The position numbers and the translations under genes are program-made. Below the pieces are notes generated by a model. It was given only the letters and a program-made list of their open reading frames with translations. It was not told the origin of the DNA and did no database searches. 64,000 bases of DNA, taken from the NCBI GenBank assembly GCA_038881895.1, contig JAVZOV010000003.1, positions 62,001 through 126,000 on the forward strand. The letters are read 5' to 3'. The DNA is from Thermoprotei archaeon (GTDB lineage: Archaea > Thermoproteota > Thermoprotei > Gearchaeales > WAQG01). Positions 1 to 64,000 of this stretch are shown one piece after another (position 1 is the first letter of the stretch; the number at the start of each line of letters is the position of its first letter).

Positions 1-8
1 AAGAAAAA

Positions 9-18
9 TTTTTAAATA
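9..18 (+). promoter_or_regulatory. TATA box of tRNA-Lys
   Basis: An AT-rich TATA-like element (TTTTTAAATA) ends 27 bases before the first base of the tRNA, the usual archaeal spacing for a transcript starting at or just before the tRNA 5' end. Confidence 0.5.
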
Positions 19-44
19 GCATAGTATTTAGAGTGAGTGAAGAT

Positions 45-142
45 GGGCCCGTGGCGTAGATATATGCACAACATATAGCGCAACCAGGAAGCGTACCGGG
101 CTTTTAACCCGGGAGTCGCGGGTTCAAATCCCGCCGGGCCCG
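45..142 (+). tRNA. tRNA-Lys(UUU) with a 24-nt intron in the D-arm
   Basis: The acceptor stem is GGGCCCG (45-51) with CGGGCCC (135-141) and discriminator G142. The anticodon arm is CCGGG-CTTTTAA-CCCGG, giving anticodon UUU. The T-arm is GCGGG/CCCGC around TTCAAAT. As written the D-arm cannot fold normally. Removing 24 nt (54-77, or equivalently up to 57-80, because GCG is repeated at both borders) gives a standard 74-nt tRNA with D-stem GCGC/GCGT. The inserted segment contains its own hairpin, TATATG/CATATA. This is therefore read as a non-canonical archaeal tRNA intron at about position 9/10 to 12/13, of the kind cut by the splicing endonuclease at a relaxed bulge-helix-bulge. CCA is not encoded. 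Confidence 0.9.
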
Positions 143-205
143 CTATATTAAGAGTAAAATAATTTCTTCCATATTCTTTTTGAGAAATGTCCTTACAAGA
201 ACTGA

Positions 206-472
206 GAAAACTTAAGAATAGATGAAGATTGTATTAAGAGATGGGCCTCTGATCTCGGTCCAAAGACCGCTAAGAACTATGTCTACCATCTCTTGGATTA
301 TCTTAAGTGAGTTAAGGAGAATAGATATTGGAGTTCTGCTCAAGAGATGCTTAATGGTTCCAACTAGATTAAAGTTGATGAGAGAATTAAGCATGCAGAA
401 GCCCTTAAAAAGTATATAAAGTCTCAAACGGGTGAGATCTCTGATGGGAAGAATGAGTGTTATATAATTTGA
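206..472 (+). pseudogene. Decayed reading frame resembling an integrase N-terminal domain
   Basis: One frame (codons in phase with base 206) stays protein-like across in-frame stops at 203-205 (just before the segment), 308-310 and 365-367, and ends at 470-472. It contains the stretch KRWASDLGPKTAKNYVYHLL, which resembles the SAM-like N-terminal helix of archaeal tyrosine recombinases, followed by a lysine-rich helical tail. The position just downstream of a tRNA gene is typical for integrated-element debris. No catalytic recombinase domain is visible. The integrase identity is an inference from one short stretch; a decayed unknown gene is equally possible. Confidence 0.3.
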
Positions 473-528
473 GTACCATTTTTGTCTTTTAAGTTGGGTG
501 TAGGGTTTAAACTCACATAGCGCACTCT

Positions 529-549
529 GCAGGTGCATGCCTAACCTGC
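529..549 (-). terminator. Hairpin after the gamma-lyase gene, possible terminator
   Basis: GCAGGT (529-534) pairs with ACCTGC (544-549), 22 bases past the stop codon of the minus-strand sulfur operon. No long T-run follows, so it may be a 3'-end hairpin rather than a true terminator. Confidence 0.3.
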
Positions 550-571
550 TTGTCAACTCAGCTTAGTATAA

Positions 572-1669
572 TTAGACTTTATCTAGAGCCTGTTTTAAAT
601 CTTGAATTATATCTTCTACATCCTCTATTCCAACAGATAACCTAACTAATCCGTCGGATATGCCTCTTTTTATTCTTTCTTCTCTCGGTATTGATGCGTG
701 GGTCATAGTTGCTGGATGTGTAATCATAGTTTCTGTTGCACCTAAGCTTTCTGCAAGATAGCATAGTTTAACTGAATTCATTAACTTCTTCGCTGACTCT
801 AATCCACCTTTTAATTCAAAGGATATTATCCCGCTATATCCAGGATAAATTACCCTCTCAACTTTAGGGTGTCTCTCTAGAAATTTTACAACCTTTTTTG
901 CGTTCTCATCATGTTTTTCCATCCTTAAATGTAATGTCTTTATTCCTAATATTGTTAACCAACAATCGAAAGGCGAAGGTACTGCACCTATAGCATTTTG
1001 AATAAACTTTAATTTTTCATAAATTTTTTGATCATTAGTTGCTATCGCTCCTCCTATCAATTGATTATGACCGCTAAGATATTTTGTAGTGCTATGAACA
1101 ACTATATCTGCACCTAGCTCTAAAGGTCTTAGAAAATATGGTGTGGCAAAAGTGCTGTCAACCACTAACAAAATTTTCCTTTTTCTTGTAATTTTTGATA
1201 TTGCCTTTACGTCTGAAACTTTCAGCAGTGGGTTTGATGGAGTTTCTATCCAAACCATTTTTGTATTTTCTCTTATAACTTTTTTCACGTTTTCGGCTTT
1301 AGTTGTATCAACGTAAGTGAAAGTTAATCCATACCTTCGCAGCACTTGCTCAAACAAACGATAAGTTCCACCATACATATCATCAGAGCATACCACGTGC
1401 TCGCCTTGATTTAACAATTTTAAGGTTGCGTCTTCTGCCGCTAAACCAGAAGCAAAGGCTAAACCAAATTTTGCATTTTCTAGTTCAGCAATCAATTTTT
1501 CTAATACAGTTCTTGTTGGGTTGTTAGTTCTGGAATAATCGTAGCCTTTAGTTTTCCCTACTTCTTCCAACACATACGTTGCTGTCTGATAGATTGGAGT
1601 TAGAATAGCACCAGTTGTGGGATCTGGTTTTTGTCCTCCTCTAACTGCTTTTGTTGCAAACCTTACCAT
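572..1669 (-). CDS. Cystathionine gamma-lyase/synthase family PLP enzyme
   Basis: This is a cytosolic fold-type I PLP enzyme of the Cys/Met metabolism family. It would split cystathionine to cysteine, or run gamma-replacement with homoserine esters. The N-terminal YSRTNNPTR substrate/PLP loop is present near residues 45-53, and the PLP lysine is K196 in STTKYLSGH. The C-terminal THASIPREER and RLSVGIEDVEDI motifs are intact. The protein is short (365 residues). After VIYPG (273-277) it passes directly to YSGIISFELKGG, missing the roughly 17-residue segment (usually H-P-x-H-E-L-A-x-x-Q-M-like) that most family members have there. Its start overlaps the stop of the upstream cystathionine beta-synthase gene, so the two are probably co-translated. 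Substrate specificity cannot be decided from sequence alone. Confidence 0.88.
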   Translation of the reverse strand: MVRFATKAVRGGQKPDPTTGAILTPIYQTATYVLEEVGKTKGYDYSRTNNPTRTVLEKLIAELENAKFGLAFASGLAAEDATLKLLNQGEHVVCSDDMYGGTYRLFEQVLRRYGLTFTYVDTTKAENVKKVIRENTKMVWIETPSNPLLKVSDVKAISKITRKRKILLVVDSTFATPYFLRPLELGADIVVHSTTKYLSGHNQLIGGAIATNDQKIYEKLKFIQNAIGAVPSPFDCWLTILGIKTLHLRMEKHDENAKKVVKFLERHPKVERVIYPGYSGIISFELKGGLESAKKLMNSVKLCYLAESLGATETMITHPATMTHASIPREERIKRGISDGLVRLSVGIEDVEDIIQDLKQALDKV

Positions 1670-3045
1670 TATTTCACCCCCCTTTTCAAATAATAGGTAA
1701 TCACGTCTATTGTAGTAATTATATCAACAATTTTCTTTCCGTCTAGAACAAGTAAAGCATTTTTATCTTTCAATAAAAGAAAAGGATTCAATATTTTGTC
1801 CTTTATTTGTACTTGTGGTAAGGGTTCTTCCATCACTTCTTTAATTTGTTGTTTTGGATTAGCTCCCTTACTAGAGAGCTTTTTAACCAGTGTTATTTCT
1901 CTTATGCTACCAACTTGAACTTCGTCTTCGATCACGGGTAATTGTGAAATATTATAAAATTTCATTAAATCTATTGCGTTCTCTAAAGTATCAGTAGGTT
2001 TTACAGAAATAACACGCGGCACAGCTCTAGTTTTTAGAGCAAGTATATCTTCAACTGGAATTCTTTCATCCATGCTTTCTAAAAACCCTTGTTCCATCAT
2101 CCATTCATCAGAATAAATTTTATTAATGTAATTTCTTCCTGTATCTGGTAGAATAACGACAATTGTTTTGTTTTCATCTAAATCTTTAGCAACCTGTAAT
2201 GCTGCATAGACAGCTGCACCTGCCGAACCACCAGCAAATATACCTTCTTCTTTAGCAAGTCTTCTTGCGGTTAGAAAAGCATCTTTATCATTTACAACAA
2301 TAAATTCGTCAACAATTTTCATGTCAAAAGTAGAAGGCATGAAATCTTCTCCTATCCCTTCAACTTTATAAGTGTGAATTTCTCCTTCAGTACCGTAGAA
2401 CTTATGATGATACATAGAACCTTCTGGATCTACACCAACAATTTTAATTTTAGGATTTTTTTCTTTCAAGTACTTTCCCACTCCAGTAATAGTTCCCCCT
2501 GTCCCTACACCAGCAACTAAAACATCGACTCTACCATCAGTTTGTTCCCAAATTTCTGGCCCTGTCGTTCTGTAATGAATCTCAGGATTAGCAGGATTGA
2601 AATATTGATTTGGAATGAAGGAATTTGGAATTTCTTTAGCAAGCCTTTCAGCAACTTTTGTATAACTTTTTGGATCGTCCGGAGAAACGTTTGTTGGGGT
2701 AATTATTACCTTTGCGCCAAAAGCCCTTAACAAATCTATTTTCTCTTTACTCATCTTATCTGGAATAGTAAAAATTATATTGTATCCTTTAACAGCAGCT
2801 GCTAAAGCTAATCCTATGCCAGTATTACCAGAAGTAGGTTCAATTATCGTATACCCTGGTTTAATTTTTCCTTCTTTTTCGGCAGCTTCAATCATTGCTA
2901 CTCCTATCCTATCCTTAACACTTCCTCCTGGATTGAGATATTCTAATTTAGCTAAAATAGTTGGCTTCAAACCTTTAGTGATTTTGTTCAATCTCACTAA
3001 AGGAGTGTTACCAATTAATTCTAAAATGTTATTAGCAATTTTCAT
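1669..3045 (-). CDS. Cystathionine beta-synthase / cysteine synthase with C-terminal CBS pair
   Basis: Fold-type II PLP enzyme, 458 residues. The PLP lysine is K44 in NPGGSVKDRIG, the substrate loop is TSGNTG (71-76), and the phosphate-binding loop is GVGTGGTITG. A pair of CBS domains follows from about residue 338 to the end and could sense S-adenosylmethionine or another nucleotide ligand. Archaeal members may act as cystathionine beta-synthase or as O-phosphoserine sulfhydrylase. The serine-kinase-like gene immediately upstream makes O-phosphoserine a plausible substrate here, and the gamma-lyase gene downstream makes reverse transsulfuration plausible. The gap to the upstream gene is about 10 bases, so all three genes probably form one operon. 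Confidence 0.85.
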   Translation of the reverse strand: MKIANNILELIGNTPLVRLNKITKGLKPTILAKLEYLNPGGSVKDRIGVAMIEAAEKEGKIKPGYTIIEPTSGNTGIGLALAAAVKGYNIIFTIPDKMSKEKIDLLRAFGAKVIITPTNVSPDDPKSYTKVAERLAKEIPNSFIPNQYFNPANPEIHYRTTGPEIWEQTDGRVDVLVAGVGTGGTITGVGKYLKEKNPKIKIVGVDPEGSMYHHKFYGTEGEIHTYKVEGIGEDFMPSTFDMKIVDEFIVVNDKDAFLTARRLAKEEGIFAGGSAGAAVYAALQVAKDLDENKTIVVILPDTGRNYINKIYSDEWMMEQGFLESMDERIPVEDILALKTRAVPRVISVKPTDTLENAIDLMKFYNISQLPVIEDEVQVGSIREITLVKKLSSKGANPKQQIKEVMEEPLPQVQIKDKILNPFLLLKDKNALLVLDGKKIVDIITTIDVITYYLKRGVK

Positions 3046-3055
3046 TTGAACACCT

Positions 3056-3691
3056 CTATCTTAATTTCTCTAAAGGAATGTTTACCTCCTTTTCTATTGT
3101 TGATATATCTTCCAAATTACCATTCACGACGATCATGTGCTTAGAAGTTTTAGGTGGCAACTTTTTTCCTGATAGCGCAGCACTAATTACTTCCTTTGTT
3201 ATTTTTTCCTCTCCCCTCCAAGCTAGCACCTGTATTGCTGGTGGTTGATAATCTATAAAGACTACTGGAATTCTTGTATAACCTAATTTTTTGAGCGATT
3301 GCAATCTGTGATGACCGTCGAGAACGATATTAAAATTTTTATCAACAGCTATTGGCTTTTTTAAAATTCCATCAGACTTTATCTGATTCTTTAGCACATT
3401 CAAATATTTAGGGTCTACTTTTTCATGTTCCTTCAACTCTTCTAGTTTAATTATGCTAGCTTTCTGTGTAAACTCGTTCATTAAAATCACCCATTTAACT
3501 TCACTCAACGTAAACAATTTTTTTCTCAGATCTATGAAAACGGGAACCTCTTTTATCAAACCCTTTTTCTTTAAAATACTAAGATTATAAGTCAAAGTTC
3601 TCTCAGGAAGTTTTGTTCCTTTTAATAGTTCTTGTTTAAACTTAGGAGTAGCCAAAGTTTTTTCAATTCTTTCCAAGGCAAAGACGTTCAC
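3056..3691 (-). CDS. SerK-like ParB/Srx-fold serine kinase with N-terminal winged helix
   Basis: 211 residues. Residues 1-60 look like a winged-helix DNA-binding domain (ERTLTYNLSILKKKGLI). The rest is a ParB/sulfiredoxin-like domain with EHE (88-90), DGHHR (125-129) and PPKTSKH (179-185). The same three landmarks occur in the characterised free-serine kinase SerK of Thermococcus, which makes O-phosphoserine for cysteine synthesis. The protein leads an operon with a PLP cysteine/cystathionine synthase and a gamma-lyase, which supports that role. An alternative is a DNA-binding regulator of the operon that only shares the ParB fold. The added winged helix could allow both. Confidence 0.7.
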   Translation of the reverse strand: MNVFALERIEKTLATPKFKQELLKGTKLPERTLTYNLSILKKKGLIKEVPVFIDLRKKLFTLSEVKWVILMNEFTQKASIIKLEELKEHEKVDPKYLNVLKNQIKSDGILKKPIAVDKNFNIVLDGHHRLQSLKKLGYTRIPVVFIDYQPPAIQVLAWRGEEKITKEVISAALSGKKLPPKTSKHMIVVNGNLEDISTIEKEVNIPLEKLR

Positions 3692-3911
3692 CCACTCTTA
3701 TTCACCTAAAATAAATAGTTTATTTTAATATAAAAAGATAAAGTGGCAATTGAAACTAGTTTCATCCTAATTCTTATAAGCTGCTTCTTAAAGTGAATTT
3801 TAAGAAAAGGAGATTGTTAGAGTGAGTAATTTAACCATCTTGGGTCTCGATTAATACGACTCTCAAATATGCCGTTATCCGTAATCATCTTAAGCCACTT
3901 AACTCTTTTAG

Positions 3912-4115
3912 TTACTTTCCTATCCTTATTATTATCCATCTTATAAGCAAAGCTATTCCAAGCACAATCGTATAAATTACGGTAAGAATGATTGGAAATA
4001 TTAAAGCAATTCCTGCCAATAAAGATGTTGACTTCCTTATCATCTCTAGGGTGTAAGCAAATAGAATTAAGAAAAGGAGATAGGGTAACAAAACTAATAT
4101 TTTCCACAATTTCAT
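3912..4115 (-). CDS. Small two-helix membrane protein
   Basis: 67 residues with two hydrophobic segments (about 5-24 and 31-58) separated by a short basic turn, ending in a basic tail (RWIIIRIGK). No family is recognised. An AT-rich TATA-like stretch (TAATATTTAT) lies about 15-25 bases upstream of the ATG. The reading frame is clean and the composition is typical of archaeal small membrane proteins. It sits between the sulfur operon and a pseudogene region, so it could also be a surviving piece of the decayed respiratory locus. Confidence 0.45.
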   Translation of the reverse strand: MKLWKILVLLPYLLFLILFAYTLEMIRKSTSLLAGIALIFPIILTVIYTIVLGIALLIRWIIIRIGK

Positions 4116-4401
4116 AAATTCGCCTTCTAATTAATATTTATTTGAAGACTATTTAAGTTTTTCTTTGTAAGAGTTTTCTACTGAGTGTAAGCTCCCTAAT
4201 TTTTAACCTAACTTTAAATCTTTCCTATTGAATTGAAGTCATGAACGTACTGCTTTAATTATGTTCTTGAATGTAAGATCCAGCGTAGTTCTTACTCTCG
4301 AAATTGCTTATCAAATCCGATATGAAGTCCTGAATTCCTCATCGTTGACCTCAAACTCCTTGAATCCTCAGGAGAACAATATCTTAGGGTTTTAGGCTAG
4401 T

Positions 4402-4822
4402 TTTAGACCTGGGTTCAAAGTACATAGTGCACACATCGCAATTCTGCCACTCCTTGCGCTAGTATTAATCGGCTTGCACGTATACCTGATCAGGATTCAT
4501 GGCGTATCAAGCCCGCTATCCCAGAATTCTGCTCTCGAAAGGAAAGTACCCTTCTCCACTCACATTGTCAAGATAGTCGAGTGTGGCACGTTGGCTGTCA
4601 CACTCACTGTCATTCTATCTTTTTCAGCTCAAGCACCACTCTCTTCAATTGGGAATACTGCAATAGAGGTATCAAAGCCTGATTGGTATATGCTGTGGGC
4701 GTACTCAGTCGAGAACTATTTTGGTCTCTTTGATGTCCCTCTATGTGTTGACACCTTCCCTAATCCTGATGTTCATCGTCCCTGCGCTCTACAAAGGACC
4801 AGACGGATCCACGAAAGCGTAA
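4402..4822 (+). pseudogene. Frameshifted C-terminal part of a cytochrome b
   Basis: From 4414 the frame gives a transmembrane segment with the cytochrome b pattern FKVHSAHIAILPLLALVLIG, followed by LHVYLIRIHGV and KVPFSTHIVK. It then reaches the hallmark PDWYMLWAYSVENYFGL of the cytochrome b C-terminal domain. Just after that (near 4732) the frame shifts by one: the other frame continues with MSLYVLTPSLILMFIVPALY and then GPDGSTKA before a stop at 4820-4822. The N-terminal heme-binding half is absent; upstream of 4402 there is an in-frame stop at 4393. This is direct evidence of a once-functional quinol:acceptor oxidoreductase subunit that has decayed. Confidence 0.75.
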
Positions 4823-4826
4823 GCTA

Positions 4827-5155
4827 ATGACGGCCTTGCTAATTATTTTGGTAGTTCTTTTTGCTGCATTAACGATTGACGCTGCACCCACACCACCAAA
4901 GTCTCACCTAGACTGAAGCAGATACCGCAAGAATCGTCGTTCATACATTGTCCCTTTCAGCAGGTTATTCCACACCATTGGGCTGATCAGATACATATCT
5001 ATGGTGATGACGATCAGCATGTCAATGCTGGCAAGGAGAATTTCCTCCTTGCAATTCGAAATTCCAATTTTATTATCCTAGATGACTCTCGCGACGGTGT
5101 CTTTGACTGTCGCGAACAATCCCTCTGGTCCTGACATTGGATTCTATGCTAAATC
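4827..5155 (+). pseudogene. Remnant of the gene after cytochrome b, possibly oxidase subunit II
   Basis: An ATG at 4827, four bases after the cytochrome b stop, opens a 29-codon frame with one hydrophobic helix and the tail APTPPKSHLD before a stop at 4914-4916. The neighbouring frames carry on in a protein-like way: TEADTARIVVHT from 4912, then QQVIPHHWADQIHIYGDD and a further stretch from about 4952 to a stop near 5133. Helix plus PPKSH plus a His/Trp-rich region recalls subunit II-type proteins of heme-copper oxidases, but that assignment is weak. The need for three reading frames shows that the gene is broken. A separate 59-codon frame (5082-5261) with one hydrophobic stretch is probably part of the same debris. 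Confidence 0.35.
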
Positions 5156-5324
5156 TTTGACTGAATTTGTTGTAGTCCTGTTGAGTTTCTATCTGAGTTT
5201 TACCTCCTACATCTACTCTATTGTAACCAGAAAACTGACAATTGTTATTAACCTGCAATGAAATCCAAATTCTACATGCATTATCAAAGTCTTTATGATG
5301 ATGCTTTATTCTTTAGGAATAAAC

Positions 5325-7022
5325 CTAGACTTCAGTCATCCTAAGTGACGCTTCTAAATTTAATGGTGGCAGATCATCCTTATTAATCCTTAAATCTATT
5401 ACTAAAGGTTCTTGCATTTTGACTATAGTGTTGATAGCATACTCTATGTCATTATCATTTTCAACAGCAATACCTTTAACTCTGAAGGATTCTGCAATTT
5501 TTACAAAGTCAGGGTTTCCTAACAATGTACCGTAAATTTTTCCCATTTTCTGCACAACTTGCCTAAAGTAAAGTACACGGTAAGAGTGGTCGTTCACTAC
5601 TATAACATTTACTGGTATATTTTCTCTAACTGCAGTCTCAAGGTCTTGTAGAGTCATCATAAAATCCCCATCTCCAACAACTGCTACAACTTTTCTATGA
5701 GGCATTGCGAGCTTAGCTCCCAACGCGGCTGGGAAAGCATATCCCATAGCTCCCAGATTTGTAGATGCCAAGAAGCTTCTTACGCTGTAAACTCTCATAA
5801 AATCGTAAGTATAAAGCACATGCATGCCTTGACCTGCAGTTATCACCTTATCCCTCGGAAGGGCCTCATCTAGCTTCTTGAAGAACTTTGCGGGATTAAC
5901 ACTTCTCTCATAACTTCTAGTTAGGGCATCATGAAGAATGGATTCCCATCTATGTTTAGCTTCATCTACAAGTATATCCCAGTTAGGTTTCGAAAGTCGC
6001 AATTCTTTCTTCTTAGCAATCTCTACTAACTTGTGTGTAAAAACATAAGGGTCTACTCTTAAAACTTCATAATAAGTAGGTCTAAGGTCTACTAAAGGAT
6101 CTAAACTAACCACTAAAATGTTTCCCTTAGGAAGTAAAGTATACGCATAAGTAGTTATATCATCAAATTCGCTACCTAAAACTAACAAATAATCACATTC
6201 CTTAAGAGCGTAATCTGCTGGTACAGCTCCTCCACCGAAACCTACTCTACCTAAACATTTCGGATGATCCTCTGGACATGAACCTCTACCATTACCAGAA
6301 GTCACCACATATGCTCCAATTCTCTCGGCAAGCTCTTTTAACAAATCTTCAATACCGGGATTAGCAACCTCACCACAAGCTAAAATTAGAGGTCTCTCAG
6401 ACCTCTTAAGGTCCTCTAAAACATTTAAAACAGAGTCCTCGCTAACTTCTTTAGAGTACGTGGAGGACTTAGAGAGTTCTTCAAAGTAATCTTTCTTAAC
6501 CTTAACCTTCATATTCCACACATCCTCTGCTACTTCTAAAACCACAGGTCCACCTGGAGGTTTCCTTAGATTAATAAATGCTTCACTAATAGCATTTAAA
6601 GCATCTTCAGGAGAATCTATCCTAACGTAATATTTCGAGATGGGTTTAGCAATAGATTCCTGGTCTACTTCTAGCCAGGAATTTGTTTTGAAAAGCCTTC
6701 TCCTAACACCTCCTGAAATCAATAGAAGTGGTACTCTATCTTTATAGGCTATTCCTAAGCTTATTAGAGAGTTTAGGAACCCAGGTCCAGCATGTACTAA
6801 TGCAACTCCAAAACCTCCGCTAACTCTGGATTCAGCATCTGCCATACTAACTGCCACTTGCTCATGCCTAACAGTAACATATCTTATCGTGTGTTTGTAA
6901 TCATATAATATATCCACAAAGTCTAAAACACTAGTGCCTATAATCCCATATACTCTCTTCACGTTCATAGTTTTCAAAGTTTCGCACAGGAGCCTTGCAG
7001 TAGTAAACTCCATGATAGCCAT
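5325..7022 (-). CDS. Thiamine-diphosphate enzyme of the acetolactate synthase family
   Basis: 565 residues with three domains in the order PYR, central Rossmann-like, PP. The catalytic Glu is E54 in VTVRHEQ. The ThDP/Mg motif GDGDFMM followed by VNVIVVND is near residues 440-470. It resembles acetolactate synthase large subunits and related carboligases/decarboxylases (glyoxylate carboligase, sulfopyruvate or benzoylformate decarboxylase type). No small regulatory subunit gene is adjacent, which argues against a simple branched-chain role. It follows a 2-hydroxyacid dehydrogenase by 17 bases on the same strand, so the pair probably acts on the same 2-oxoacid pool. Exact substrate unknown. Confidence 0.8.
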   Translation of the reverse strand: MAIMEFTTARLLCETLKTMNVKRVYGIIGTSVLDFVDILYDYKHTIRYVTVRHEQVAVSMADAESRVSGGFGVALVHAGPGFLNSLISLGIAYKDRVPLLLISGGVRRRLFKTNSWLEVDQESIAKPISKYYVRIDSPEDALNAISEAFINLRKPPGGPVVLEVAEDVWNMKVKVKKDYFEELSKSSTYSKEVSEDSVLNVLEDLKRSERPLILACGEVANPGIEDLLKELAERIGAYVVTSGNGRGSCPEDHPKCLGRVGFGGGAVPADYALKECDYLLVLGSEFDDITTYAYTLLPKGNILVVSLDPLVDLRPTYYEVLRVDPYVFTHKLVEIAKKKELRLSKPNWDILVDEAKHRWESILHDALTRSYERSVNPAKFFKKLDEALPRDKVITAGQGMHVLYTYDFMRVYSVRSFLASTNLGAMGYAFPAALGAKLAMPHRKVVAVVGDGDFMMTLQDLETAVRENIPVNVIVVNDHSYRVLYFRQVVQKMGKIYGTLLGNPDFVKIAESFRVKGIAVENDNDIEYAINTIVKMQEPLVIDLRINKDDLPPLNLEASLRMTEV

Positions 7023-7039
7023 TTGTCTGTCACCTTAAG

Positions 7040-8050
7040 CTACATGTTAACAATATTCTCAGGTGATAAACCTTTTAATACTCTGATGACATTCTTTATG
7101 CTAATATCTATTATCCTAGCTCTAGAGTCTGAAGTCGCTCCTGCGATATGAGGTGTTAATATCAGATTTGCGCTTTCTAATTTTAAGAGAGGATGTTCTT
7201 TAGAAGGGGGCTCTACACTATAAACATCTACCGCGGTTCCACCTAACCAACCTTCTTTTAAAGCTTTAGCTAACGCCTCCTCATCCACGATCTCTCCTCT
7301 TGAAGGATTTATGAGTATGGCTCCAGGCTTCATCATTCTAAGCTCTTTCTCACTAATCATGCGCCTAGTTTCCGATGTTAGAGGAACATGCATCGATACT
7401 ATATCGCTTTCCCTTAACAATCTAGGGAGTTCTCTATATTCTAATCCGAGTTCTTTCTCAACTTCACTTGAGAATCTTACCTTATCATAGTAAAGTACTT
7501 TAATATCAAAACCCTTAAGTCTCTTAGCAACCTCTCTTCCTATTCTCCCCAAACCTATTATGCCCCAGGTTTTTCCTGAGAGATCATATGTCCCAAGATT
7601 CATGAGTTCCCACTGTATCCACTCTCCGGACCTTGTTTTCTCATGCGCATAAATCAACCTTCTGAGTAATACTAAACCTACCATAATAGTATATTCTGCT
7701 ACTGATACTGCATTGGCCCCACCAATATTTGCAACCGGTATTCCGTAATGTTTACAAGTTTCAATATCTATGTTATCGTAACCTGTGCTGGGTTGTTGTA
7801 TGAGCCTAACCTTCTTCATAACTTTAACCATTTTCTCATCAATCTTCAAATTTAAAGTGTGGTCTCCTAATATCACATCTGCCTTAGAAAGAGCATCCAC
7901 AACCTTATCCCAGTCACTTAAGTCCTTAAGAGAAATAACCTCAACTTCTTTATCAAGTTCAGAGGAGTATGGCATAATCAAGCTTCTTATAAAAGCTTCT
8001 GGCAAAGGATTAAGAGCTACTACCACGTATTTATCTTTTCCAAAGGACAA
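7040..8050 (-). CDS. D-isomer-specific 2-hydroxyacid dehydrogenase
   Basis: 336 residues. The NAD-binding glycine motif is GLGRIG (166-171) followed about 20 residues later by D190, which favours NAD(H). The catalytic triad is present: R251 in NPSRGE, E280 in YSVEPP, and H301 in TPHIAGAT. The family includes phosphoglycerate dehydrogenase, glyoxylate/hydroxypyruvate reductase and phosphite dehydrogenase-like enzymes. It lacks the C-terminal ACT extension of long SerA proteins. It is co-oriented with the downstream ThDP enzyme, and a PLP aminotransferase of the alanine/serine-glyoxylate type lies divergently, so glyoxylate or hydroxypyruvate is a reasonable substrate guess. Confidence 0.85.
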   Translation of the reverse strand: MSFGKDKYVVVALNPLPEAFIRSLIMPYSSELDKEVEVISLKDLSDWDKVVDALSKADVILGDHTLNLKIDEKMVKVMKKVRLIQQPSTGYDNIDIETCKHYGIPVANIGGANAVSVAEYTIMVGLVLLRRLIYAHEKTRSGEWIQWELMNLGTYDLSGKTWGIIGLGRIGREVAKRLKGFDIKVLYYDKVRFSSEVEKELGLEYRELPRLLRESDIVSMHVPLTSETRRMISEKELRMMKPGAILINPSRGEIVDEEALAKALKEGWLGGTAVDVYSVEPPSKEHPLLKLESANLILTPHIAGATSDSRARIIDISIKNVIRVLKGLSPENIVNM

Positions 8051-8594
8051 AATAAAACCACCAATTAATTATTTTATTGTTTGTTTAATAAACTTTATCT
8101 ATTTTTCATTAATAGATGAACATTAATTCATTCGCAAAACCTTTCTTCTCATGAAAAATAATGTTAAAAATTTTTATAACGGGTAATATTGCCTGTTTTA
8201 CTATTGGTTTCATTGACCTTAGTTTCCTTTCATTGGAATTCACGTCATTGATTTCCATCTGCTCATGGAAACCCTAAATTATAACTCTCTGATCCTTATC
8301 TTAGGATCATGCTGCGAGAAAACTTCCATCTGAAGGTTTAACACTACTATAATATTACATCTTTTTTAAACTACATTTTTATGTTTCATTAGTTTGCCCA
8401 GGTAAGTAAATTCCTGATTTAAAAGATAAGCCCATAGCCCGCTTGAGAGTGGCTCGCTTAAATTCTGCAATTTAGACTTATCAACAGTTCATTCCAGAAA
8501 CAAAGTTCTAAACTTTCTTGTCAAGCTTTAGTAAAATGAATCTGATGTTGATTTTATTATGTAAGTGTGTCTTTATGATGTTATTAAACGTTTA
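8051..8594. other. Intergenic region between divergent metabolic genes
   Basis: About 540 bases without a credible gene. It holds the upstream region of the dehydrogenase gene (AT-rich, several TATA-like runs near 8085-8120) and, from about 8426, a truncated copy of the intergenic IS-end family. The 8160-8400 part shows nothing recognisable. Confidence 0.5.
8426..8535 (-). mobile_element. Truncated IS200/IS605/IS607-type end (copy A)
   Basis: It contains the family motif AGCCCATAGCCCGCTTG-like sequence and then the left-end palindrome, CCAGAAACAAAGTTCTAAAC followed by TTTCTTG, near 8494-8520. The same motif occurs near 32.9, 39.1 and 50.3 kb. The right-end hairpin seen in other copies is missing here, so this is a partial relic. 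Orientation is inferred from the fuller copies. Confidence 0.5.
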
Positions 8595-8604
8595 AGATAA
8601 ATAT
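8595..8604 (+). promoter_or_regulatory. TATA box for the class V aminotransferase
   Basis: AGATAAATAT-like sequence about 30 bases before the ATG at 8635. This fits leaderless transcription and supports that ATG rather than the upstream TTG at 8605. Confidence 0.45.
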
Positions 8605-8634
8605 TTGTTTTTTGTTGGATGTTTGGTGTTATGT

Positions 8635-9789
8635 ATGTCTGTTGGGGAGAAGTTGATAATGTTGCCTGGCCCAACGAATGTGCCTTCTCGTGTTCTTCTT
8701 GCCATGTCAAGACCTGTTATTAATCACAGAGGTCAAGAGTTTCATGTGCTTTATAATGATATTCAGGAGAAAATAAAGAAGGTTTATGAGACTGAGAATA
8801 TTGTAATTATTCTTTCTGCGTCCGGTACTGGTGGTGTTGAATTTGCTACTTTTAACTTTTTGGGTCGCGGTGATCGCGTTGTGGTTCCTATATTAGGTGA
8901 GTTCAGCGAGAGACTTGCTGAAGCTGTTGAGAGAGCTGGTGCTGAAGTGGTAAGGATTAGTGTTGAGTATGGAAGGGGTGTTACATTGGATCAAATAAGG
9001 AGTGTTGTGGAGCGTGATTCTGGTATCACAGCTATTGCTTTGGTTTTTAATGAGACGTCTACTGGTGTTTCTGTTTGGGATGTTGAAAGGATTGGTAGTT
9101 TTGCTCATGAAAGGGGGATTTTGTATATTGTGGATTCTATTTCCGCATTGGGTGGTGTTAAGCTACCTACTGATAGGGCTTACATTGATGTTCATATTGC
9201 TGGGAGTCAGAAGTGTATTGCAACGCCGCCTGGTCTATCATTTGTTTCTGTTAGTAAAGATGCTATTGAGAAGAGCAGGAGGCTTAAAGAGAGGAGAACG
9301 TATTATTTTGATTTAGAGTCTTACCTTAAGTTTCATGAACGTTCTGAGACTCCTTATACTCCTGCACTGCCTCTCTTTTTTGCTCTTGATGAAGCTCTTA
9401 CTATGATACTTGAAGAGGGTTTGGAGAATTATCATAAGCGTCATGAAATACTTTCTGCTGCTATGTATTCTGCCTTAGAGGCGTTAAACATACCTATAAT
9501 GCCTGAGAAGATGTTTAGGTCTAAGACTGTAGTTGCATCTAGAAAGTGGAATAATGTTGATACGAAACAATTGAGAAGAATAATGGAAGAGAAATATGGT
9601 GTTGTTGTGGCTGGAGAGATAGGTTCTATTAAGAATGTTGGTTTGAGGATAGGAGTTATGGGTATGGTGAACGCTGGGCATATAATTCGTACTGTTTCAG
9701 CATTAGAGGCCGCACTTATGGATATGAAGTTGATTGATCGTGTTGGTGCAGGTATTGAAGCTGCACTTAAAGTGATAAATAGTTATTAG
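8635..9789 (+). CDS. Class V aminotransferase, alanine/serine-glyoxylate type
   Basis: 384 residues from the ATG at 8635; an in-frame TTG at 8605 overlaps the TATA region and is unlikely. The N-terminal LPGPTNVPSRVLLAMSRP and NHRGQEF motifs are diagnostic of the small-chain AGXT/serine-pyruvate transaminase group. The PLP lysine is K193 in AGSQKCIATPPG, and the PLP-ring aspartate is in YIVDSISALGG. It would transfer an amino group from alanine or serine to glyoxylate or pyruvate in the cytosol. It lies upstream of trm5 with a short gap and divergent from the 2-hydroxyacid dehydrogenase/ThDP enzyme pair, which could form a glyoxylate/hydroxypyruvate module. Confidence 0.85.
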   Translation: MSVGEKLIMLPGPTNVPSRVLLAMSRPVINHRGQEFHVLYNDIQEKIKKVYETENIVIILSASGTGGVEFATFNFLGRGDRVVVPILGEFSERLAEAVERAGAEVVRISVEYGRGVTLDQIRSVVERDSGITAIALVFNETSTGVSVWDVERIGSFAHERGILYIVDSISALGGVKLPTDRAYIDVHIAGSQKCIATPPGLSFVSVSKDAIEKSRRLKERRTYYFDLESYLKFHERSETPYTPALPLFFALDEALTMILEEGLENYHKRHEILSAAMYSALEALNIPIMPEKMFRSKTVVASRKWNNVDTKQLRRIMEEKYGVVVAGEIGSIKNVGLRIGVMGMVNAGHIIRTVSALEAALMDMKLIDRVGAGIEAALKVINSY

Positions 9790-9821
9790 TTTTTTTATAT
9801 TTCTAAGTTTAGTGGGAAGTT

Positions 9822-10898
9822 GTGTGCGGTGAAGAGTCTAAAAAGGGGTTGAAAGTACCGAAGGTTTATGCGGAAGATGTTAGGTTGTGGTTGTATAAGA
9901 ACGGCTTAATCGATCGAATGTATAATCCGATTCGAGAAGGTGATTACATAATATTTCCATTGATAGGTAAACTTGAGGTTAATCAGATAGAGTATTTATC
10001 TAGGTTTAATGTTGAACTTGTTGATCGTGTTTTTTCAAAGCGTGAGGTTGTTCCAAAGAGTCTCTATGATGTCTTGGAGAGGAGTCTCACTAGTGCTGAG
10101 TTAGCTCTTGTCCCTGGTTCTATTGATATAATTGGCGAGATTGCACTTATTGAGATACCTGATGAGTTGTGGTCTAAGGTTGAACTGATTGGTAAGGCTG
10201 TGATGCATGTTCATAAAAATGTTCGTGCTGTTTATGCCAAGAGATCTGTGCGTGGTGTCTATAGAGTTCGGGATCTTAAGTTTATAATAGGTGAGCCTAT
10301 AACTGAAACTTTGCATAAGGAGTATGGTGCTCGCTTTCTGGTTGATGTTACTAAGGCTTTTTTTGATCCTAGATTGAGCTGGGAGCATAATAGGGTTGCA
10401 AATTTAGTGAAGAAAGGAGAAGTTGTTGTTGATATGTTTTCTGGTGTTGGTCCTTTTGCTATACAAATTGCTCGAAAGGTTGATTGTAAAGTGTATGCTA
10501 TTGACTTGAATCCTGATGCTTATAATTATCTTGTTGAAAATATTGAATTAAATAAGGTTAGTGATAAAGTAGTGCCGATTCATGGTGATGCCCGTGTGAT
10601 CATTCAAGAGATGCTGCGTAATGTTGCTGATAGGGTGATAATGAATCATCCATCCCAATCTCATGAGTTTTTATCCTCAGCATGCATGGCTTTAAAATCT
10701 AATGGTGTGATTCATTTTTATAGTTTCCAAAGCGAGCCTAATCCTGTAGAGAAGGCTGTAAGGTTATTTAATAATAGTATTAATGGGGTTGGTTGTAAGG
10801 TTAAAAAAATTATGTATTCGCGTAAGGTTAAGTCGACCGCTCCTCACGAGTATTTGGTTGTATTAGATGTTGAGGTTATAAAATTACTTAATGGGTAA
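9822..10898 (+). CDS. trm5: tRNA (guanine37-N1)-methyltransferase Trm5
   Basis: 358 residues, GTG start. Trm5 places N1-methyl on G37 next to the anticodon using SAM, and in archaea it also starts wyosine synthesis. The protein has the Trm5 layout: an N-terminal beta/alpha domain, the FFDPRLSWEHNRV segment, SAM motif I VVDMFSGVGPF (about 204-214), motif II YAIDLNPDA, and the catalytic region RVIMNHPSQSHEF, where most relatives read NLP rather than NHP. The Rossmann core is complete. Its 3' end overlaps the end of the convergent proteasome gene by 15 bases. Confidence 0.9.
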   Translation: MCGEESKKGLKVPKVYAEDVRLWLYKNGLIDRMYNPIREGDYIIFPLIGKLEVNQIEYLSRFNVELVDRVFSKREVVPKSLYDVLERSLTSAELALVPGSIDIIGEIALIEIPDELWSKVELIGKAVMHVHKNVRAVYAKRSVRGVYRVRDLKFIIGEPITETLHKEYGARFLVDVTKAFFDPRLSWEHNRVANLVKKGEVVVDMFSGVGPFAIQIARKVDCKVYAIDLNPDAYNYLVENIELNKVSDKVVPIHGDARVIIQEMLRNVADRVIMNHPSQSHEFLSSACMALKSNGVIHFYSFQSEPNPVEKAVRLFNNSINGVGCKVKKIMYSRKVKSTAPHEYLVVLDVEVIKLLNG

Positions 10899-11489
10899 GA
10901 ATTTTTCTTCTGCACCGTCTTTTGTTATAATGATTAAGTCTACGCCGTCACCTGATAATACATCTCTTTCGCACGCTAGTTTTACACTCTTGTAGGCTAG
11001 ATTCTCTGCTTCTTCTTTTGTTATGTTTTCTTTGTAGGATCCTTCGATTACGCTGATTGCTAATTCCGCACCGGTCCCGAGCGTTGCATACTTGTCTTCT
11101 ATGAGTGATCCTAATGGGTCTAGGACGTATATGTGGGGACCGGTGGCATCTACACCACCCACTATGATTGATGTGTAGTAGGGGAATAATTTGTTACTGT
11201 AAAGTATGTTGGAGAGTAGTTTTGCTGCTGCTTTTGTGCTGGGTTCTCTTTTGTTTGTTAACTCATATATTTTTAATTCTGCGCTTAACGTTCTTGATAT
11301 AGCTTGCATGTCTGCTATTATGCCTGCCACTCCGATGTAGATCTTGTTGGTTATTTTGAAAAGTTTTTTTCCTCCTCTACTCATTAAACTTGGACCTAGT
11401 GTTACGCGTTTTTCTGCAGCAATCACAATGCCATCTTTAAACGTTAAGCCAACTACCGTGGCACCTGTAATTTCTTCTTGTTGGGCCAT
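10884..11489 (-). CDS. psmB: Proteasome beta subunit, non-catalytic type (Thr1 replaced by Ala)
   Basis: 201 residues of the 20S proteasome beta fold. Alignment by eye with active beta subunits puts A10 (in TGATVVGL) at the position of the catalytic N-terminal Thr. The other catalytic-site residues are kept: E17 equivalent in AAEKR and K33 equivalent in RGGKKLF. The SGDGVDLI motif near the C-terminus is normal. Thermoproteota such as Sulfolobus have such an inactive beta paralog that assembles with an active one, so a second, catalytic psmB is expected elsewhere in the genome. It lies convergent with trm5 and is probably transcribed alone. Confidence 0.88.
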   Translation of the reverse strand: MAQQEEITGATVVGLTFKDGIVIAAEKRVTLGPSLMSRGGKKLFKITNKIYIGVAGIIADMQAISRTLSAELKIYELTNKREPSTKAAAKLLSNILYSNKLFPYYTSIIVGGVDATGPHIYVLDPLGSLIEDKYATLGTGAELAISVIEGSYKENITKEEAENLAYKSVKLACERDVLSGDGVDLIIITKDGAEEKFLPIK

Positions 11490-11562
11490 ATCAGTATCGA
11501 TTTATAAAATGTTCAAGAATATATAAACTTCTCTATTTTATATTATTTACGAGGTAAAAAAT

Positions 11563-12549
11563 GTGAATCCATTCGAACAAATGCCTATGATACCTGAACC
11601 AGATGAGTTGATCGAGATCGCATTAGGTAGAGCAAACCGAGCTTCTATTCAACAAATTAGAGATCGTGATCTTTATACAAGAAGGTTGTTAGTTAAAAAG
11701 CTTGTAATTAGTTATGATTATGTAGAAAATAAGTTAAAAGTTATTAGGGATTGGTATAGAAGTCTCGGTGACATTAGTGCTTTTTATGATGAGCTATTAG
11801 ATGTTATAATTGGGAGAGAGAAATTCAAAAATTCTATTGAGAGAGTTATCGGTATACTGCCTAGTATAAGGAAATTACGTAGAACATACGTGAGTAAGAT
11901 TAAAAGATCACAGAATCCTAGAGAGGATTGGCGTGAAGGTATTGGAAGATTGTCATCAATAATAAAGAGGAGGAAAGAAGCGTTCAGGATATTGTCTGAT
12001 GCTCGTGTTAAATTATCACTACTTCCATCGATAGACAATAATTATCCTTTAATAGTGGTTGGTGGTCCTCCAAACGTTGGAAAATCTAGTCTTGTAAACG
12101 CAATATCTACTGCAAGGACAAAGGTAGCGTCTTATCCTTTTACTACAAGAAAGATTGCGATTGGTCATATAAAGGCTGGTTCAAAAGTAATACAAATAAT
12201 GGATACTCCAGGGCTACTTGATAGGCCGTTAAGTGAAAGAAATCCGATTGAACTTCAGGCAATAACAGCTTTAAAGCATGCTACTGCTATGATAATATTC
12301 ATGTTGGATCCAAGCGAAACCTGTGGTTATCCTATAGATTATCAATTAAACGTGTTAGAGAGTGTTAAAGAAATATTCAAAACTGATTTTATGATAGTAT
12401 TGAACAAGATTGATCTATGTAACAATGATAAGATTAATTATGTAAGGGAACAGTTAAAAATGAAAAAGTATGCAGATCCTCTAGAAATTTCTGTTAAATT
12501 AGGGACAAATATTGATAAACTAAAAGAGTTGATAGTTAGAAAGTTCTAA
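11563..12549 (+). CDS. NOG1-like GTP-binding protein
   Basis: 328 residues. A helical N-terminal domain (1-155, rich in Arg/Lys) resembles the NOG1 N-terminal bundle. It is followed by a translational-type G domain: G1 GGPPNVGKSS (167-176), G2 TTRK, G3 DTPGLLD (214-220), G4 NKID. NOG1 family GTPases join the pre-large ribosomal subunit and act in its assembly. The archaeal version lacks the long eukaryotic C-terminal tail, as here. GTG start, preceded by an AT-rich promoter-like stretch. Confidence 0.82.
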   Translation: MNPFEQMPMIPEPDELIEIALGRANRASIQQIRDRDLYTRRLLVKKLVISYDYVENKLKVIRDWYRSLGDISAFYDELLDVIIGREKFKNSIERVIGILPSIRKLRRTYVSKIKRSQNPREDWREGIGRLSSIIKRRKEAFRILSDARVKLSLLPSIDNNYPLIVVGGPPNVGKSSLVNAISTARTKVASYPFTTRKIAIGHIKAGSKVIQIMDTPGLLDRPLSERNPIELQAITALKHATAMIIFMLDPSETCGYPIDYQLNVLESVKEIFKTDFMIVLNKIDLCNNDKINYVREQLKMKKYADPLEISVKLGTNIDKLKELIVRKF

Positions 12550-12728
12550 GACTTAATGTTCTCGTGGTTAAGTTAATAAAATTGACACATGACTTGAACA
12601 TTACTTTAAGCTTATTGATTGTATCTTATGGTTTTAAAATAGATTTTTTAATACTTTCTATTTACAACTGAAAACCTCGTCCTTCAAAGTGGAAAAGAAG
12701 TCAATTCTCTCGCTTCAAGAGTGAATCT

Positions 12729-13796
12729 TTACGTGAATCCTATGCCTTTAACTTCTATTATAGATGGTTTATTTAATTCTCCTTGGACTTTAAATTCACC
12801 ACCCAAGATCTGTTTTGTGATATATATACATGTGTATGCATGTAAGCTGAAATTACTAACCTTAATTTTGGAGGTGCCGTTTGCTAATGCCATCCATGGT
12901 ATTAGTTGGTCGCCCATGTGTACATCTACTGTTGCACTGTTTTTTATCTCATTCATAAGTTTTAAGGCTGCTTCTTCACCAACTTTCTCTGCAGGTTTTC
13001 CCTTTTCTCCTAAAGCATCACTACCTATTATCACATCCTTATCAGTTTCGGCGAATAATACTATAAAGGTTCCTGGACTTAGTACATTATCAACTTCAGG
13101 TCCAGAATATATAACGTTAATATTAATGTTTATGTCTCCTAAATGTTCGCGTAAAATTTTTTCTGCCGATTGGGCTTGTCTCTTTGCAATATGGGATGGT
13201 AATCTTGCGGAGAGAGAAATACCTCTGATTTGCTGGACGTTTCCCTGTTCTGTTAGTTCTATTGGTTTGAGTTGAGAGACAGGATAGACTGTTATGTTAA
13301 CTATTCCTCCACCTTTGGGGTAAAATCCATGTTTTATAATTTTTATTTCTGCTTTTAATCCCATTCTAGAGAGTAGAGGTAATAAAACTTTCTCAATGTA
13401 TGTTATTGGTGGAGACCATGGTACTGCTGTTCCACCTTTTAAAGTAACGTTGACTGGTGTTTTTGTAAACGCTAGAACTGGTAATAATGCTTGGAGTACA
13501 AGACTTACAGATCCGGCTGTGCCAATGTCAAAAATAAAATTGCCTGATGATATGCCCCTTGGTATAAATCTAATTTTTGTGGAACCTACTTCTAATCCCT
13601 CCACATGTGCATTAACTAAAGATGCTACAGCCTTAACTGCGGTGAGGTGTTGTGGTCTTAATCCTGGAGGATCACGTTTCATTCTTATGTTGATTATTTC
13701 AATAGGTTTTTTTGCCAATGCGGCTAATCCAACTGCTACTCTTAATATTTGTCCTCCACCTTCTCCAAATGATCCATCAATGAGTATCATCGCCAA
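12729..13796 (-). CDS. rtcA: RNA 3'-terminal phosphate cyclase RtcA
   Basis: 355 residues. RtcA converts a 3'-phosphate end of RNA to a 2',3'-cyclic phosphate through an AMP-histidine intermediate. Visible signatures: DGSFGEGGGQILR at the N-terminus, RMKRDPPGLRPQH, the glycine-rich GTAGSVSLVLQ, and the adenylated histidine in VDVHMGDQLIPW. It is full length. It follows the SAM hydrolase gene by 9 bases on the same strand, so the two are likely co-transcribed. A functional link between them is not obvious. Confidence 0.92.
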   Translation of the reverse strand: MAMILIDGSFGEGGGQILRVAVGLAALAKKPIEIINIRMKRDPPGLRPQHLTAVKAVASLVNAHVEGLEVGSTKIRFIPRGISSGNFIFDIGTAGSVSLVLQALLPVLAFTKTPVNVTLKGGTAVPWSPPITYIEKVLLPLLSRMGLKAEIKIIKHGFYPKGGGIVNITVYPVSQLKPIELTEQGNVQQIRGISLSARLPSHIAKRQAQSAEKILREHLGDINININVIYSGPEVDNVLSPGTFIVLFAETDKDVIIGSDALGEKGKPAEKVGEEAALKLMNEIKNSATVDVHMGDQLIPWMALANGTSKIKVSNFSLHAYTCIYITKQILGGEFKVQGELNKPSIIEVKGIGFT

Positions 13797-13805
13797 TCTT
13801 TCCAG

Positions 13806-14606
13806 TTATAATTTTCTAATTCTTATACTATCTCCTATATTAAGTTTAAGAAAGAGTGCAGCATTACCTTGATTTATTGCTAATTCTAAATAATCAAAGC
13901 TATTCACGACAAATAATAACGAATTTCGTTCTGAATATCCATAACTTTCTAATAACGGTATCTTGTATTCATCATCACCAATTCTAACTAAGAAATTGTC
14001 ACCAACTTGCCACCCTAATTTAGAAAGAAAGTTCACATCAATATCGAGTGTTAAATTACCAAACATGTCAATATACAATATGTGTGTTTCAACAAAGTCA
14101 TCATGCACACGAGGTTTTGGTAGATCAGTCTTTATGTATCTAGTTGTTTCAGGGCCTATTTCAATCGGACTCACGCCTAATGATAAATAAGCAGCTACTG
14201 GGGCAAAGATATCTCTGCCATGAAACGTTCTCGATATTTGTGGACGCATGTAAAGTTTGTTGATAATTTTATGAACCGATAATATGCCATCTCTATTGGC
14301 TGTAGGATAAAGCAAACCGTTATCAGGTCCTACATAAAATCCACGTTTGGTTCTGAAAATTAATTCATTCCTACTTGTTCCTACACCAGGATCTACAACT
14401 CCAACCAATATTGAATCTTTTGGTAAAAATTTAGAAACTGAGTAGAGTAGAAACGCTCCGACAGTTATATTGTGCGCAGGAACACTGTGTGTTATATCAA
14501 TAATTTTTGCTTCAGGGTTTATAGAATATATTACAGCCTTCATTTCACCAACATACGGACTATCAACGCCAAAATCTGTGAGAAGAGCAATAATCTTTAA
14601 GTTCAC
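13806..14606 (-). CDS. SAM hydroxide adenosyltransferase (SAM hydrolase, DUF62)
   Basis: 266 residues. The family uses water to split S-adenosylmethionine into adenosine and methionine and is related to fluorinases and chlorinases. Visible motifs are LLTDFGVDSPYVGEMK at the N-terminus (catalytic Asp region), VDPGVGTSRNEL, YVGPDNGLLYP, TFHGRDIFAPVAA, and DMFGNLTLDID. No halide-binding loop insertion is seen. It is the first gene of a two-gene unit with rtcA. Upstream is an AT-rich promoter region of about 70 bases. Confidence 0.88.
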   Translation of the reverse strand: MNLKIIALLTDFGVDSPYVGEMKAVIYSINPEAKIIDITHSVPAHNITVGAFLLYSVSKFLPKDSILVGVVDPGVGTSRNELIFRTKRGFYVGPDNGLLYPTANRDGILSVHKIINKLYMRPQISRTFHGRDIFAPVAAYLSLGVSPIEIGPETTRYIKTDLPKPRVHDDFVETHILYIDMFGNLTLDIDVNFLSKLGWQVGDNFLVRIGDDEYKIPLLESYGYSERNSLLFVVNSFDYLELAINQGNAALFLKLNIGDSIRIRKL

Positions 14607-14678
14607 ACTATTTCTAAATATGATATGACTTAAAAACTTATATGAAAGTTATTCCTGCGATACTGGTAATGTTTCAGT

Positions 14679-15704
14679 CTATCTTTTAACGTATAACCAG
14701 CATGCTGCGTAGTGGTTTGATTCTACTTCTATGAGTGGTGGTTCCTCCTTCCTACAAATATCCATCACGAAAGGACACCTCGGATGAAAACGACAACCAG
14801 GCGGTATAGATGCTGCGCTTGGTATTTCACCTTGTATTGGGACTTCTCGCATTTTTGCTCGATTTGCTGGGTCGGGTTCTGGTACTGCAGAAATTAATGC
14901 CTGAGTGTATGGGTGTAATGGATTTTCTATAACTCTTGAAGCTTGCCCTAACTCAATTATTTTTCCAAGATACATTACAGATATTCTATCTGATATATAA
15001 CGTGCTACGGCTAAATCATGAGTAATGAATAGGTACGTTAGTCCGTATTTTTCTTTAAGGTTTAGCATGAGTTCTAGCGTTTCAGCTCTTATTGATACAT
15101 CAAGCATTGATACTGGTTCATCAGCTACAATGAACTTAGGTCGAAGTATTAATGCTCTAGCTATGGCTACTCTCTGTCTCTGTCCACCACTTAATTGGTG
15201 AGGGTATCGCCATAGAAATTCTTCAGGCGGGGTTAGCTTGACCTCCTCTAAAGCTTTTGCAACAAGCTCTTCTCTTTCCTTTGGATTGTTCAATTCTAAA
15301 GCATTACCATGAACTATGAGAGGTTCTTGAAGTATATCTGATATTGTGAATCTTGGATTAAGCGATGCATACGGATCTTGAAATATAATCTGTGCTTCTC
15401 TCCTGAATTTTTTTAGCTCTTCTTTGGATAAATGAGTTATGTCTCTCCCTTCAAACTTAATAGTTCCTCCTGTTGGTTCTATTAATTTTACTAACAATCG
15501 TCCGGTTGTAGTTTTTCCACATCCAGATTCCCCAACTAATGAAAACGTCTCTCCTTTCTCAATGTTAAGTGTTATATCATCTACTGCTCTCACATATCTT
15601 TGAGGTTCCCCTGTTAATATTGCTGTTAATCCTCTTCTCAATGGAAACCACTTTTTAAGATTCTTAACTTCAACTGTAGCAGTTATGGATTTTAATTCTG
15701 TCAT
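14679..15704 (-). CDS. Dipeptide/oligopeptide ABC transporter ATPase, DppF/OppF type
   Basis: 341 residues from the ATG at 15704, chosen because GGAGG (complement of 15712-15716) lies seven bases upstream. Walker A is GESGCGKTT, the signature is LSGGQRQRVAIARA, Walker B is KFIVADEPVSMLD, and the H-loop is FITHDLAV. The C-terminal oligopeptide-transporter domain has the cysteine set CRFHPRCPF...DIC...C. Its last part is encoded by a 114-bp stretch identical in DNA to the end of the preceding ATPase gene. This is the last gene of the five-gene transporter operon, and its product would power import together with the other ATPase. Confidence 0.88.
   Translation of the reverse strand: MTELKSITATVEVKNLKKWFPLRRGLTAILTGEPQRYVRAVDDITLNIEKGETFSLVGESGCGKTTTGRLLVKLIEPTGGTIKFEGRDITHLSKEELKKFRREAQIIFQDPYASLNPRFTISDILQEPLIVHGNALELNNPKEREELVAKALEEVKLTPPEEFLWRYPHQLSGGQRQRVAIARALILRPKFIVADEPVSMLDVSIRAETLELMLNLKEKYGLTYLFITHDLAVARYISDRISVMYLGKIIELGQASRVIENPLHPYTQALISAVPEPDPANRAKMREVPIQGEIPSAASIPPGCRFHPRCPFVMDICRKEEPPLIEVESNHYAACWLYVKR
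14692..14805. repeat. 114-bp perfect direct repeat, copy 1 (3' end of DppF-type gene)
   Basis: Bases 14692-14805 are identical to 15731-15844. They encode the cysteine-rich C-terminus of each ATPase (from about GCRFHP to AACWLY). The two genes are otherwise clearly diverged, so recent gene conversion or local recombination is the simplest cause. Confidence 0.9.
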
Positions 15705-15717
15705 CGTGCGCCCTCCT

Positions 15718-16680
15718 CTATTTACCTCCATATAACCAGCATGCTGCGTAGTGGTTTGATTCTACTTCTATGAGTGGTGGTTCCTCCTTCCTACAAATAT
15801 CCATCACGAAAGGACACCTCGGATGAAAACGACAACCAGGCGGTGGTGTTCTCAGATCAGGAGGAACACCAGGAATAAACTCAAGCTTTCTAATCTCTCC
15901 TCTGAGTCTGGGTATACTACCTAATAACTTTTTAGTATAAGGATGTAAAGGATTGTAGAAAATGCTTTCTGACTTTCCTATTTCAACTATTTTACCAGCA
16001 TACATTATAGCAGTCTTATGAGCCACTTCCGCTATGAGACTTAAATCATGCGTAATGAAAATTAATGAGAGGTTTAATTTAGTTTGTAACTCTTTTAGTA
16101 AGTTCATAATTTGCGCTTGCACAACAACATCTAATGCCGTCGTGGGTTCATCAGCAATTAACAGTGGTGGGTTTAGCATTAGAGCCATAGCGATAGCTAC
16201 TCTCTGTTTCATTCCTCCGCTAAGCTCATGCGGATATCTTTTAATAATCTCTGGGTTCAATCCTACTAGTTTCAACTTTTCTTCTGCTATACTAATAGCC
16301 TCAGTTTTATCCATTCCTTGATGGTAAATCAAAGGTTCTATCAGTTGATATCCTACAGTGTAAACTGGGTTTAACGAATTCATTGAACCCTGGAATACCA
16401 TTGAAATGCCCTTCCAGCGTACTTTTTTATTTAACTCACTCTCATCCATTTTAATTATATCTACATTTTGGAAAATGACCTCCCCACTGACGATTTTTCC
16501 TGGCGGTGGCACGAGACGTATTATTGATTGAGCTAGTGTACTTTTTCCACATCCTGATTCTCCAGCAATCCCTAGCGCTTCACCTTTTTCTACAGAAAAA
16601 CCGACGTTATCCACTGCTTTATTGATGCCCTTAGTAGTATGGTAATATGTTTTTAAATTTTTTACTTCTAGTAAAGCCAT
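15718..16680 (-). CDS. Dipeptide/oligopeptide ABC transporter ATPase, DppD/OppD type
   Basis: 320 residues. Walker A is GESGCGKSTLAQ, the signature is LSGGMKQRVAIAMA, Walker B is LLIADEPTTALD, and the H-loop is FITHDLSLI. The C-terminal CRFHPRCPF cysteine domain is typical of oligopeptide-family ATPases. The stop lies 13 bases before the start of the DppF-type gene. It follows the second permease gene directly. Like its partner it should act as half of the ATPase heterodimer at the inner face of the membrane. Confidence 0.88.
   Translation of the reverse strand: MALLEVKNLKTYYHTTKGINKAVDNVGFSVEKGEALGIAGESGCGKSTLAQSIIRLVPPPGKIVSGEVIFQNVDIIKMDESELNKKVRWKGISMVFQGSMNSLNPVYTVGYQLIEPLIYHQGMDKTEAISIAEEKLKLVGLNPEIIKRYPHELSGGMKQRVAIAMALMLNPPLLIADEPTTALDVVVQAQIMNLLKELQTKLNLSLIFITHDLSLIAEVAHKTAIMYAGKIVEIGKSESIFYNPLHPYTKKLLGSIPRLRGEIRKLEFIPGVPPDLRTPPPGCRFHPRCPFVMDICRKEEPPLIEVESNHYAACWLYGGK
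15731..15844. repeat. 114-bp perfect direct repeat, copy 2 (3' end of DppD-type gene)
   Basis: Identical to 14692-14805. The flanking bases differ on both sides (A versus G before, G versus A after), so the identity ends sharply inside coding sequence. Confidence 0.9.
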
Positions 16681-16681
16681 T

Positions 16682-18199
16682 TTATAACCTCCTTAATCTT
16701 GGGTTCAATATTTCATCTATAGCATGACCAATAAACACAAAACTTAATGAAATTAACGCTATTAAAAGTCCTGGCGGAATCCACCACCACCACATATTAC
16801 TACCTAATGCATCATATACTTGAGCATCATGTAATATTGAACCCCATGTTGGAAGCGTTGGATCACCTAAGCCTAAGAAGCTAAGGCTCGCCTCGGTAAG
16901 TATTGCATCAGGCACTCCTAATGCAAGGTTTGCAAATGCATAAGGTGTTAGATGAGGTGTTATATGCTTCATTATGATCCTTGTGTTACTGGCTCCCACA
17001 GCTTTTGCTGCTTCAACAAACTGTACTTCTTTAAGTTGTAATGCAACGCTTCTACCAACTCTTGCTATTCCCATCCATCCAAATGCGGCAATAAGGAATA
17101 CAATATTCCATATACTAGGTCTAAAAACTATAGCTATTGCAATTAAAATTGGTAATTTCGGAATTGCTATGAGTATATCTACAATTCTCATCATGATTTC
17201 ATCAATCTTTCCGCCAAAATATCCGCTCACAACACCATAAATAATACCTATACCTACGCTTATAAGTGAAGTTAATATTCCAATCATTAAAGCTATAGGT
17301 ACACCCCATATTATCCCCATGAATAAATCTCTGTGTAACGTATCCGTGCCAAGAAGTCCATAGGATTTACCACCTATTAATAAATTCATACTCCTAACTT
17401 TAAAATTAGGATCAATAGCTAGAACTGGTGATCCTGGTGATAGATCTATGAAAGTAACTATTATGTTATATTTACCCTTAAGTATTGGTGCCTTACTTTC
17501 ACCTATATACTTCCGTTCTCCCATAATAACTGTTGACGCTGCAAGGTTTTCACTTCTTATTGTTTTATTGAAATTTTTTTGTAACCATATTGATAAAATT
17601 TGATTTATATTTAAATCATTAAGTATGTATAACTTAATAGTAGCTGTTTGTATGGTTTTAGTGGCGTTTATTTGTGGAAAACTTTTTTGTTCAACGATAG
17701 GTACGATAAGACCGTCCGGTCGCACAATATAAATTGAATACAGTTGCACGCCCATATTCGTAGAATAATCAAAAGTAACACTAAGAACTGTTGATGCTGG
17801 ATCTGGATAATCATCAAATGTATAATCAAACCCTAACGATGCGTTAACTGCAGGAAGGCTAATCACTTCTCCGCTGGAGGCATAATGCCACGTAGTATTT
17901 ACAAGACTAAAACTTGTTATATTTTCAGGAGAAGGTAAATTCTTACCAGTCAATAAACTTGCCCAAGTTGGAGGGACACTTTGAGGATTATTCTGCCAAT
18001 ATTCAGTGAGTCTCCAGTAATACGGATTCACTGGTGCAATCACAGGTGAAAAAATAGCTATTAAAATGAAAATAGAAAGCAACAATAATCCTAATATGCC
18101 TATTTTATGTCTCTTATATTCATACCAAAAGTCTCTCAATCTCTCCATTAACAATGTACGTTTCTTTGGCACTAATACCGTTTTTGATGAGCTGCTCAT
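16682..18199 (-). CDS. ABC transporter permease, DppC type, with large external insert
   Basis: 505 residues, longer than the usual 280-300. After the first membrane helix (about 37-60) there is an insert of about 200 residues predicted to be outside the cell. The inner-membrane permease domain follows, with the EAA loop VGASNTRIIMKHITPHLTP that docks to the ATPase. The tail GLGDPTLPTWGSIL is typical of DppC. Large extracytoplasmic inserts of this kind are seen in some archaeal peptide transporters. The gene lies one base from the DppD-type gene and six from the other permease. Confidence 0.85.
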   Translation of the reverse strand: MSSSSKTVLVPKKRTLLMERLRDFWYEYKRHKIGILGLLLLSIFILIAIFSPVIAPVNPYYWRLTEYWQNNPQSVPPTWASLLTGKNLPSPENITSFSLVNTTWHYASSGEVISLPAVNASLGFDYTFDDYPDPASTVLSVTFDYSTNMGVQLYSIYIVRPDGLIVPIVEQKSFPQINATKTIQTATIKLYILNDLNINQILSIWLQKNFNKTIRSENLAASTVIMGERKYIGESKAPILKGKYNIIVTFIDLSPGSPVLAIDPNFKVRSMNLLIGGKSYGLLGTDTLHRDLFMGIIWGVPIALMIGILTSLISVGIGIIYGVVSGYFGGKIDEIMMRIVDILIAIPKLPILIAIAIVFRPSIWNIVFLIAAFGWMGIARVGRSVALQLKEVQFVEAAKAVGASNTRIIMKHITPHLTPYAFANLALGVPDAILTEASLSFLGLGDPTLPTWGSILHDAQVYDALGSNMWWWWIPPGLLIALISLSFVFIGHAIDEILNPRLRRL

Positions 18200-18204
18200 C
18201 TTAT

Positions 18205-19260
18205 CTAACCTACCTTAACTCTAGGATCAAAGATTCCATAGAGTAAATCTGCTATAAAATTAGCCAATACTAAAAGTATGGTACTAATGTAGAATAAGGC
18301 CATCACAACTGGTATATCACCATTCAATATAGCATTCCAATACAAAGTTCCCATACCATTCCAATTAAACACTGCCTCTGTAATTATTGCACCACCAAAA
18401 GTACCGGCTAATGCCAAAGCAATTAAAGTTATAATGGGGGGTGCAGCATTCTTAAGTGCATGTCCATATAAAACTCTTCGATCTGGTAATCCCTTAGCTC
18501 TTGCAGTAACTATGTAATCCTCTGTGAAAATATTAATGAGAAGATTACGAGTTTGCAATGCCCAACCACCATAGCTAACTAAAACAAGAGCAGATACTGG
18601 AAGTATTAAATGCCATAATAAATCTAACGTATATAAAAATGGATTAGTTGGAGCTGGTTCAGAGGTTGTGCCACCAGTTGGAAACCCAAATCCAGTGTAA
18701 TATTTAAGAAGATAACCAAAAACATATATTAGCAACATACCAACCCACCAAGCTGCAAAGCTCCAACCTATAAGACCAGACACAATAACACTTTTATCTG
18801 AAAGACTACCTGGCTTCGTCGCCACTTTAGTGCCCAACAACACACCTATGATAATAGTCACTATAGTTGCAGTACCAAAAAGTATGAGCGTATTAGGCAA
18901 TCGTTGCAATATTAGTGCAGTTATATCATTCGTATCACCTTCTTGATACCACGACGTACCAAAATTAAACGTAAGAACACGCCAACTAAAATCTATTAAT
19001 CTCTCCCAAATTGGTTTATTCAGACCCAATGCCTGAATTCTAAGAGTAGCATTGCCTTCTATCCATTTAGATATTAGATTAGGATTACACCCACCATACT
19101 TACATCCCGAAGTTACTGCAGCCGCAGTTTGCTGTCTAATCTGAGTTATCACCTGGTCTGCAAAAACAATATCAAAAAGCAAAAATGTTATAGCGACTAC
19201 AGCAAGAATAACAACTACTGAATTTATCGATCGTAAAATAATATATCTTTTATAACCCAT
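18205..19260 (-). CDS. ABC transporter permease, DppB type
   Basis: 351 residues with six predicted membrane helices: an N-terminal helix at about 10-32, an external loop with a Cys pair (GCKYGGCNP), then the core permease domain. The coupling motif is ARAKGLPDRRVLYGHALKNA and the C-terminal segment is FIADLLYGIFDPRVKVG, both typical of DppB/OppB. It forms the membrane channel together with the DppC-type permease and is the second gene of the operon, about 200 bases after the binding protein gene. Confidence 0.88.
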   Translation of the reverse strand: MGYKRYIILRSINSVVVILAVVAITFLLFDIVFADQVITQIRQQTAAAVTSGCKYGGCNPNLISKWIEGNATLRIQALGLNKPIWERLIDFSWRVLTFNFGTSWYQEGDTNDITALILQRLPNTLILFGTATIVTIIIGVLLGTKVATKPGSLSDKSVIVSGLIGWSFAAWWVGMLLIYVFGYLLKYYTGFGFPTGGTTSEPAPTNPFLYTLDLLWHLILPVSALVLVSYGGWALQTRNLLINIFTEDYIVTARAKGLPDRRVLYGHALKNAAPPIITLIALALAGTFGGAIITEAVFNWNGMGTLYWNAILNGDIPVVMALFYISTILLVLANFIADLLYGIFDPRVKVG

Positions 19261-19467
19261 ATTCCTCTTACTATTTTACATTTAGCTCATATAAAAATAT
19301 TTCCACAATTAAAGTAACATGACATCAACTCTATGATATGACTTTTAAAATTAAGCTTACAACTGAATACTTCATTTTTCAGATGATGAGAGAAATAGAA
19401 GACTAATGTTTAGGTTCAATTCTTAGATTAATTATGAATTATAAAAAAAAGATTATTATTTTATTTT

Positions 19468-22059
19468 TTAACGTCTTCTTAACACAATTATAGCCGCTAT
19501 AGCTACAATTAATACAACAATAATTCCACCTATTATTGCCAGATTTGGTCCGGGTGCCGGTGTTGGCGTAGGCGTGGGTGTAGTTGTCGTTGTGGTTGTG
19601 GGAGTGGGCGTAGGCGTTGTGGTTGTGGGAGTGGGCGTAGGCGTTGTGGTTGTGGGAGTGGGAGTGGGTGTTGGTGTGCCAGGAACTAACGAGAATGAAG
19701 CAGATGCCGTTACAGGAACACCGTATTGTGCACCAAGCACATAAACTTTCACTACATATGTGCCAGGTGATAGTTTTGCAAGATCAGATGGACTTAAAGT
19801 TACTGTAAACCCAGTTGCAGATGGTGTTGCAGTTCCATTTAATACTGGAACATTTGCACTAGAATATACATAGTAATACACAGTAGCATCAGTATAAATC
19901 TTTCCTTCAACAGTAACTGGTATGTTTATTGTGAGTGGAATACCGCTAAATGCTACAGGTGGAACTCTAATGCTTACCTCTGGCTTAAGTACCTTAGCCC
20001 ACTGGCTCCATCTATCTGGACCGTATGGATAATTCTCAAATGCAACAGCATGTATATAGTTTGAAGCACTATTATATTCCACAAGCTTAAATGGCCCGTC
20101 ACCTATGATGGCATGATTATATGTATTTATGAAATTAATCGCTCTCTGATAATAAGCACCAACATCTGATGAGGATATATATCCAGATAAAGCTTTTGGT
20201 ACGAAATTACTATTCATCATATCTGTTAATGCTTGCTTTATTAATGCGGCATCTCCTGAAGTTATAAGATTTAACCATTCCACTCCTGCAGCACTAGCAT
20301 CAGTTTGTGAGAACCTAGCCTTATTATAATCAACTACAACTTTCTCCATTGCGGCATATAAATACCATGGCACAGCTGGGAAGAAATCATAGAAATCAAG
20401 AATCATTGATGGATCTGGATACCAGTAATTACCATAAACTGCTATGGAAGTACTGTTTATGATTTTTATACCCTTAATTAGCGGGATCATATAACCTACC
20501 ACTGATGTATAGTATGAATCGGATGGTGTTGTTCCACTAGCCCATTGGAAGAACATGTAGAGCTGATATATTACATCATTCATCGTTATCGGTGATCCAT
20601 CATGCCATCCACCTCTAAAATCAAAATTATAGACGATCTGAACTTTTGCTTTTACATTACTGCCGACTGGTTGCCATGATTTAGTAGTTGTGTTCCATAT
20701 CATTGCATCTGAAGGAACGGGAACAGTAGGTTCTACGGGATTAGATTGAATTGTGTATGATTTTACTCTCCAAGGTTCAAATACACCTGTGTGGGGGTCT
20801 GGCCAATCTCCTGGATCATAAAGTGTCCATCTAACTATCACTGAGTATACATCCTGGTATCCGCCTATCGGGTTCATTGCTCCCTGGAAAAGATACTTTG
20901 TTCCAGCTCTTAATACTGTAGAGTTACCATAACGTGCATTCATGAATGTCCATCTGTTAGGTAAACCAGCACCGAAATCCATCACTGCGCCTTCCAAACC
21001 TTTATGTATCGCATAGTATTCTATTCCAGATCCTATGAAAACTCTAACAGACTCTGATAAACCAAGTAAATTCTCCTCAATAAATAATTTATTTCTCTGT
21101 TGTAATGACGTGAAATTACCTGAAAGAAGTTTATTACCTATTTCGTCAAGAGTGGTGTTCGCATAATTCCACCAACCTGTCACTTGATATCCTGGCATGT
21201 ATCCATAGAAGGGTGCGTACATTTGTACTGGTTCTACATCACTATATTTGGTGAATGCTGATGCACCCCAACCTTCTGTGTATATTTGCCATCCTAGCCC
21301 TTTAGGATCACTACCATAAACTACTGCAAATGCTTTAAACAGATCACCGTAGATTGGTTCTACCGTTAAACCGAATTTTGTTAGCTCATTTTGGAACCAG
21401 ATACCAAAATTATATCTAACTGGGTCATCAGTTCTAATGAAGAATTTTACTGTTATTGGTTGTCCACCATAGTACCATTTACCTCCTTGTTGAACTGCTC
21501 CATGTGCAGTTAAGACATCACTCATTATTTTGAAAGCGTATGCTTCATCAAAACGAATGTTTAGTGAATCTACATAAGGTGCTATATAAATATAATCTGG
21601 ACTCGACGCCTCTATTGATGTAACCATTGGTAGTCCTCCACCCGATAATATACCTTGAACAAAGTAGTTTCTATCTATTAAGAAGTTTGTCGCGTATCTA
21701 AATTCTCTGTATTCAAATGGATTGAATACTCCTGTAACGTTCATTGGTACTGGGTTATAAAGGAAGCTGTAAAATCCACCATTTGGATTAGGTAGAAGTT
21801 GTACGTTTGGATTGTTTTGGTATTGTAAAACGAGGCTTGGTAGTAACCTGAAACTGTGGAAGTATATATCTCCGCTTGCTACTTTTGTTAATGCTAGTGA
21901 ATCATCACGTATTCCTGTAAGTATATATTCGCGTGATACTGGTCCTGTTTGTGCTTGTGCTAATGTTTTTGGCGTTGCTGATATAATTATTGCGGCTATC
22001 AAGATGGTCATTAGTGCTGTTATTAATGTTTTTTTAATTAAAAATCTGGTTATGTTCAT
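19468..22059 (-). CDS. Membrane-anchored extracellular solute-binding protein, family 5
   Basis: 863 residues. An N-terminal hydrophobic signal (about 8-33) is followed by a large family 5 substrate-binding domain of the peptide/sugar type (for example FDFRGGWHDGSPITMNDVIY). A beta-sandwich-like region precedes a Thr/Pro linker (TPTPTPTTTT repeats, about 795-835), a C-terminal membrane helix and the stop-transfer RRR. The linker suggests glycosylation and a stalk holding the domain above the membrane, as in other archaeal binding proteins. It starts the five-gene transporter operon. Substrate could be peptides or oligosaccharides. Confidence 0.85.
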   Translation of the reverse strand: MNITRFLIKKTLITALMTILIAAIIISATPKTLAQAQTGPVSREYILTGIRDDSLALTKVASGDIYFHSFRLLPSLVLQYQNNPNVQLLPNPNGGFYSFLYNPVPMNVTGVFNPFEYREFRYATNFLIDRNYFVQGILSGGGLPMVTSIEASSPDYIYIAPYVDSLNIRFDEAYAFKIMSDVLTAHGAVQQGGKWYYGGQPITVKFFIRTDDPVRYNFGIWFQNELTKFGLTVEPIYGDLFKAFAVVYGSDPKGLGWQIYTEGWGASAFTKYSDVEPVQMYAPFYGYMPGYQVTGWWNYANTTLDEIGNKLLSGNFTSLQQRNKLFIEENLLGLSESVRVFIGSGIEYYAIHKGLEGAVMDFGAGLPNRWTFMNARYGNSTVLRAGTKYLFQGAMNPIGGYQDVYSVIVRWTLYDPGDWPDPHTGVFEPWRVKSYTIQSNPVEPTVPVPSDAMIWNTTTKSWQPVGSNVKAKVQIVYNFDFRGGWHDGSPITMNDVIYQLYMFFQWASGTTPSDSYYTSVVGYMIPLIKGIKIINSTSIAVYGNYWYPDPSMILDFYDFFPAVPWYLYAAMEKVVVDYNKARFSQTDASAAGVEWLNLITSGDAALIKQALTDMMNSNFVPKALSGYISSSDVGAYYQRAINFINTYNHAIIGDGPFKLVEYNSASNYIHAVAFENYPYGPDRWSQWAKVLKPEVSIRVPPVAFSGIPLTINIPVTVEGKIYTDATVYYYVYSSANVPVLNGTATPSATGFTVTLSPSDLAKLSPGTYVVKVYVLGAQYGVPVTASASFSLVPGTPTPTPTPTTTTPTPTPTTTTPTPTPTTTTTTTPTPTPTPAPGPNLAIIGGIIVVLIVAIAAIIVLRRR
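19594..19647. repeat. Two tandem 27-bp units in the binding-protein linker
   Basis: The unit at 19594-19620 is repeated exactly at 19621-19647, with a third diverged copy after it. It encodes the Thr-Pro linker of the binding protein. Such repeats can change in number by slippage and would alter stalk length. Confidence 0.85.
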
Positions 22060-22145
22060 TGTATAAACCTCAGCTTATTAGTAGTATTTGTAGCTTAAAT
22101 ATTTTTCGTAAAAACTAAAATAAACATCACCTAAATCTCATCTAA

Positions 22146-22700
22146 TTATTTAACGTTAGATTCTGCTGCTGATTCTATTATTATGTTTATATAGCTTTTT
22201 ATTGTGACTATGATTCCTGCTAGGAGTAGTATTGAGCCTGGTAAGCTAAGTATTAGCCATGGTTTTTGGTATGCTAGCGTTAGATAGTTGTATTTTATTG
22301 TGTGTGTGCTATTTATTATTAATATTTTGGGTGATCCTTTGAGTATTAATGTTTCTGTGTTGTTTAATATTATTTGTGTTATGTTTTCTTGTTTTTCGTA
22401 TTGGATTATTAGTGTAACGCTTAGTGGTTTAGTGTTATTTGTTGTGAGTGTTATTGTTGAGTTTAATGATGTGTAATTTGGTGGTATTTGTTGACTTATC
22501 GTTGTGTTTGTTGTTCCTATTGTCTGGAATGTTTTTGTTACTGGTATCGTTGATATTATTGTTAAGAGCAATCCTATTATTGCTACTATAAGTCCTAGGA
22601 TGAATGGTTTATTTTTAATGAATTTTGTTCTAGGTATCTTATAGTGGATTCGTTTCACCTTGATATTCATATCTGCTGTTATATTAATTCTTTTGTTCAA
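22146..22700 (-). CDS. Membrane protein with two terminal helices and Thr/Asn-rich external domain
   Basis: 184 residues. A basic N-terminus is followed by a helix (about 32-52), then an external domain rich in N-x-T/S sites (NTTIS, NTTI-like), and a second helix (about 148-168). The layout suggests a surface domain held at both ends in the membrane and probably glycosylated. No family recognised. It has the same strand as the transporter operon, 86 bases upstream of it, but a link is not shown. Confidence 0.55.
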   Translation of the reverse strand: MNKRINITADMNIKVKRIHYKIPRTKFIKNKPFILGLIVAIIGLLLTIISTIPVTKTFQTIGTTNTTISQQIPPNYTSLNSTITLTTNNTKPLSVTLIIQYEKQENITQIILNNTETLILKGSPKILIINSTHTIKYNYLTLAYQKPWLILSLPGSILLLAGIIVTIKSYINIIIESAAESNVK

Positions 22701-22819
22701 TTTTTGTATCTATTTTTGATGAAAGATGAGAGATTTTCTCATGGGCTGTTCTATAGTTTCTGAGTAAATGGATTTTTATTGATTTTAGCTTTGATGCTGC
22801 TGGACGTTCAATGTGTGTT

Positions 22820-22872
22820 CTGCTGAGCGACAGTTTGAAACTACCGCTGTGCTATCCTTTACTGTTGAGCAG
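22820..22872 (+). other. Stem-loop upstream of the RNA polymerase operon
   Basis: CTGCT (22820-22824) pairs with AGCAG (22868-22872), and after a GAG bulge CGACAG (22828-22833) pairs with CTGTTG (22862-22867). This makes an 11-bp stem in an AT-rich intergenic region of about 330 bases that otherwise shows only the rpoH promoter. It could be a small structured RNA or a regulatory site. Strand is assumed. Confidence 0.3.
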
Positions 22873-22976
22873 TGAAAACACTCGAGAGCTGAGAGGGAGG
22901 TGATGAAAATTCATGAAGTTCACGATGATTAGGAGTATTCTATTTTTTGGGTTCTATTTTTTGTTTGATAATAAAG

Positions 22977-22986
22977 TTTATAAAAG
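22977..22986 (+). promoter_or_regulatory. TATA box of the RNA polymerase operon
   Basis: TTTATAAAAG, a near-perfect archaeal TATA box, 41 bases before the rpoH TTG start. A transcript starting near 23010 would have a short leader that includes GGGGGTG, a plausible ribosome-binding site. Confidence 0.6.
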
Positions 22987-23026
22987 GGATTTTTATATTA
23001 TTGTAAGCTGGTTTGGGGGTGTTTTA

Positions 23027-23281
23027 TTGACGAAAGGTGAAAAAGAGAGGTTTGATGTGCTAAGTCATGAGTATGTGCCTCATCATGTTCTTATTCCTAG
23101 GGAGGAGGCTAAGAAATTATTGAAGGAGTGGGGTGTGAAAGGTATTCAGTTGCCTTGGATTAGGGCTTCGGATCCTGTTGCTAGGGCTCTTGGTGCTAGA
23201 CCTGGTGATTTAGTTAAAATAATTAGGAAGAGTGAGGTATCTGGTGTAACTGTCATGTATAGATATGTAGTACCAGGGTGA
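23027..23281 (+). CDS. rpoH: RNA polymerase subunit H (Rpo5)
   Basis: 84 residues starting at a TTG codon. A longer reading frame back to 22913 would include the TATA box, so the TTG preceded by GGGGGTG is preferred. The protein has the archaeal RpoH/Rpb5 C-terminal-domain motifs: HEYVPHHVLIPREEAKKLL, IQLPWIRASDPVARALGARPGD and YRYVVP. It binds the jaw of the polymerase near downstream DNA. It is the first gene of the operon and its stop overlaps the start of rpoB. Confidence 0.92.
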   Translation: MTKGEKERFDVLSHEYVPHHVLIPREEAKKLLKEWGVKGIQLPWIRASDPVARALGARPGDLVKIIRKSEVSGVTVMYRYVVPG

Positions 23282-26200
23282 GACAAGTGTCGGATGCAAA
23301 GCAATTATCACGTGATGATACATGGGTTCTTGTAGAGAGTTTCATTAAGGAACAAGGATTAGTGCGTCTTCATTTGGATTCTTATAATAGGTTTATTGAG
23401 TATGGTTTGCAGCAAATTATTGATGAGATGGGTAGGATAGAGTCTAGCATACCTGGTTGTTATATTGAACTAGGTGCTGTTAGGGTTGAGGAGCCTTCTA
23501 TAAAGGAGGCTAAGGGCTATACTATCAGGGCTACTCCGATAGATGCGAAACTTCGAAGATTTACTTATGCTGCGCCTATTAAGCTTGAAATGTCGCTTTA
23601 TATTGATGATGTTTTAAGGTCTACGAAGAAGGATGTTGTTATTGGTATGATGCCTATAATGGTGAAGTCTAATAGGTGTGTTTTGAGCAAGATGAGCAGA
23701 GATGAGCAGGTTCGGTATGGTATGGATCCTGATGATCCTGGTGGTTATTTCATAATTAATGGTGCTGAGCGTGTTATAGTTGCTCAGGAGGATTTAGCTG
23801 TCAATAGGATTATTGTTGATGTTGCTCCTTCAGGGTCTGGTGCTGTTCATATTGCGAAAGTGTTTTCTTCAACTCCTGGTCAGAAGGTTCCTGTGACGCT
23901 CGAGAGAAGAAAGAACGGTGCCCTATATGTTGGGTTTCCCACAGTTCCTGTAAAGATACCTTTTGTGATAATGATGCGTGCTCTCGGTATGAAGACTGAT
24001 GCTGAGATAGCTGAGGCTGTATCTTCTGATTTAAGAATCCAGAACGAATTGGGCGTTTCTTTTGAAGAGACAGCTGATATTAGGACTGTTGACGAGGCGA
24101 TTGATTATATTGGGAGTCGTTTGGCTCATGGTAAACCTGCTGAAAGAAGGAAGGAATTTGCCTTAACAGTTATTGATAAGAACTTTCTTGTGCATCTGGG
24201 TATGAAGCCTGAAGATCGTAGGACTAAAGCATTGTATTTGGGTCAAATGGCTCGTAGGCTTTTGGAGGTTAGTCTTGGTCTAAGGGAGATTGATGATAAG
24301 GATCATTATAAGAACAAGCGTTTAAAGCTTGCAGGAGATTTGTTAGGCATACTTTTTAGGAGTATTTTTAGGAATTTCCAAAGGGATATCAAATATCAGC
24401 TTGAGAAAATGCTTAGTCGTCGAAGGGATATGGATATTGATGTTTCGAATCTTGTGAGACCTAATCTTATTACTGAGAAGCTTGAGCACTACCTTGCCAC
24501 TGGTAATTGGGTTGGCGGTAAGACTGGTGTCAGTCAGCTTTTAGATAGAACTAACTATTTATCGACACTTAGCCATTTGAGACGTATAGTTTCTCCGTTA
24601 AGTAGGAGTCAGCCTCATTATGAGGCAAGGGATTTGCATCCGACACAATGGGGTAGAATCTGCCCAATAGAAACACCTGAGGGACCTAACTGTGGATTGG
24701 TGAAGAACTTATCATTGCTTGCTTTAGTCACTAAAGGCGAAGCAACTATTGTCATGAAACAGATAATTAGTGAGTTGCTTAATGTTAAGCCTTTACGTAA
24801 ATCTCCTAAAGAGTGGGCTGAAGTTTATCTTGATGATGTGTTAGTTGGTAGGCATCCGAATCCTGAGGAGTTAGTTTCGCAAATCAGAAAGCTTAGGCGT
24901 AAAGGTGAAATAAGTTATGAAGTAAATGTCGCATTAGTAAATGGGCCTTTAGGTCGTGAAGTGCATATTAACGCTGACGCAAATAGGATCATTAGACCTC
25001 TTATAATAGTAGAGAATGGAGAACCTAAATTAACGGGTGAGATAATTGAGAAATTAAAGAATGGAGAACTTACATGGTCTGATCTAATTTCCATGGGTGT
25101 AATAGAATATTTAGATGCTGAAGAGGAAGAGAATGCTTACATTGCAGTATGGCCTGGGGAGGTCACAAAAGAACATACGCATTTAGAGATTTCACCGGCT
25201 GCGTTATTTGGTGTTGTAGGTTCAATAATACCATTTTCTAATCACAATCATTCACCAAGAAATACATTTGAGGCTGCTATGGGTAAGCAAGCGCTCGGAT
25301 TTTCAGTAGCTAATTACTCAAAGAGGGTTGATACAAGGGGTCACTTATTGCATTATCCTCAAAGGCCTCTTGTTACTACTAAGGCTATCGAGAGTATTGG
25401 CTTAAATAAGAGACCTTTTGGACAGAATATGGTTGTTGCTATTTTTTCTTACACTGGTTATAACATACAAGATGCAGTCATTATAAATAAATCAGCTGTT
25501 GATAGAGGATTAGGTAGATCAACATTCTTTAGGTTATACGAAGCTGAGGAAATGCGGTATCCAGGTGGTATAACTGACAAAATAGAAATACCACAACCTA
25601 ATGTGAAAGATTACCATGTTCCTGAGAGTTATTCAAAACTTGAGCCTGATGGTGTGATTACGCCTGAGGTTGAAGCACAAGGAGGAGAGGTGCTTATTGG
25701 AAGAACTAGCCCACCAAGATTTATGGAGGAGTATGAACAAAGGGGAGCGTTTGGTGGTCCAATAAGAAGAGATACTTCAATAGCATTAAGGCATGGTGAA
25801 AAAGGTGTTGTGGATGCTGTTATATTTACTAATACAATTGATGGTAATCCGCTTGTGCGTGTAAAGATTAGAGATTTGAGAATACCTGAGCTTGGTGATA
25901 AGTTTGCTTCTAGACATGGTCAGAAAGGTGTTATTGGTATGTTATTACCTCAGGAGGACATGCCATTTACTGAAAGTGGTATAGTGCCGGATTTAATAAT
26001 AAACCCACATGCAATACCATCAAGAATGACTATCGGCCAGTTACTCGAATCATTGGCTGGTAAAGTTGCAGCTCTTAAAGGTGTTATTGAAGATGGCACA
26101 CCGTTCCAGGAAAATGTTGAGGAGAGACTTAGGAGAGAATTGTTGGCTTTAGGATTCGAACCCAGAGGTAAAGAGGTTATGTACAATGGTTTAACTGGTG

Positions 26201-26643
26201 AGAAGTTCGAGGCTGAAATTTTTATAGGTATCGTGTATTACCAGAAACTTCATCACATGGTTAGTGATAAGATGCATGCTCGTGCACGTGGGCCCGTTCA
26301 AATGCTCACTCATCAGCCAACTGAGGGTAGAGCGAAAGAGGGTGGCTTGAGATTAGGTGAGATGGAGAGGGATTGTCTTATAGCTCATGGTGCGGCTGCA
26401 ACATTAAAGGATAGACTCATGGATATGTCCGATAAAACTACAATATTCGTTTGTAAGAACTGTGGTTCAATGGGTTATTATGATTGGAAGAAAGGAGAAC
26501 ACGTGTGTCCTGTTTGTGGTCCGAAGGCTGACATCGTTCCGGTTGAGGTTTCTTATGCGTTCAAGCTTTTATTACAAGAATTGATGAGTATGATGATCAA
26601 TCCTCGTTTAGAGGTTGTTGAGAGGTATCAGAAGGGAGTGTAG
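23278..26643 (+). CDS. rpoB: RNA polymerase subunit B, unsplit (Rpo2)
   Basis: 1121 residues; GTG start overlapping the rpoH stop. The catalytic half of the polymerase is encoded by a single gene (not split into B' and B''), as in many Thermoproteota. Conserved blocks include SQPHYEARDLHPTQWGRICP followed by IETPEGPNCGL, and GQKGVIG in the ELGDKFASRHGQKGV segment. The C-terminal zinc site CKNCGSMGYY...CPVCG is intact. The stop is followed by GGAGGTGA, a strong ribosome-binding site for rpoA1. Confidence 0.97.
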   Translation: MRQVSDAKQLSRDDTWVLVESFIKEQGLVRLHLDSYNRFIEYGLQQIIDEMGRIESSIPGCYIELGAVRVEEPSIKEAKGYTIRATPIDAKLRRFTYAAPIKLEMSLYIDDVLRSTKKDVVIGMMPIMVKSNRCVLSKMSRDEQVRYGMDPDDPGGYFIINGAERVIVAQEDLAVNRIIVDVAPSGSGAVHIAKVFSSTPGQKVPVTLERRKNGALYVGFPTVPVKIPFVIMMRALGMKTDAEIAEAVSSDLRIQNELGVSFEETADIRTVDEAIDYIGSRLAHGKPAERRKEFALTVIDKNFLVHLGMKPEDRRTKALYLGQMARRLLEVSLGLREIDDKDHYKNKRLKLAGDLLGILFRSIFRNFQRDIKYQLEKMLSRRRDMDIDVSNLVRPNLITEKLEHYLATGNWVGGKTGVSQLLDRTNYLSTLSHLRRIVSPLSRSQPHYEARDLHPTQWGRICPIETPEGPNCGLVKNLSLLALVTKGEATIVMKQIISELLNVKPLRKSPKEWAEVYLDDVLVGRHPNPEELVSQIRKLRRKGEISYEVNVALVNGPLGREVHINADANRIIRPLIIVENGEPKLTGEIIEKLKNGELTWSDLISMGVIEYLDAEEEENAYIAVWPGEVTKEHTHLEISPAALFGVVGSIIPFSNHNHSPRNTFEAAMGKQALGFSVANYSKRVDTRGHLLHYPQRPLVTTKAIESIGLNKRPFGQNMVVAIFSYTGYNIQDAVIINKSAVDRGLGRSTFFRLYEAEEMRYPGGITDKIEIPQPNVKDYHVPESYSKLEPDGVITPEVEAQGGEVLIGRTSPPRFMEEYEQRGAFGGPIRRDTSIALRHGEKGVVDAVIFTNTIDGNPLVRVKIRDLRIPELGDKFASRHGQKGVIGMLLPQEDMPFTESGIVPDLIINPHAIPSRMTIGQLLESLAGKVAALKGVIEDGTPFQENVEERLRRELLALGFEPRGKEVMYNGLTGEKFEAEIFIGIVYYQKLHHMVSDKMHARARGPVQMLTHQPTEGRAKEGGLRLGEMERDCLIAHGAAATLKDRLMDMSDKTTIFVCKNCGSMGYYDWKKGEHVCPVCGPKADIVPVEVSYAFKLLLQELMSMMINPRLEVVERYQKGV

Positions 26644-26656
26644 GAGGTGAAATACG

Positions 26657-30558
<3,902 letters not shown>

Positions 30559-30573
30559 GGAGGATGATGCGAA

Positions 30574-30918
30574 ATGGTAGATATCGCGAGAGAACTCAAA
30601 GTTGCTATGCAAACTGGAAAAATAGAAATAGGTTATAATTCTGTTAGGAATCTCATTTTAACAAAAAATGTTTCAGGTATAATTGTTGCTGGTAAAGGAC
30701 CTCGCGAAAAAATTGAATCACTGAAATATTATTCTAAAATTTCTAAAATTCCAGTTTATATCTATGATGGAACAAGCTGGGATTTGGGAAGGCTCTGTGG
30801 AAAACCTTTCACCGTATCTGTTGTAGCAATAATCAATCCTGGTGAATCTGAGATAATGAAAATTTTTAAGTCATCATCTGAGGAGGATACAATGGATGCC
30901 GGAAATAAGGCTCAGTAA
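30574..30918 (+). CDS. rpl30e: Ribosomal protein eL30
   Basis: 114 residues, L7Ae/L30e fold. Motifs: KIEIGYNSVRNLIL, the GIIVAGKGPREK loop, and the C-terminal CGKPFTVSVVAIINPGES. It is part of the large ribosomal subunit in archaea, and its place between rpoA2 and nusA is the classical archaeal order. The last residues (SSEEDTMDAGNKAQ) extend past the normal end, and the coding sequence overlaps the start of nusA by 23 bases. Confidence 0.93.
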   Translation: MVDIARELKVAMQTGKIEIGYNSVRNLILTKNVSGIIVAGKGPREKIESLKYYSKISKIPVYIYDGTSWDLGRLCGKPFTVSVVAIINPGESEIMKIFKSSSEEDTMDAGNKAQ

Positions 30919-31336
30919 TAGAGAACTTCGTTATATAGGACTTTTTGAATCTCTTACTGGTGCTGTTGTTAAGGATTGTGTTATTGATGAGAGGTATAAT
31001 AGAGTTATTTTTATTGTGCGCCCCGAAGATGTTGGGTTAGCAATAGGCAGAGGAGGAGAAAAAGTAAATCAGTTGAAGAGTGTTATGAAAGTTAATATTG
31101 AAATAGTTAGCTATGCAGAAACGCCTGAAGAAATTATAAAAGCTAGTCTAATGCCTGCTCGCATAAAGAATGTGAGGATAACTAGCAATCCAGCTGGTGA
31201 AAAAGTTGCTCAGGTTACTGTTGATCCTAAAGATTTCGCAGTAGCAATAGGCCCGAAGGGAAAAAATATTAACAGAGCAAGGATCTTAGCGAAAAGATAT
31301 TTTGATATTTCTAATATATACATAACATCTTCATAA
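30896..31336 (+). CDS. nusA: NusA-like transcription factor (two KH domains)
   Basis: 146 residues made of two KH domains, with GXXG loops GRGGEKV (about 47-53) and GPKGKNI (about 118-124). Archaeal NusA lacks the S1 and acidic domains of the bacterial protein and binds RNA in transcription. It is the end of the rpo operon. The rps12-rps7 genes that often follow nusA are not next to it here; an unrelated exporter gene follows. Confidence 0.92.
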   Translation: MPEIRLSNRELRYIGLFESLTGAVVKDCVIDERYNRVIFIVRPEDVGLAIGRGGEKVNQLKSVMKVNIEIVSYAETPEEIIKASLMPARIKNVRITSNPAGEKVAQVTVDPKDFAVAIGPKGKNINRARILAKRYFDISNIYITSS

Positions 31337-31343
31337 TTTTAAG

Positions 31344-32201
31344 GTGTTTCTGTTGATAATAATAGAATTAATATTATTAGTTCTAGTTGCTGTCATAGCC
31401 GGATTGATAGGTTCTGTTTTTGGTGTAGGTGGAGGCATTATATTAGTGCCTCTTCTTGTTTTCGTATTCAATGTTCCAATTAGAGCTGCAGCTGGAATAA
31501 GCATAGTGTCTATAATTGCTACATCATTGATGGGTTCTTCAGTATACTTAAAGGATGAAATAACTAATGTAAAATTAGGTGTCATATTGCAAGTTGCAAT
31601 GAGCACAGGATCCATCATCGGAGCATTGATCTCGGTATATGCATCAGAAGAAATAATATCGCTAGCGTTTAGTTTTATGCTATTTTACGCTTCATACATG
31701 ATGATAAGAAGTGCTCAGTCATCCAGCAGAGAACTAAATACATCCGAAGGTATTGCATCAAAGCTAAAATTAGATGGATCGTTTTTAGATAAAAGTGAAG
31801 GTCGCATTGTTAATTATGGTGTGAAAAATCTCGTCCAAGGATTCCTTGTTTCGATACTAGGTGGTATAGTTGCAGGAATGCTTGGTGTTGGTGGTGGTTT
31901 AATCAATGTACCTGTAATCTCTATGCTAATGAATGCCCCAATAAAAGTAGCAATAGCAACAAGTAATTTCATCATAGGAGTAACAGCCGTTTCAGGATCT
32001 ATTGTATATTTTATAAGAGGGCTTGTGAAGCCGTTGGTTGTGGCGCCAATAGTAGTTGGCATTGTAATAGGCGCTTTTGTAGGTGCTAATTATATGCCCA
32101 AGATACGTAACATTACATTAAAGAGGCTATTCTCACTTTATTTAATATACACTGCAATAAAACTAATCCTAAGATCGCTTGGAATACCAATACCGTTCTA
32201 G
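31344..32201 (+). CDS. TauE/SafE (TSUP) family permease
   Basis: 285 residues with about eight membrane helices in two homologous halves, each starting with a glycine-rich GSVFGVGGGIILVPLLV / GMLGVGGGLINVPVIS motif that defines the family. The family exports sulfite, sulfonates or related anions, or takes up sulfur compounds. The GTG start lies 8 bases after the nusA stop, so it might be read with the rpo operon. The next gene encodes a DUF1634 membrane protein, a usual partner of TSUP permeases. Confidence 0.85.
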   Translation: MFLLIIIELILLVLVAVIAGLIGSVFGVGGGIILVPLLVFVFNVPIRAAAGISIVSIIATSLMGSSVYLKDEITNVKLGVILQVAMSTGSIIGALISVYASEEIISLAFSFMLFYASYMMIRSAQSSSRELNTSEGIASKLKLDGSFLDKSEGRIVNYGVKNLVQGFLVSILGGIVAGMLGVGGGLINVPVISMLMNAPIKVAIATSNFIIGVTAVSGSIVYFIRGLVKPLVVAPIVVGIVIGAFVGANYMPKIRNITLKRLFSLYLIYTAIKLILRSLGIPIPF

Positions 32202-32210
32202 GTGATAGCT

Positions 32211-32519
32211 ATGAAAGTAGAAAATGTATTATCGAAAATCTTCAGAATAGGACTTTTAATGTCAGTAATAATAATTCTTATAGGACTTTTTATTTCAGGC
32301 TTTAGAGAAATCAATAAACCGAATATTCCATTAGAAAATATTTTTCTGGAAAATCCTATTACAATCATAACATTTGGTATCATAGTACTCATGTCGATGC
32401 CTATAATTGGTTTAATAGTACTTTTCGTGCATTTTCTTAAATTATCTAATAAATTTTTCATGATTATGACACTTTACACACTCTTGTTAATAATGATAAC
32501 AATATATTTGTTATTATAA
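32211..32519 (+). CDS. DUF1634 membrane protein
   Basis: 102 residues from the ATG at 32211, preferred over an upstream in-frame ATA because GGTGAT lies just before it. Three hydrophobic segments (about 10-28, 50-72, 78-98). DUF1634 proteins are commonly encoded next to TauE/SafE permeases, as here, and are thought to assist them; no biochemical role is certain. Confidence 0.75.
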   Translation: MKVENVLSKIFRIGLLMSVIIILIGLFISGFREINKPNIPLENIFLENPITIITFGIIVLMSMPIIGLIVLFVHFLKLSNKFFMIMTLYTLLLIMITIYLLL

Positions 32520-32656
32520 CTTTTTTAAAAATACTATTAAAATAAATTTAAGGATTTGTGATTTACTATCATTATTGCTTATAGTTACATGATAAATACT
32601 TATACTAATTAAAGTCTATTGCTTTCTTGATCTGAAGAACAAGGTTTTAAGTGCGA

Positions 32657-32930
32657 ATTGACACTCTCTGCGACTGAGGTCGGGGGACTCTCGGTTTCTC
32701 TACCTGAGGTTTCATCGTACCGAGTTCTGGGCTGTGTCAAACCAGCCCCTGCTATGAGCATATAGCCCATAGCCCGCTCGCTGGAACCTCTTTCTAAACT
32801 TCAGCTCGGAGCCTTATTTTGGACATCCGAGCCACATTCGAGCGATACGCTCAAAAACTATAAATCCTCAAAGATATTTAAGTTTATCAACAATTCATTC
32901 CAGAACTAAAGTTCTAAGCTTTCTTATCGA
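32657..32930 (-). mobile_element. TnpB-less IS-type miniature element (copy B)
   Basis: The right end at the low-coordinate side has the hairpin CGACTGAGGTCG (32671-32682) within TTGACACTCTCTGCGAC. Then come GGGCTGTGTCAAACCAGCCC and the AGCCCATAGCCCGCTCG motif. The left-end palindrome CCAGAACTAAAGTTCTAAGC followed by TTTCTTATC is at 32900-32928. Copies near 39.0 and 50.1 kb share both ends. There is no coding region for tnpA or tnpB. Boundaries are by similarity between copies, not by target-site duplication. Confidence 0.6.
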
Positions 32931-32980
32931 ACTATTTGTAATGCACAACCATAAAAATAAGTTGGTTATAATTTAGTTTG

Positions 32981-33535
32981 GTGTTTGGTGTGCAAGGAAT
33001 TTTGGTTTCAACTTATAGGGGTCGTGAGGATGATTGTGCATCAGAATTATGGGTTTTGCTTAGAGAAATAGGGGAGCCTAACCCTGATATTCAAAGACTT
33101 CCATTACCGGGATTGGTGATCGCTTATACAGAAAATGATCCAATTATTTTAGTTGAAAAAATTAGAAGTTATGCTGGCGAACATCCATGGGATTTTCGTT
33201 ATGTACTAAAAATTGTGCCTCTTGAAATCGTAATTGAGAGCTCGTTAGAAAAATTAGAGGAAGCAGTTAAAAAGCTTGCAGAGAAAATTGAGCCTGAAAA
33301 GACTTTTCGTGTTACGGTTAATAAAAGGAGTTCTCCATTATCAATGCACGAAATAATAGATGTTGCCGCACAACAAGTGAAAAATAGGAAGGTTAACTTA
33401 GAAACCCCTGATTACATTATAAACATCGAGGTTGTGGGAAGTATGATGGGAATTTCTGTAATTATTCCAAAACATATAGTTTCTATACAAAAAATTAAGG
33501 ACGAATACCTGAAAAATATTACCAGCAAAGGTTAA
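32981..33535 (+). CDS. THUMP-domain protein, TAN1-like
   Basis: About 185 residues. The N-terminus GILVSTYRGREDDCASELWVLL is typical of archaeal TAN1/THUMPD1 homologs, which help tRNA-cytidine acetylation by binding the tRNA acceptor end. The C-terminal half (about 100-180) is the THUMP domain with the FRVTVNKR and YIINIEVVGSMMGISVI strands. The start is uncertain between GTG codons at 32981 and 32990 in a region with TATA-like sequence. The partner acetyltransferase is not nearby. Confidence 0.7.
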   Translation: MFGVQGILVSTYRGREDDCASELWVLLREIGEPNPDIQRLPLPGLVIAYTENDPIILVEKIRSYAGEHPWDFRYVLKIVPLEIVIESSLEKLEEAVKKLAEKIEPEKTFRVTVNKRSSPLSMHEIIDVAAQQVKNRKVNLETPDYIINIEVVGSMMGISVIIPKHIVSIQKIKDEYLKNITSKG

Positions 33536-33756
33536 AATCAGACTCAAATATTTAGTTAACAGTTAGTATTAGACAAACATTTCAACAAGAAGAACTATAT
33601 AGAACAAAGTTTCAAAAGTTAAAATCCTTCATTTATGAGGTTCACAACATTATTTTAGAGTTTTTTGTGCTTAGGTTAAAATCGACCTCTTTTAAATATG
33701 TATTTTTGATGGAATTATTAAAAAATTAATATCGTAGAAATGGTCTATAAAGAGAT

Positions 33757-33766
33757 AAGTTTATAT
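33757..33766 (+). promoter_or_regulatory. TATA box before the poly-glutamate gene
   Basis: AAGTTTATAT-like sequence about 36 bases before the ATG at 33802. It supports real transcription of the Glu-rich frame on the plus strand. Confidence 0.4.
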
Positions 33767-33801
33767 GTATGCTTACTCCCATAATGGGCGGTGGTTATAA
33801 A

Positions 33802-33975
33802 ATGAAGAAATATTTTGAAGAGGAAGAAGAAGGAGAAGAGGAAGAAGAGGAAGAGGAGGAAGAGTGGGAAGGAGAAGAAGAGGAAGAAGAGTTTGAGGAA
33901 GAAGAGTTTGGAGAAGAAGAGTGGGAAGAAGAATTTGAGGAAGAAGAAGAGGGTGAGTGGGAGGAGGAAGAGTAG
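33802..33975 (+). CDS. 57-residue glutamate-rich protein (about 74% Glu)
   Basis: From the ATG at 33802, preceded by GGCGGTGG, the frame reads MKKYF and then runs of Glu interrupted by Phe, Trp, Tyr or Gly at intervals of about 4-10 residues. 42 of 57 residues are Glu, there is almost no other polar type, and the stop is doubled (TAGTAG). The opposite choice of frame gives a basic, equally repetitive peptide without a good start. The TATA box and the aromatic spacing argue for the acidic frame. It could be a nucleic-acid-mimicking or calcium/histone-like-binding acidic peptide. No family recognised. It lies directly upstream of a TFS-type zinc-ribbon gene. Confidence 0.55.
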   Translation: MKKYFEEEEEGEEEEEEEEEEWEGEEEEEEFEEEEFGEEEWEEEFEEEEEGEWEEEE

Positions 33976-34017
33976 TAGTAAACTATTAACGATTTTTTTT
34001 ATTGTAGGTGTTGTACT

Positions 34018-34272
34018 TTGGAGTTTTGTCCTAAATGTGGGGGGTTAATGCGCCCTAGTAAGACTAAAGATGGTAAACCAGCTTTTATATGTACTAAATG
34101 TGGCTATATATTAGTTAAAGTTGCTGAAAAACGAATTGTTGTTAAAGCTAAGGATGCTAGAGATAAAGATATTGCGGTTAGTAAAGAGGGAGAGACTTCA
34201 AAAGTTAAAGAAGAAGAAAAGGCAATGATAGAGGAGACGTATTCAACATTACTAGAAAATTATGAAGAATAA
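34018..34272 (+). CDS. Zinc-ribbon protein like the N-terminal domain of TFS/Rpb9
   Basis: 84 residues, TTG start after AGGTGTTG. Residues 1-32 form the N-terminal Rpb9/TFS zinc ribbon: [10 protein letters not shown]...FICTKCGY. The second, C-terminal TFIIS-type ribbon with the DE dipeptide that stimulates RNA cleavage is absent; instead there is a charged Lys/Glu tail to the end. It may thus bind RNA polymerase like Rpb9 without cleavage activity, or be one of the inactive TFS paralogs known in archaea. A complete TFS would be expected elsewhere. Confidence 0.7.
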
Positions 34273-34309
34273 TTTATAGTGCAGTTTGCTATTTCATTAA
34301 GTGAGCTCG

Positions 34310-36139
34310 ATGGTTATAAGAATTGCAGTAGTAGATAAAGATAGGTGTAGGCCGAAGGATTGTCATCAAGAATGTATTAGGTTTTGTCCTATTGTGCGTG
34401 CAGGAAGAGAGATAGTTTACATAGATAAGGGTAGTGGGAAGGCTGCTATTGATGAGGATGGTTGTATTGGTTGTGGTATTTGTGTTAATAAGTGTCCTTT
34501 TAATGCTATAGATATTATTAATTTAGTTGATGAACCAAAAGCACAACTTGTTCATATTTATGGTAAAAATATGTTTCGTTTGTATGGGTTGCCTATTCCT
34601 CAACGTAATAAAGTTGTTGGGATTTTGGGTGTTAATGGTGCTGGCAAAACTACAGCACTTAATATTTTATCTGGCAGGCTGCATCCAAATTTAGGTATTC
34701 TGGATAAAGAAGTAAGTGTTGATGAAGTTATTAGAACTTTTAAAGGAACCGAACTCCAAGGTTACTTAAAAGATCTTTATAATAATAAGATTCGCGTATC
34801 ATATAAGCCTCAAAATATAATTCAGCTTACGTTTATAAGTGGTACTGTTAGTCAAGCATTGCGTTACAGTGATGAACGTGGCTTGTATGATGATGTAATC
34901 GAAAAATTAGAGCTAGAGGGTATCTTGGATCATAAAGTTAAGGAACTCAGTGGTGGCGAGTTGCAGCGGTTAGCTATTGCTATTGTGTATTTACGTGATG
35001 CCAATGCGTATTTCTTTGATGAACCTGGCAGTTTTCTTGATGTCTACCAACGTATGCGTGTAACTAAGTTGATACGCAGTTTAATAAGTCCTAGTAGAAT
35101 TGTAGTTGTTGTCGAACATGATTTAGCATTTTTAGATTATGTTTCTGATAATGCTCATATAATTTATGGAAAGCCGAAAGCTTATGGTATTATATCTTCA
35201 TCTTATAGTGTAGGTCCAGGCATAAATAATTATTTGGATGGCTATCTTCCAAGCGAAAACATAAGGATACGTAAGGAAAGCGTGAAATTTGATCTGAAAC
35301 CACTGTCTAGTACTGTCAAAGAAGAATTCCCAGTTTTTGAATGGACTGAATTAGAAGTCAAGGTCAATAATTTTAGATTGTTGGTCTCTCCTGGCTCTCT
35401 CTCTAACGGTGATGTCGTTGGCGTGTTAGGACCTAATGGTGTAGGGAAAACTAGCTTTGTAAGAGTGCTAGCTGGTGAATTAACACCTGTAAGTGGGGCC
35501 GTATATTCAAGATTAAGGAATAAAGTGAGAATGAGTTATAAACCCCAAGTTATAACACCAATAGATCTTACTGTTGGAGAGTGGCTCAAACTGGCTAATC
35601 CTAAATTTTCTGAAATAGAGTGGATAATGGATGAAGTCATTCGTCCTTTAAATTTACATCTTATAATGGATAGACGTACCACAGAAATTAGTGGTGGCGA
35701 GTTACAATCACTAGCAGTTGCTGTCACGGCAATAACTGATGCTGATGTATATCTTTTTGATGAGCCTAGCGCATTTTTAGATGTAGAACAGAGGTTAGTT
35801 GTCGCAAAACTGATCAGAAAGTTAGCAGAGTCCTTATCTAAGGTTGTTTTAGTTGTGGATCATGATTTGATAATTCATGATTTTGCTGCTAAAAAGATTA
35901 TGTTGTTTACTGGAAGACCTGGAATCGAAGGGCACGCTGATGAAATAATGAGTCTGAAGCATGGTATTAATACTTTCTTGCATGATGTAGGCATAACTTT
36001 CCGAAGAGATCCAAAAACTGGAAGACCAAGAGTAAATAAGGATGGTTCATGGCTTGATAGGTATCAAAAAAGTATAAATGAATACTATTATCTTTCACCA
36101 GAATTGCCTACCACTGTTAAAGATAAAGAGGGAGAATAA
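34310..36139 (+). CDS. abce1: ABCE1/Rli1 ribosome recycling ATPase
   Basis: 609 residues from the ATG at 34310; a GTG at 34301 is also in frame, but the ATG matches family N-termini (MVIRIAVVDKDRCRPKDC). The two 4Fe-4S clusters are at the N-terminus (CRPKDCHQEC, CIGCGICVNKCP). The two ATPase halves have Walker A GVNGAGKTT and GPNGVGKTS, signatures LSGGELQRL and ISGGELQSL, and Walker B DEPGSFLD and DEPSAFLD. ABCE1 splits terminated ribosomes into subunits. A TATA-like TAATTTATAG sits about 35-40 bases upstream. Confidence 0.96.
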   Translation: MVIRIAVVDKDRCRPKDCHQECIRFCPIVRAGREIVYIDKGSGKAAIDEDGCIGCGICVNKCPFNAIDIINLVDEPKAQLVHIYGKNMFRLYGLPIPQRNKVVGILGVNGAGKTTALNILSGRLHPNLGILDKEVSVDEVIRTFKGTELQGYLKDLYNNKIRVSYKPQNIIQLTFISGTVSQALRYSDERGLYDDVIEKLELEGILDHKVKELSGGELQRLAIAIVYLRDANAYFFDEPGSFLDVYQRMRVTKLIRSLISPSRIVVVVEHDLAFLDYVSDNAHIIYGKPKAYGIISSSYSVGPGINNYLDGYLPSENIRIRKESVKFDLKPLSSTVKEEFPVFEWTELEVKVNNFRLLVSPGSLSNGDVVGVLGPNGVGKTSFVRVLAGELTPVSGAVYSRLRNKVRMSYKPQVITPIDLTVGEWLKLANPKFSEIEWIMDEVIRPLNLHLIMDRRTTEISGGELQSLAVAVTAITDADVYLFDEPSAFLDVEQRLVVAKLIRKLAESLSKVVLVVDHDLIIHDFAAKKIMLFTGRPGIEGHADEIMSLKHGINTFLHDVGITFRRDPKTGRPRVNKDGSWLDRYQKSINEYYYLSPELPTTVKDKEGE

Positions 36140-36142
36140 TTA

Positions 36143-36775
36143 ATGAACACAGTAAGATCTACAGCGTTACTTTTTATAATCTCTTTGCTCTTTATTTTTT
36201 ATACATGTACGCAAATCTTACTTTCCCTAAATCTTATAATTATTTATAATATACAAGAAATGCGCACAACATTCATGACATTAATGATTATCTCGTTTTT
36301 GTTTTATGTTTACTATTTTTATAATATGATCAACAAATTGTCATCTCACATTAAGAATTCGATTGATACAATAATTAGGCTTATGAATGCTAACAATTTA
36401 GTGAATGATTATTATTTATTACAAGAAATAGATGATGCTAAATCGTCTACTATTACTTTTCGAAGGAGTTATCTAATATTTCTTCTCATTTTTCCACCAT
36501 CAGTAATTTATATTTTTTACAATATTAAACTCAAGTTTCGTAAGCATGCAATACATGAATATAGAGCAATATATTTGATTGCTACCAAAGGCATTGGGCA
36601 TGTAAAGCTTTTAGGTGGTAATATTCCTAAAGTTGAAAGATTGACAGAGATCATACTATTATCAATATTGTCACTTGGTTTATACTTGACATATAAATGG
36701 TATGACTTTTCTCGACATCTTGAGGAACATCTAAAATCATACAATACATGGTATATAACGTCTTCTTTAGGTTAA
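36143..36775 (+). CDS. Four-helix membrane protein of unknown function
   Basis: 210 residues with about four hydrophobic segments (8-30, 42-60, 110-128, 170-188) and a central helical, charged part. The C-terminal region (LGLYLTYKWYDFSRHLEEHL) resembles DUF4234-like membrane proteins, but this is weak. It starts 4 bases after the abce1 stop, so it may be co-transcribed with it. No signal peptide cleavage or enzymatic motif is seen. Confidence 0.6.
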   Translation: MNTVRSTALLFIISLLFIFYTCTQILLSLNLIIIYNIQEMRTTFMTLMIISFLFYVYYFYNMINKLSSHIKNSIDTIIRLMNANNLVNDYYLLQEIDDAKSSTITFRRSYLIFLLIFPPSVIYIFYNIKLKFRKHAIHEYRAIYLIATKGIGHVKLLGGNIPKVERLTEIILLSILSLGLYLTYKWYDFSRHLEEHLKSYNTWYITSSLG

Positions 36776-36867
36776 AATTGTAGAACCTTCAGTACTGAAA
36801 ATCAATTGTTTGTTCATGTCTAGCTTGTTTTAATTAGAAAAATTTATATTGCGTCTTTTTTATAAAG

Positions 36868-37020
36868 ATGGGTAACCGTTGTGGGATTCATAGATTTTCG
36901 TCCCTTCCCTCTATCGGCAAACGCTTTCGAGGGCTTTCGCCGCCAACGGTGAAGGACGGCACATTGGAAGTTCCCCCGCCTGCCTGTCGTCCTATTCGCA
37001 TTGGAAGCAGGACCCATATC
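36868..37020 (-). mobile_element. Fossil of a TnpB C-terminal tail, GC-rich
   Basis: This 150-base stretch is much more GC-rich than its surroundings. On the minus strand one frame ends VGGESPRKRLPIEGRDENL and a stop, parallel to a segment near 49.7 kb that ends GDVGFTPKVLDELIEREELS before its own stop. Both share base-level identity around CCCTCT, GAGGACTTTCG-like and TTCATAG. It also folds well (CCGTTG/CAACGG, GGACGGCA/TGTCGTCC), so a structured RNA cannot be excluded. Origin as TnpB debris is an inference. Confidence 0.35.
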
Positions 37021-37075
37021 GGCATAAAAAATCAACTCAAAACGTCTGTAAAAATCTATCTATTCAAAAACTGCT

Positions 37076-37318
37076 CACCAACCCAGAAAGCTTAGAGCTT
37101 TTTAGCTTTGGAATAGACAAAGTTTAAACATGATGTTAGTTCACTAAATTTTGGATGTTCCCGATGTGGACGGAATAACATCTGAATTAGAGCGAAAACA
37201 TAAGCCATACCTCTAGGTATGGGATTGTAGAACTGCGAGCCCCGCAAACCAGCAGATGAGGGAATTAGCGTAAAACTCCATACTGGAAGCTCCCGACTTC
37301 AGTCGTGGAGTAGCTCAT
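37076..37318 (+). mobile_element. TnpB-less IS-type miniature element (copy C1, plus orientation)
   Basis: The left end has CCCAGAAAGCTTAGAGC to AGCTTTGG (37082-37111, AAAGCT/AGCTTT palindrome). The middle has GTTAGTTCACTAAATTTTGG and TGTTCCCGATGTGG (37134-37170), a 50-base block shared with 62.6 kb that reads FGCSRCG, like a TnpB zinc ribbon. The right end is the RNA-like scaffold that ends TAGCTCAT. About 245 bases with no complete gene. Confidence 0.6.
37201..37318 (+). ncRNA. Omega-RNA (reRNA)-like scaffold
   Basis: Stem CCATACC (37205-37211) with GGTATGG (37216-37222); the conserved block GAGCCCCGCAAACCAGCAGA at 37237-37256; then the terminal hairpin CTCCCGACTTCAGTCGTGGAG (37290-37310) and the end TAGCTCAT. 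The plus-strand copy at 62.4 kb shares the order with a different but still paired stem; the minus-strand copy there keeps only the stem and block, not the terminal hairpin. TnpB omega-RNAs have this architecture, with the guide just downstream (here 37319 on, entering the 3' end of the GH57 gene). Expression is not shown. Confidence 0.5.
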
Positions 37319-37327
37319 TTAGTGTAT

Positions 37328-38881
37328 CTATTTATGTGCATTGGATAATTGTTTTATTCTATTTTGCAATATATTGATTAGTTCTTTTCTTAAATCTTCA
37401 CCATGCAGATTTTGTATTTTTCTTATCATTTTCGAGAGTTTATAATCTCCTAGTACATCCTTTATCCATCTGGCTATATCTCCTCTTTCCATGTGAAATT
37501 CTATTGAGCTAATGTCGATGTTTTTTAAATGCTCTATCAGTTGTATTAAATTTCCAGCTTCGATTCCTAATTCTTCACCATATCCTTTGTAGAATTTGAA
37601 CTTGAATGTGTCTGATGTTTCAATTTCAGTTAGTCTGTAATAGAGATATTCTGGTTTTCTTAGTTCTTCTTGTATGCGTAGATTAAGGTCTGTTATTGCT
37701 CTAGTAAATACAATGAATGCTTCCAATGGGGAACTGAAGTGGCTAAAGTATGAGTGTACTGCACCAGAGCCTCCTTTTTTCATGCTCATGTAATAGTAGT
37801 GATCGCTTGTTGTAAACAGTCTCCATAATCTCAAATAGTGTTTATTATTAAGTATCTTGACTAATTTTTCCATCGATCCTATCGAATCAAAACAATGCTT
37901 TTGGAGTACATTCCCAAGCCATGCGCTCGTATCCCTCTCTTCATCGGCCCATGATATTGTATTATCCTCAGGAATATCAATCTCATCTACTGAAGAATAT
38001 TTCTCTATAGCCTGACTTGGTGATATAAATCTTATATCGCGTTTCCATGCTTCAACTGGGAACCAATATAGAAATTCATGAATCCCGCTTTCTGGCCAGT
38101 TGTGTTCTCCGAAAGTTTCATAATCCATTGCTAAGACGATTATGTCGCCACTAGATTTCCTAATCCATTCACTATACTTATCTGCAGTAAGTGGTCGCTC
38201 AGACCATGTTCTGGATGTAAATCTGAAACCTATATCATCTGACAGTCTATAGTTTCTTAGTAAAAGTTTTATGTCTAGGTTTTTAGCTTTGTATACATAA
38301 TTAGGGCTGCGCCATCCTAAAATTTTTTCTGTCCCTTCCGTTAATATTGCACGAAAATTCATGTCCTTTATCGCCTTAGCAATTTTGTTATTATATAAAA
38401 ATTCAGTATTCTCGAATATTTGGGGTCTTATTCCAAAAATTTCTTGAATTTTTTCAATATGCATTTTTATCTGTTCGATGAACTCATCATGAGATTTAAA
38501 AAGTGATGCTAGACTATGGAAATATGTTTGTGTAATGAGTTCTGCGGCATTGAAATCTATTAATTTATTTATTAAGTTTATGAAATCAGGTGTATAAAAT
38601 TGTGCCTGTTCTAAAAAGATTCCAGAAAAGCTAAACGCAATTTTAAAAGAATGGCCCTCTTCCCTGCTTTTTTTAGCAAGGTTTATAAGGATTTGCGTTG
38701 CAGGTCTATAGCATTTTGAATAAACTCGTTCAAAAATTTCTTTGTTTAATGTTCTGTCAAAGTAAAGGTGTTCCAGTTCTTCGAGTGATATTTTTCTTAA
38801 CAAATTCAATTTTTCATTAATTTTTCTGCTAATTCTATAAGGTTGATGTACCTCAAAAATGACCACTAAATCATTAACCAT
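37328..38881 (-). CDS. Glycoside hydrolase family 57 enzyme (alpha-amylase-like)
   Basis: 517 residues. GH57 landmarks are visible: HQP at 12-14 (motif 1), the ENTEF segment near 160 with the likely nucleophile Glu, and AMDYETFGEH near 250 with the acid/base Asp. The helical C-terminal domain contains the aromatic-rich LWRLFTTSDHYYYM. The family acts on alpha-1,4-glucans (amylase, branching enzyme, amylopullulanase, 4-alpha-glucanotransferase). There is no signal peptide, so it should act in the cytoplasm, for example on glycogen-like reserves. The exact specificity cannot be told. Confidence 0.85.
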   Translation of the reverse strand: MVNDLVVIFEVHQPYRISRKINEKLNLLRKISLEELEHLYFDRTLNKEIFERVYSKCYRPATQILINLAKKSREEGHSFKIAFSFSGIFLEQAQFYTPDFINLINKLIDFNAAELITQTYFHSLASLFKSHDEFIEQIKMHIEKIQEIFGIRPQIFENTEFLYNNKIAKAIKDMNFRAILTEGTEKILGWRSPNYVYKAKNLDIKLLLRNYRLSDDIGFRFTSRTWSERPLTADKYSEWIRKSSGDIIVLAMDYETFGEHNWPESGIHEFLYWFPVEAWKRDIRFISPSQAIEKYSSVDEIDIPEDNTISWADEERDTSAWLGNVLQKHCFDSIGSMEKLVKILNNKHYLRLWRLFTTSDHYYYMSMKKGGSGAVHSYFSHFSSPLEAFIVFTRAITDLNLRIQEELRKPEYLYYRLTEIETSDTFKFKFYKGYGEELGIEAGNLIQLIEHLKNIDISSIEFHMERGDIARWIKDVLGDYKLSKMIRKIQNLHGEDLRKELINILQNRIKQLSNAHK

Positions 38882-38937
38882 TGTTCCATCTATTATGAAT
38901 ATCTACTCCCATATTTTAATCTGTATATTTTTAAATT

Positions 38938-39120
38938 TTGACACTCTCCTCGACTGAAGTCGGGAGATTCTTGCTTCTAGGTATTCATTGGTTTGTGGTT
39001 CATCGCCCTTTTAGGCTCCCACTTCATACACAGATCTACATAGTATGATGATACATTTAAACTTATCAGCAATTCATCCCAGAACTAAAGCTTTAGGCTT
39101 TCTTGTCTAAGTTTTGTGTA
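38938..39120 (-). mobile_element. TnpB-less IS-type miniature element (copy C2)
   Basis: Right end TTGACACTCTCCTCGACTGA with a hairpin around TCGACTGAAGTCGGGAG (38950-38966), then a short centre and the left-end palindrome CCAGAACTAAAGCTTTAGGC (39079-39098) followed by TTTCTTGTC. Same design as copies at 32.7 and 50.1 kb; no coding capacity. It separates the GH57 gene from a HAD phosphatase gene. Confidence 0.6.
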
Positions 39121-39167
39121 ATGCTGAAAGAAAAATTTATTTCTATATTTGTTAATAGATAGATGCA

Positions 39168-39818
39168 ATGTACAGGTGTGTAGTATTTGATGTGGATGGA
39201 GTGTTAACAAAGATCGAGAGTGTGTGGCAATACGTACATGAAAGACTTAATACATGGGATAAGGCAAGAATAAACATGGAGCTTTATTTTAGCAAAAAGA
39301 TTACTTATGAAGAATGGGCATACTTAGATGCATTTTTATGGAAGGGTATATCTTATGATAAGTTTATGGAAATCTTTGATTCTATACCGGTAAATGATGG
39401 GTTTGAAGAAACATTATCGCGAATAAAATCATTAGGTCTTAAAATTATTGCTATAAGTGGTGGATTAATGCCATTATTAGAGAGGTTAAATAGAATTGTT
39501 AGATTTGATGATATGTATGCTACTGAACTTATTTTTGAAAATGGAATTTTCACTGGCAAAGTTGTAGTGCATGTAAAGTATGATAATAAGGATCTTGTTC
39601 TACTTAATGCATGCAAAAAATATGGTATTTCGACCAGAGAATGTATCGTGGTAGGTGATTCCAAGATAGATATACCGATGTTTGCAATAAGCGGATACAG
39701 TATCGCTTTTAATCCAAAAAATCAAGAAGTTGTAAAAGCCGCAAACAAAGTCATAAATAGCGAATCTCTTACTCCAATAGCAGATACTATAGAAGAACTG
39801 ACCAGAAATTTACATTAA
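39168..39818 (+). CDS. HAD-family phosphatase, SerB-like
   Basis: 216 residues. HAD motifs: I DVDGVLT (nucleophile D8), II ISGG (about 99-102), III a Lys in the HVKYDNKD region, IV GDSKIDIPMF. The helical cap and DxDGVxT start resemble phosphoserine phosphatases, but the cap is not diagnostic. It could supply serine or act on sugar phosphates. A TATA-like run (AAAAATTTATTTC) is about 30 bases upstream of the ATG, suggesting a leaderless transcript. Confidence 0.75.
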   Translation: MYRCVVFDVDGVLTKIESVWQYVHERLNTWDKARINMELYFSKKITYEEWAYLDAFLWKGISYDKFMEIFDSIPVNDGFEETLSRIKSLGLKIIAISGGLMPLLERLNRIVRFDDMYATELIFENGIFTGKVVVHVKYDNKDLVLLNACKKYGISTRECIVVGDSKIDIPMFAISGYSIAFNPKNQEVVKAANKVINSESLTPIADTIEELTRNLH

Positions 39819-39900
39819 ATAATAATGCTCTATTCTTATTGTGAGTATTTCTGAATTTAATAAATTATTAGTTTAAAAACAATGCTAAGGATTATTGTTA

Positions 39901-40299
39901 TTAAATCTTCCTTCTTACTGGAATCTCTAGTAATTCGATTAATAGTTCATCGTATGTTTTGTTTGAGTGTTCTTCTAAGTAAATACTTTTTAGTTGCGCA
40001 TAAGCTTGTGCTATTAAATGATAGCATGGTTCGTTTTCTCCTGAGGCTACTAATGTTGTGAAACCATTACAACTGCAATAATACATGGGTATTATAAAGT
40101 AACGGCCGCTACGACCTTCAGCTATCCAGAGTTCTTTTCCATCGATTGTGTAAACTTTTCTTATACCATTGCTTTCTGCGAGTTTTATAGCTTTCAAACC
40201 TCGTCTCTTAAAATTTTTTTTAATCTGTTTTTTTAGATCTGTTTCACTGGATAATGCCTCTCTAATTTTTTGTGACATTTTTTCATAGTATGGATACAT
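39901..40299 (-). CDS. SWIM zinc-finger protein
   Basis: 132 residues from the ATG at 40299. A longer reading frame would begin inside the tRNA-Phe gene and is rejected. The zinc motif is CxC...CxH: YYCSCNGF followed by CYHLIA, the SWIM pattern. The N-terminus is Lys-rich. SWIM domains bind DNA or proteins (for example in Sws1/Rad51 regulators and ubiquitin ligases). No partner gene is next to it, other than the tRNA 18 bases upstream. Confidence 0.75.
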   Translation of the reverse strand: MYPYYEKMSQKIREALSSETDLKKQIKKNFKRRGLKAIKLAESNGIRKVYTIDGKELWIAEGRSGRYFIIPMYYCSCNGFTTLVASGENEPCYHLIAQAYAQLKSIYLEEHSNKTYDELLIELLEIPVRRKI

Positions 40300-40316
40300 T
40301 TTTCGTCTCCATGAGG

Positions 40317-40425
40317 TGCCGAGGGTGGGATTTGAACCCACGGCAGCCCGGTCTTCAGCCGGGTGCTCTCCCAGGCTGAGCTCTCGATGCGATGTTTTAA
40401 TCGCGACCTCGGCTCCCACCTCGGC
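40317..40425 (-). tRNA. tRNA-Phe(GAA) with a 35-nt intron before the D-arm
   Basis: The minus strand reads GCCGAGG (acceptor) and ends CCTCGGC with discriminator A. The anticodon arm is CCCGG-CTGAAGA-CCGGG, anticodon GAA. The D-arm is GCTCAGCCTGGGAGAGC and the T-arm GTGGG-TTCAAAT-CCCAC. Between the acceptor stem and the D-stem there are 37 bases instead of 2. Removing 35 (keeping T8 and A9, or T8 and G9) gives a normal 74-nt tRNA. The inserted part contains the hairpin GCGAT/ATCGC. This is the second non-canonical D-side intron in this window. CCA is not encoded. Confidence 0.9.
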
Positions 40426-40501
40426 ATTAATTTTATATTAATTATCGTTAAATAAATTTTTCGCTAGCTTAAGTAAGGGAAAAATAATCTCTATTTATTT
40501 T

Positions 40502-40888
40502 TTAACGCTCTAACGATCTGTCAGCTTTATGCTTTACATAATCTTTAGGCTTTAGTTCACTAAGTATGTAATCAAAGGCTTTCTCAGGATCTGTGTGACT
40601 ACCGCATGTGAATACGTCCACTGTTGCATAATTATACTCGTTCCATGTATGTATAGCAATGTGGCTTTCTAACACAAGGGCTATGACTGATACGCCGCCT
40701 TTTCTACCGCCAAATTTCCATGATTTTACTTCCCACAATCTTGCATTGGAGACTTTAACTGCATTAAGTACTATTTGTGTTAATCTTTCCTCATCGTTTA
40801 AAATTTTTGGATCACACCCATAAAGATTGCCATATACGTGTTTTCCAATTACGGTGTCTTCCCGAATATATTCTTGCTGTTGGCCCAT
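40502..40888 (-). CDS. Pyruvoyl-dependent SpeD-family decarboxylase (SAM or arginine decarboxylase)
   Basis: 128 residues of the small (class 1B) SpeD proenzyme type. Self-cleavage would occur at E74-S75 in [12 protein letters not shown], turning S75 into the pyruvoyl group. Conserved [10 protein letters not shown] is present. The [13 protein letters not shown] start and the [14 protein letters not shown] block resemble the crenarchaeal paralog that decarboxylates arginine rather than SAM. A second, more typical SAM decarboxylase lies at 54.8 kb, so this one could be the arginine enzyme, making agmatine for polyamines. Separation of the two activities by sequence alone is tentative. Confidence 0.75.
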
Positions 40889-41008
40889 TTTCTTTTTCTA
40901 CAGAAAACATGTTTTACATAACTAGAATTTAAACTTAACTCTTTTTATTTCATCAATTATCATGAAATTTTCATAATTTGTCGGAGTACATTGCGGAAAA
41001 GGTGTTTC

Positions 41009-41518
41009 CTAAAGGTAATTAGTGCGAAATGTGTTTAAAAGAGCTTTTTCTTGTATTTTTTCAATGGAACCTCGCCTTAATTTACGTATAAGTTTAATTG
41101 CTTCATTTGGTTGCATGTTCTTAAACTTTATTAAATATGCAGCTAGTATCATGCCAGTCCTTCCCTGTCCAGCAGCACAATGTACCAATACTGGTTTTTT
41201 TTGGGATATATAATGATGTATCCTGTCTATGATTTGTTGCAACTTTTCTGGTGATGGCGCTGTATGATTTTTTACGGGAAAATGATCAACACTTAAATCT
41301 AGGTTTTGTAGTATTCTAGATGGTAAAGGTTCTTCAGTAAGTGTTATTATTGCTCGTATACCTTGTTTATAAAGCCATTCAATTTCTTTTCGGCTCATTG
41401 GTTTTCCACTACCTGCTAATGTATTATTAATGATCCAGCTAAAATTTGTTGGTTTTCTGAAAAGAATGCCCCATACTAATCTTTTTATATCGCCAAGAAA
41501 ATTAAATATCTTTAACAT
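41009..41518 (-). CDS. Dual-specificity protein phosphatase
   Basis: 169 residues. The signature is HCAAGQGRTG with nucleophile C114 and R120. The general-acid position and the N-terminal hydrophobic helix are consistent with the small archaeal/DUSP23-like phosphatases. A basic and hydrophobic N-terminus (MLKIFNFLGDIKRL) may attach it to the membrane. Targets are unknown. It is encoded seven bases after the FAD oxidoreductase gene on the same strand. Confidence 0.82.
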   Translation of the reverse strand: MLKIFNFLGDIKRLVWGILFRKPTNFSWIINNTLAGSGKPMSRKEIEWLYKQGIRAIITLTEEPLPSRILQNLDLSVDHFPVKNHTAPSPEKLQQIIDRIHHYISQKKPVLVHCAAGQGRTGMILAAYLIKFKNMQPNEAIKLIRKLRRGSIEKIQEKALLNTFRTNYL

Positions 41519-41525
41519 TACTCCA

Positions 41526-42665
41526 CTAACCTATAATCATTGTTTCTTTTATTAGTTTTTCTTCTCTAAATCGTGTTGGTAAATATGGTTCCATGAGTGG
41601 GTGTATTTTTTCATTAACTATATATTCAGCTAATACTTCTCCTGCAAATGGAGCCATCATGAATCCGTGCCCACTAAAACCTGTACCTATGTACAAGCCT
41701 TTGGGCCACTCAGGATCACTACCAAGTATGTGACTGTGATCAGGCGTTGTCTCATAATAACCTGACCATATCCTCATGAGCTTTGCATGTTTTAACGATG
41801 GAATGATTTCTATGAGAGTTTTTGCATAGCGTGACATCCATTGTAATGTGTTGCTAAGTGTTGTTAATCCCTTAACATCTGGGTAATCTATACTTCCCAT
41901 TATTTCACCTCTGATTGATTGTCCAACGTATACACCACTCTTAGTATTAATTATTAATGGATCTATTATGATTTTGAATGGTTCAGTGACACCTATTTCC
42001 CTTCTTTCTGGTATTAACGGAAGTTTAATGTTTATTGTTGATAATATTTCATTACTCCAAGCTCCTGCACACACAACTACTTTATCAGCTTCTATAAACG
42101 AATCATCTACTTTCACTCCTTGAACTGCATTGCTTGAAACTACTATTGATGAAACTTTTTTATGTTCAAAAACTTTAAACCCAAGCTTTAATAATGCTTC
42201 ATAATATCCATATGTTACAAAATCATGGTGTATTTTACCATTTTGAGGCCCATAAAATGCAGCAATTAGCTTATCAACATTTAAATATTCATATTTTTCA
42301 CTCACTTGTTCTCTACTCATGAAAACACCTGGTACTCCAAGAGAACTCCATATTTTGTTACCTTCTTTAAACTGTCTTAATATTTTTTCGTCATAGATTA
42401 ACCATAAGTAACCTCCAATTATTGGTAATGGATTCCAACTTAACTCCGTTGCTAACTTTAATATTCTACGTCTTCCTTCTATTGCAAATTTCGTGTTTTC
42501 GGGTGACCAAAAGTGTACTCTAAAGTGTGATGCATTGCGTGTACTGGACCCATATCCCACATACCCTTGTTCAAAAACTATCCCCTTTAAACCTAATTTG
42601 GCTAAATGATATGCCGTGGCTAAACCCATAATACCTCCGCCAATAATTATTACATCAGTTTTCAC
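41526..42665 (-). CDS. FAD-dependent amine oxidoreductase, DAO family (SoxB/proline dehydrogenase beta type)
   Basis: 379 residues. The FAD-binding motif is VIIIGGGIMGLATAYHLA at the N-terminus; VVCAGAWS and the C-terminal GTGFSGHGFMMAPFAGEVLA are typical of the DAO family. Its start overlaps the end of the upstream larger subunit (ATGA). Such pairs occur as heterotetrameric sarcosine oxidase or archaeal dye-linked L-proline dehydrogenase. Folate-binding domains of bacterial SoxA are lacking, which fits the proline dehydrogenase or another archaeal amine dehydrogenase better. Confidence 0.75.
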   Translation of the reverse strand: MKTDVIIIGGGIMGLATAYHLAKLGLKGIVFEQGYVGYGSSTRNASHFRVHFWSPENTKFAIEGRRRILKLATELSWNPLPIIGGYLWLIYDEKILRQFKEGNKIWSSLGVPGVFMSREQVSEKYEYLNVDKLIAAFYGPQNGKIHHDFVTYGYYEALLKLGFKVFEHKKVSSIVVSSNAVQGVKVDDSFIEADKVVVCAGAWSNEILSTINIKLPLIPERREIGVTEPFKIIIDPLIINTKSGVYVGQSIRGEIMGSIDYPDVKGLTTLSNTLQWMSRYAKTLIEIIPSLKHAKLMRIWSGYYETTPDHSHILGSDPEWPKGLYIGTGFSGHGFMMAPFAGEVLAEYIVNEKIHPLMEPYLPTRFREEKLIKETMIIG

Positions 42666-44434
42666 TGTTCAAAACCTCCTATCACCGAAAGAGGAATAGG
42701 TGTTGTTGGGGGTCTTAGCTTAAACATTCCTACTTGAATTGGATTTACATTACTTATGGTAGAGATGTACAACGTTGATGCAAGAGAACAGTACTTGCCT
42801 TGACATTTTCCAGTTCCTAATCCGCTATATCTCTTAATCTTCTCCATGTCAAACCAACCGAACTTTTTTATTACGTTTTTCACATCATCTGTCGTTATAT
42901 CTATACAAGGACAAAGGAAACTTCTTTTATGCAACGTATTTTGTAAAACATCTGTATCACTACCGTTTACACTTAAAATTTCATTATGTTCAAAACTTTT
43001 TACTAATTCCTCTAATGCAGAGTAGTGTTCAGGTGATAACATGTGTTTACCTTCATCTATAAATGTTTCTAAATATTTTTCGGATACCTTTATTCCGGAA
43101 ACAAAAGCAGCATTTAAACCTGCGGCTTTACTGAAAGGTATTAATGCTGGTTCATCAATGACCCCTCCTAACTCTCCAGCAATAAAAACATTATGTATTA
43201 TTGTTTCTCCGCTCCATCCATGAATAGGCACAAAACCTCCTAACTTAATATGAAAACCTAATGGTACTCCCATTTGGCTAGGTAATTCTATTGCTGGGCT
43301 GCGCATCGATGCGAGTATTACTGCATCTGCGTCTATATTAAAAGTATCCTTACTATTAGTTATGCGTATACCTGTTACATGCTTGGTTCCGACTGCCTCA
43401 AGTACTCTATATCCTTTTATATAACGAACTCCAGAGCTAGTGATTTGTTTTTTATAAAACTCACTTATATTATCAGTGGTGCTTATGAGTGTTGTGTTTA
43501 AACCTTGCATAGAAAATTGTAGTGCAATTCTTGCAGCCCAATTGTTTGACCCAATCACACTTATATTCCTTCCTATACTTGTTTTGTAAACGTTGAGAAG
43601 CTTCAACGCTGATGAACCTAAAATAATACCTGGTAAGTCATTATTACCAAATATTGTCAATATTTCTCGTGCGCCACTAGCTATTACAATGCTTTTTGAT
43701 TTAACTAATACTGGTGTTCCACTCGGTTCATCGAATTGAATACCTATCCATGCATCATCTAATATGGCTGTCAACGCTGTTCCTTTAATAATATTAATTT
43801 TAGACCTCTCAGCTTCTTGCAATAAATCTTGAATTATTTCAGAGCCTGTCTTGTTAAGTTTTTCAATAATAGCGTGGTCATAACCTAAATGTCCTCCTAG
43901 TATGTTATCGCCTTCTAATATTACTACTTTGGCACCAAGAGAACGTGCACTTAAGGCTGCAGACAAACCACCTATACCACTACCGATCACTATTACGTCT
44001 GTTTCAATAATAATTGGATTTAGGTTTTTTATATCCTTTATACGTTCAGGCATGCGTGGATTCGGTAAAAAATGTTTCATGAGTTTCCATGTGACGCTCC
44101 AACTAACTTTATTTCTAAAGAATCTATTATGTTGAAATCCAACTTTTAAGTATGGTGACATTACTTCCATGAATAATTTTTGAAGTCTTTTCTTTTCAAT
44201 TTTTATTGATAAGCCGTTTTTTGTTTTCATCAAATAATGATTAACGGGACCATAACCTTCTACATATATTCTTTCAGGGCTCCACCATTCAAAACTGAGA
44301 GAGCCTCTAGGTCTATTAAATTTAAAAGAACTTTCATAATAAGTTATACCTGCTTTGTGAAGTGCAACTCCAAGAGGCACGTTTTCCTGAACTTTCATTA
44401 TTTTATTATTGACCTTAATAGACACATCGCTCAT
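42662..44434 (-). CDS. FAD/NAD oxidoreductase alpha subunit with iron-sulfur-like ends
   Basis: 590 residues from the ATG at 44434, preferred because GGTG lies just upstream. The N-terminal part (residues 1-70) resembles the Fer2_4 domain of SoxA/HcnB proteins but lacks its cysteines. The Rossmann FAD motif is VIVIGSGIGGLSAALSARS near residue 130. The C-terminal part has CPCIDITTDDV and CQGKYC, the BFD-like 2Fe-2S pattern. It forms a pair with the DAO-family protein, as in proline or sarcosine dehydrogenase complexes. Whether electrons go to quinone or a carrier is not visible. Confidence 0.75.
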   Translation of the reverse strand: MSDVSIKVNNKIMKVQENVPLGVALHKAGITYYESSFKFNRPRGSLSFEWWSPERIYVEGYGPVNHYLMKTKNGLSIKIEKKRLQKLFMEVMSPYLKVGFQHNRFFRNKVSWSVTWKLMKHFLPNPRMPERIKDIKNLNPIIIETDVIVIGSGIGGLSAALSARSLGAKVVILEGDNILGGHLGYDHAIIEKLNKTGSEIIQDLLQEAERSKINIIKGTALTAILDDAWIGIQFDEPSGTPVLVKSKSIVIASGAREILTIFGNNDLPGIILGSSALKLLNVYKTSIGRNISVIGSNNWAARIALQFSMQGLNTTLISTTDNISEFYKKQITSSGVRYIKGYRVLEAVGTKHVTGIRITNSKDTFNIDADAVILASMRSPAIELPSQMGVPLGFHIKLGGFVPIHGWSGETIIHNVFIAGELGGVIDEPALIPFSKAAGLNAAFVSGIKVSEKYLETFIDEGKHMLSPEHYSALEELVKSFEHNEILSVNGSDTDVLQNTLHKRSFLCPCIDITTDDVKNVIKKFGWFDMEKIKRYSGLGTGKCQGKYCSLASTLYISTISNVNPIQVGMFKLRPPTTPIPLSVIGGFEQ

Positions 44435-44604
44435 TAAATGCACCAACATTATTAATTGCTAATAAAGATATAAAGATGAATATTTATGTTAACTGAATGT
44501 TTCATGATTAATAAGTTTATGTAATCATTAATATCTAAAATTTTTTCTTTTCATAATATGAATAACTTTATTAAACAGATTTCATATGTTATTTCTGATA
44601 TAAC

Positions 44605-45000
44605 ATGGTGATTGTGAGTTTGTCGCTTCCGAAAAGCATAGTGGAAAAAATCGATAAAGCCATCGAAGAAAAAGGGTTTAGAAATAGGTCAGATTTCGTG
44701 AGAAAATCAATCGAATATCATCTATCGACAATAGGTTGGGATAAGATTGAATCAGGAACTTATTTAGGGACTGTCCAAGCAACATATAAATGTGATGAGA
44801 TAGATTACCAGAAACTTGCCATGTTGAAAGTTATGAATAAAAATATAGTACTAGCCGAGCAAGGGTTAGCACTGCAGTCAGGTCTTTGTATTCAGGTCTA
44901 TACGCTTTATGGGTCTTCTGATGAAATTCGCAAGTTTTTATCGAATCTAAATAGTGTTAAGGGTATCGAACATATAGGCATATCTGTCAGGAAAATATAA
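44605..45000 (+). CDS. NikR-like ribbon-helix-helix regulator without nickel ligands
   Basis: 131 residues. The N-terminal ribbon-helix-helix (VSLSLPKSIVEKIDKAIEEK, FRNRSDFVRKSI) is followed by the ACT-like C-terminal domain seen in NikR. The Ni-binding histidines are absent: the segment before GLC is AEQGLALQS, where NikR has HxH at C minus 8 and C minus 6. The Cys itself is kept. It should bind DNA as a tetramer but may respond to a different ligand. Its genomic neighbours give no clear target. Confidence 0.7.
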   Translation: MVIVSLSLPKSIVEKIDKAIEEKGFRNRSDFVRKSIEYHLSTIGWDKIESGTYLGTVQATYKCDEIDYQKLAMLKVMNKNIVLAEQGLALQSGLCIQVYTLYGSSDEIRKFLSNLNSVKGIEHIGISVRKI

Positions 45001-45105
45001 TCATAACTTATATTAATGTCTTCGGTTCTAAAGAATAAAACTTTTGTTGCAAAAATAAATACACATGGTTTTGGGGTTATTAGTTTCGAGCAATTTCATT
45101 ATGAT

Positions 45106-45357
45106 CTAGTATTTTTCAATTATTACGGACGTAGCAGTTTTCACTACTCCTGGTATTGATAATATTTGTTCCTTAATGGTTTTTGAAAGTTCTGAAAAAT
45201 CTTTTGCTTCAATTCTAGCTATTATATCGAATTCTCCAGTAACTGCAAGGACTTCTTTTACATTCGGAAACTTTTTTATATCTACACCAACCTTATCGAT
45301 CTTATTAGGTTCTACAGTTATAAATACTAAGGCCTCAACCACGGATATTCCCACCAC
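45106..45357 (-). CDS. Lrp/AsnC-type RAM (ligand-binding) domain protein
   Basis: 83 residues made only of the effector-binding domain (alphabeta-sandwich: VSVVEALVFITVEP, KEVLAVTGEFDIIARIEA, IPGVVKTATSVIIEKY). The winged-helix DNA-binding domain is missing. Such stand-alone RAM proteins bind amino acids and can interact with full-length Lrp proteins. The start is clear (ATG after AT-rich DNA). Confidence 0.75.
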   Translation of the reverse strand: MVGISVVEALVFITVEPNKIDKVGVDIKKFPNVKEVLAVTGEFDIIARIEAKDFSELSKTIKEQILSIPGVVKTATSVIIEKY

Positions 45358-45461
45358 AATAGTTTTAATTTTAGTAAAATTTAAATCTTCCTATTAAGTT
45401 ATTGTCCTATTTACATTAATTAATGAACAGTTTAAAAATCGAATAAAGTTCATTGGAATTT

Positions 45462-46265
45462 TTAAGTTGTCACTTTCTCAGATCTAAGAATCTCATTAAT
45501 GTGTTCTGTTATACTTTCTACGGTTCCAGTAATTTTTGCATTGAGATCGAATGTAAGTGGTGTTATTGCTATATTCTTTTCAACTGTTATCGCATACACA
45601 TCAGTATCTTTTGGTGGATCTATTGGTTCTCCGTATATCCAATAATATTCTTGCTTTCGTGGGTCTAAACGTTTATCAATGTATTCTGCGAATCTAATTT
45701 TTGCCGCCGGTACTACTTTAGCACGCATTTTTGGATGTACTTTGTTTGGAAAGTTTACATTCAAAAGCCAAACTTCTTTTGGTAATCCATGTTCAATGAC
45801 ATATTGAGTAATTTCTTTTGAAACTCTCATTATCATTGCAGATAGTTCTTGATTAGAAATGAGTTCATTTTCATCCAATATTGACGCAGAGAATGCAATC
45901 GCTGGTATTCCTAGAATAGCTGCTTGTGCGGCCGCGCCTACTGTTCCGGATGATAAAATAACCTGTATGCTTGTATTATCTCCTATGTTTATTCCTGACA
46001 CTACAATATCTATTTTGTCCAACGTATGAAATGCTACATGAACCACATCACTTGGGGTACCGTTAATCGCATATAATTCTAGATTATTAACTATCATTCT
46101 TTTTGCTCTAAGAGGCTTATGTAATGTTAATCCTAATCCGCTGGCAGATTTTGGAGTTTCTGGTGCCATTATTACAGCGCTGCCTAAATCATGCACTGCA
46201 TTGTAGAGTAATGCTAATCCTGGACTATATATTCCATCATCATTAGTGACTAGTATGTTCACCAT
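45462..46265 (-). CDS. surE: 5'-nucleotidase SurE
   Basis: 267 residues. The conserved N-terminal metal-binding motif NDDGIYSPGL and the SGINIGDN block are characteristic. The enzyme removes phosphate from nucleoside 5'- or 3'-monophosphates, with Mg/Mn bound by the two N-terminal aspartates. Complete length for the family. It is transcribed away from the ECF transporter and the IS relic that separate it from the next genes. Confidence 0.9.
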   Translation of the reverse strand: MVNILVTNDDGIYSPGLALLYNAVHDLGSAVIMAPETPKSASGLGLTLHKPLRAKRMIVNNLELYAINGTPSDVVHVAFHTLDKIDIVVSGINIGDNTSIQVILSSGTVGAAAQAAILGIPAIAFSASILDENELISNQELSAMIMRVSKEITQYVIEHGLPKEVWLLNVNFPNKVHPKMRAKVVPAAKIRFAEYIDKRLDPRKQEYYWIYGEPIDPPKDTDVYAITVEKNIAITPLTFDLNAKITGTVESITEHINEILRSEKVTT

Positions 46266-46377
46266 TATTCTTATTACACCTCCTCGAATCTACAAAAATT
46301 ATGAGACTAAAATACTTTACACTAATTTGGTGTAATCATTCTCTATGAGATTATCATTGTTTTGCTACATTTACTGT

Positions 46378-46480
46378 GAATTAACACTCTCCACGATTAA
46401 AACGGGAGATGCTTGCTCCTAAGATACTCATTGATCTGTTGTTCATTGTCTTTTTAGACTTCCAATTCATTTCGTTCCAT
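46378..46480 (-). mobile_element. Right-end fragment of the IS-type element family (copy D)
   Basis: AACACTCTCCACGATTAAAA, CGGGAGATGCTTGCTCC and CTCATTGATCTGTTGTTCA correspond to the right end and adjacent part of the copy at 38.94-39.01 kb; the hairpin is partly broken (ATTAAAA in place of the loop). The left end is not recognisable. It is a decayed copy in the region upstream of the ECF transporter. Confidence 0.5.
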
Positions 46481-46533
46481 CTTGGAAACAAGAAGTGTGT
46501 AGTCAGCCATAATGTTTTCTTACCAAAAATTTT

Positions 46534-46571
46534 GTAGTTCACGTTAAATAATGTAGTTCACGTTAAATAAT
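46534..46571 (+). promoter_or_regulatory. Two perfect tandem 19-bp repeats, candidate operator of the ECF transporter
   Basis: GTAGTTCACGTTAAATAAT occurs twice in direct succession (46534-46552 and 46553-46571), ending 31 bases before the ATG of the first ATPase gene. The TTAAATAA part of the second copy could serve as the TATA box. Tandem identical sites at this position suggest a repressor or activator that senses the imported vitamin or metal. Recent duplication or slippage is an alternative. Confidence 0.45.
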
Positions 46572-46602
46572 AGCGTATCGTAACTTATAGAGGTAATACA
46601 GA

Positions 46603-47460
46603 ATGATAGAGCCTGCTATATCTGTGAAAGATTTAAGTTTTACGTATTCGGGGTCTGATTATCCTGCACTGGTCAATATTAATATGAATATTATGGAAGG
46701 CCAGTTTGTACTTATTACTGGACCTAGTGGTTGCGGTAAGACAACGCTCCTTCGAACGTTTAATGGGTTAATACCAAATTTTTATCCTGGTGATCTAAAG
46801 GGTGATGTGAAGATATACGGATTAAGTGTAAAGGAACACAGAACATTTGAGCTTGCAAAATATGTTGGAATGGTGTTTCAAGATCCTGAGAATCAGCTTT
46901 TAACGTTAAGTGTAGAAAGAGATATAGCGTTTGGACTTGAGAATCTAGGATTTAGAAAAGAAGAGATTAAAGAGAGGGTCGACTGGGCATTGAATGTTGT
47001 TGGTATAGAACGTTTGCGGGAGAAGGCTCCGCATGAACTTAGTGGTGGTGAACAGCAGAAAGTTGCGATAGCAGCAGCAATAGCAATGCAACCAAAAATT
47101 TTAGTGCTTGATGAGCCTTTAAGCAACCTTGATCCAATGAGCGCTAAAAACATTGTTGAACTTCTTGAACAACTCAGACGAAAATTAAGACTAACAATAG
47201 TAGTTTCTGAACATCGGTTAGATTTACTCTCTAAACATGCTGATTTAATATTTATAATGAAATCAGGCAGTATTATAGCGTCTGGTCCACCGAAGGAAAT
47301 TCTTAAATCAGATATTGCTTGGAGCGCAGGTATAAGTATCCCTAAAGTTGTTGAAATTTGGAAAACTTTGAAATCACAGGTTAATCTTAGTGATATACCA
47401 CCAATCTCAGCTGAGGAGGCTTTTGAAAAGTGGAGAATATATCTGAAGCAATACGTGTGA
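46603..47460 (+). CDS. ECF transporter ATPase (EcfA)
   Basis: 285 residues. Walker A GPSGCGKTTLLRTF, signature LSGGEQQKVAIAAA, Walker B KILVLDEPLSNLDP, and an H-loop histidine in VVSEHRLD. ECF energy-coupling ATPases power uptake of vitamins or transition metals with EcfT and a substrate-binding S component. The ATG follows GAGGTAA. It overlaps the next ATPase gene by 31 bases, showing a tightly packed operon. Confidence 0.88.
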   Translation: MIEPAISVKDLSFTYSGSDYPALVNINMNIMEGQFVLITGPSGCGKTTLLRTFNGLIPNFYPGDLKGDVKIYGLSVKEHRTFELAKYVGMVFQDPENQLLTLSVERDIAFGLENLGFRKEEIKERVDWALNVVGIERLREKAPHELSGGEQQKVAIAAAIAMQPKILVLDEPLSNLDPMSAKNIVELLEQLRRKLRLTIVVSEHRLDLLSKHADLIFIMKSGSIIASGPPKEILKSDIAWSAGISIPKVVEIWKTLKSQVNLSDIPPISAEEAFEKWRIYLKQYV

Positions 47461-48281
47461 ATAATTTGTGGTTTACATATCCTAATGGAGTTAATGCTTT
47501 AAAAGACATAAATCTCACTATTCTTAAAGGTGAGATTGTTGCACTGATTGGCGAAAACGGTGCAGGAAAAACAACTTTAGCTAAACATTTCATAGGATTA
47601 CTTAAACCCACAAGAGGCACTGTCGAAGTTTTTGGTATTGATACAAGAAAAACTACAGTAGCCACGCTAGCTAAAAAAGTAGGTTTTGTTTTTCAAAATC
47701 CTGACTACCAGTTGTTTGCAGAAACGGTATGGGATGAGGTTGCTTTTGCCCTAAAAAATTTTGATTTCCCTGAAGATGAAATTAAGAAAAAAGTGAAGAA
47801 AACGTTAGAGATGTTTGATCTTCTTAAATATGAGAAAGTCTCACCGTTGGCACTTAGTGGTGGAGAGAGGAAAAGAGTTGCGATAGCCTCAGTAGTATGT
47901 TATGACCCAGAAATATTAATACTAGATGAACCTACAATAGGGCAAGATCAAATTCAAAAAAATAAGATTATAGAGCTGATAAGAGCCTTTGCCAGTAAAG
48001 GTAAGACAATAATAATCATAACACACGATATGGATTTCGTTGCTGATATAGAACCTAGAGTTATCTTATTATCTAAAGGCAAGATTCTAGCGGATGGACA
48101 TGCAAGAGATATACTCCCGAACTTGTCACTTTTAGAGGCGGCACACTTGTTGTCTAATCAAGTAGGTTATCTTTCATGGCTATTCAGTAAATACAACAAT
48201 TACTTTCCACACAACATTATAAAAGTTAATGAATTTGTTGAGGCATTCTTAAAAATGGTGAAAAATGATGATACCAAGTGA
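47430..48281 (+). CDS. Second ECF transporter ATPase (EcfA')
   Basis: 283 residues, GTG start inside the upstream gene. Walker A GENGAGKTTLAKHF, Walker B EILILDEPTIGQD, and signature LSGGERKRVAIASV are complete. The pair of different ATPases fits the EcfAA'T module. The last 17 bases overlap ecfT. The two ATPases should form a heterodimer on EcfT. Confidence 0.88.
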   Translation: MENISEAIRVNNLWFTYPNGVNALKDINLTILKGEIVALIGENGAGKTTLAKHFIGLLKPTRGTVEVFGIDTRKTTVATLAKKVGFVFQNPDYQLFAETVWDEVAFALKNFDFPEDEIKKKVKKTLEMFDLLKYEKVSPLALSGGERKRVAIASVVCYDPEILILDEPTIGQDQIQKNKIIELIRAFASKGKTIIIITHDMDFVADIEPRVILLSKGKILADGHARDILPNLSLLEAAHLLSNQVGYLSWLFSKYNNYFPHNIIKVNEFVEAFLKMVKNDDTK

Positions 48282-49008
48282 AGTATTAGAATTCAGAAAG
48301 GGTTCTACAATAGTTCATAGATTTACACCATATACTAAAATGTTATACGCAATACTTTTCAGCATCCTGACGTTATTAAAGCCAGAATTCGGTTATACGC
48401 TGTTTATCTTTGTTTTGACAATAATACCAATTATTCTAGCGCGAATGATGAAATTATGGCTAAAATCACTAAGGGGACTCATAATATTAATAATAATGGT
48501 ATTTGGATTTAATATGCTGTTTACTATGAATGTCTATTATTCATTATCAATGGTACTCAGACTTTTAGCGTTAGTAAACATTTTCATGGTATTTTTACGC
48601 ACCACATCACCTGAAGATCTAGCGTACGCACTTTATAAGTTAGGATTACCTTATGATTTTGTATTGGCATTCACTATGGCTTTACGATTTATTCCTACAA
48701 TGCTTAAGGATATACAAGCTGTAATCGATGCGCAACGAGCAAGAGGTTTAGAGACAGAGAAGGGAAATCCAATAAAACGAGTACGCAATTATATACCAAT
48801 ATTTATTCCCCTCATAGTAAATGCAATAAGAAGAGCAAGATCAGTTGCTGAAACAATGGAGTCCAGAGCATTTGGAGCAACAAAAAACCCAACAAGTCTT
48901 TATGAAGTAAAACTAAAAACATTAGATTACATGGGAATGATAACAATAACTATAACCACCTTACTAATATTTTATATAACCTATGCATTAAACATTAATA
49001 TATTATAA
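48265..49008 (+). CDS. ECF transporter transmembrane protein EcfT
   Basis: 247 residues with five or more hydrophobic segments. The coupling helices carry the family Ala-Arg-Gly-type motifs: DAQRARGLETEKG (about 153-165) and AETMESRAFGATKN (about 197-210), which contact the two ATPases. It is the last gene of the operon; no S component gene is next to it, so the substrate cannot be read from the context. Convergent with the Nudix gene. Confidence 0.85.
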   Translation: MMIPSEVLEFRKGSTIVHRFTPYTKMLYAILFSILTLLKPEFGYTLFIFVLTIIPIILARMMKLWLKSLRGLIILIIMVFGFNMLFTMNVYYSLSMVLRLLALVNIFMVFLRTTSPEDLAYALYKLGLPYDFVLAFTMALRFIPTMLKDIQAVIDAQRARGLETEKGNPIKRVRNYIPIFIPLIVNAIRRARSVAETMESRAFGATKNPTSLYEVKLKTLDYMGMITITITTLLIFYITYALNINIL

Positions 49009-49012
49009 AAAA

Positions 49013-49447
49013 CTATATTAATATTGTAAGAAGATAGTTTTCTGCTTTCTTTAGTATATCTTTTGATGTTTTAAAAGTAAGTTTTTTATATGCATCATTA
49101 AAAATCAGCCAAACATATCCCATGTGCTCCCATGATAAGCTTACAACCTCCTGTTTCGTTTCAGCAAGAAAATATATGACCTCTTTATGAACAGTTTTAC
49201 CATGCTTTCTATAAAAATAACTCACTCTTTCCTCAAATCCAGTAACAAATTTTAGATCAGTAATTCCAGTCTCTTCCCTAACCTCACGTATAGCTGTCTC
49301 TTTAGGTGTTTCATTACTGTCAATCCCTCCTTTAGGAAAATCCCAGTGCCCAGCCGGATAATTAAGCAATAGATACTTCCTAGTAGAATTTTCTTTTCTA
49401 AACACTACAACTCCGGCAGATATTTCCTCAAGCAATTCTTCTCCCAT
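49013..49447 (-). CDS. Nudix hydrolase, Ap4A-type
   Basis: 144 residues from the ATG at 49447; a longer frame exists, but a TATA-like AAATTAAATATT about 25-30 bases upstream and TATAAATATGGG favour this start. The Nudix box is GGIDSNETPKETAIREVREETGI near residues 48-70 (GX5EX7REUXEEXGU pattern complete). The sequence (YPAGHWDFPKGG) matches bis(5'-nucleosyl)-tetraphosphatase-type members that clean up dinucleoside polyphosphates. Its stop is adjacent to the convergent ecfT stop. Confidence 0.82.
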   Translation of the reverse strand: MGEELLEEISAGVVVFRKENSTRKYLLLNYPAGHWDFPKGGIDSNETPKETAIREVREETGITDLKFVTGFEERVSYFYRKHGKTVHKEVIYFLAETKQEVVSLSWEHMGYVWLIFNDAYKKLTFKTSKDILKKAENYLLTILI

Positions 49448-49539
49448 ATTTATACTACTTAAGTAATATTTAATTTTAAACAAAGATTCAAACAAATAAT
49501 AGTAACAAAACAGTTCTACTTGTAGTCTAATATCTCTCT

Positions 49540-50016
49540 ACTATTGTCGGATGGTTTAACGTTTTATTGTTATTCATTCCATCTCAGTTAGAGCTTCATG
49601 GATAGCTTTCGGGGTTCTGAGTTAAGTAGAGATTCATAGTGTTTTATCACCTCTACTCAACTCTTCCCTCTCGATTAGCTCATCGAGGACTTTCGGGGTG
49701 AACCCGACATCCCCACATCCGAAGGTCAACCCCAGCCCACCCATCCCCATGGGAAGTCATGCTTCCAGAGCAGAGGGGACATTAAAACGTATGAGCAAAC
49801 CATATTTAAACCTATCTGCTCTGAAAATACTGACAAAGACAGCTAAACACTGCCTCTTAGCCTCTTTGAGAGTGTAAAGCTTCTCCATCAAGAAGATATT
49901 ATGGCTTATCTCTATTTAAGTCTATCTATTTTGAAACTGTTTTTTAAGGCATTAGAGAACGCTACATCTAAGAAGTTGGTGCGTGAGTCTCTCCACGGCT
50001 AAAGCCATTCACCTCG
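49540..50016 (-). mobile_element. Decayed IS607-type element: tnpA start, TnpB tail and a right-end hairpin
   Basis: On the minus strand ATG at 49888 reads MEKLYTLKEAKR, which matches the N-terminus of IS607 serine recombinases (MerR-like helix), then diverges within about 12 codons. At 49660-49760 a minus frame gives GDVGFTPKVLDELIEREELS and GDKTL with a stop, like a TnpB tail. GTGAGTCTCTCCACGGCTAA (49983-50002) is a right-end copy. No intact gene remains. The order is scrambled, so several events are likely. Confidence 0.5.
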
Positions 50017-50020
50017 AAAG

Positions 50021-50042
50021 CCTCCCATAAAATGAGGGAGGA
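50021..50042. other. Short perfect hairpin between two IS-type relics
   Basis: CCTCCC and GGGAGG pair around an AT-rich loop. It lies between the IS607 debris and the next miniature element; it might be a terminator or a remnant end. Confidence 0.3.
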
Positions 50043-50050
50043 ATGTTGGC

Positions 50051-50325
50051 TTGACACTCTCCACGGCTGAAGCCGGGAGATTCTCGGTTCCTTAGGCTTT
50101 CAACAGCTTTCATCGTACCGAGTTCTGGGCTGTGCCAAACCAGCCCCTGGCATGAACATATAGCCTCATCCTCACTCGTCCGAACCTCCTCCCCAACTTC
50201 AGCGCAGAGCAGCCTTTGGACATCCGAGCCTCATTCGAGCAACACGCTCAAGAATAATACCATTCAACATAATTTAGACCTATCGACATCCCAGAAACAA
50301 AGTTCTAGGCTTTCTTGTCGAATTA
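50051..50325 (-). mobile_element. TnpB-less IS-type miniature element (copy E)
   Basis: Right end TTGACACTCTCCACGGCTGA with hairpin CTCCACGGCTGAAGCCGGGAG (50058-50078); then the GGGCTGTGCCAAACCAGCCC block and the CATCCGAGCCTCATTCGAGC block shared with copy B; left-end palindrome CCAGAAACAAAGTTCTAGGC followed by TTTCTTGTCG (50291-50320). No open reading frame for a transposase. Best-preserved of the minus-oriented group. Confidence 0.65.
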
Positions 50326-50389
50326 TATGTAAGATAGCTACTGCTTAAAAATAAATATTGAGAAGTATATGTTATCTTAGGTGTAAAAC

Positions 50390-50935
50390 TTGAAAATGGA
50401 AAGTGCGCTACCGTTTTACATAAGAATTATAATTGGAATAATAGGTATTATTCTTTTGATTGGTGTTACATTTTTTGGATCTGTGGGATACATTAGTGTG
50501 AGTGATGCGCAAAACATGTATAATGATCTAAATAGAACAATTCAAGGCATTAATGGGCCATTGGACATTTTTAAAAATAATTTCCTCTTATCCACACTAA
50601 TGATAATACCTCTCATCGGAATCTTTCTCGCAATGGTAATAGCATATAATACTGGTCAAGCGTTCGCTGCTATAAGTATTGTGAAGTACGGAAGTAACTT
50701 AGGAGGAAGACTTTTTCTCCTCACTATGTTCTTTCCGCATTTTTGGTTTGAATACATATCATATGGTTTTGCAGCAGTTCAAAGCCTAATATTTGTCTAT
50801 TCCATAGTAAAAGCGCTAAAAACCAGAAAATACGGGATAGTGCTTACAGAACTATTTATAACAATCATCATAATAGGAATAGTTGCTGCGTTTCTTTTAA
50901 TCGGTGCAATAATAGAATACAATCTAATCACTTAA
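50390..50935 (+). CDS. SpoIIM-like (DUF95) membrane protein
   Basis: 181 residues with five hydrophobic segments. The NNFLLSTLMIIPLIG block and FFPHFWFEYISYGFAA are the typical SpoIIM/DUF95 motifs. TTG start at 50390, or ATG at 50396, both after TAGGTGT. Archaeal members are of unknown function, often near ABC or ECF transporters, as here. Confidence 0.7.
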   Translation: MKMESALPFYIRIIIGIIGIILLIGVTFFGSVGYISVSDAQNMYNDLNRTIQGINGPLDIFKNNFLLSTLMIIPLIGIFLAMVIAYNTGQAFAAISIVKYGSNLGGRLFLLTMFFPHFWFEYISYGFAAVQSLIFVYSIVKALKTRKYGIVLTELFITIIIIGIVAAFLLIGAIIEYNLIT

Positions 50936-50982
50936 AGAGATTCTTTTCTATTCTTTGCTCACGGTGAAAAAAAAGTAATAGC

Positions 50983-53900
50983 TTAAAAGAAACGATCGAG
51001 TTTCTCTTCAATCTCTATTTCCTTAATTATATCACGAATAGTGTTAGCAATGTTTTGTATTATATTTGGTTGTTTTCTAATTATTGTTGATATTTTATCA
51101 AAAATAATTATGTATTTAGTGAGTTCCTTTGAATCCTCTACCGTCTTCAGTGGAGAATTGCATTTAATGCACAAACCATTGAGTGGGGGTCTTTTATAAA
51201 TCATTCCGCACTTTGTGCAGACAAATCCTGATGTCAAATACCTTAACAATTTTTTCTTGAAGATAGGAATAAGTTGAGCAGAAATAATAATTAAGCTTTT
51301 TTCAGTGTCAATGTATTCAAGCTTTGATATTATATTCAAATAAAGTTCCAAGTTATTTAACAGATCTCGAGAATATTGTTGTACTGGATTGATTAAAAAT
51401 TCTGGGTAAAACATTAAATTATTATAAATAGCTTCTTCATTAATGTTTACTGAGGATGCTTTCTCGCCAATCCATGATGTGTCATAAATCGTTAATGGCT
51501 CATCTACTAGCTTAATTTCATCAATATGCATATTTATTATAAATGGATAATGTTCATACCCTAAGTATTTTGATGAATAGTTAAGAATCAAATCAAGTGC
51601 TAATGCGATGTAATCTTCCTGTCCGTTACATAATCTACCTTTTGACGCATGCCATGATGGATGTGCATACAATACATCGGACTCGCTAAATCCAATTATA
51701 CGACCAATAACACCTACACGTGAGTTAGGAGCAAACCCTATGATTAAATGTCCTATAAGTTCATATAAATCTGATGCGTAATAGAATAACGGTAACTTGT
51801 ATATATTTTGTAATTCAGAATCTACAAACTTAGCTACATTTAGAAGCAGCTCTCCAACATGCTTTGGTAGTATTACATCGTACGGAAATAATCTTATAAC
51901 CTGATTTTCATTAACCAGTTCATTTCCATCAGCATCATAATTATACCCCAACGATTTCAATCTCTGAACACTAGCACTTATATCTTTTGGCCTAAAATGT
52001 GTAAGCGGAGCATTGGTTATCCTTATTTTTATTATCCCATCGCTGCTCACTGACACATTGTTTAGTGAACGCAATATTCCTTTTTCAATTATTTCATAAC
52101 CTCCACCATCTTTTACTGGCCTCAATGTACTTGGAGATCCTAAACCTATTTTTTTTATAGCATTCCTATATTCTTCAATACTAATAGAGAAGACGTTATA
52201 GATGTCTGCCTTTAAATTGCATTTAGGACATATCGCAGAATCTATAAATATTTTACATCTCGGACAATAATAACCTTTAATTGTTCGTGATCCACACGTA
52301 GGACATTGATATTTATATGTTACATTATTACAGTTTTTACAGATTCTAATAGATAGTAATGCATTAACGCTTTTTTCATTAATCGTAGCCAGATCATCAA
52401 CATTAAATGGTATAATAGTGTGAACAATCCTGCTTTTCCTCTGTTTTTTAATGATTAAAGATGCATTCACGTTATTTACATACTTAGGTATGAGGATAAT
52501 TCCTGAAACAAGAAATATTATATCATTAACATTCATCCACTTAATTGCTTCATAAGTGATATTAGTATCAAAACCAAGGCATGAAAGTAATGCTCGTCCT
52601 TCATTAACCTCTAAGAAACCACTTGAAACAATATGGGGTACTAACAACTTTTTAAATAATCTTTTAATTTCCGAATTATATCTTATAAGCAACTTACTAT
52701 CCTGAAAAGTAAATCGTGATGCCTGTAATATCTTTCTTAATTGCAAATAATCACTAACAGATAACGCATCCCAATTAAACACATATTTAGGATGAAGAGG
52801 TATTCCTATTTTTTTTGAAAAATTAACAGCTTGTATGTCACTGGGTAATATTTTTCCCTTAAGTATGTCTTCTATACTCTTATCATCAAGATTCATATCT
52901 TTTTTTATTAAATTAAGATTAGCCTTCTCTCTTATTTTCCTTAGAAACAATAATTGCCACCATTCATTACAGAAACCAGCCCTCTTCAGCTTAGCATTAG
53001 AGCGCACCAGATCATTATAAGAAATCAAGATATCACCTAGATGAAGTATTTTAGATACTTTTTCATTTATTCTTAATGCATCCTCAAAATTTTCTATTTT
53101 TACGATACTACCATCTCTCAGTTCAACGATTGGCCCATCAATATTATCTACAGGAATGACAAGGGCGTGCCATGGAGCATTATCTAGTTTTAAAACTGAA
53201 CCAGTTCTTATGAGACCATTAAGCAAAAACATTGTTGCTGGATGAATACCAACTGCACCAAACCCAGTATTATATGCTCTTCCATAACGTATTTTAAATC
53301 CACCTTTACCATGTTGAGAAATAGGCATTTTTATATATTGAAAAGGCCTTTTAAAGCTTAAATTTTCAAGCCATGACCATCCTTCAAGATTCAGCATTCT
53401 TGATAATCGAATTAGACTATTTTTATGCGCAGCAATACTTAACAAAACTCGAGAAACAACACCAAATCCTTCATCACTAGAAACACCTACTTGAAGATGA
53501 GAAATTATCTCCCTTATCACATGAAACGAACTTCTATCCTTCTCCCTCTCATTATAAAAGCTGTTAAATTCCTCAACATTAAATCTGTATTCATTTAAAT
53601 GCGCACTACGACGGACATAGTCTGCTATCATCACCGAAAAAGCCAAATTAGAGGATTTAACTCTAAAAACAGCAGAATTATAATTAAGTAGTAAAGATTT
53701 TTGAGGTTGAAAAACAATTTTTACATCGGAAATAGAGTAAATACCTCCATCATCATGACCCTGGTTTATAGTAACAAGACCTGCACGGATAGCCAAGAGT
53801 ATTGATTTATCATCAGGAAAACTACCAAACTTACCTAACATTGTTTCTTCAGCAACTTTAAAAGCTGCAACCTCTGGACCTAAAGATGAAATAAGTTCAT

Positions 53901-54078
53901 CAGCTTGCAATCCAAAATTCTTAAGTTCTGGCATCATCTCCTGCATTAATTCAGCACGATTATGAACCGTAATCACTTCTGGCTTTGTTTCAGGATCAAC
54001 TCCCTTCATCCTAGCATGTCTTCCCATCTCTAATACATTCATGAGGCTCTCTTCAATAATTTTATGCAATAGACTCAC
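50983..54078 (-). CDS. DNA polymerase D large subunit (DP2) homolog with active-site aspartates lost
   Basis: 1031 residues, GTG start. Conserved DP2 blocks are clear: HGKGGFKIRYGRAYNTGFGA and GIHPATM, LHLGDILISYND, two zinc modules (about 579-622: CKNCNN...CPTCG...CPRCK...CPKCN), HPSWHASKGRL, and the C-terminal CTKCGMIYKRPPLNGLCIKC (about 953-972). The catalytic loop, which reads NCDGDED in active enzymes, is LCNGQED here: the metal-binding Asp are N818 and Q820. The preceding Asn is Leu, and AAKRR is ASKGR. The DPBB segment NIDGPIVEL has Glu where relatives have Lys. The frame is intact and long, so it is under selection, but polymerisation should be lost. No small DP1 subunit gene is in the window. 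Confidence 0.85.
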   Translation of the reverse strand: MSLLHKIIEESLMNVLEMGRHARMKGVDPETKPEVITVHNRAELMQEMMPELKNFGLQADELISSLGPEVAAFKVAEETMLGKFGSFPDDKSILLAIRAGLVTINQGHDDGGIYSISDVKIVFQPQKSLLLNYNSAVFRVKSSNLAFSVMIADYVRRSAHLNEYRFNVEEFNSFYNEREKDRSSFHVIREIISHLQVGVSSDEGFGVVSRVLLSIAAHKNSLIRLSRMLNLEGWSWLENLSFKRPFQYIKMPISQHGKGGFKIRYGRAYNTGFGAVGIHPATMFLLNGLIRTGSVLKLDNAPWHALVIPVDNIDGPIVELRDGSIVKIENFEDALRINEKVSKILHLGDILISYNDLVRSNAKLKRAGFCNEWWQLLFLRKIREKANLNLIKKDMNLDDKSIEDILKGKILPSDIQAVNFSKKIGIPLHPKYVFNWDALSVSDYLQLRKILQASRFTFQDSKLLIRYNSEIKRLFKKLLVPHIVSSGFLEVNEGRALLSCLGFDTNITYEAIKWMNVNDIIFLVSGIILIPKYVNNVNASLIIKKQRKSRIVHTIIPFNVDDLATINEKSVNALLSIRICKNCNNVTYKYQCPTCGSRTIKGYYCPRCKIFIDSAICPKCNLKADIYNVFSISIEEYRNAIKKIGLGSPSTLRPVKDGGGYEIIEKGILRSLNNVSVSSDGIIKIRITNAPLTHFRPKDISASVQRLKSLGYNYDADGNELVNENQVIRLFPYDVILPKHVGELLLNVAKFVDSELQNIYKLPLFYYASDLYELIGHLIIGFAPNSRVGVIGRIIGFSESDVLYAHPSWHASKGRLCNGQEDYIALALDLILNYSSKYLGYEHYPFIINMHIDEIKLVDEPLTIYDTSWIGEKASSVNINEEAIYNNLMFYPEFLINPVQQYSRDLLNNLELYLNIISKLEYIDTEKSLIIISAQLIPIFKKKLLRYLTSGFVCTKCGMIYKRPPLNGLCIKCNSPLKTVEDSKELTKYIIIFDKISTIIRKQPNIIQNIANTIRDIIKEIEIEEKLDRFF

Positions 54079-54152
54079 CTTTTACTGAAATACAAAAGTA
54101 TTAATTATCTAATTAAAGTTTCGAATTATTATCTTAAATTTCGCTGTAAAAA

Positions 54153-54229
54153 TGGAGCCTCGGCCGGGCTTTGAACCCGGGTCCTCCGCATTACCAGTGC
54201 GGCGCTCCACCAGGCTGAGCTACCGAGGC
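54153..54229 (-). tRNA. tRNA-Thr(GGU), no intron
   Basis: The acceptor is GCCTCGG with CCGAGGC; the anticodon arm CCGCA-CTGGTAA-TGCGG gives anticodon GGU. D-stem GCTC/GAGC and T-arm CCGGG-TTCAAAG-CCCGG are standard. Discriminator is U; the three following bases read CCA, so the tail appears encoded. In contrast to the other two tRNA genes here it has no intron. Confidence 0.93.
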
Positions 54230-54758
54230 TCCTAATGATAAAAGAAATTTAGATAAATTTTAAGTTTTCGTTTAAAAAGAACATGATAAAGAAGATGTAC
54301 CATAGGATGTATCCTACCCAGAGTGAGAGTATTAGTGTGTAGATTGTAAGTCCTAGTAAGACACTTGTGCTTCTTAATTTATAAATTATGTAGCGACTGA
54401 AGATAGTGCAGCAATATGCAAACTGACTGTGAGACTGTCTTCATACCAGGAGTGCATTGACATAGCTCAAATCTCGGTAGGATGAAATTCTAAGAGGGGC
54501 TGAAAACTGAGAAACTTCTGGTTTTAGCTGTAGAGAATATTAATGGTATTCTTATGATATTTTATAAACAAAAATTCAACAAAATCACTATATTATAAAA
54601 TAAAAATGGGTACTGAAGATGCGTGGATAGTTTTCCTAAAAATTTTGAACCTGTATATTTTAAAAATAGTTTTATCAATTTGAAATATTTTTGTTGGTAC
54701 TTATTTTTTTGTAGAGTTATACTTATATTTTGCTTTAAGATATTTGCTTTTCGTAGAA
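54230..54758. other. Intergenic region with a decayed membrane-protein fragment
   Basis: About 530 bases before the SAM decarboxylase gene. The minus-strand frame 54249-54417 ends LTIYTLILSLWVGYILWYIF followed by a short charged tail and stop, clearly membrane-like, but has no start codon between the preceding stop and the hydrophobic part, so it is probably a broken gene. The rest (54420-54720) shows nothing recognisable apart from AT-rich promoter-like sequence. Confidence 0.35.
54723..54731 (+). promoter_or_regulatory. TATA box of the SAM decarboxylase gene
   Basis: TTATATTTT, 28 bases before the ATG at 54759. It supports leaderless transcription and rules out the upstream in-frame start at 54744. 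Confidence 0.5.
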
Positions 54759-55157
54759 ATGGTGGGGCTAGAGATACTTGACGTCAGAGAACAAGAAAAC
54801 ATAAAAAGTACGGTCGGGAGGCACCTCATAGCCGAGCTATTTAACTGTGATGAACAAATTCTTACGGACGTCGATAGAATTAGAGAAATATTCGTAAAAG
54901 CAGCGAAGGAAGCAAAAATGCATGTTGTAAAAGCATACTTTCACAGATTTAACCCACATGGTGTTAGTGGTATGGTAATTGTGGCTGAATCGCATTTATC
55001 AATCCATACATGGCCAGAGCACGGTTATGCAGCAGTTGACATATATGTTTGCGGTAATGATGCAGATCCATGGAACGCATACAGGATCATAGTAACGGAA
55101 CTGAAGGCTAAACAAGTGACCGCCTTAGAACTTAAACGTGGAATAATAATAAAATAG
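54759..55157 (+). CDS. speD: S-adenosylmethionine decarboxylase proenzyme
   Basis: 132 residues from the ATG at 54759. Class 1B AdoMetDC: VGRHLIAELFNC near the start, the cleavage motif AESHLSIHTWPEHGY (Ser78 becomes pyruvoyl) and AAVDIYVCGNDADPW. The enzyme makes decarboxylated SAM for spermidine/thermospermine, important in thermophiles. HRFNPHGVSGMVIVAESHLS is closer to ordinary AdoMetDC than the paralog at 40.5 kb. Monocistronic. Confidence 0.88.
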   Translation: MVGLEILDVREQENIKSTVGRHLIAELFNCDEQILTDVDRIREIFVKAAKEAKMHVVKAYFHRFNPHGVSGMVIVAESHLSIHTWPEHGYAAVDIYVCGNDADPWNAYRIIVTELKAKQVTALELKRGIIIK

Positions 55158-55216
55158 ATTTTACGGCTCGGCTAATGGGGTGTCCTCCGTTATTCATCTA
55201 TTTGTAACTATTAAGA

Positions 55217-56479
55217 TCATTTTCTCATATGCATATAAAATCTTTTTCTGATATAAATGAAAATAGAAACGAATACAACAAGGAATGTTAATGACAAGAC
55301 TGTAATCATATTTAAATTTCGTGCAGAAATCATCTGTGAATTGAGAGTTTCATTGTTTTCCGTGATAGATGATTGTGATTCATATTTACTTAATACTTGA
55401 TATGTCTCATCTTTTTCTCTCCATTCGATATTGTTGTTCAGGATTGTCTTAAACCATTCGTAGCTAGGTTTTACATAATCTGAAATAATTATTGAACTGG
55501 TCACGAATACTGTATTAGTTAATAATGCTGAACCTATGATGTGATTTAATGGGTTTTTTGTTGTAATTTTTAAGTATGTAGAATTATTAATCTTCACATA
55601 ATTCACTGAAGCATCTTTAAAATATGTTAAATCTACTGGTAAAAATCCCCATGGTGGTATATATACCATGGCCCAACCATGCCAACCAGTGTTAATCAGT
55701 TCATAATACAGGCTATTAAAATTCTCAGTACTGTTATTGCCATTCATGTATATAGAACCTATCTGCAAATAAGCTGGAATGCCTACAGATCTTAACATGC
55801 TAATGAGAAGGATTGATCTATCATCACAATCTCCTTCTTTATATTTTAAAACTGATGCAGAATTCCATGGTTCCAAGTGCGGTGGACTAACAGGATAAAG
55901 TATGTTTTCATCAATCCATGATGAGTACTTAAGGACTGTATCTAATACATTACTTTTGTTTAGCATAGAAAGAGCTAACATTTTCACATTACTATCATTC
56001 AACCAAGCATCGTTAGATCCCAAGTAAACACTGTTTATTAATTGTTTAGGAATATCCTCTAAACCTCCAGCTTCAGACATGCTTAGATCAGGAACCTTCT
56101 TATGTGTAATAAAGATAAGATAAGAAACATTGAATACCATGTACACTGTTGAATTTATTTTTTCTGGTATCTGATTCACACTAATTAGTGTATTGTTATC
56201 TTTATCACTGGTTAAAATATAATCGTTAAACGTCTTTCCATTAATGTTGAGAACAAACCAATCAATATAAACAGATTGAGAAAAATATTCATTAGAGATA
56301 TTCTGAAAAGATATTATAGGGTTTATTAACCAAGATTGGAAAGAATTACTTGGAAAGATAGCATAAACATTAATGTTGACTCTATAATATTTTAATGGTG
56401 ATGTATTGAGTAATGATGTATAAGATAGTACTATTAACATGATAAGAATTATTCCACATATTCTCTCCAGGACCTGCAT
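55217..56479 (-). CDS. Membrane-anchored transglutaminase-like protein
   Basis: 420 residues. An N-terminal hydrophobic segment (about 8-24), an external domain with many N-x-S/T sites, and a C-terminal helix (about 393-411) followed by basic residues. The transglutaminase-like core has C218 in GDCDDRS, H267 in GWHGWAMVYIP and D283 in PVDLTYF: a complete Cys-His-Asp triad. Such surface proteins may act as proteases or peptidoglycan-independent cross-linkers. Divergent to the hexulose-phosphate synthase gene, with a 72-base shared promoter region. Confidence 0.75.
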   Translation of the reverse strand: MQVLERICGIILIMLIVLSYTSLLNTSPLKYYRVNINVYAIFPSNSFQSWLINPIISFQNISNEYFSQSVYIDWFVLNINGKTFNDYILTSDKDNNTLISVNQIPEKINSTVYMVFNVSYLIFITHKKVPDLSMSEAGGLEDIPKQLINSVYLGSNDAWLNDSNVKMLALSMLNKSNVLDTVLKYSSWIDENILYPVSPPHLEPWNSASVLKYKEGDCDDRSILLISMLRSVGIPAYLQIGSIYMNGNNSTENFNSLYYELINTGWHGWAMVYIPPWGFLPVDLTYFKDASVNYVKINNSTYLKITTKNPLNHIIGSALLTNTVFVTSSIIISDYVKPSYEWFKTILNNNIEWREKDETYQVLSKYESQSSITENNETLNSQMISARNLNMITVLSLTFLVVFVSIFIYIRKRFYMHMRK

Positions 56480-56551
56480 ACATGGTGTATTTATTTTTTC
56501 TTTTAGATAACGTTATCTAAAAGAACATAAATAATTATAGTGGTGAGAGAT

Positions 56552-57220
56552 ATGGCGTTCTTAATTTTAAAACCAAAGCTTCAAGTTGCTTTAGATTTCA
56601 CTAATCTAGATGATGCGATTAGAATTAGTGAGATGGTTGTTGAGGGTGGTTGTGATATACTTGAAGTTGGTACTCCACTTATTAAAAGTGTTGGTATTGA
56701 GAGCATTAGACGATTACGTCATGCATTCCCACGGACACAGATAGCAGCGGATATGAAAATCATTGATGCTGGACGCGTAGAAGCTAGACTAGCAGCAGAA
56801 TCTGGAGCTGACATTGTTACAGTTCTAGGTGTTGCAGACGACTCAACCATAAGAGATGTAATTTCTGAAGCAAAAATGCGTGGTATAAGTGTAAGTGCAG
56901 ATCTGATTGCTATAAAAGATCCAGTAAAACGTGCTATAGAGCTTGAATCACTAGGTGTGGATATGGTATGTGTTCATACAGGTGTAGATGTTCAAAAAGC
57001 TAGAGGAATTACTGTTAAAGAATTAATAAACGAAATAAGATTAATATCACGCAGCGTTTCAATACCTTTATGCGTAGCAGGTGGTATAAAACCTGACATG
57101 GTTAAAGATCTTATAGAGGCTGGAGCAAAAATTATAATAGTAGGTTCAGCAATAACTAATGCTCCTGATCCTAAAAAAGTTACACAAGAAATAAAAAATA
57201 TAATAACAAGCTTTACATAA
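56552..57220 (+). CDS. 3-hexulose-6-phosphate synthase family protein
   Basis: 222 residues from the ATG at 56552, preceded by GGTGAGA. TIM barrel of the OMP decarboxylase superfamily: KLQVALDFTNLDDA, ILEVGTPLIKSVG, IAADMKIIDAG (catalytic AspxLysx...Asp pattern), VCVHTGVDVQKA, VAGGIKPDM. The GTPLIK and VHTGVDxQ motifs point to HPS rather than OMP decarboxylase. In archaea HPS/PHI (the reverse ribulose monophosphate pathway) makes ribulose 5-phosphate for nucleotides when the oxidative pentose pathway is missing. The PHI isomerase is not in the window. Confidence 0.85.
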   Translation: MAFLILKPKLQVALDFTNLDDAIRISEMVVEGGCDILEVGTPLIKSVGIESIRRLRHAFPRTQIAADMKIIDAGRVEARLAAESGADIVTVLGVADDSTIRDVISEAKMRGISVSADLIAIKDPVKRAIELESLGVDMVCVHTGVDVQKARGITVKELINEIRLISRSVSIPLCVAGGIKPDMVKDLIEAGAKIIIVGSAITNAPDPKKVTQEIKNIITSFT

Positions 57221-57259
57221 CTTTCTTAATATAGAAGTAGTCAATAAATTGTGTTTCTT

Positions 57260-58024
57260 ATGACATCTATAATAAAAATTGGATGCTGTGGATATGGAAA
57301 AGGAGGTTTAAAGAAGTATGCATTAACGTTTAATGTCGTAGAAGTACAATCTACATTCTATAACCTACCGAAAATTGAAACCGTAAAAAAGTGGTCAAAT
57401 GAGGCATTATCTATTAATGCTAATTTTGAATTCACGATAAAGGCATGGCAAGGTATTTCACACTCACCTAATAGCCCTACATGGAGACGTTCAAGAGTTA
57501 AACCAGATTCAACTATGGGATCATTAAAACCTACAGAAAAGAACTTTAGTTCATGGAAAGAAATTACGAATATAGCTAAAGCTTTAAAATCTAAGTTTAT
57601 AATAATACAAACACCACCATCATTTAGTCCAAGTGAGATCAACATAAAAAACATGAAAGATTTCTTTTCTTCAATAAATAGAGATGACATAATTATAGGA
57701 TGGGAGCCTAGAGGTGAGTGGAGAACTCAACCAACCACTATAATGAAACTTTGTGAAGAACTAAATTTAGTTCATGTTGTTGACCCATTTAGAATGATGC
57801 CACTTTCGAATTTACCTTACGTTTACTTTAGATTACATGGAATAGGTGGAACAGAATATAATTATAGATACAAGTATTCAGATGATGATTTAGTAAGACT
57901 AATCATGATCATAAATGAACAAATTAGCAGGAACAAATCTGAGATATATGTAATGTTTAATAATTTTGAAATGGTAAATGATGCTCAGAGACTTTTATTA
58001 ATGATAGAGAAGCAAAAACTTTAA
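57260..58024 (+). CDS. DUF72 family protein
   Basis: About 255 residues from the ATG at 57260. DUF72 features: IKIGCCGYGKGGLKKYALTF, VEVQSTFYNLP, FTIKAWQGISH, IGWEPRGEW and YFRLHGIGG. The family adopts a TIM barrel and its function is unknown; a nuclease or sugar-related role has been proposed. Co-oriented with the HPS gene and the DedA gene, with short gaps of 39 and 30 bases. Confidence 0.8.
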   Translation: MTSIIKIGCCGYGKGGLKKYALTFNVVEVQSTFYNLPKIETVKKWSNEALSINANFEFTIKAWQGISHSPNSPTWRRSRVKPDSTMGSLKPTEKNFSSWKEITNIAKALKSKFIIIQTPPSFSPSEINIKNMKDFFSSINRDDIIIGWEPRGEWRTQPTTIMKLCEELNLVHVVDPFRMMPLSNLPYVYFRLHGIGGTEYNYRYKYSDDDLVRLIMIINEQISRNKSEIYVMFNNFEMVNDAQRLLLMIEKQKL

Positions 58025-58054
58025 TATATAAAATAACAAAATTAGAAGAGAGAA

Positions 58055-58660
58055 ATGTCGCTAGTGTTATGGCTTGCAAGTATAATAATATCATTCATTG
58101 AAACTTACGGTTTACTAGGAATAATGATAACCATGACTTTAGAGAGCGCTCTTGTACCATTACCCAGTGAAGTAATAATGCCCTTTGCTGGATTTGTATC
58201 TTGGAGCAAAGGTTCATGGTTATTTTTTTGGCAATCTGTAATTGTGGCAACATTTGGTAATTTATTAGGATCAACAATTCTTTATTATATAGGAGCACTT
58301 GGTGGTAGACCTTTAATAATAAAATATAGTAAATATTTATTAATAAGTGAAAGAGAATTACGTAATGCCGAAGAATGGTTTCAGAAGAAAGGAGAAATAA
58401 CAATTTTGATTGGAAGAATGCTGCCTGCTGTACGAACAGTAATCTCATTACCTGCTGGGATTTTTAGAATGGATATTATTAAGTTTGTAGCATTTACAGT
58501 AATTGGTTCTATACCCTGGAATATTATTTTAACATATTTTGGATACATTCTAGGTGTACATTGGATGACGATACTCAATTATTCAGTTTATATTGACATC
58601 ATGGGAATATTAGCTTTAATTGTACTGATAACTATTATGTTCATTAGAAACAAACATTGA
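58055..58660 (+). CDS. DedA-family membrane protein
   Basis: 201 residues. Four or more hydrophobic segments and the family blocks LESALVPLPSEVIMPFAGF and GRMLPAVRTVISLPAGIFRM. DedA proteins are lipid scramblase-like transporters needed for membrane homeostasis and for resistance to some stresses. The start ATG follows AGAGAGAA. Confidence 0.85.
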   Translation: MSLVLWLASIIISFIETYGLLGIMITMTLESALVPLPSEVIMPFAGFVSWSKGSWLFFWQSVIVATFGNLLGSTILYYIGALGGRPLIIKYSKYLLISERELRNAEEWFQKKGEITILIGRMLPAVRTVISLPAGIFRMDIIKFVAFTVIGSIPWNIILTYFGYILGVHWMTILNYSVYIDIMGILALIVLITIMFIRNKH

Positions 58661-58683
58661 TAATTATTATAAACTACGTTTAA

Positions 58684-58693
58684 TTTATATTTT
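58684..58693 (+). promoter_or_regulatory. TATA box of reverse gyrase
   Basis: TTTATATTTT ends 19 bases before the ATG at 58712, consistent with a leaderless or nearly leaderless transcript. Confidence 0.45.
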
Positions 58694-58711
58694 AGTCAGA
58701 TAATAAAAATT

Positions 58712-61700
58712 ATGGCTAGGATTATGCAAAGCCTCGTCGGCCTGCAAGTGATCTACAAGAATTCCTGTCCAGAAATTGGATGCAACAATGATGTTAGTAT
58801 GTATAATCTACTGATGGGAAGAGGTTGCATGTTACATCAAAGCATAAAAGGTAGAATTGATGTAAATGAAGTATTCTCTCCATGGAACGTGACGCCATGG
58901 GGCGCGCAACGAATGTGGATCAGAAGATTCCTTAGAGGTGAGAGTTTTGCTATGATATCACCAACAGGTAGCGGTAAAACAACAACAGCCATGCTATTAG
59001 CATTATACAGTAATAAAAAATATAATAAAAAATCACTAATATTGGTGCCAACAGCTACTTTGGCATACCAAATAGAAACAAAGTTAAAATCTATGAACAT
59101 TTATAATAGCAGTATCGTAGGTTTTCATACACTTTCAAACAAACCGACACTAGATGATTTACAAAGTGCTGACATAATTGTCACAACATCAGCATCATTA
59201 GTTAGAAATCGCAATTTATTTAATAATGTTAAAGTTGACATAATATTCGTTGATGATGTGGATGGTTTTCTAAGAAAATCAAAAGCTATTGATGTAGCGT
59301 TTAATATGCTTGATGTCGATTCTTATAAGATCAAAACAGCCGAAGAAATTATTAGACTAAGATCAAAAGCTAAAAGAAATCACTATGAAGAAATACTTCA
59401 ACTGCAAAAAAGTGTCAGACTTGAAGGAAAACAAATCATAGTATCAGGAGCAACACAGTCAGTAAGAAGAACTAAAAGAGTCAAACTATTAAGCGAACTA
59501 GTAGGATTCGACATCGGCATGAAAGTAATAGGTACGAGAAATGTAGAAGATGTGTACGTGATACCAGAGAAATCCATGTATGATACACTACTCGCCTTAG
59601 TTAAAAAACTTGGAAAAGGGGCATTAATTTTTGCACAAGGTTCAGAGAACGTAATAAAAATATCAGAATTTTTAAGTAATAATGGTATAAGATCGGCTGC
59701 CTACGTGAAGGCATCAAAAAAGCTCTTTAGAATGTTTGAGGGGGGTGAACTAGACACTTTAGTAGGTACCGCGACACTAAGATCTTCACTAGTTAGGGGT
59801 ATTGACTTGCCAGAAGCAGTAAGATATGTTATATTTTTTGGTGTACCAAAATATACTATCAAAGTAAGTTTGGAAGAATTCACACCAGCCAGAATGCTAG
59901 TAGTACTTGGTACAATAGCAAAATACTTGGAAAATAGTGATAAGATAAAATGTGGACAAATCATGGATAAATTAAGAAAAATAATTAATATCTCCCGCAC
60001 AGAACTTGATAAAATAAAAAAAGAGGAAGAAAAAGAGAAAAGTAGCTTTTTAAATTATGCCAAAAACGTAATGACAGAAGCACTAAGATTTTATAATGAA
60101 GTAACAGCTAATCCTGAGGTCCGACAAAAAGCCGGCATAGTAAATAACCAATTAGTTTTTCCTGATTCCTTAACTTATGTTCAAGCATCAGGTAGAAGTA
60201 GCAGATTAACCATAAAAGGAATGACAAAAGGCTTATCAATATTAATCATTGATGAGAAAAGAAGCTTTGAATTACTACGAGAACAGTTAGACATCCTAGA
60301 TATACACTTCAAATCAATAGATGAGACTGACCTTCAACAAATAATCAAAGAAATAGATGAAACAAGAGTGCTTAAAGCCGGTGCAAGAATAGAAATGGAG
60401 TCAATATTATTAGTTGTCGAATCGCCCACAAAATCGAAAACAATCTCACACTTCTTTGGAAAACCTATGAAAAGAACGGTAAATTCACTAATAACTTATG
60501 AAGTAATGACACCAGATAAACTTATCATAGTAACTGCAACAAGAGGGCACTTCTTTGATCTTAACATTGAAGAAAAAAGCTTTGGAGCGATTTATGACAA
60601 CGGAAATCTTACAGTATATTTCAAACAAACGAAAGAAGGTGTTTCTGAAGCATTACGAAAATTAGCTCAAGATGTTGATAAAGTACTGGTAGCAACTGAT
60701 CCTGATGCCGAAGGAGAAAAAATCGCATGGGATATCAGATCCATGATAACACCATATAATAGCAATGTAAAACGAATAAAGTATCATGAAATAACACGTA
60801 GGGCAATCGAAGAAGCATTAAATAACCCCGAAGATTTTGATATAAACCTCTTACAAGCACAGATACTAAGACGCATAGAGGATGCATGGATTGGACTACC
60901 ACTTTCACTGATAGTGCAAAGAGAATTTAAGAAACGATGGCTCAGCGCAGGCAGAGTACAAACACCCGTACTTGGTTGGATAGTGGAACGTACAGAAGAT
61001 AATAAAAAACATAAAGTAGAACTCCTCACACTTAAACTCGAAAACAATCTTACATTACCATCTATAAGAATGTCTAGAGGATCAGCCAAAAAATTGAAGG
61101 ATAAAGGAAAAATTAAAGTCATATCAATAAAAGTTGAGGATAAAGAAATTAACCCACCACCACCATATACTACAGATTCAATGTTAACAGATGCCACACG
61201 AGAACTAAAAACCACCTCAGAAGAAATTATGAGACTAGCTCAAGACTTATTTGAAGTCGGTTTCATAACATACCATAGAACAGAAGCGACAACAGTAAGC
61301 GCTGTAGGAATGAACATAGCAAAACAATACCTTACGAAAATTAACAAAGCAGAACTTTACGTCGGCAGACCTTGGAGTTCCGAAGGAGCTCACGAATGCA
61401 TCAGACCAACCAGACCATTAAGCGCTGATGAACTTGAGCTCATGGTTAAAAGCAAATTAATACCTGTACAAATACCTATAAGCAAACGACACATAGACCT
61501 TTATAATTTAATCTTCCGCAGATTCATAGCAAGCCAAGCATTATCAGCATTAGTAAGATACATCACATTAGTCATAGAAATCCTTGACACAATGCATGAA
61601 TTCAAATTCGCTATAAACGTAGTAAAACATGGTTTTGACTTAATAAACCCAATACGTCTGAGCGATATGAACTTTATACAACTTAGAGAAAACACAGAAT

Positions 61701-62095
61701 ACTTAATAGTAGATATTAAAAAGAGAATAGTCGGTGAAAAAAGCTTATACAACGAAGCAGATTTAATTCGATTAATGAAAGAAAAAAGAATAGGACGTCC
61801 AAGCACTTACGCCATTACAATAGAAAAGTTAAAAGAAAGAGGATATATATACAAAGTAAAAACAGGACAACTGATAAGCCTAAAACTCGGAGAGCGAGTC
61901 TTCAAATTCCTCATTGAGAAATTCCGCACATTAGTTGATGAAGACAGAACACGAAAAGTACTAGAAGCAATGGACATGGTAGAAAATGGCACGCTACCAT
62001 TCCTAGATGTCGTCAGCACATTCTACCAAGAAATTCAAACCATAGTAGAAAAAGAGGACATACTAAGACATGAAAAAATAGAATTCGCACAATAA
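58712..62095 (+). CDS. rgy: Reverse gyrase
   Basis: 1127 residues. It introduces positive supercoils with ATP and is a hallmark of hyperthermophiles. An N-terminal zinc-binding region (C19, C24, C39, H42) is followed by the helicase-like part with Walker A SPTGSGKTT (K89), DDVDGFL and the SGATQS motif. The type IA topoisomerase part starts with LLVVESPTKSKT (about 567); TOPRIM is ATDPDAEGEKIAWD. The catalytic tyrosine is Y854 in GFITYHRTEATT. The second zinc finger, normally just after the first TOPRIM strands, is absent: GHFFDLNIEEKSFGAIYDNG passes straight to the helix before the TDPD motif. Confidence 0.96.
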   Translation: MARIMQSLVGLQVIYKNSCPEIGCNNDVSMYNLLMGRGCMLHQSIKGRIDVNEVFSPWNVTPWGAQRMWIRRFLRGESFAMISPTGSGKTTTAMLLALYSNKKYNKKSLILVPTATLAYQIETKLKSMNIYNSSIVGFHTLSNKPTLDDLQSADIIVTTSASLVRNRNLFNNVKVDIIFVDDVDGFLRKSKAIDVAFNMLDVDSYKIKTAEEIIRLRSKAKRNHYEEILQLQKSVRLEGKQIIVSGATQSVRRTKRVKLLSELVGFDIGMKVIGTRNVEDVYVIPEKSMYDTLLALVKKLGKGALIFAQGSENVIKISEFLSNNGIRSAAYVKASKKLFRMFEGGELDTLVGTATLRSSLVRGIDLPEAVRYVIFFGVPKYTIKVSLEEFTPARMLVVLGTIAKYLENSDKIKCGQIMDKLRKIINISRTELDKIKKEEEKEKSSFLNYAKNVMTEALRFYNEVTANPEVRQKAGIVNNQLVFPDSLTYVQASGRSSRLTIKGMTKGLSILIIDEKRSFELLREQLDILDIHFKSIDETDLQQIIKEIDETRVLKAGARIEMESILLVVESPTKSKTISHFFGKPMKRTVNSLITYEVMTPDKLIIVTATRGHFFDLNIEEKSFGAIYDNGNLTVYFKQTKEGVSEALRKLAQDVDKVLVATDPDAEGEKIAWDIRSMITPYNSNVKRIKYHEITRRAIEEALNNPEDFDINLLQAQILRRIEDAWIGLPLSLIVQREFKKRWLSAGRVQTPVLGWIVERTEDNKKHKVELLTLKLENNLTLPSIRMSRGSAKKLKDKGKIKVISIKVEDKEINPPPPYTTDSMLTDATRELKTTSEEIMRLAQDLFEVGFITYHRTEATTVSAVGMNIAKQYLTKINKAELYVGRPWSSEGAHECIRPTRPLSADELELMVKSKLIPVQIPISKRHIDLYNLIFRRFIASQALSALVRYITLVIEILDTMHEFKFAINVVKHGFDLINPIRLSDMNFIQLRENTEYLIVDIKKRIVGEKSLYNEADLIRLMKEKRIGRPSTYAITIEKLKERGYIYKVKTGQLISLKLGERVFKFLIEKFRTLVDEDRTRKVLEAMDMVENGTLPFLDVVSTFYQEIQTIVEKEDILRHEKIEFAQ

Positions 62096-62240
62096 ACAAT
62101 TCCGGTATAGAATGAGAATAAATCATGAACATTAACTGTTCCACTCTTAACTTTTGTGATTCCACTTTACAGATCAAAAACTAAAATTGTACAAAGAATT
62201 TTCACTTATAATGCTTATTATTTTATTTTATCACAACTTG
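62096..62240. other. Short region after reverse gyrase, no gene
   Basis: AT-rich; nothing recognisable. The composite IS-type region begins near 62240. Confidence 0.5.
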
Positions 62241-62340
62241 CAAGAAGACCCCATCCGCAAGGGTGGGGATGAATTGCGTTAAACCTAAATAACTCAGAGT
62301 AGCACTTAAGTTTAGGAATGTTTCCTAACCGAGATTTGAA

Positions 62341-62482
62341 CAGGGCTATAAGCATAGCCCATGCCTTAATGAGAGGCATGGGATGGCGGAGCTGTGAGCC
62401 CCGCAAACCAGCAGATGCGACTGGAAGCGTAAAGCTCCAGGCAAACGCTGGAAGCCCCTTGCAATAGCGAGGGGTAGTTCAC
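62341..62482 (+). ncRNA. Omega-RNA (reRNA)-like scaffold, plus strand
   Basis: Stem CCCATGCC (62358-62365) with GGCATGGG (62375-62382), conserved block GAGCCCCGCAAACCAGCAGA (62397-62416), then a helix region (AGCGTAAAGCTCCAG, GCAAACGCTGG) and the terminal hairpin CCCCTTGC-AATA-GCGAGGGG (62455-62474), end TAGTTCAC. Compared with the copy at 37.2 kb both stems differ in sequence but stay paired. A functional guide would lie just downstream (62483 on). Confidence 0.5.
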
Positions 62483-62499
62483 ATTTAGGATATGCTTCA

Positions 62500-62590
62500 T
62501 GCTAATTCTCTCATTTGTTGGTTTGCGTAGCTCACAGCTCTACCATCCCATAGAGCTCATTAACCTATGGGCTATGTTTTTCGCTCTGTT
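62500..62590 (-). ncRNA. Partial omega-RNA-like scaffold, minus strand
   Basis: On the minus strand: GAGCGAAAAACATAGCC, stem CCCATAG/CTATGGG (62547-62553 with 62565-62571), and GAGCTGTGAGCTACGCAAAC with CAACAAATGAG, parallel to the plus-oriented copies. The right-end hairpin of this copy is missing; it runs into the neighbouring copy's end. Confidence 0.4.
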
Positions 62591-62719
62591 AGTTCACTAA
62601 ATTTTGGATGTTCCCGGTGCGGATGGAATTACATCTGAATTGTCATGTTTAAACTTTGCTCACTCATCCCAGCAAAGACTCTAGGTCTTCTGGACACCCA
62701 TCTATATAAATATCAATCG

Positions 62720-63949
62720 TTACTTGGTAGATACTACTAGCGACCTTTCTAGTCTGTTGATTACGTTACTTATTATTTCAACGCCTTTGTTAATACGTTC
62801 AACACTTTCAGTAACGAAAGTCATTCTAAGATGCCCTGAACCGTATTTCCCGAATCCACTGCCGGGTATCAATGCGACTTTACCTAAGTTTAATAGATTT
62901 TCTGCAAATTGCTCATCGCTCATGTTAAGTCTCTTAAGATATACTCTAATATCAACAAAGAGGTACATAGCGCCTGGAGATTTTATTGTCTTAGCCTCTG
63001 GCAAGAACTTTCTTACTGCATCATACATGGTATCCCTACGTTCTTTATACAGTGGTATAGTTTTTCTTAATACACGTTCTTTTACTTCCGGTTGAAGATA
63101 CTTCATAGCAGCTATCTGTGCTATTGTACTTGAACAAAGTGTTGTATATTGCTTAAACTTTATTATAGCAGAAATCGCCTCCTTAGGACCGTAAGCATAA
63201 CCTAATCTCCAACCAGTCATGGCGGGATCTTTTGAAAACGTATTAAGAACTATGGTCCTCTCCCACGCGTTAGGTAATCGAGCAACCCATACATGTTGAC
63301 CTTCATATATTAAGTGTTTGTAAGCATCATCAACTATTAACCATAAGTCATGATCAACGGCCAAATCAACGATTGCTCTCATTCTTTTCTCATCGATAAT
63401 CCGTCCAGTTGGATTATCAGGAGAGGTTATCATGATAGCCTTAGTTTTAGGATTAATTAATTCATTAAGCTTATCAACATCAGGTTGATAATCATCTTCC
63501 ACGTATAACGGTAAGTAGACAGGTTTAGCACCAACCATTATAGCAGCATTAGGATAACTTACATAGGTGGGATCAAACAATATTATCTCATCACCTTGTT
63601 GAAGAGTGGCCATATACGCCAACAAAATACCTTCAGACCCGCCATCAGTTACTGTTATTTCTGTTTCAGGATCAACATCCAAATTGCCATATCTTTTTAA
63701 ATCATCAGAAATCATTCTTCTTAACTCATAAATACCAGAAGTTGGTGTATATTCACTAGCCCTCTGTGGATTCTTCAACATAAATTCTGCCACATATTCT
63801 AGAATTTCACGATCAGGCGGTAAACTTGGTTGCCCAGCAGAAAATTGTATGAGATCAATTCCAGCAGCTCTCGCATCAGCAATAATCTTAAGAACCTTAC
63901 GTATTGGTGAAGGCTGTATCCTATCAGTAAGTGTTGATAAAATAGGCAT
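62720..63949 (-). CDS. Class I/II aminotransferase (aspartate aminotransferase-like)
   Basis: 409 residues. PLP lysine K240 in NTFSKDPAMTGWRLGY. The SAGQPSLPP and TDGGSEGI blocks, SPDNPTG, and the PLP-phosphate Arg in the GWR motif are all present. It belongs to the large I-gamma group in archaea, which includes aspartate, alanine, kynurenine/aromatic and 2-aminoadipate aminotransferases; the donor cannot be told. The gene starts close to the right edge, and its 5' end (ATG at 63949) appears complete. Nothing upstream except AT-rich sequence. Confidence 0.85.
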   Translation of the reverse strand: MPILSTLTDRIQPSPIRKVLKIIADARAAGIDLIQFSAGQPSLPPDREILEYVAEFMLKNPQRASEYTPTSGIYELRRMISDDLKRYGNLDVDPETEITVTDGGSEGILLAYMATLQQGDEIILFDPTYVSYPNAAIMVGAKPVYLPLYVEDDYQPDVDKLNELINPKTKAIMITSPDNPTGRIIDEKRMRAIVDLAVDHDLWLIVDDAYKHLIYEGQHVWVARLPNAWERTIVLNTFSKDPAMTGWRLGYAYGPKEAISAIIKFKQYTTLCSSTIAQIAAMKYLQPEVKERVLRKTIPLYKERRDTMYDAVRKFLPEAKTIKSPGAMYLFVDIRVYLKRLNMSDEQFAENLLNLGKVALIPGSGFGKYGSGHLRMTFVTESVERINKGVEIISNVINRLERSLVVSTK

Positions 63950-64000
63950 AACATAACACCATACAAGATAAAAAATAACATAGTATTAAATCTGTTCTTC

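Follow-up and report, generated by a model that had tools for sequence, protein, structure and literature searches.

A DNA polymerase D large subunit kept as an intact, almost certainly polymerase-dead protein in a Thermoprotei archaeon

How lineages swap one replicative polymerase for another is an open question. In the textbook case, the Crenarchaea, polymerase D (PolD) was lost and a family B polymerase (PolB) took over; eukaryotes are thought to have retained PolD-derived pieces after their own PolB takeover, DP1 as the B-subunits and DP2 as a zinc-bearing C-terminal domain. The 64,000-nucleotide stretch of a Thermoprotei archaeon contig analyzed here (the window) raises this question in a concrete form, as it codes on its minus strand for a PolD large subunit, DP2, with an altered catalytic loop. 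A sequence-only reading had taken this gene for an inactivated DP2 maintained in a non-catalytic role. Is it then a working enzyme, a decaying relic, or a protein with another function?

The gene (50983..54078, minus strand, as are all features given below) was recognized from its open reading frame and its Pfam and PDB sequence matches. As claimed earlier, no stop interrupts its 1031 listed codons; its start, however, is likely to be the TTG at 54067-54069 and not the listed GTG, which lies inside a Shine-Dalgarno-like motif, AGGTGA (54080-54075), set off from the TTG by a 5-nt spacer (54067..54080 in all). The tRNA-Thr(GGT) immediately upstream (54153..54229) is a neighbor and not part of the gene. 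Three DP2 domains follow each other in the expected order, all above their cut-offs: PolC_DP2_N (PF03833, residues 6-180, 53539..54063, 56.8 bits), PolC_DP2_central (PF24844, residues 258-612, 52243..53307, 234 bits) and the DPBB-2 catalytic domain PolC_DP2_cat (PF24846, residues 662-840, 51559..52095, 210 bits). The Pfam matches comprise these domains and zinc motifs, with no family B polymerase domain among them, and the protein also matches the solved DP2 structures 6hms (E 1e-124), 6t8h, 5ijl and 6knb. A first sign of strong divergence is that it falls below all NCBIfam DP2 equivalog cut-offs (NF003103, 571 versus 1269 bits; TIGR00354, 491 versus 702).

The catalytic loop, residues L816-C-N-G-Q-E-D822 (51613..51633), stands in place of the N/D-C-D-G-D-E-D of active enzymes. 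Its codons (TTA TGT AAC GGA CAG GAA GAT), set beside those of a relative (AAC TGT GAT GGA GAT GAG GAT), bear out the claim that NCDGDED has become LCNGQED with both aspartates gone (now N818 and Q820). In Pyrococcus abyssi DP2, D956 and D958 of the DPBB-2 loop are critical for activity by alanine scanning (PMC4996933), and the D-G-D is invariant in all 44 active DP2s of our reference alignment, which come from the same phylum, four of them from the same class. The window protein shows N954->L, D956->N and D958->Q, which together lie seven bases away from the relative. The changes reach far beyond the loop: at the 108 columns strictly invariant across the 44 active DP2s, the window protein keeps 57 residues and has 41 substitutions and 10 gaps, whereas each active DP2, when left out in turn as a control, keeps 95.6-100%. 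Lost are the N-terminal GPIRSAGGT, the HRDLPRVETNxVRGG stretch, the DPBB-1 RxGRPE site (residues 540-545, now S-L-I-I-K-K, 52444..52461), the H-T pair that precedes the loop, the initial R of KRR and the MD pair that follows the barrel; clamp-1 is altered in part, as are residues next to the active site. We read these losses as catalytic and DNA-handling, the latter from the position of the motifs.

Set against them are the zinc modules, in which all 12 cysteines are kept: eight of eight in Zn-I and Zn-II (residues 580-620, 52219..52341) and Cys 954/957/970/973 in Zn-III (51160..51219), with a YKRPP loop that corresponds to YRRPP, the loop through which active DP2 contacts DP1. The protein ends in a PCNA-box-like tail, EKLDRFF (50986..51006), for which the cPIP of other DP2s provides a precedent (PMC7101311). 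The core of the sequence-only reading, an intact frame with a dead loop, thus stands; its further statement that all structural landmarks remain holds for the domain order and the zinc cysteines, and fails at the 51 of 108 invariant positions that are changed or deleted. A sequencing error at 51619-51627, which had been named as a possible refutation, is not credible given the seven-base difference and the many other invariant residues lost. Judged from the alignment, the pattern is one that marks a pseudoenzyme and not random damage, and the protein is almost certainly polymerase-dead. It might be argued that so divergent a DP2 still polymerizes or binds nucleotides through other metal ligands, as the loop retains E821 and D822 and much of DPBB-2 is still recognizable in sequence. 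However, with the two aspartates that alanine scanning marks as critical (PMC4996933) invariant in all 44 active DP2s, RxGRPE and GPIRSAGGT gone and related proteins (see below) devoid of a recognizable loop, we regard such residual activity as very improbable.

A dead enzyme might still be a mere pseudogene or a duplicate of an active gene. The genome of the window (G000; 1.75 Mb, 7 contigs, 97% complete) has a single DP2 and a single DP1, and neither PF03833 nor profile searches detected a second, active DP2 in it; a search of genome contigs with the window protein as query returned no match. The viral contigs searched contained no DP2 relative, and hence give no sign of a mobile origin. When an active DP2 gene was drifted neutrally in simulation, without indels, to the identity shown by the window DP2, it was left with 41-78 stops, as against none in the window gene. 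In the DP2 tree, the end branch of the window protein is ten times the median (4.76 versus 0.48), and this together with the stop-free frame indicates rapid evolution, though still that of a protein. The tree does not reject its grouping with the active DP2s of the class (p 0.446), to which it may belong. AlphaFold models of the window DP2 and a reduced relative (pLDDT 31.6 and 35.1) are uninformative as only three sequences were usable, which is too little alignment depth. A pseudogene was rejected in view of the intact frame, the drift simulation and the orthologous remnants in other genera. Hence, it is well supported by these sequence comparisons that the window DP2 is kept as a non-catalytic protein.

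The order, a small group of archaea from hot environments, is represented by five genomes (G000-G004), some of them incomplete. Two sister genera, G002 (Centralia_MAG_457) and G003 (CPBay_Spr30G08_23), code for mini-DP2s of 729 and 734 residues, 28% identical to each other and with a shared arrangement of neighboring genes: GGGP synthase-like, SEC59-like, mini-DP2 and DUF2070-like (neighbors named by eye). A profile built from the two mini-DP2s alone, excluding the window DP2, matched that of the 44 active DP2s over the region that runs from Zn-I to the C-terminus (E 6.7e-22). Their catalytic loop is unrecognizable, and they keep the zinc cysteines and a tail, LDKFF or LDKYF; one of the two has a degraded Zn-III contact loop.

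DP1 was found in G000 (G000:C2:147184-148716, 511 residues), G002, G003 and G004, and thus in all three genomes with a DP2 remnant; PF04042 overlooked that of G002, which a DP1 profile recovered. The catalytic residues of P. abyssi DP1 are D360, H362, D404, N450, H451, H497, H560 and H562 (PMC10721889). The DP1 of G000 keeps D360, H362, D404, H451, H497, H560 and H562, its sole change being N450->E (GEHD). Those of G002-G004 carry H362->R, N450->E, H451->R and H562->N (DxR, GERD, GHxN), and the DP1 of this sister family is accordingly predicted to be catalytically dead. The order therefore presents a graded series, from a nearly intact DP1 with a full-length dead DP2 in G000 to a dead DP1 with a mini-DP2 in G002 and G003, and since N450->E is common to all four DP1s, the series reads as stepwise. 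In G004 (67% complete), DP1 was found without DP2. In G001, of the same family as the window genome (86% complete, 260 contigs), neither subunit was found, a weak DP1 match there appearing Mre11-type by eye; with neither found there, the DP1-DP2 complex may be dispensable.

These observations bear on a further alternative, namely that PolD is simply unneeded in this order and that DP2, under relaxed selection, is slowly heading for loss, the fate it would have met in G001 and across most of the class. The very long DP2 branch, the progressive shortening of the protein, the missing subunits of G001 and the lack of detectable PolD across most of the class would all fit slow decay. Conversely, frames of 1031, 729 and 734 codons have stayed intact at a mutual identity of 20-28%, with every zinc cysteine and the tail kept, where dozens of stops would be expected of a neutral gene; moreover, G001 is an incomplete and fragmented assembly. 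We accordingly consider decay toward loss clearly unlikely, and the earlier claim that a non-catalytic role is being maintained gains from a sole DP2, from reduced DP2s accompanied by dead DP1s in the sister genera and from the stops expected under neutral drift.

If the PolD of these archaea is dead, which enzyme copies the genome? Each of the five genomes of the order codes for a PolB1 whose exonuclease and polymerase motifs are intact; the names PolB1 and PolB3 are used here on the basis of length, motifs and alignment grouping, not of a tree. The window genome also codes for a PolB3-type enzyme (L003, G000:C5:101478-102659) with intact polymerase motifs A, B and C, in which exonuclease motifs I (FDIE->FFAF), II and III are lost; its relatives in the class keep all three. 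In G002-G004, the search for a PolB3-type enzyme with its motifs intact brought up only further degenerate PolBs. These are the PolB2-like L058 (G002), L056 (G003) and L057 (G004), with YGDVDS or HGIVDS in motif C and unrecognizable exonuclease motifs.

This inventory suggests the main rival to the role that we propose below: DP1 might still be an exonuclease, with the dead DP2 as its partner and clamp tether, and proofread in trans for the exonuclease-dead PolB3. It accords with a G000 DP1 that keeps all listed catalytic residues except N450, with a PolB3 that has kept its polymerase motifs alone, and with the joint presence of a dead DP1 and absence of a detected intact-motif PolB3-type enzyme in the sister family. 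However, the case is confined to a single genome, N450 is a metal ligand and a glutamate there may abolish activity, and we know of no phosphodiesterase-fold nuclease that proofreads for a PolB. On balance we hold this to be unlikely.

We modestly favor the explanation that the sole DP2, once part of an active PolD, became together with DP1 a non-catalytic hub of the replisome after PolB1 turned replicase. Under this proposal, PolB1 would have taken over synthesis while PolD stayed on as a non-catalytic DP1-DP2 complex. The window DP2 would most likely bind DP1 via its Zn-III and C-terminal region, as the Zn-III loop of active DP2 does (PMC6355029), and its C-terminal box would most likely bind PCNA and/or primase, as the cPIP tail does in other archaea (PMC7101311); these retained interfaces are judged from motifs. 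DP1 binds GINS15 in other archaea (PMC6741145), and a GINS gene is present in G000. At the fork, the complex would serve as a structural hub, with DP1 touching GINS and the DP2 tail touching the clamp or primase. A role of this kind, most likely a structural link from DP1 and GINS to PCNA or primase, would be analogous to that of the C-terminal half of Pol epsilon with Dpb2: there, Dpb2 is a DP1 that has been inactivated, and it is the dead C-terminal half that is essential, the catalytic half being non-essential (PMC2669801). Repurposing of DP2 outside replication, such as in repair or transcription through its zinc modules, draws on matches, weak and restricted to those modules, with Spt4 and further families of zinc-ribbon proteins; with DP1 and the PCNA-box-like tail both kept, it seems scarcely probable.

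Returning to the replisome hub, we read the graded series as PolD giving up catalysis step by step, as replication moved over to PolB, and ending as a non-catalytic complex. The intermediate stage suggested by the sequence-only reading is well supported by this comparison, as DP1 and two PolBs occur beside the sole DP2 in G000, and reduced DP2s and dead DP1s in its sisters. More tentatively, and at a little below even confidence, we suggest that the whole PolD heterodimer turned into a non-catalytic replisome core, in grades within one order, as an independent parallel of the eukaryotic route, on which synthesis passed to PolB and parts derived from PolD remained as an essential scaffold.

How does this protein relate to known systems? 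With the active DP2 of P. abyssi (6hms/6t8h) it shares the domain order (N-terminal, central, catalytic, C-terminal), the cysteines of Zn-I, Zn-II and Zn-III, the PIP-like tail and a DP1 encoded in the same genome; it differs in lacking the catalytic N/D-D-D triad, RxGRPE and GPIRSAGGT, in its tenfold longer end branch, and in being about 110 residues shorter than its active relatives in the class. With Pol epsilon and Dpb2 it has in common that a polymerase module bearing zinc modules at its C-terminus is dead, and synthesis would likewise fall to a separate PolB module. However, the dead module here is of family D (DPBB) instead of family B and is encoded by a separate gene; the DP1-type B-subunit, inactivated in Dpb2, is dead in the sister family and nearly intact in G000 (N450->E only). 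PolB2/Dpo2 (PMC2527604, PMC4104785) is likewise a conserved archaeal polymerase homolog without catalytic residues, but its fold and family differ, and its gene often shares an operon with that of an inactivated RadA. DP1 without a working PolD is described for the Nitrososphaeria UBA160/UBA164, Heimdall B3/LC3 and Aenigmarchaeota, and for Aenigma and Heimdall the presumed replacement is a PolB that carries a DP2-like C-terminal domain; the main text of that study describes no retained dead DP2 (PMC7544198). Inactivated replicative polymerases (PolB2, the Pol epsilon C-terminus) and inactive DP1s lacking an active DP2 (PMC7544198) are thus already known. A retained dead DP2 appears to be new, none being described in the literature found by exact-phrase searches, with subscription papers incompletely covered. 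This order appears to preserve intermediates of polymerase replacement in which PolB1 is intact and a dead PolD is still kept, its degree of inactivation forming a series across living genera. A model of an enzyme replaced and its scaffold retained becomes testable with expressible proteins.

Of the 81 genomes analyzed from the class, only four, from two families (G005, G011, G014; G008), have an active PolD, and a dead PolD is confined to the order of the window genome; in the other 72, PolD went undetected save for marginal matches in G042 and G054. Elsewhere in the phylum, the DP2 profile matches G136 (family f38) at just E 3.6e-20, a weak score beside the E 0 attained by most full-length DP2s; the match is either a contig-end gene fragment or another decayed DP2. 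The window further holds two paralogs of an S-adenosylmethionine decarboxylase-like SpeD (40502-40888 and 54744-55157); in crenarchaea, one such paralog can be an arginine decarboxylase. Small SWIM-zinc-like proteins (CSC..GFT...CYH) are encoded in the window (39901-40419) and in both sister genera (L064:3922-4296; L065:3736-4173), where their genes adjoin the mini-DP2 locus.
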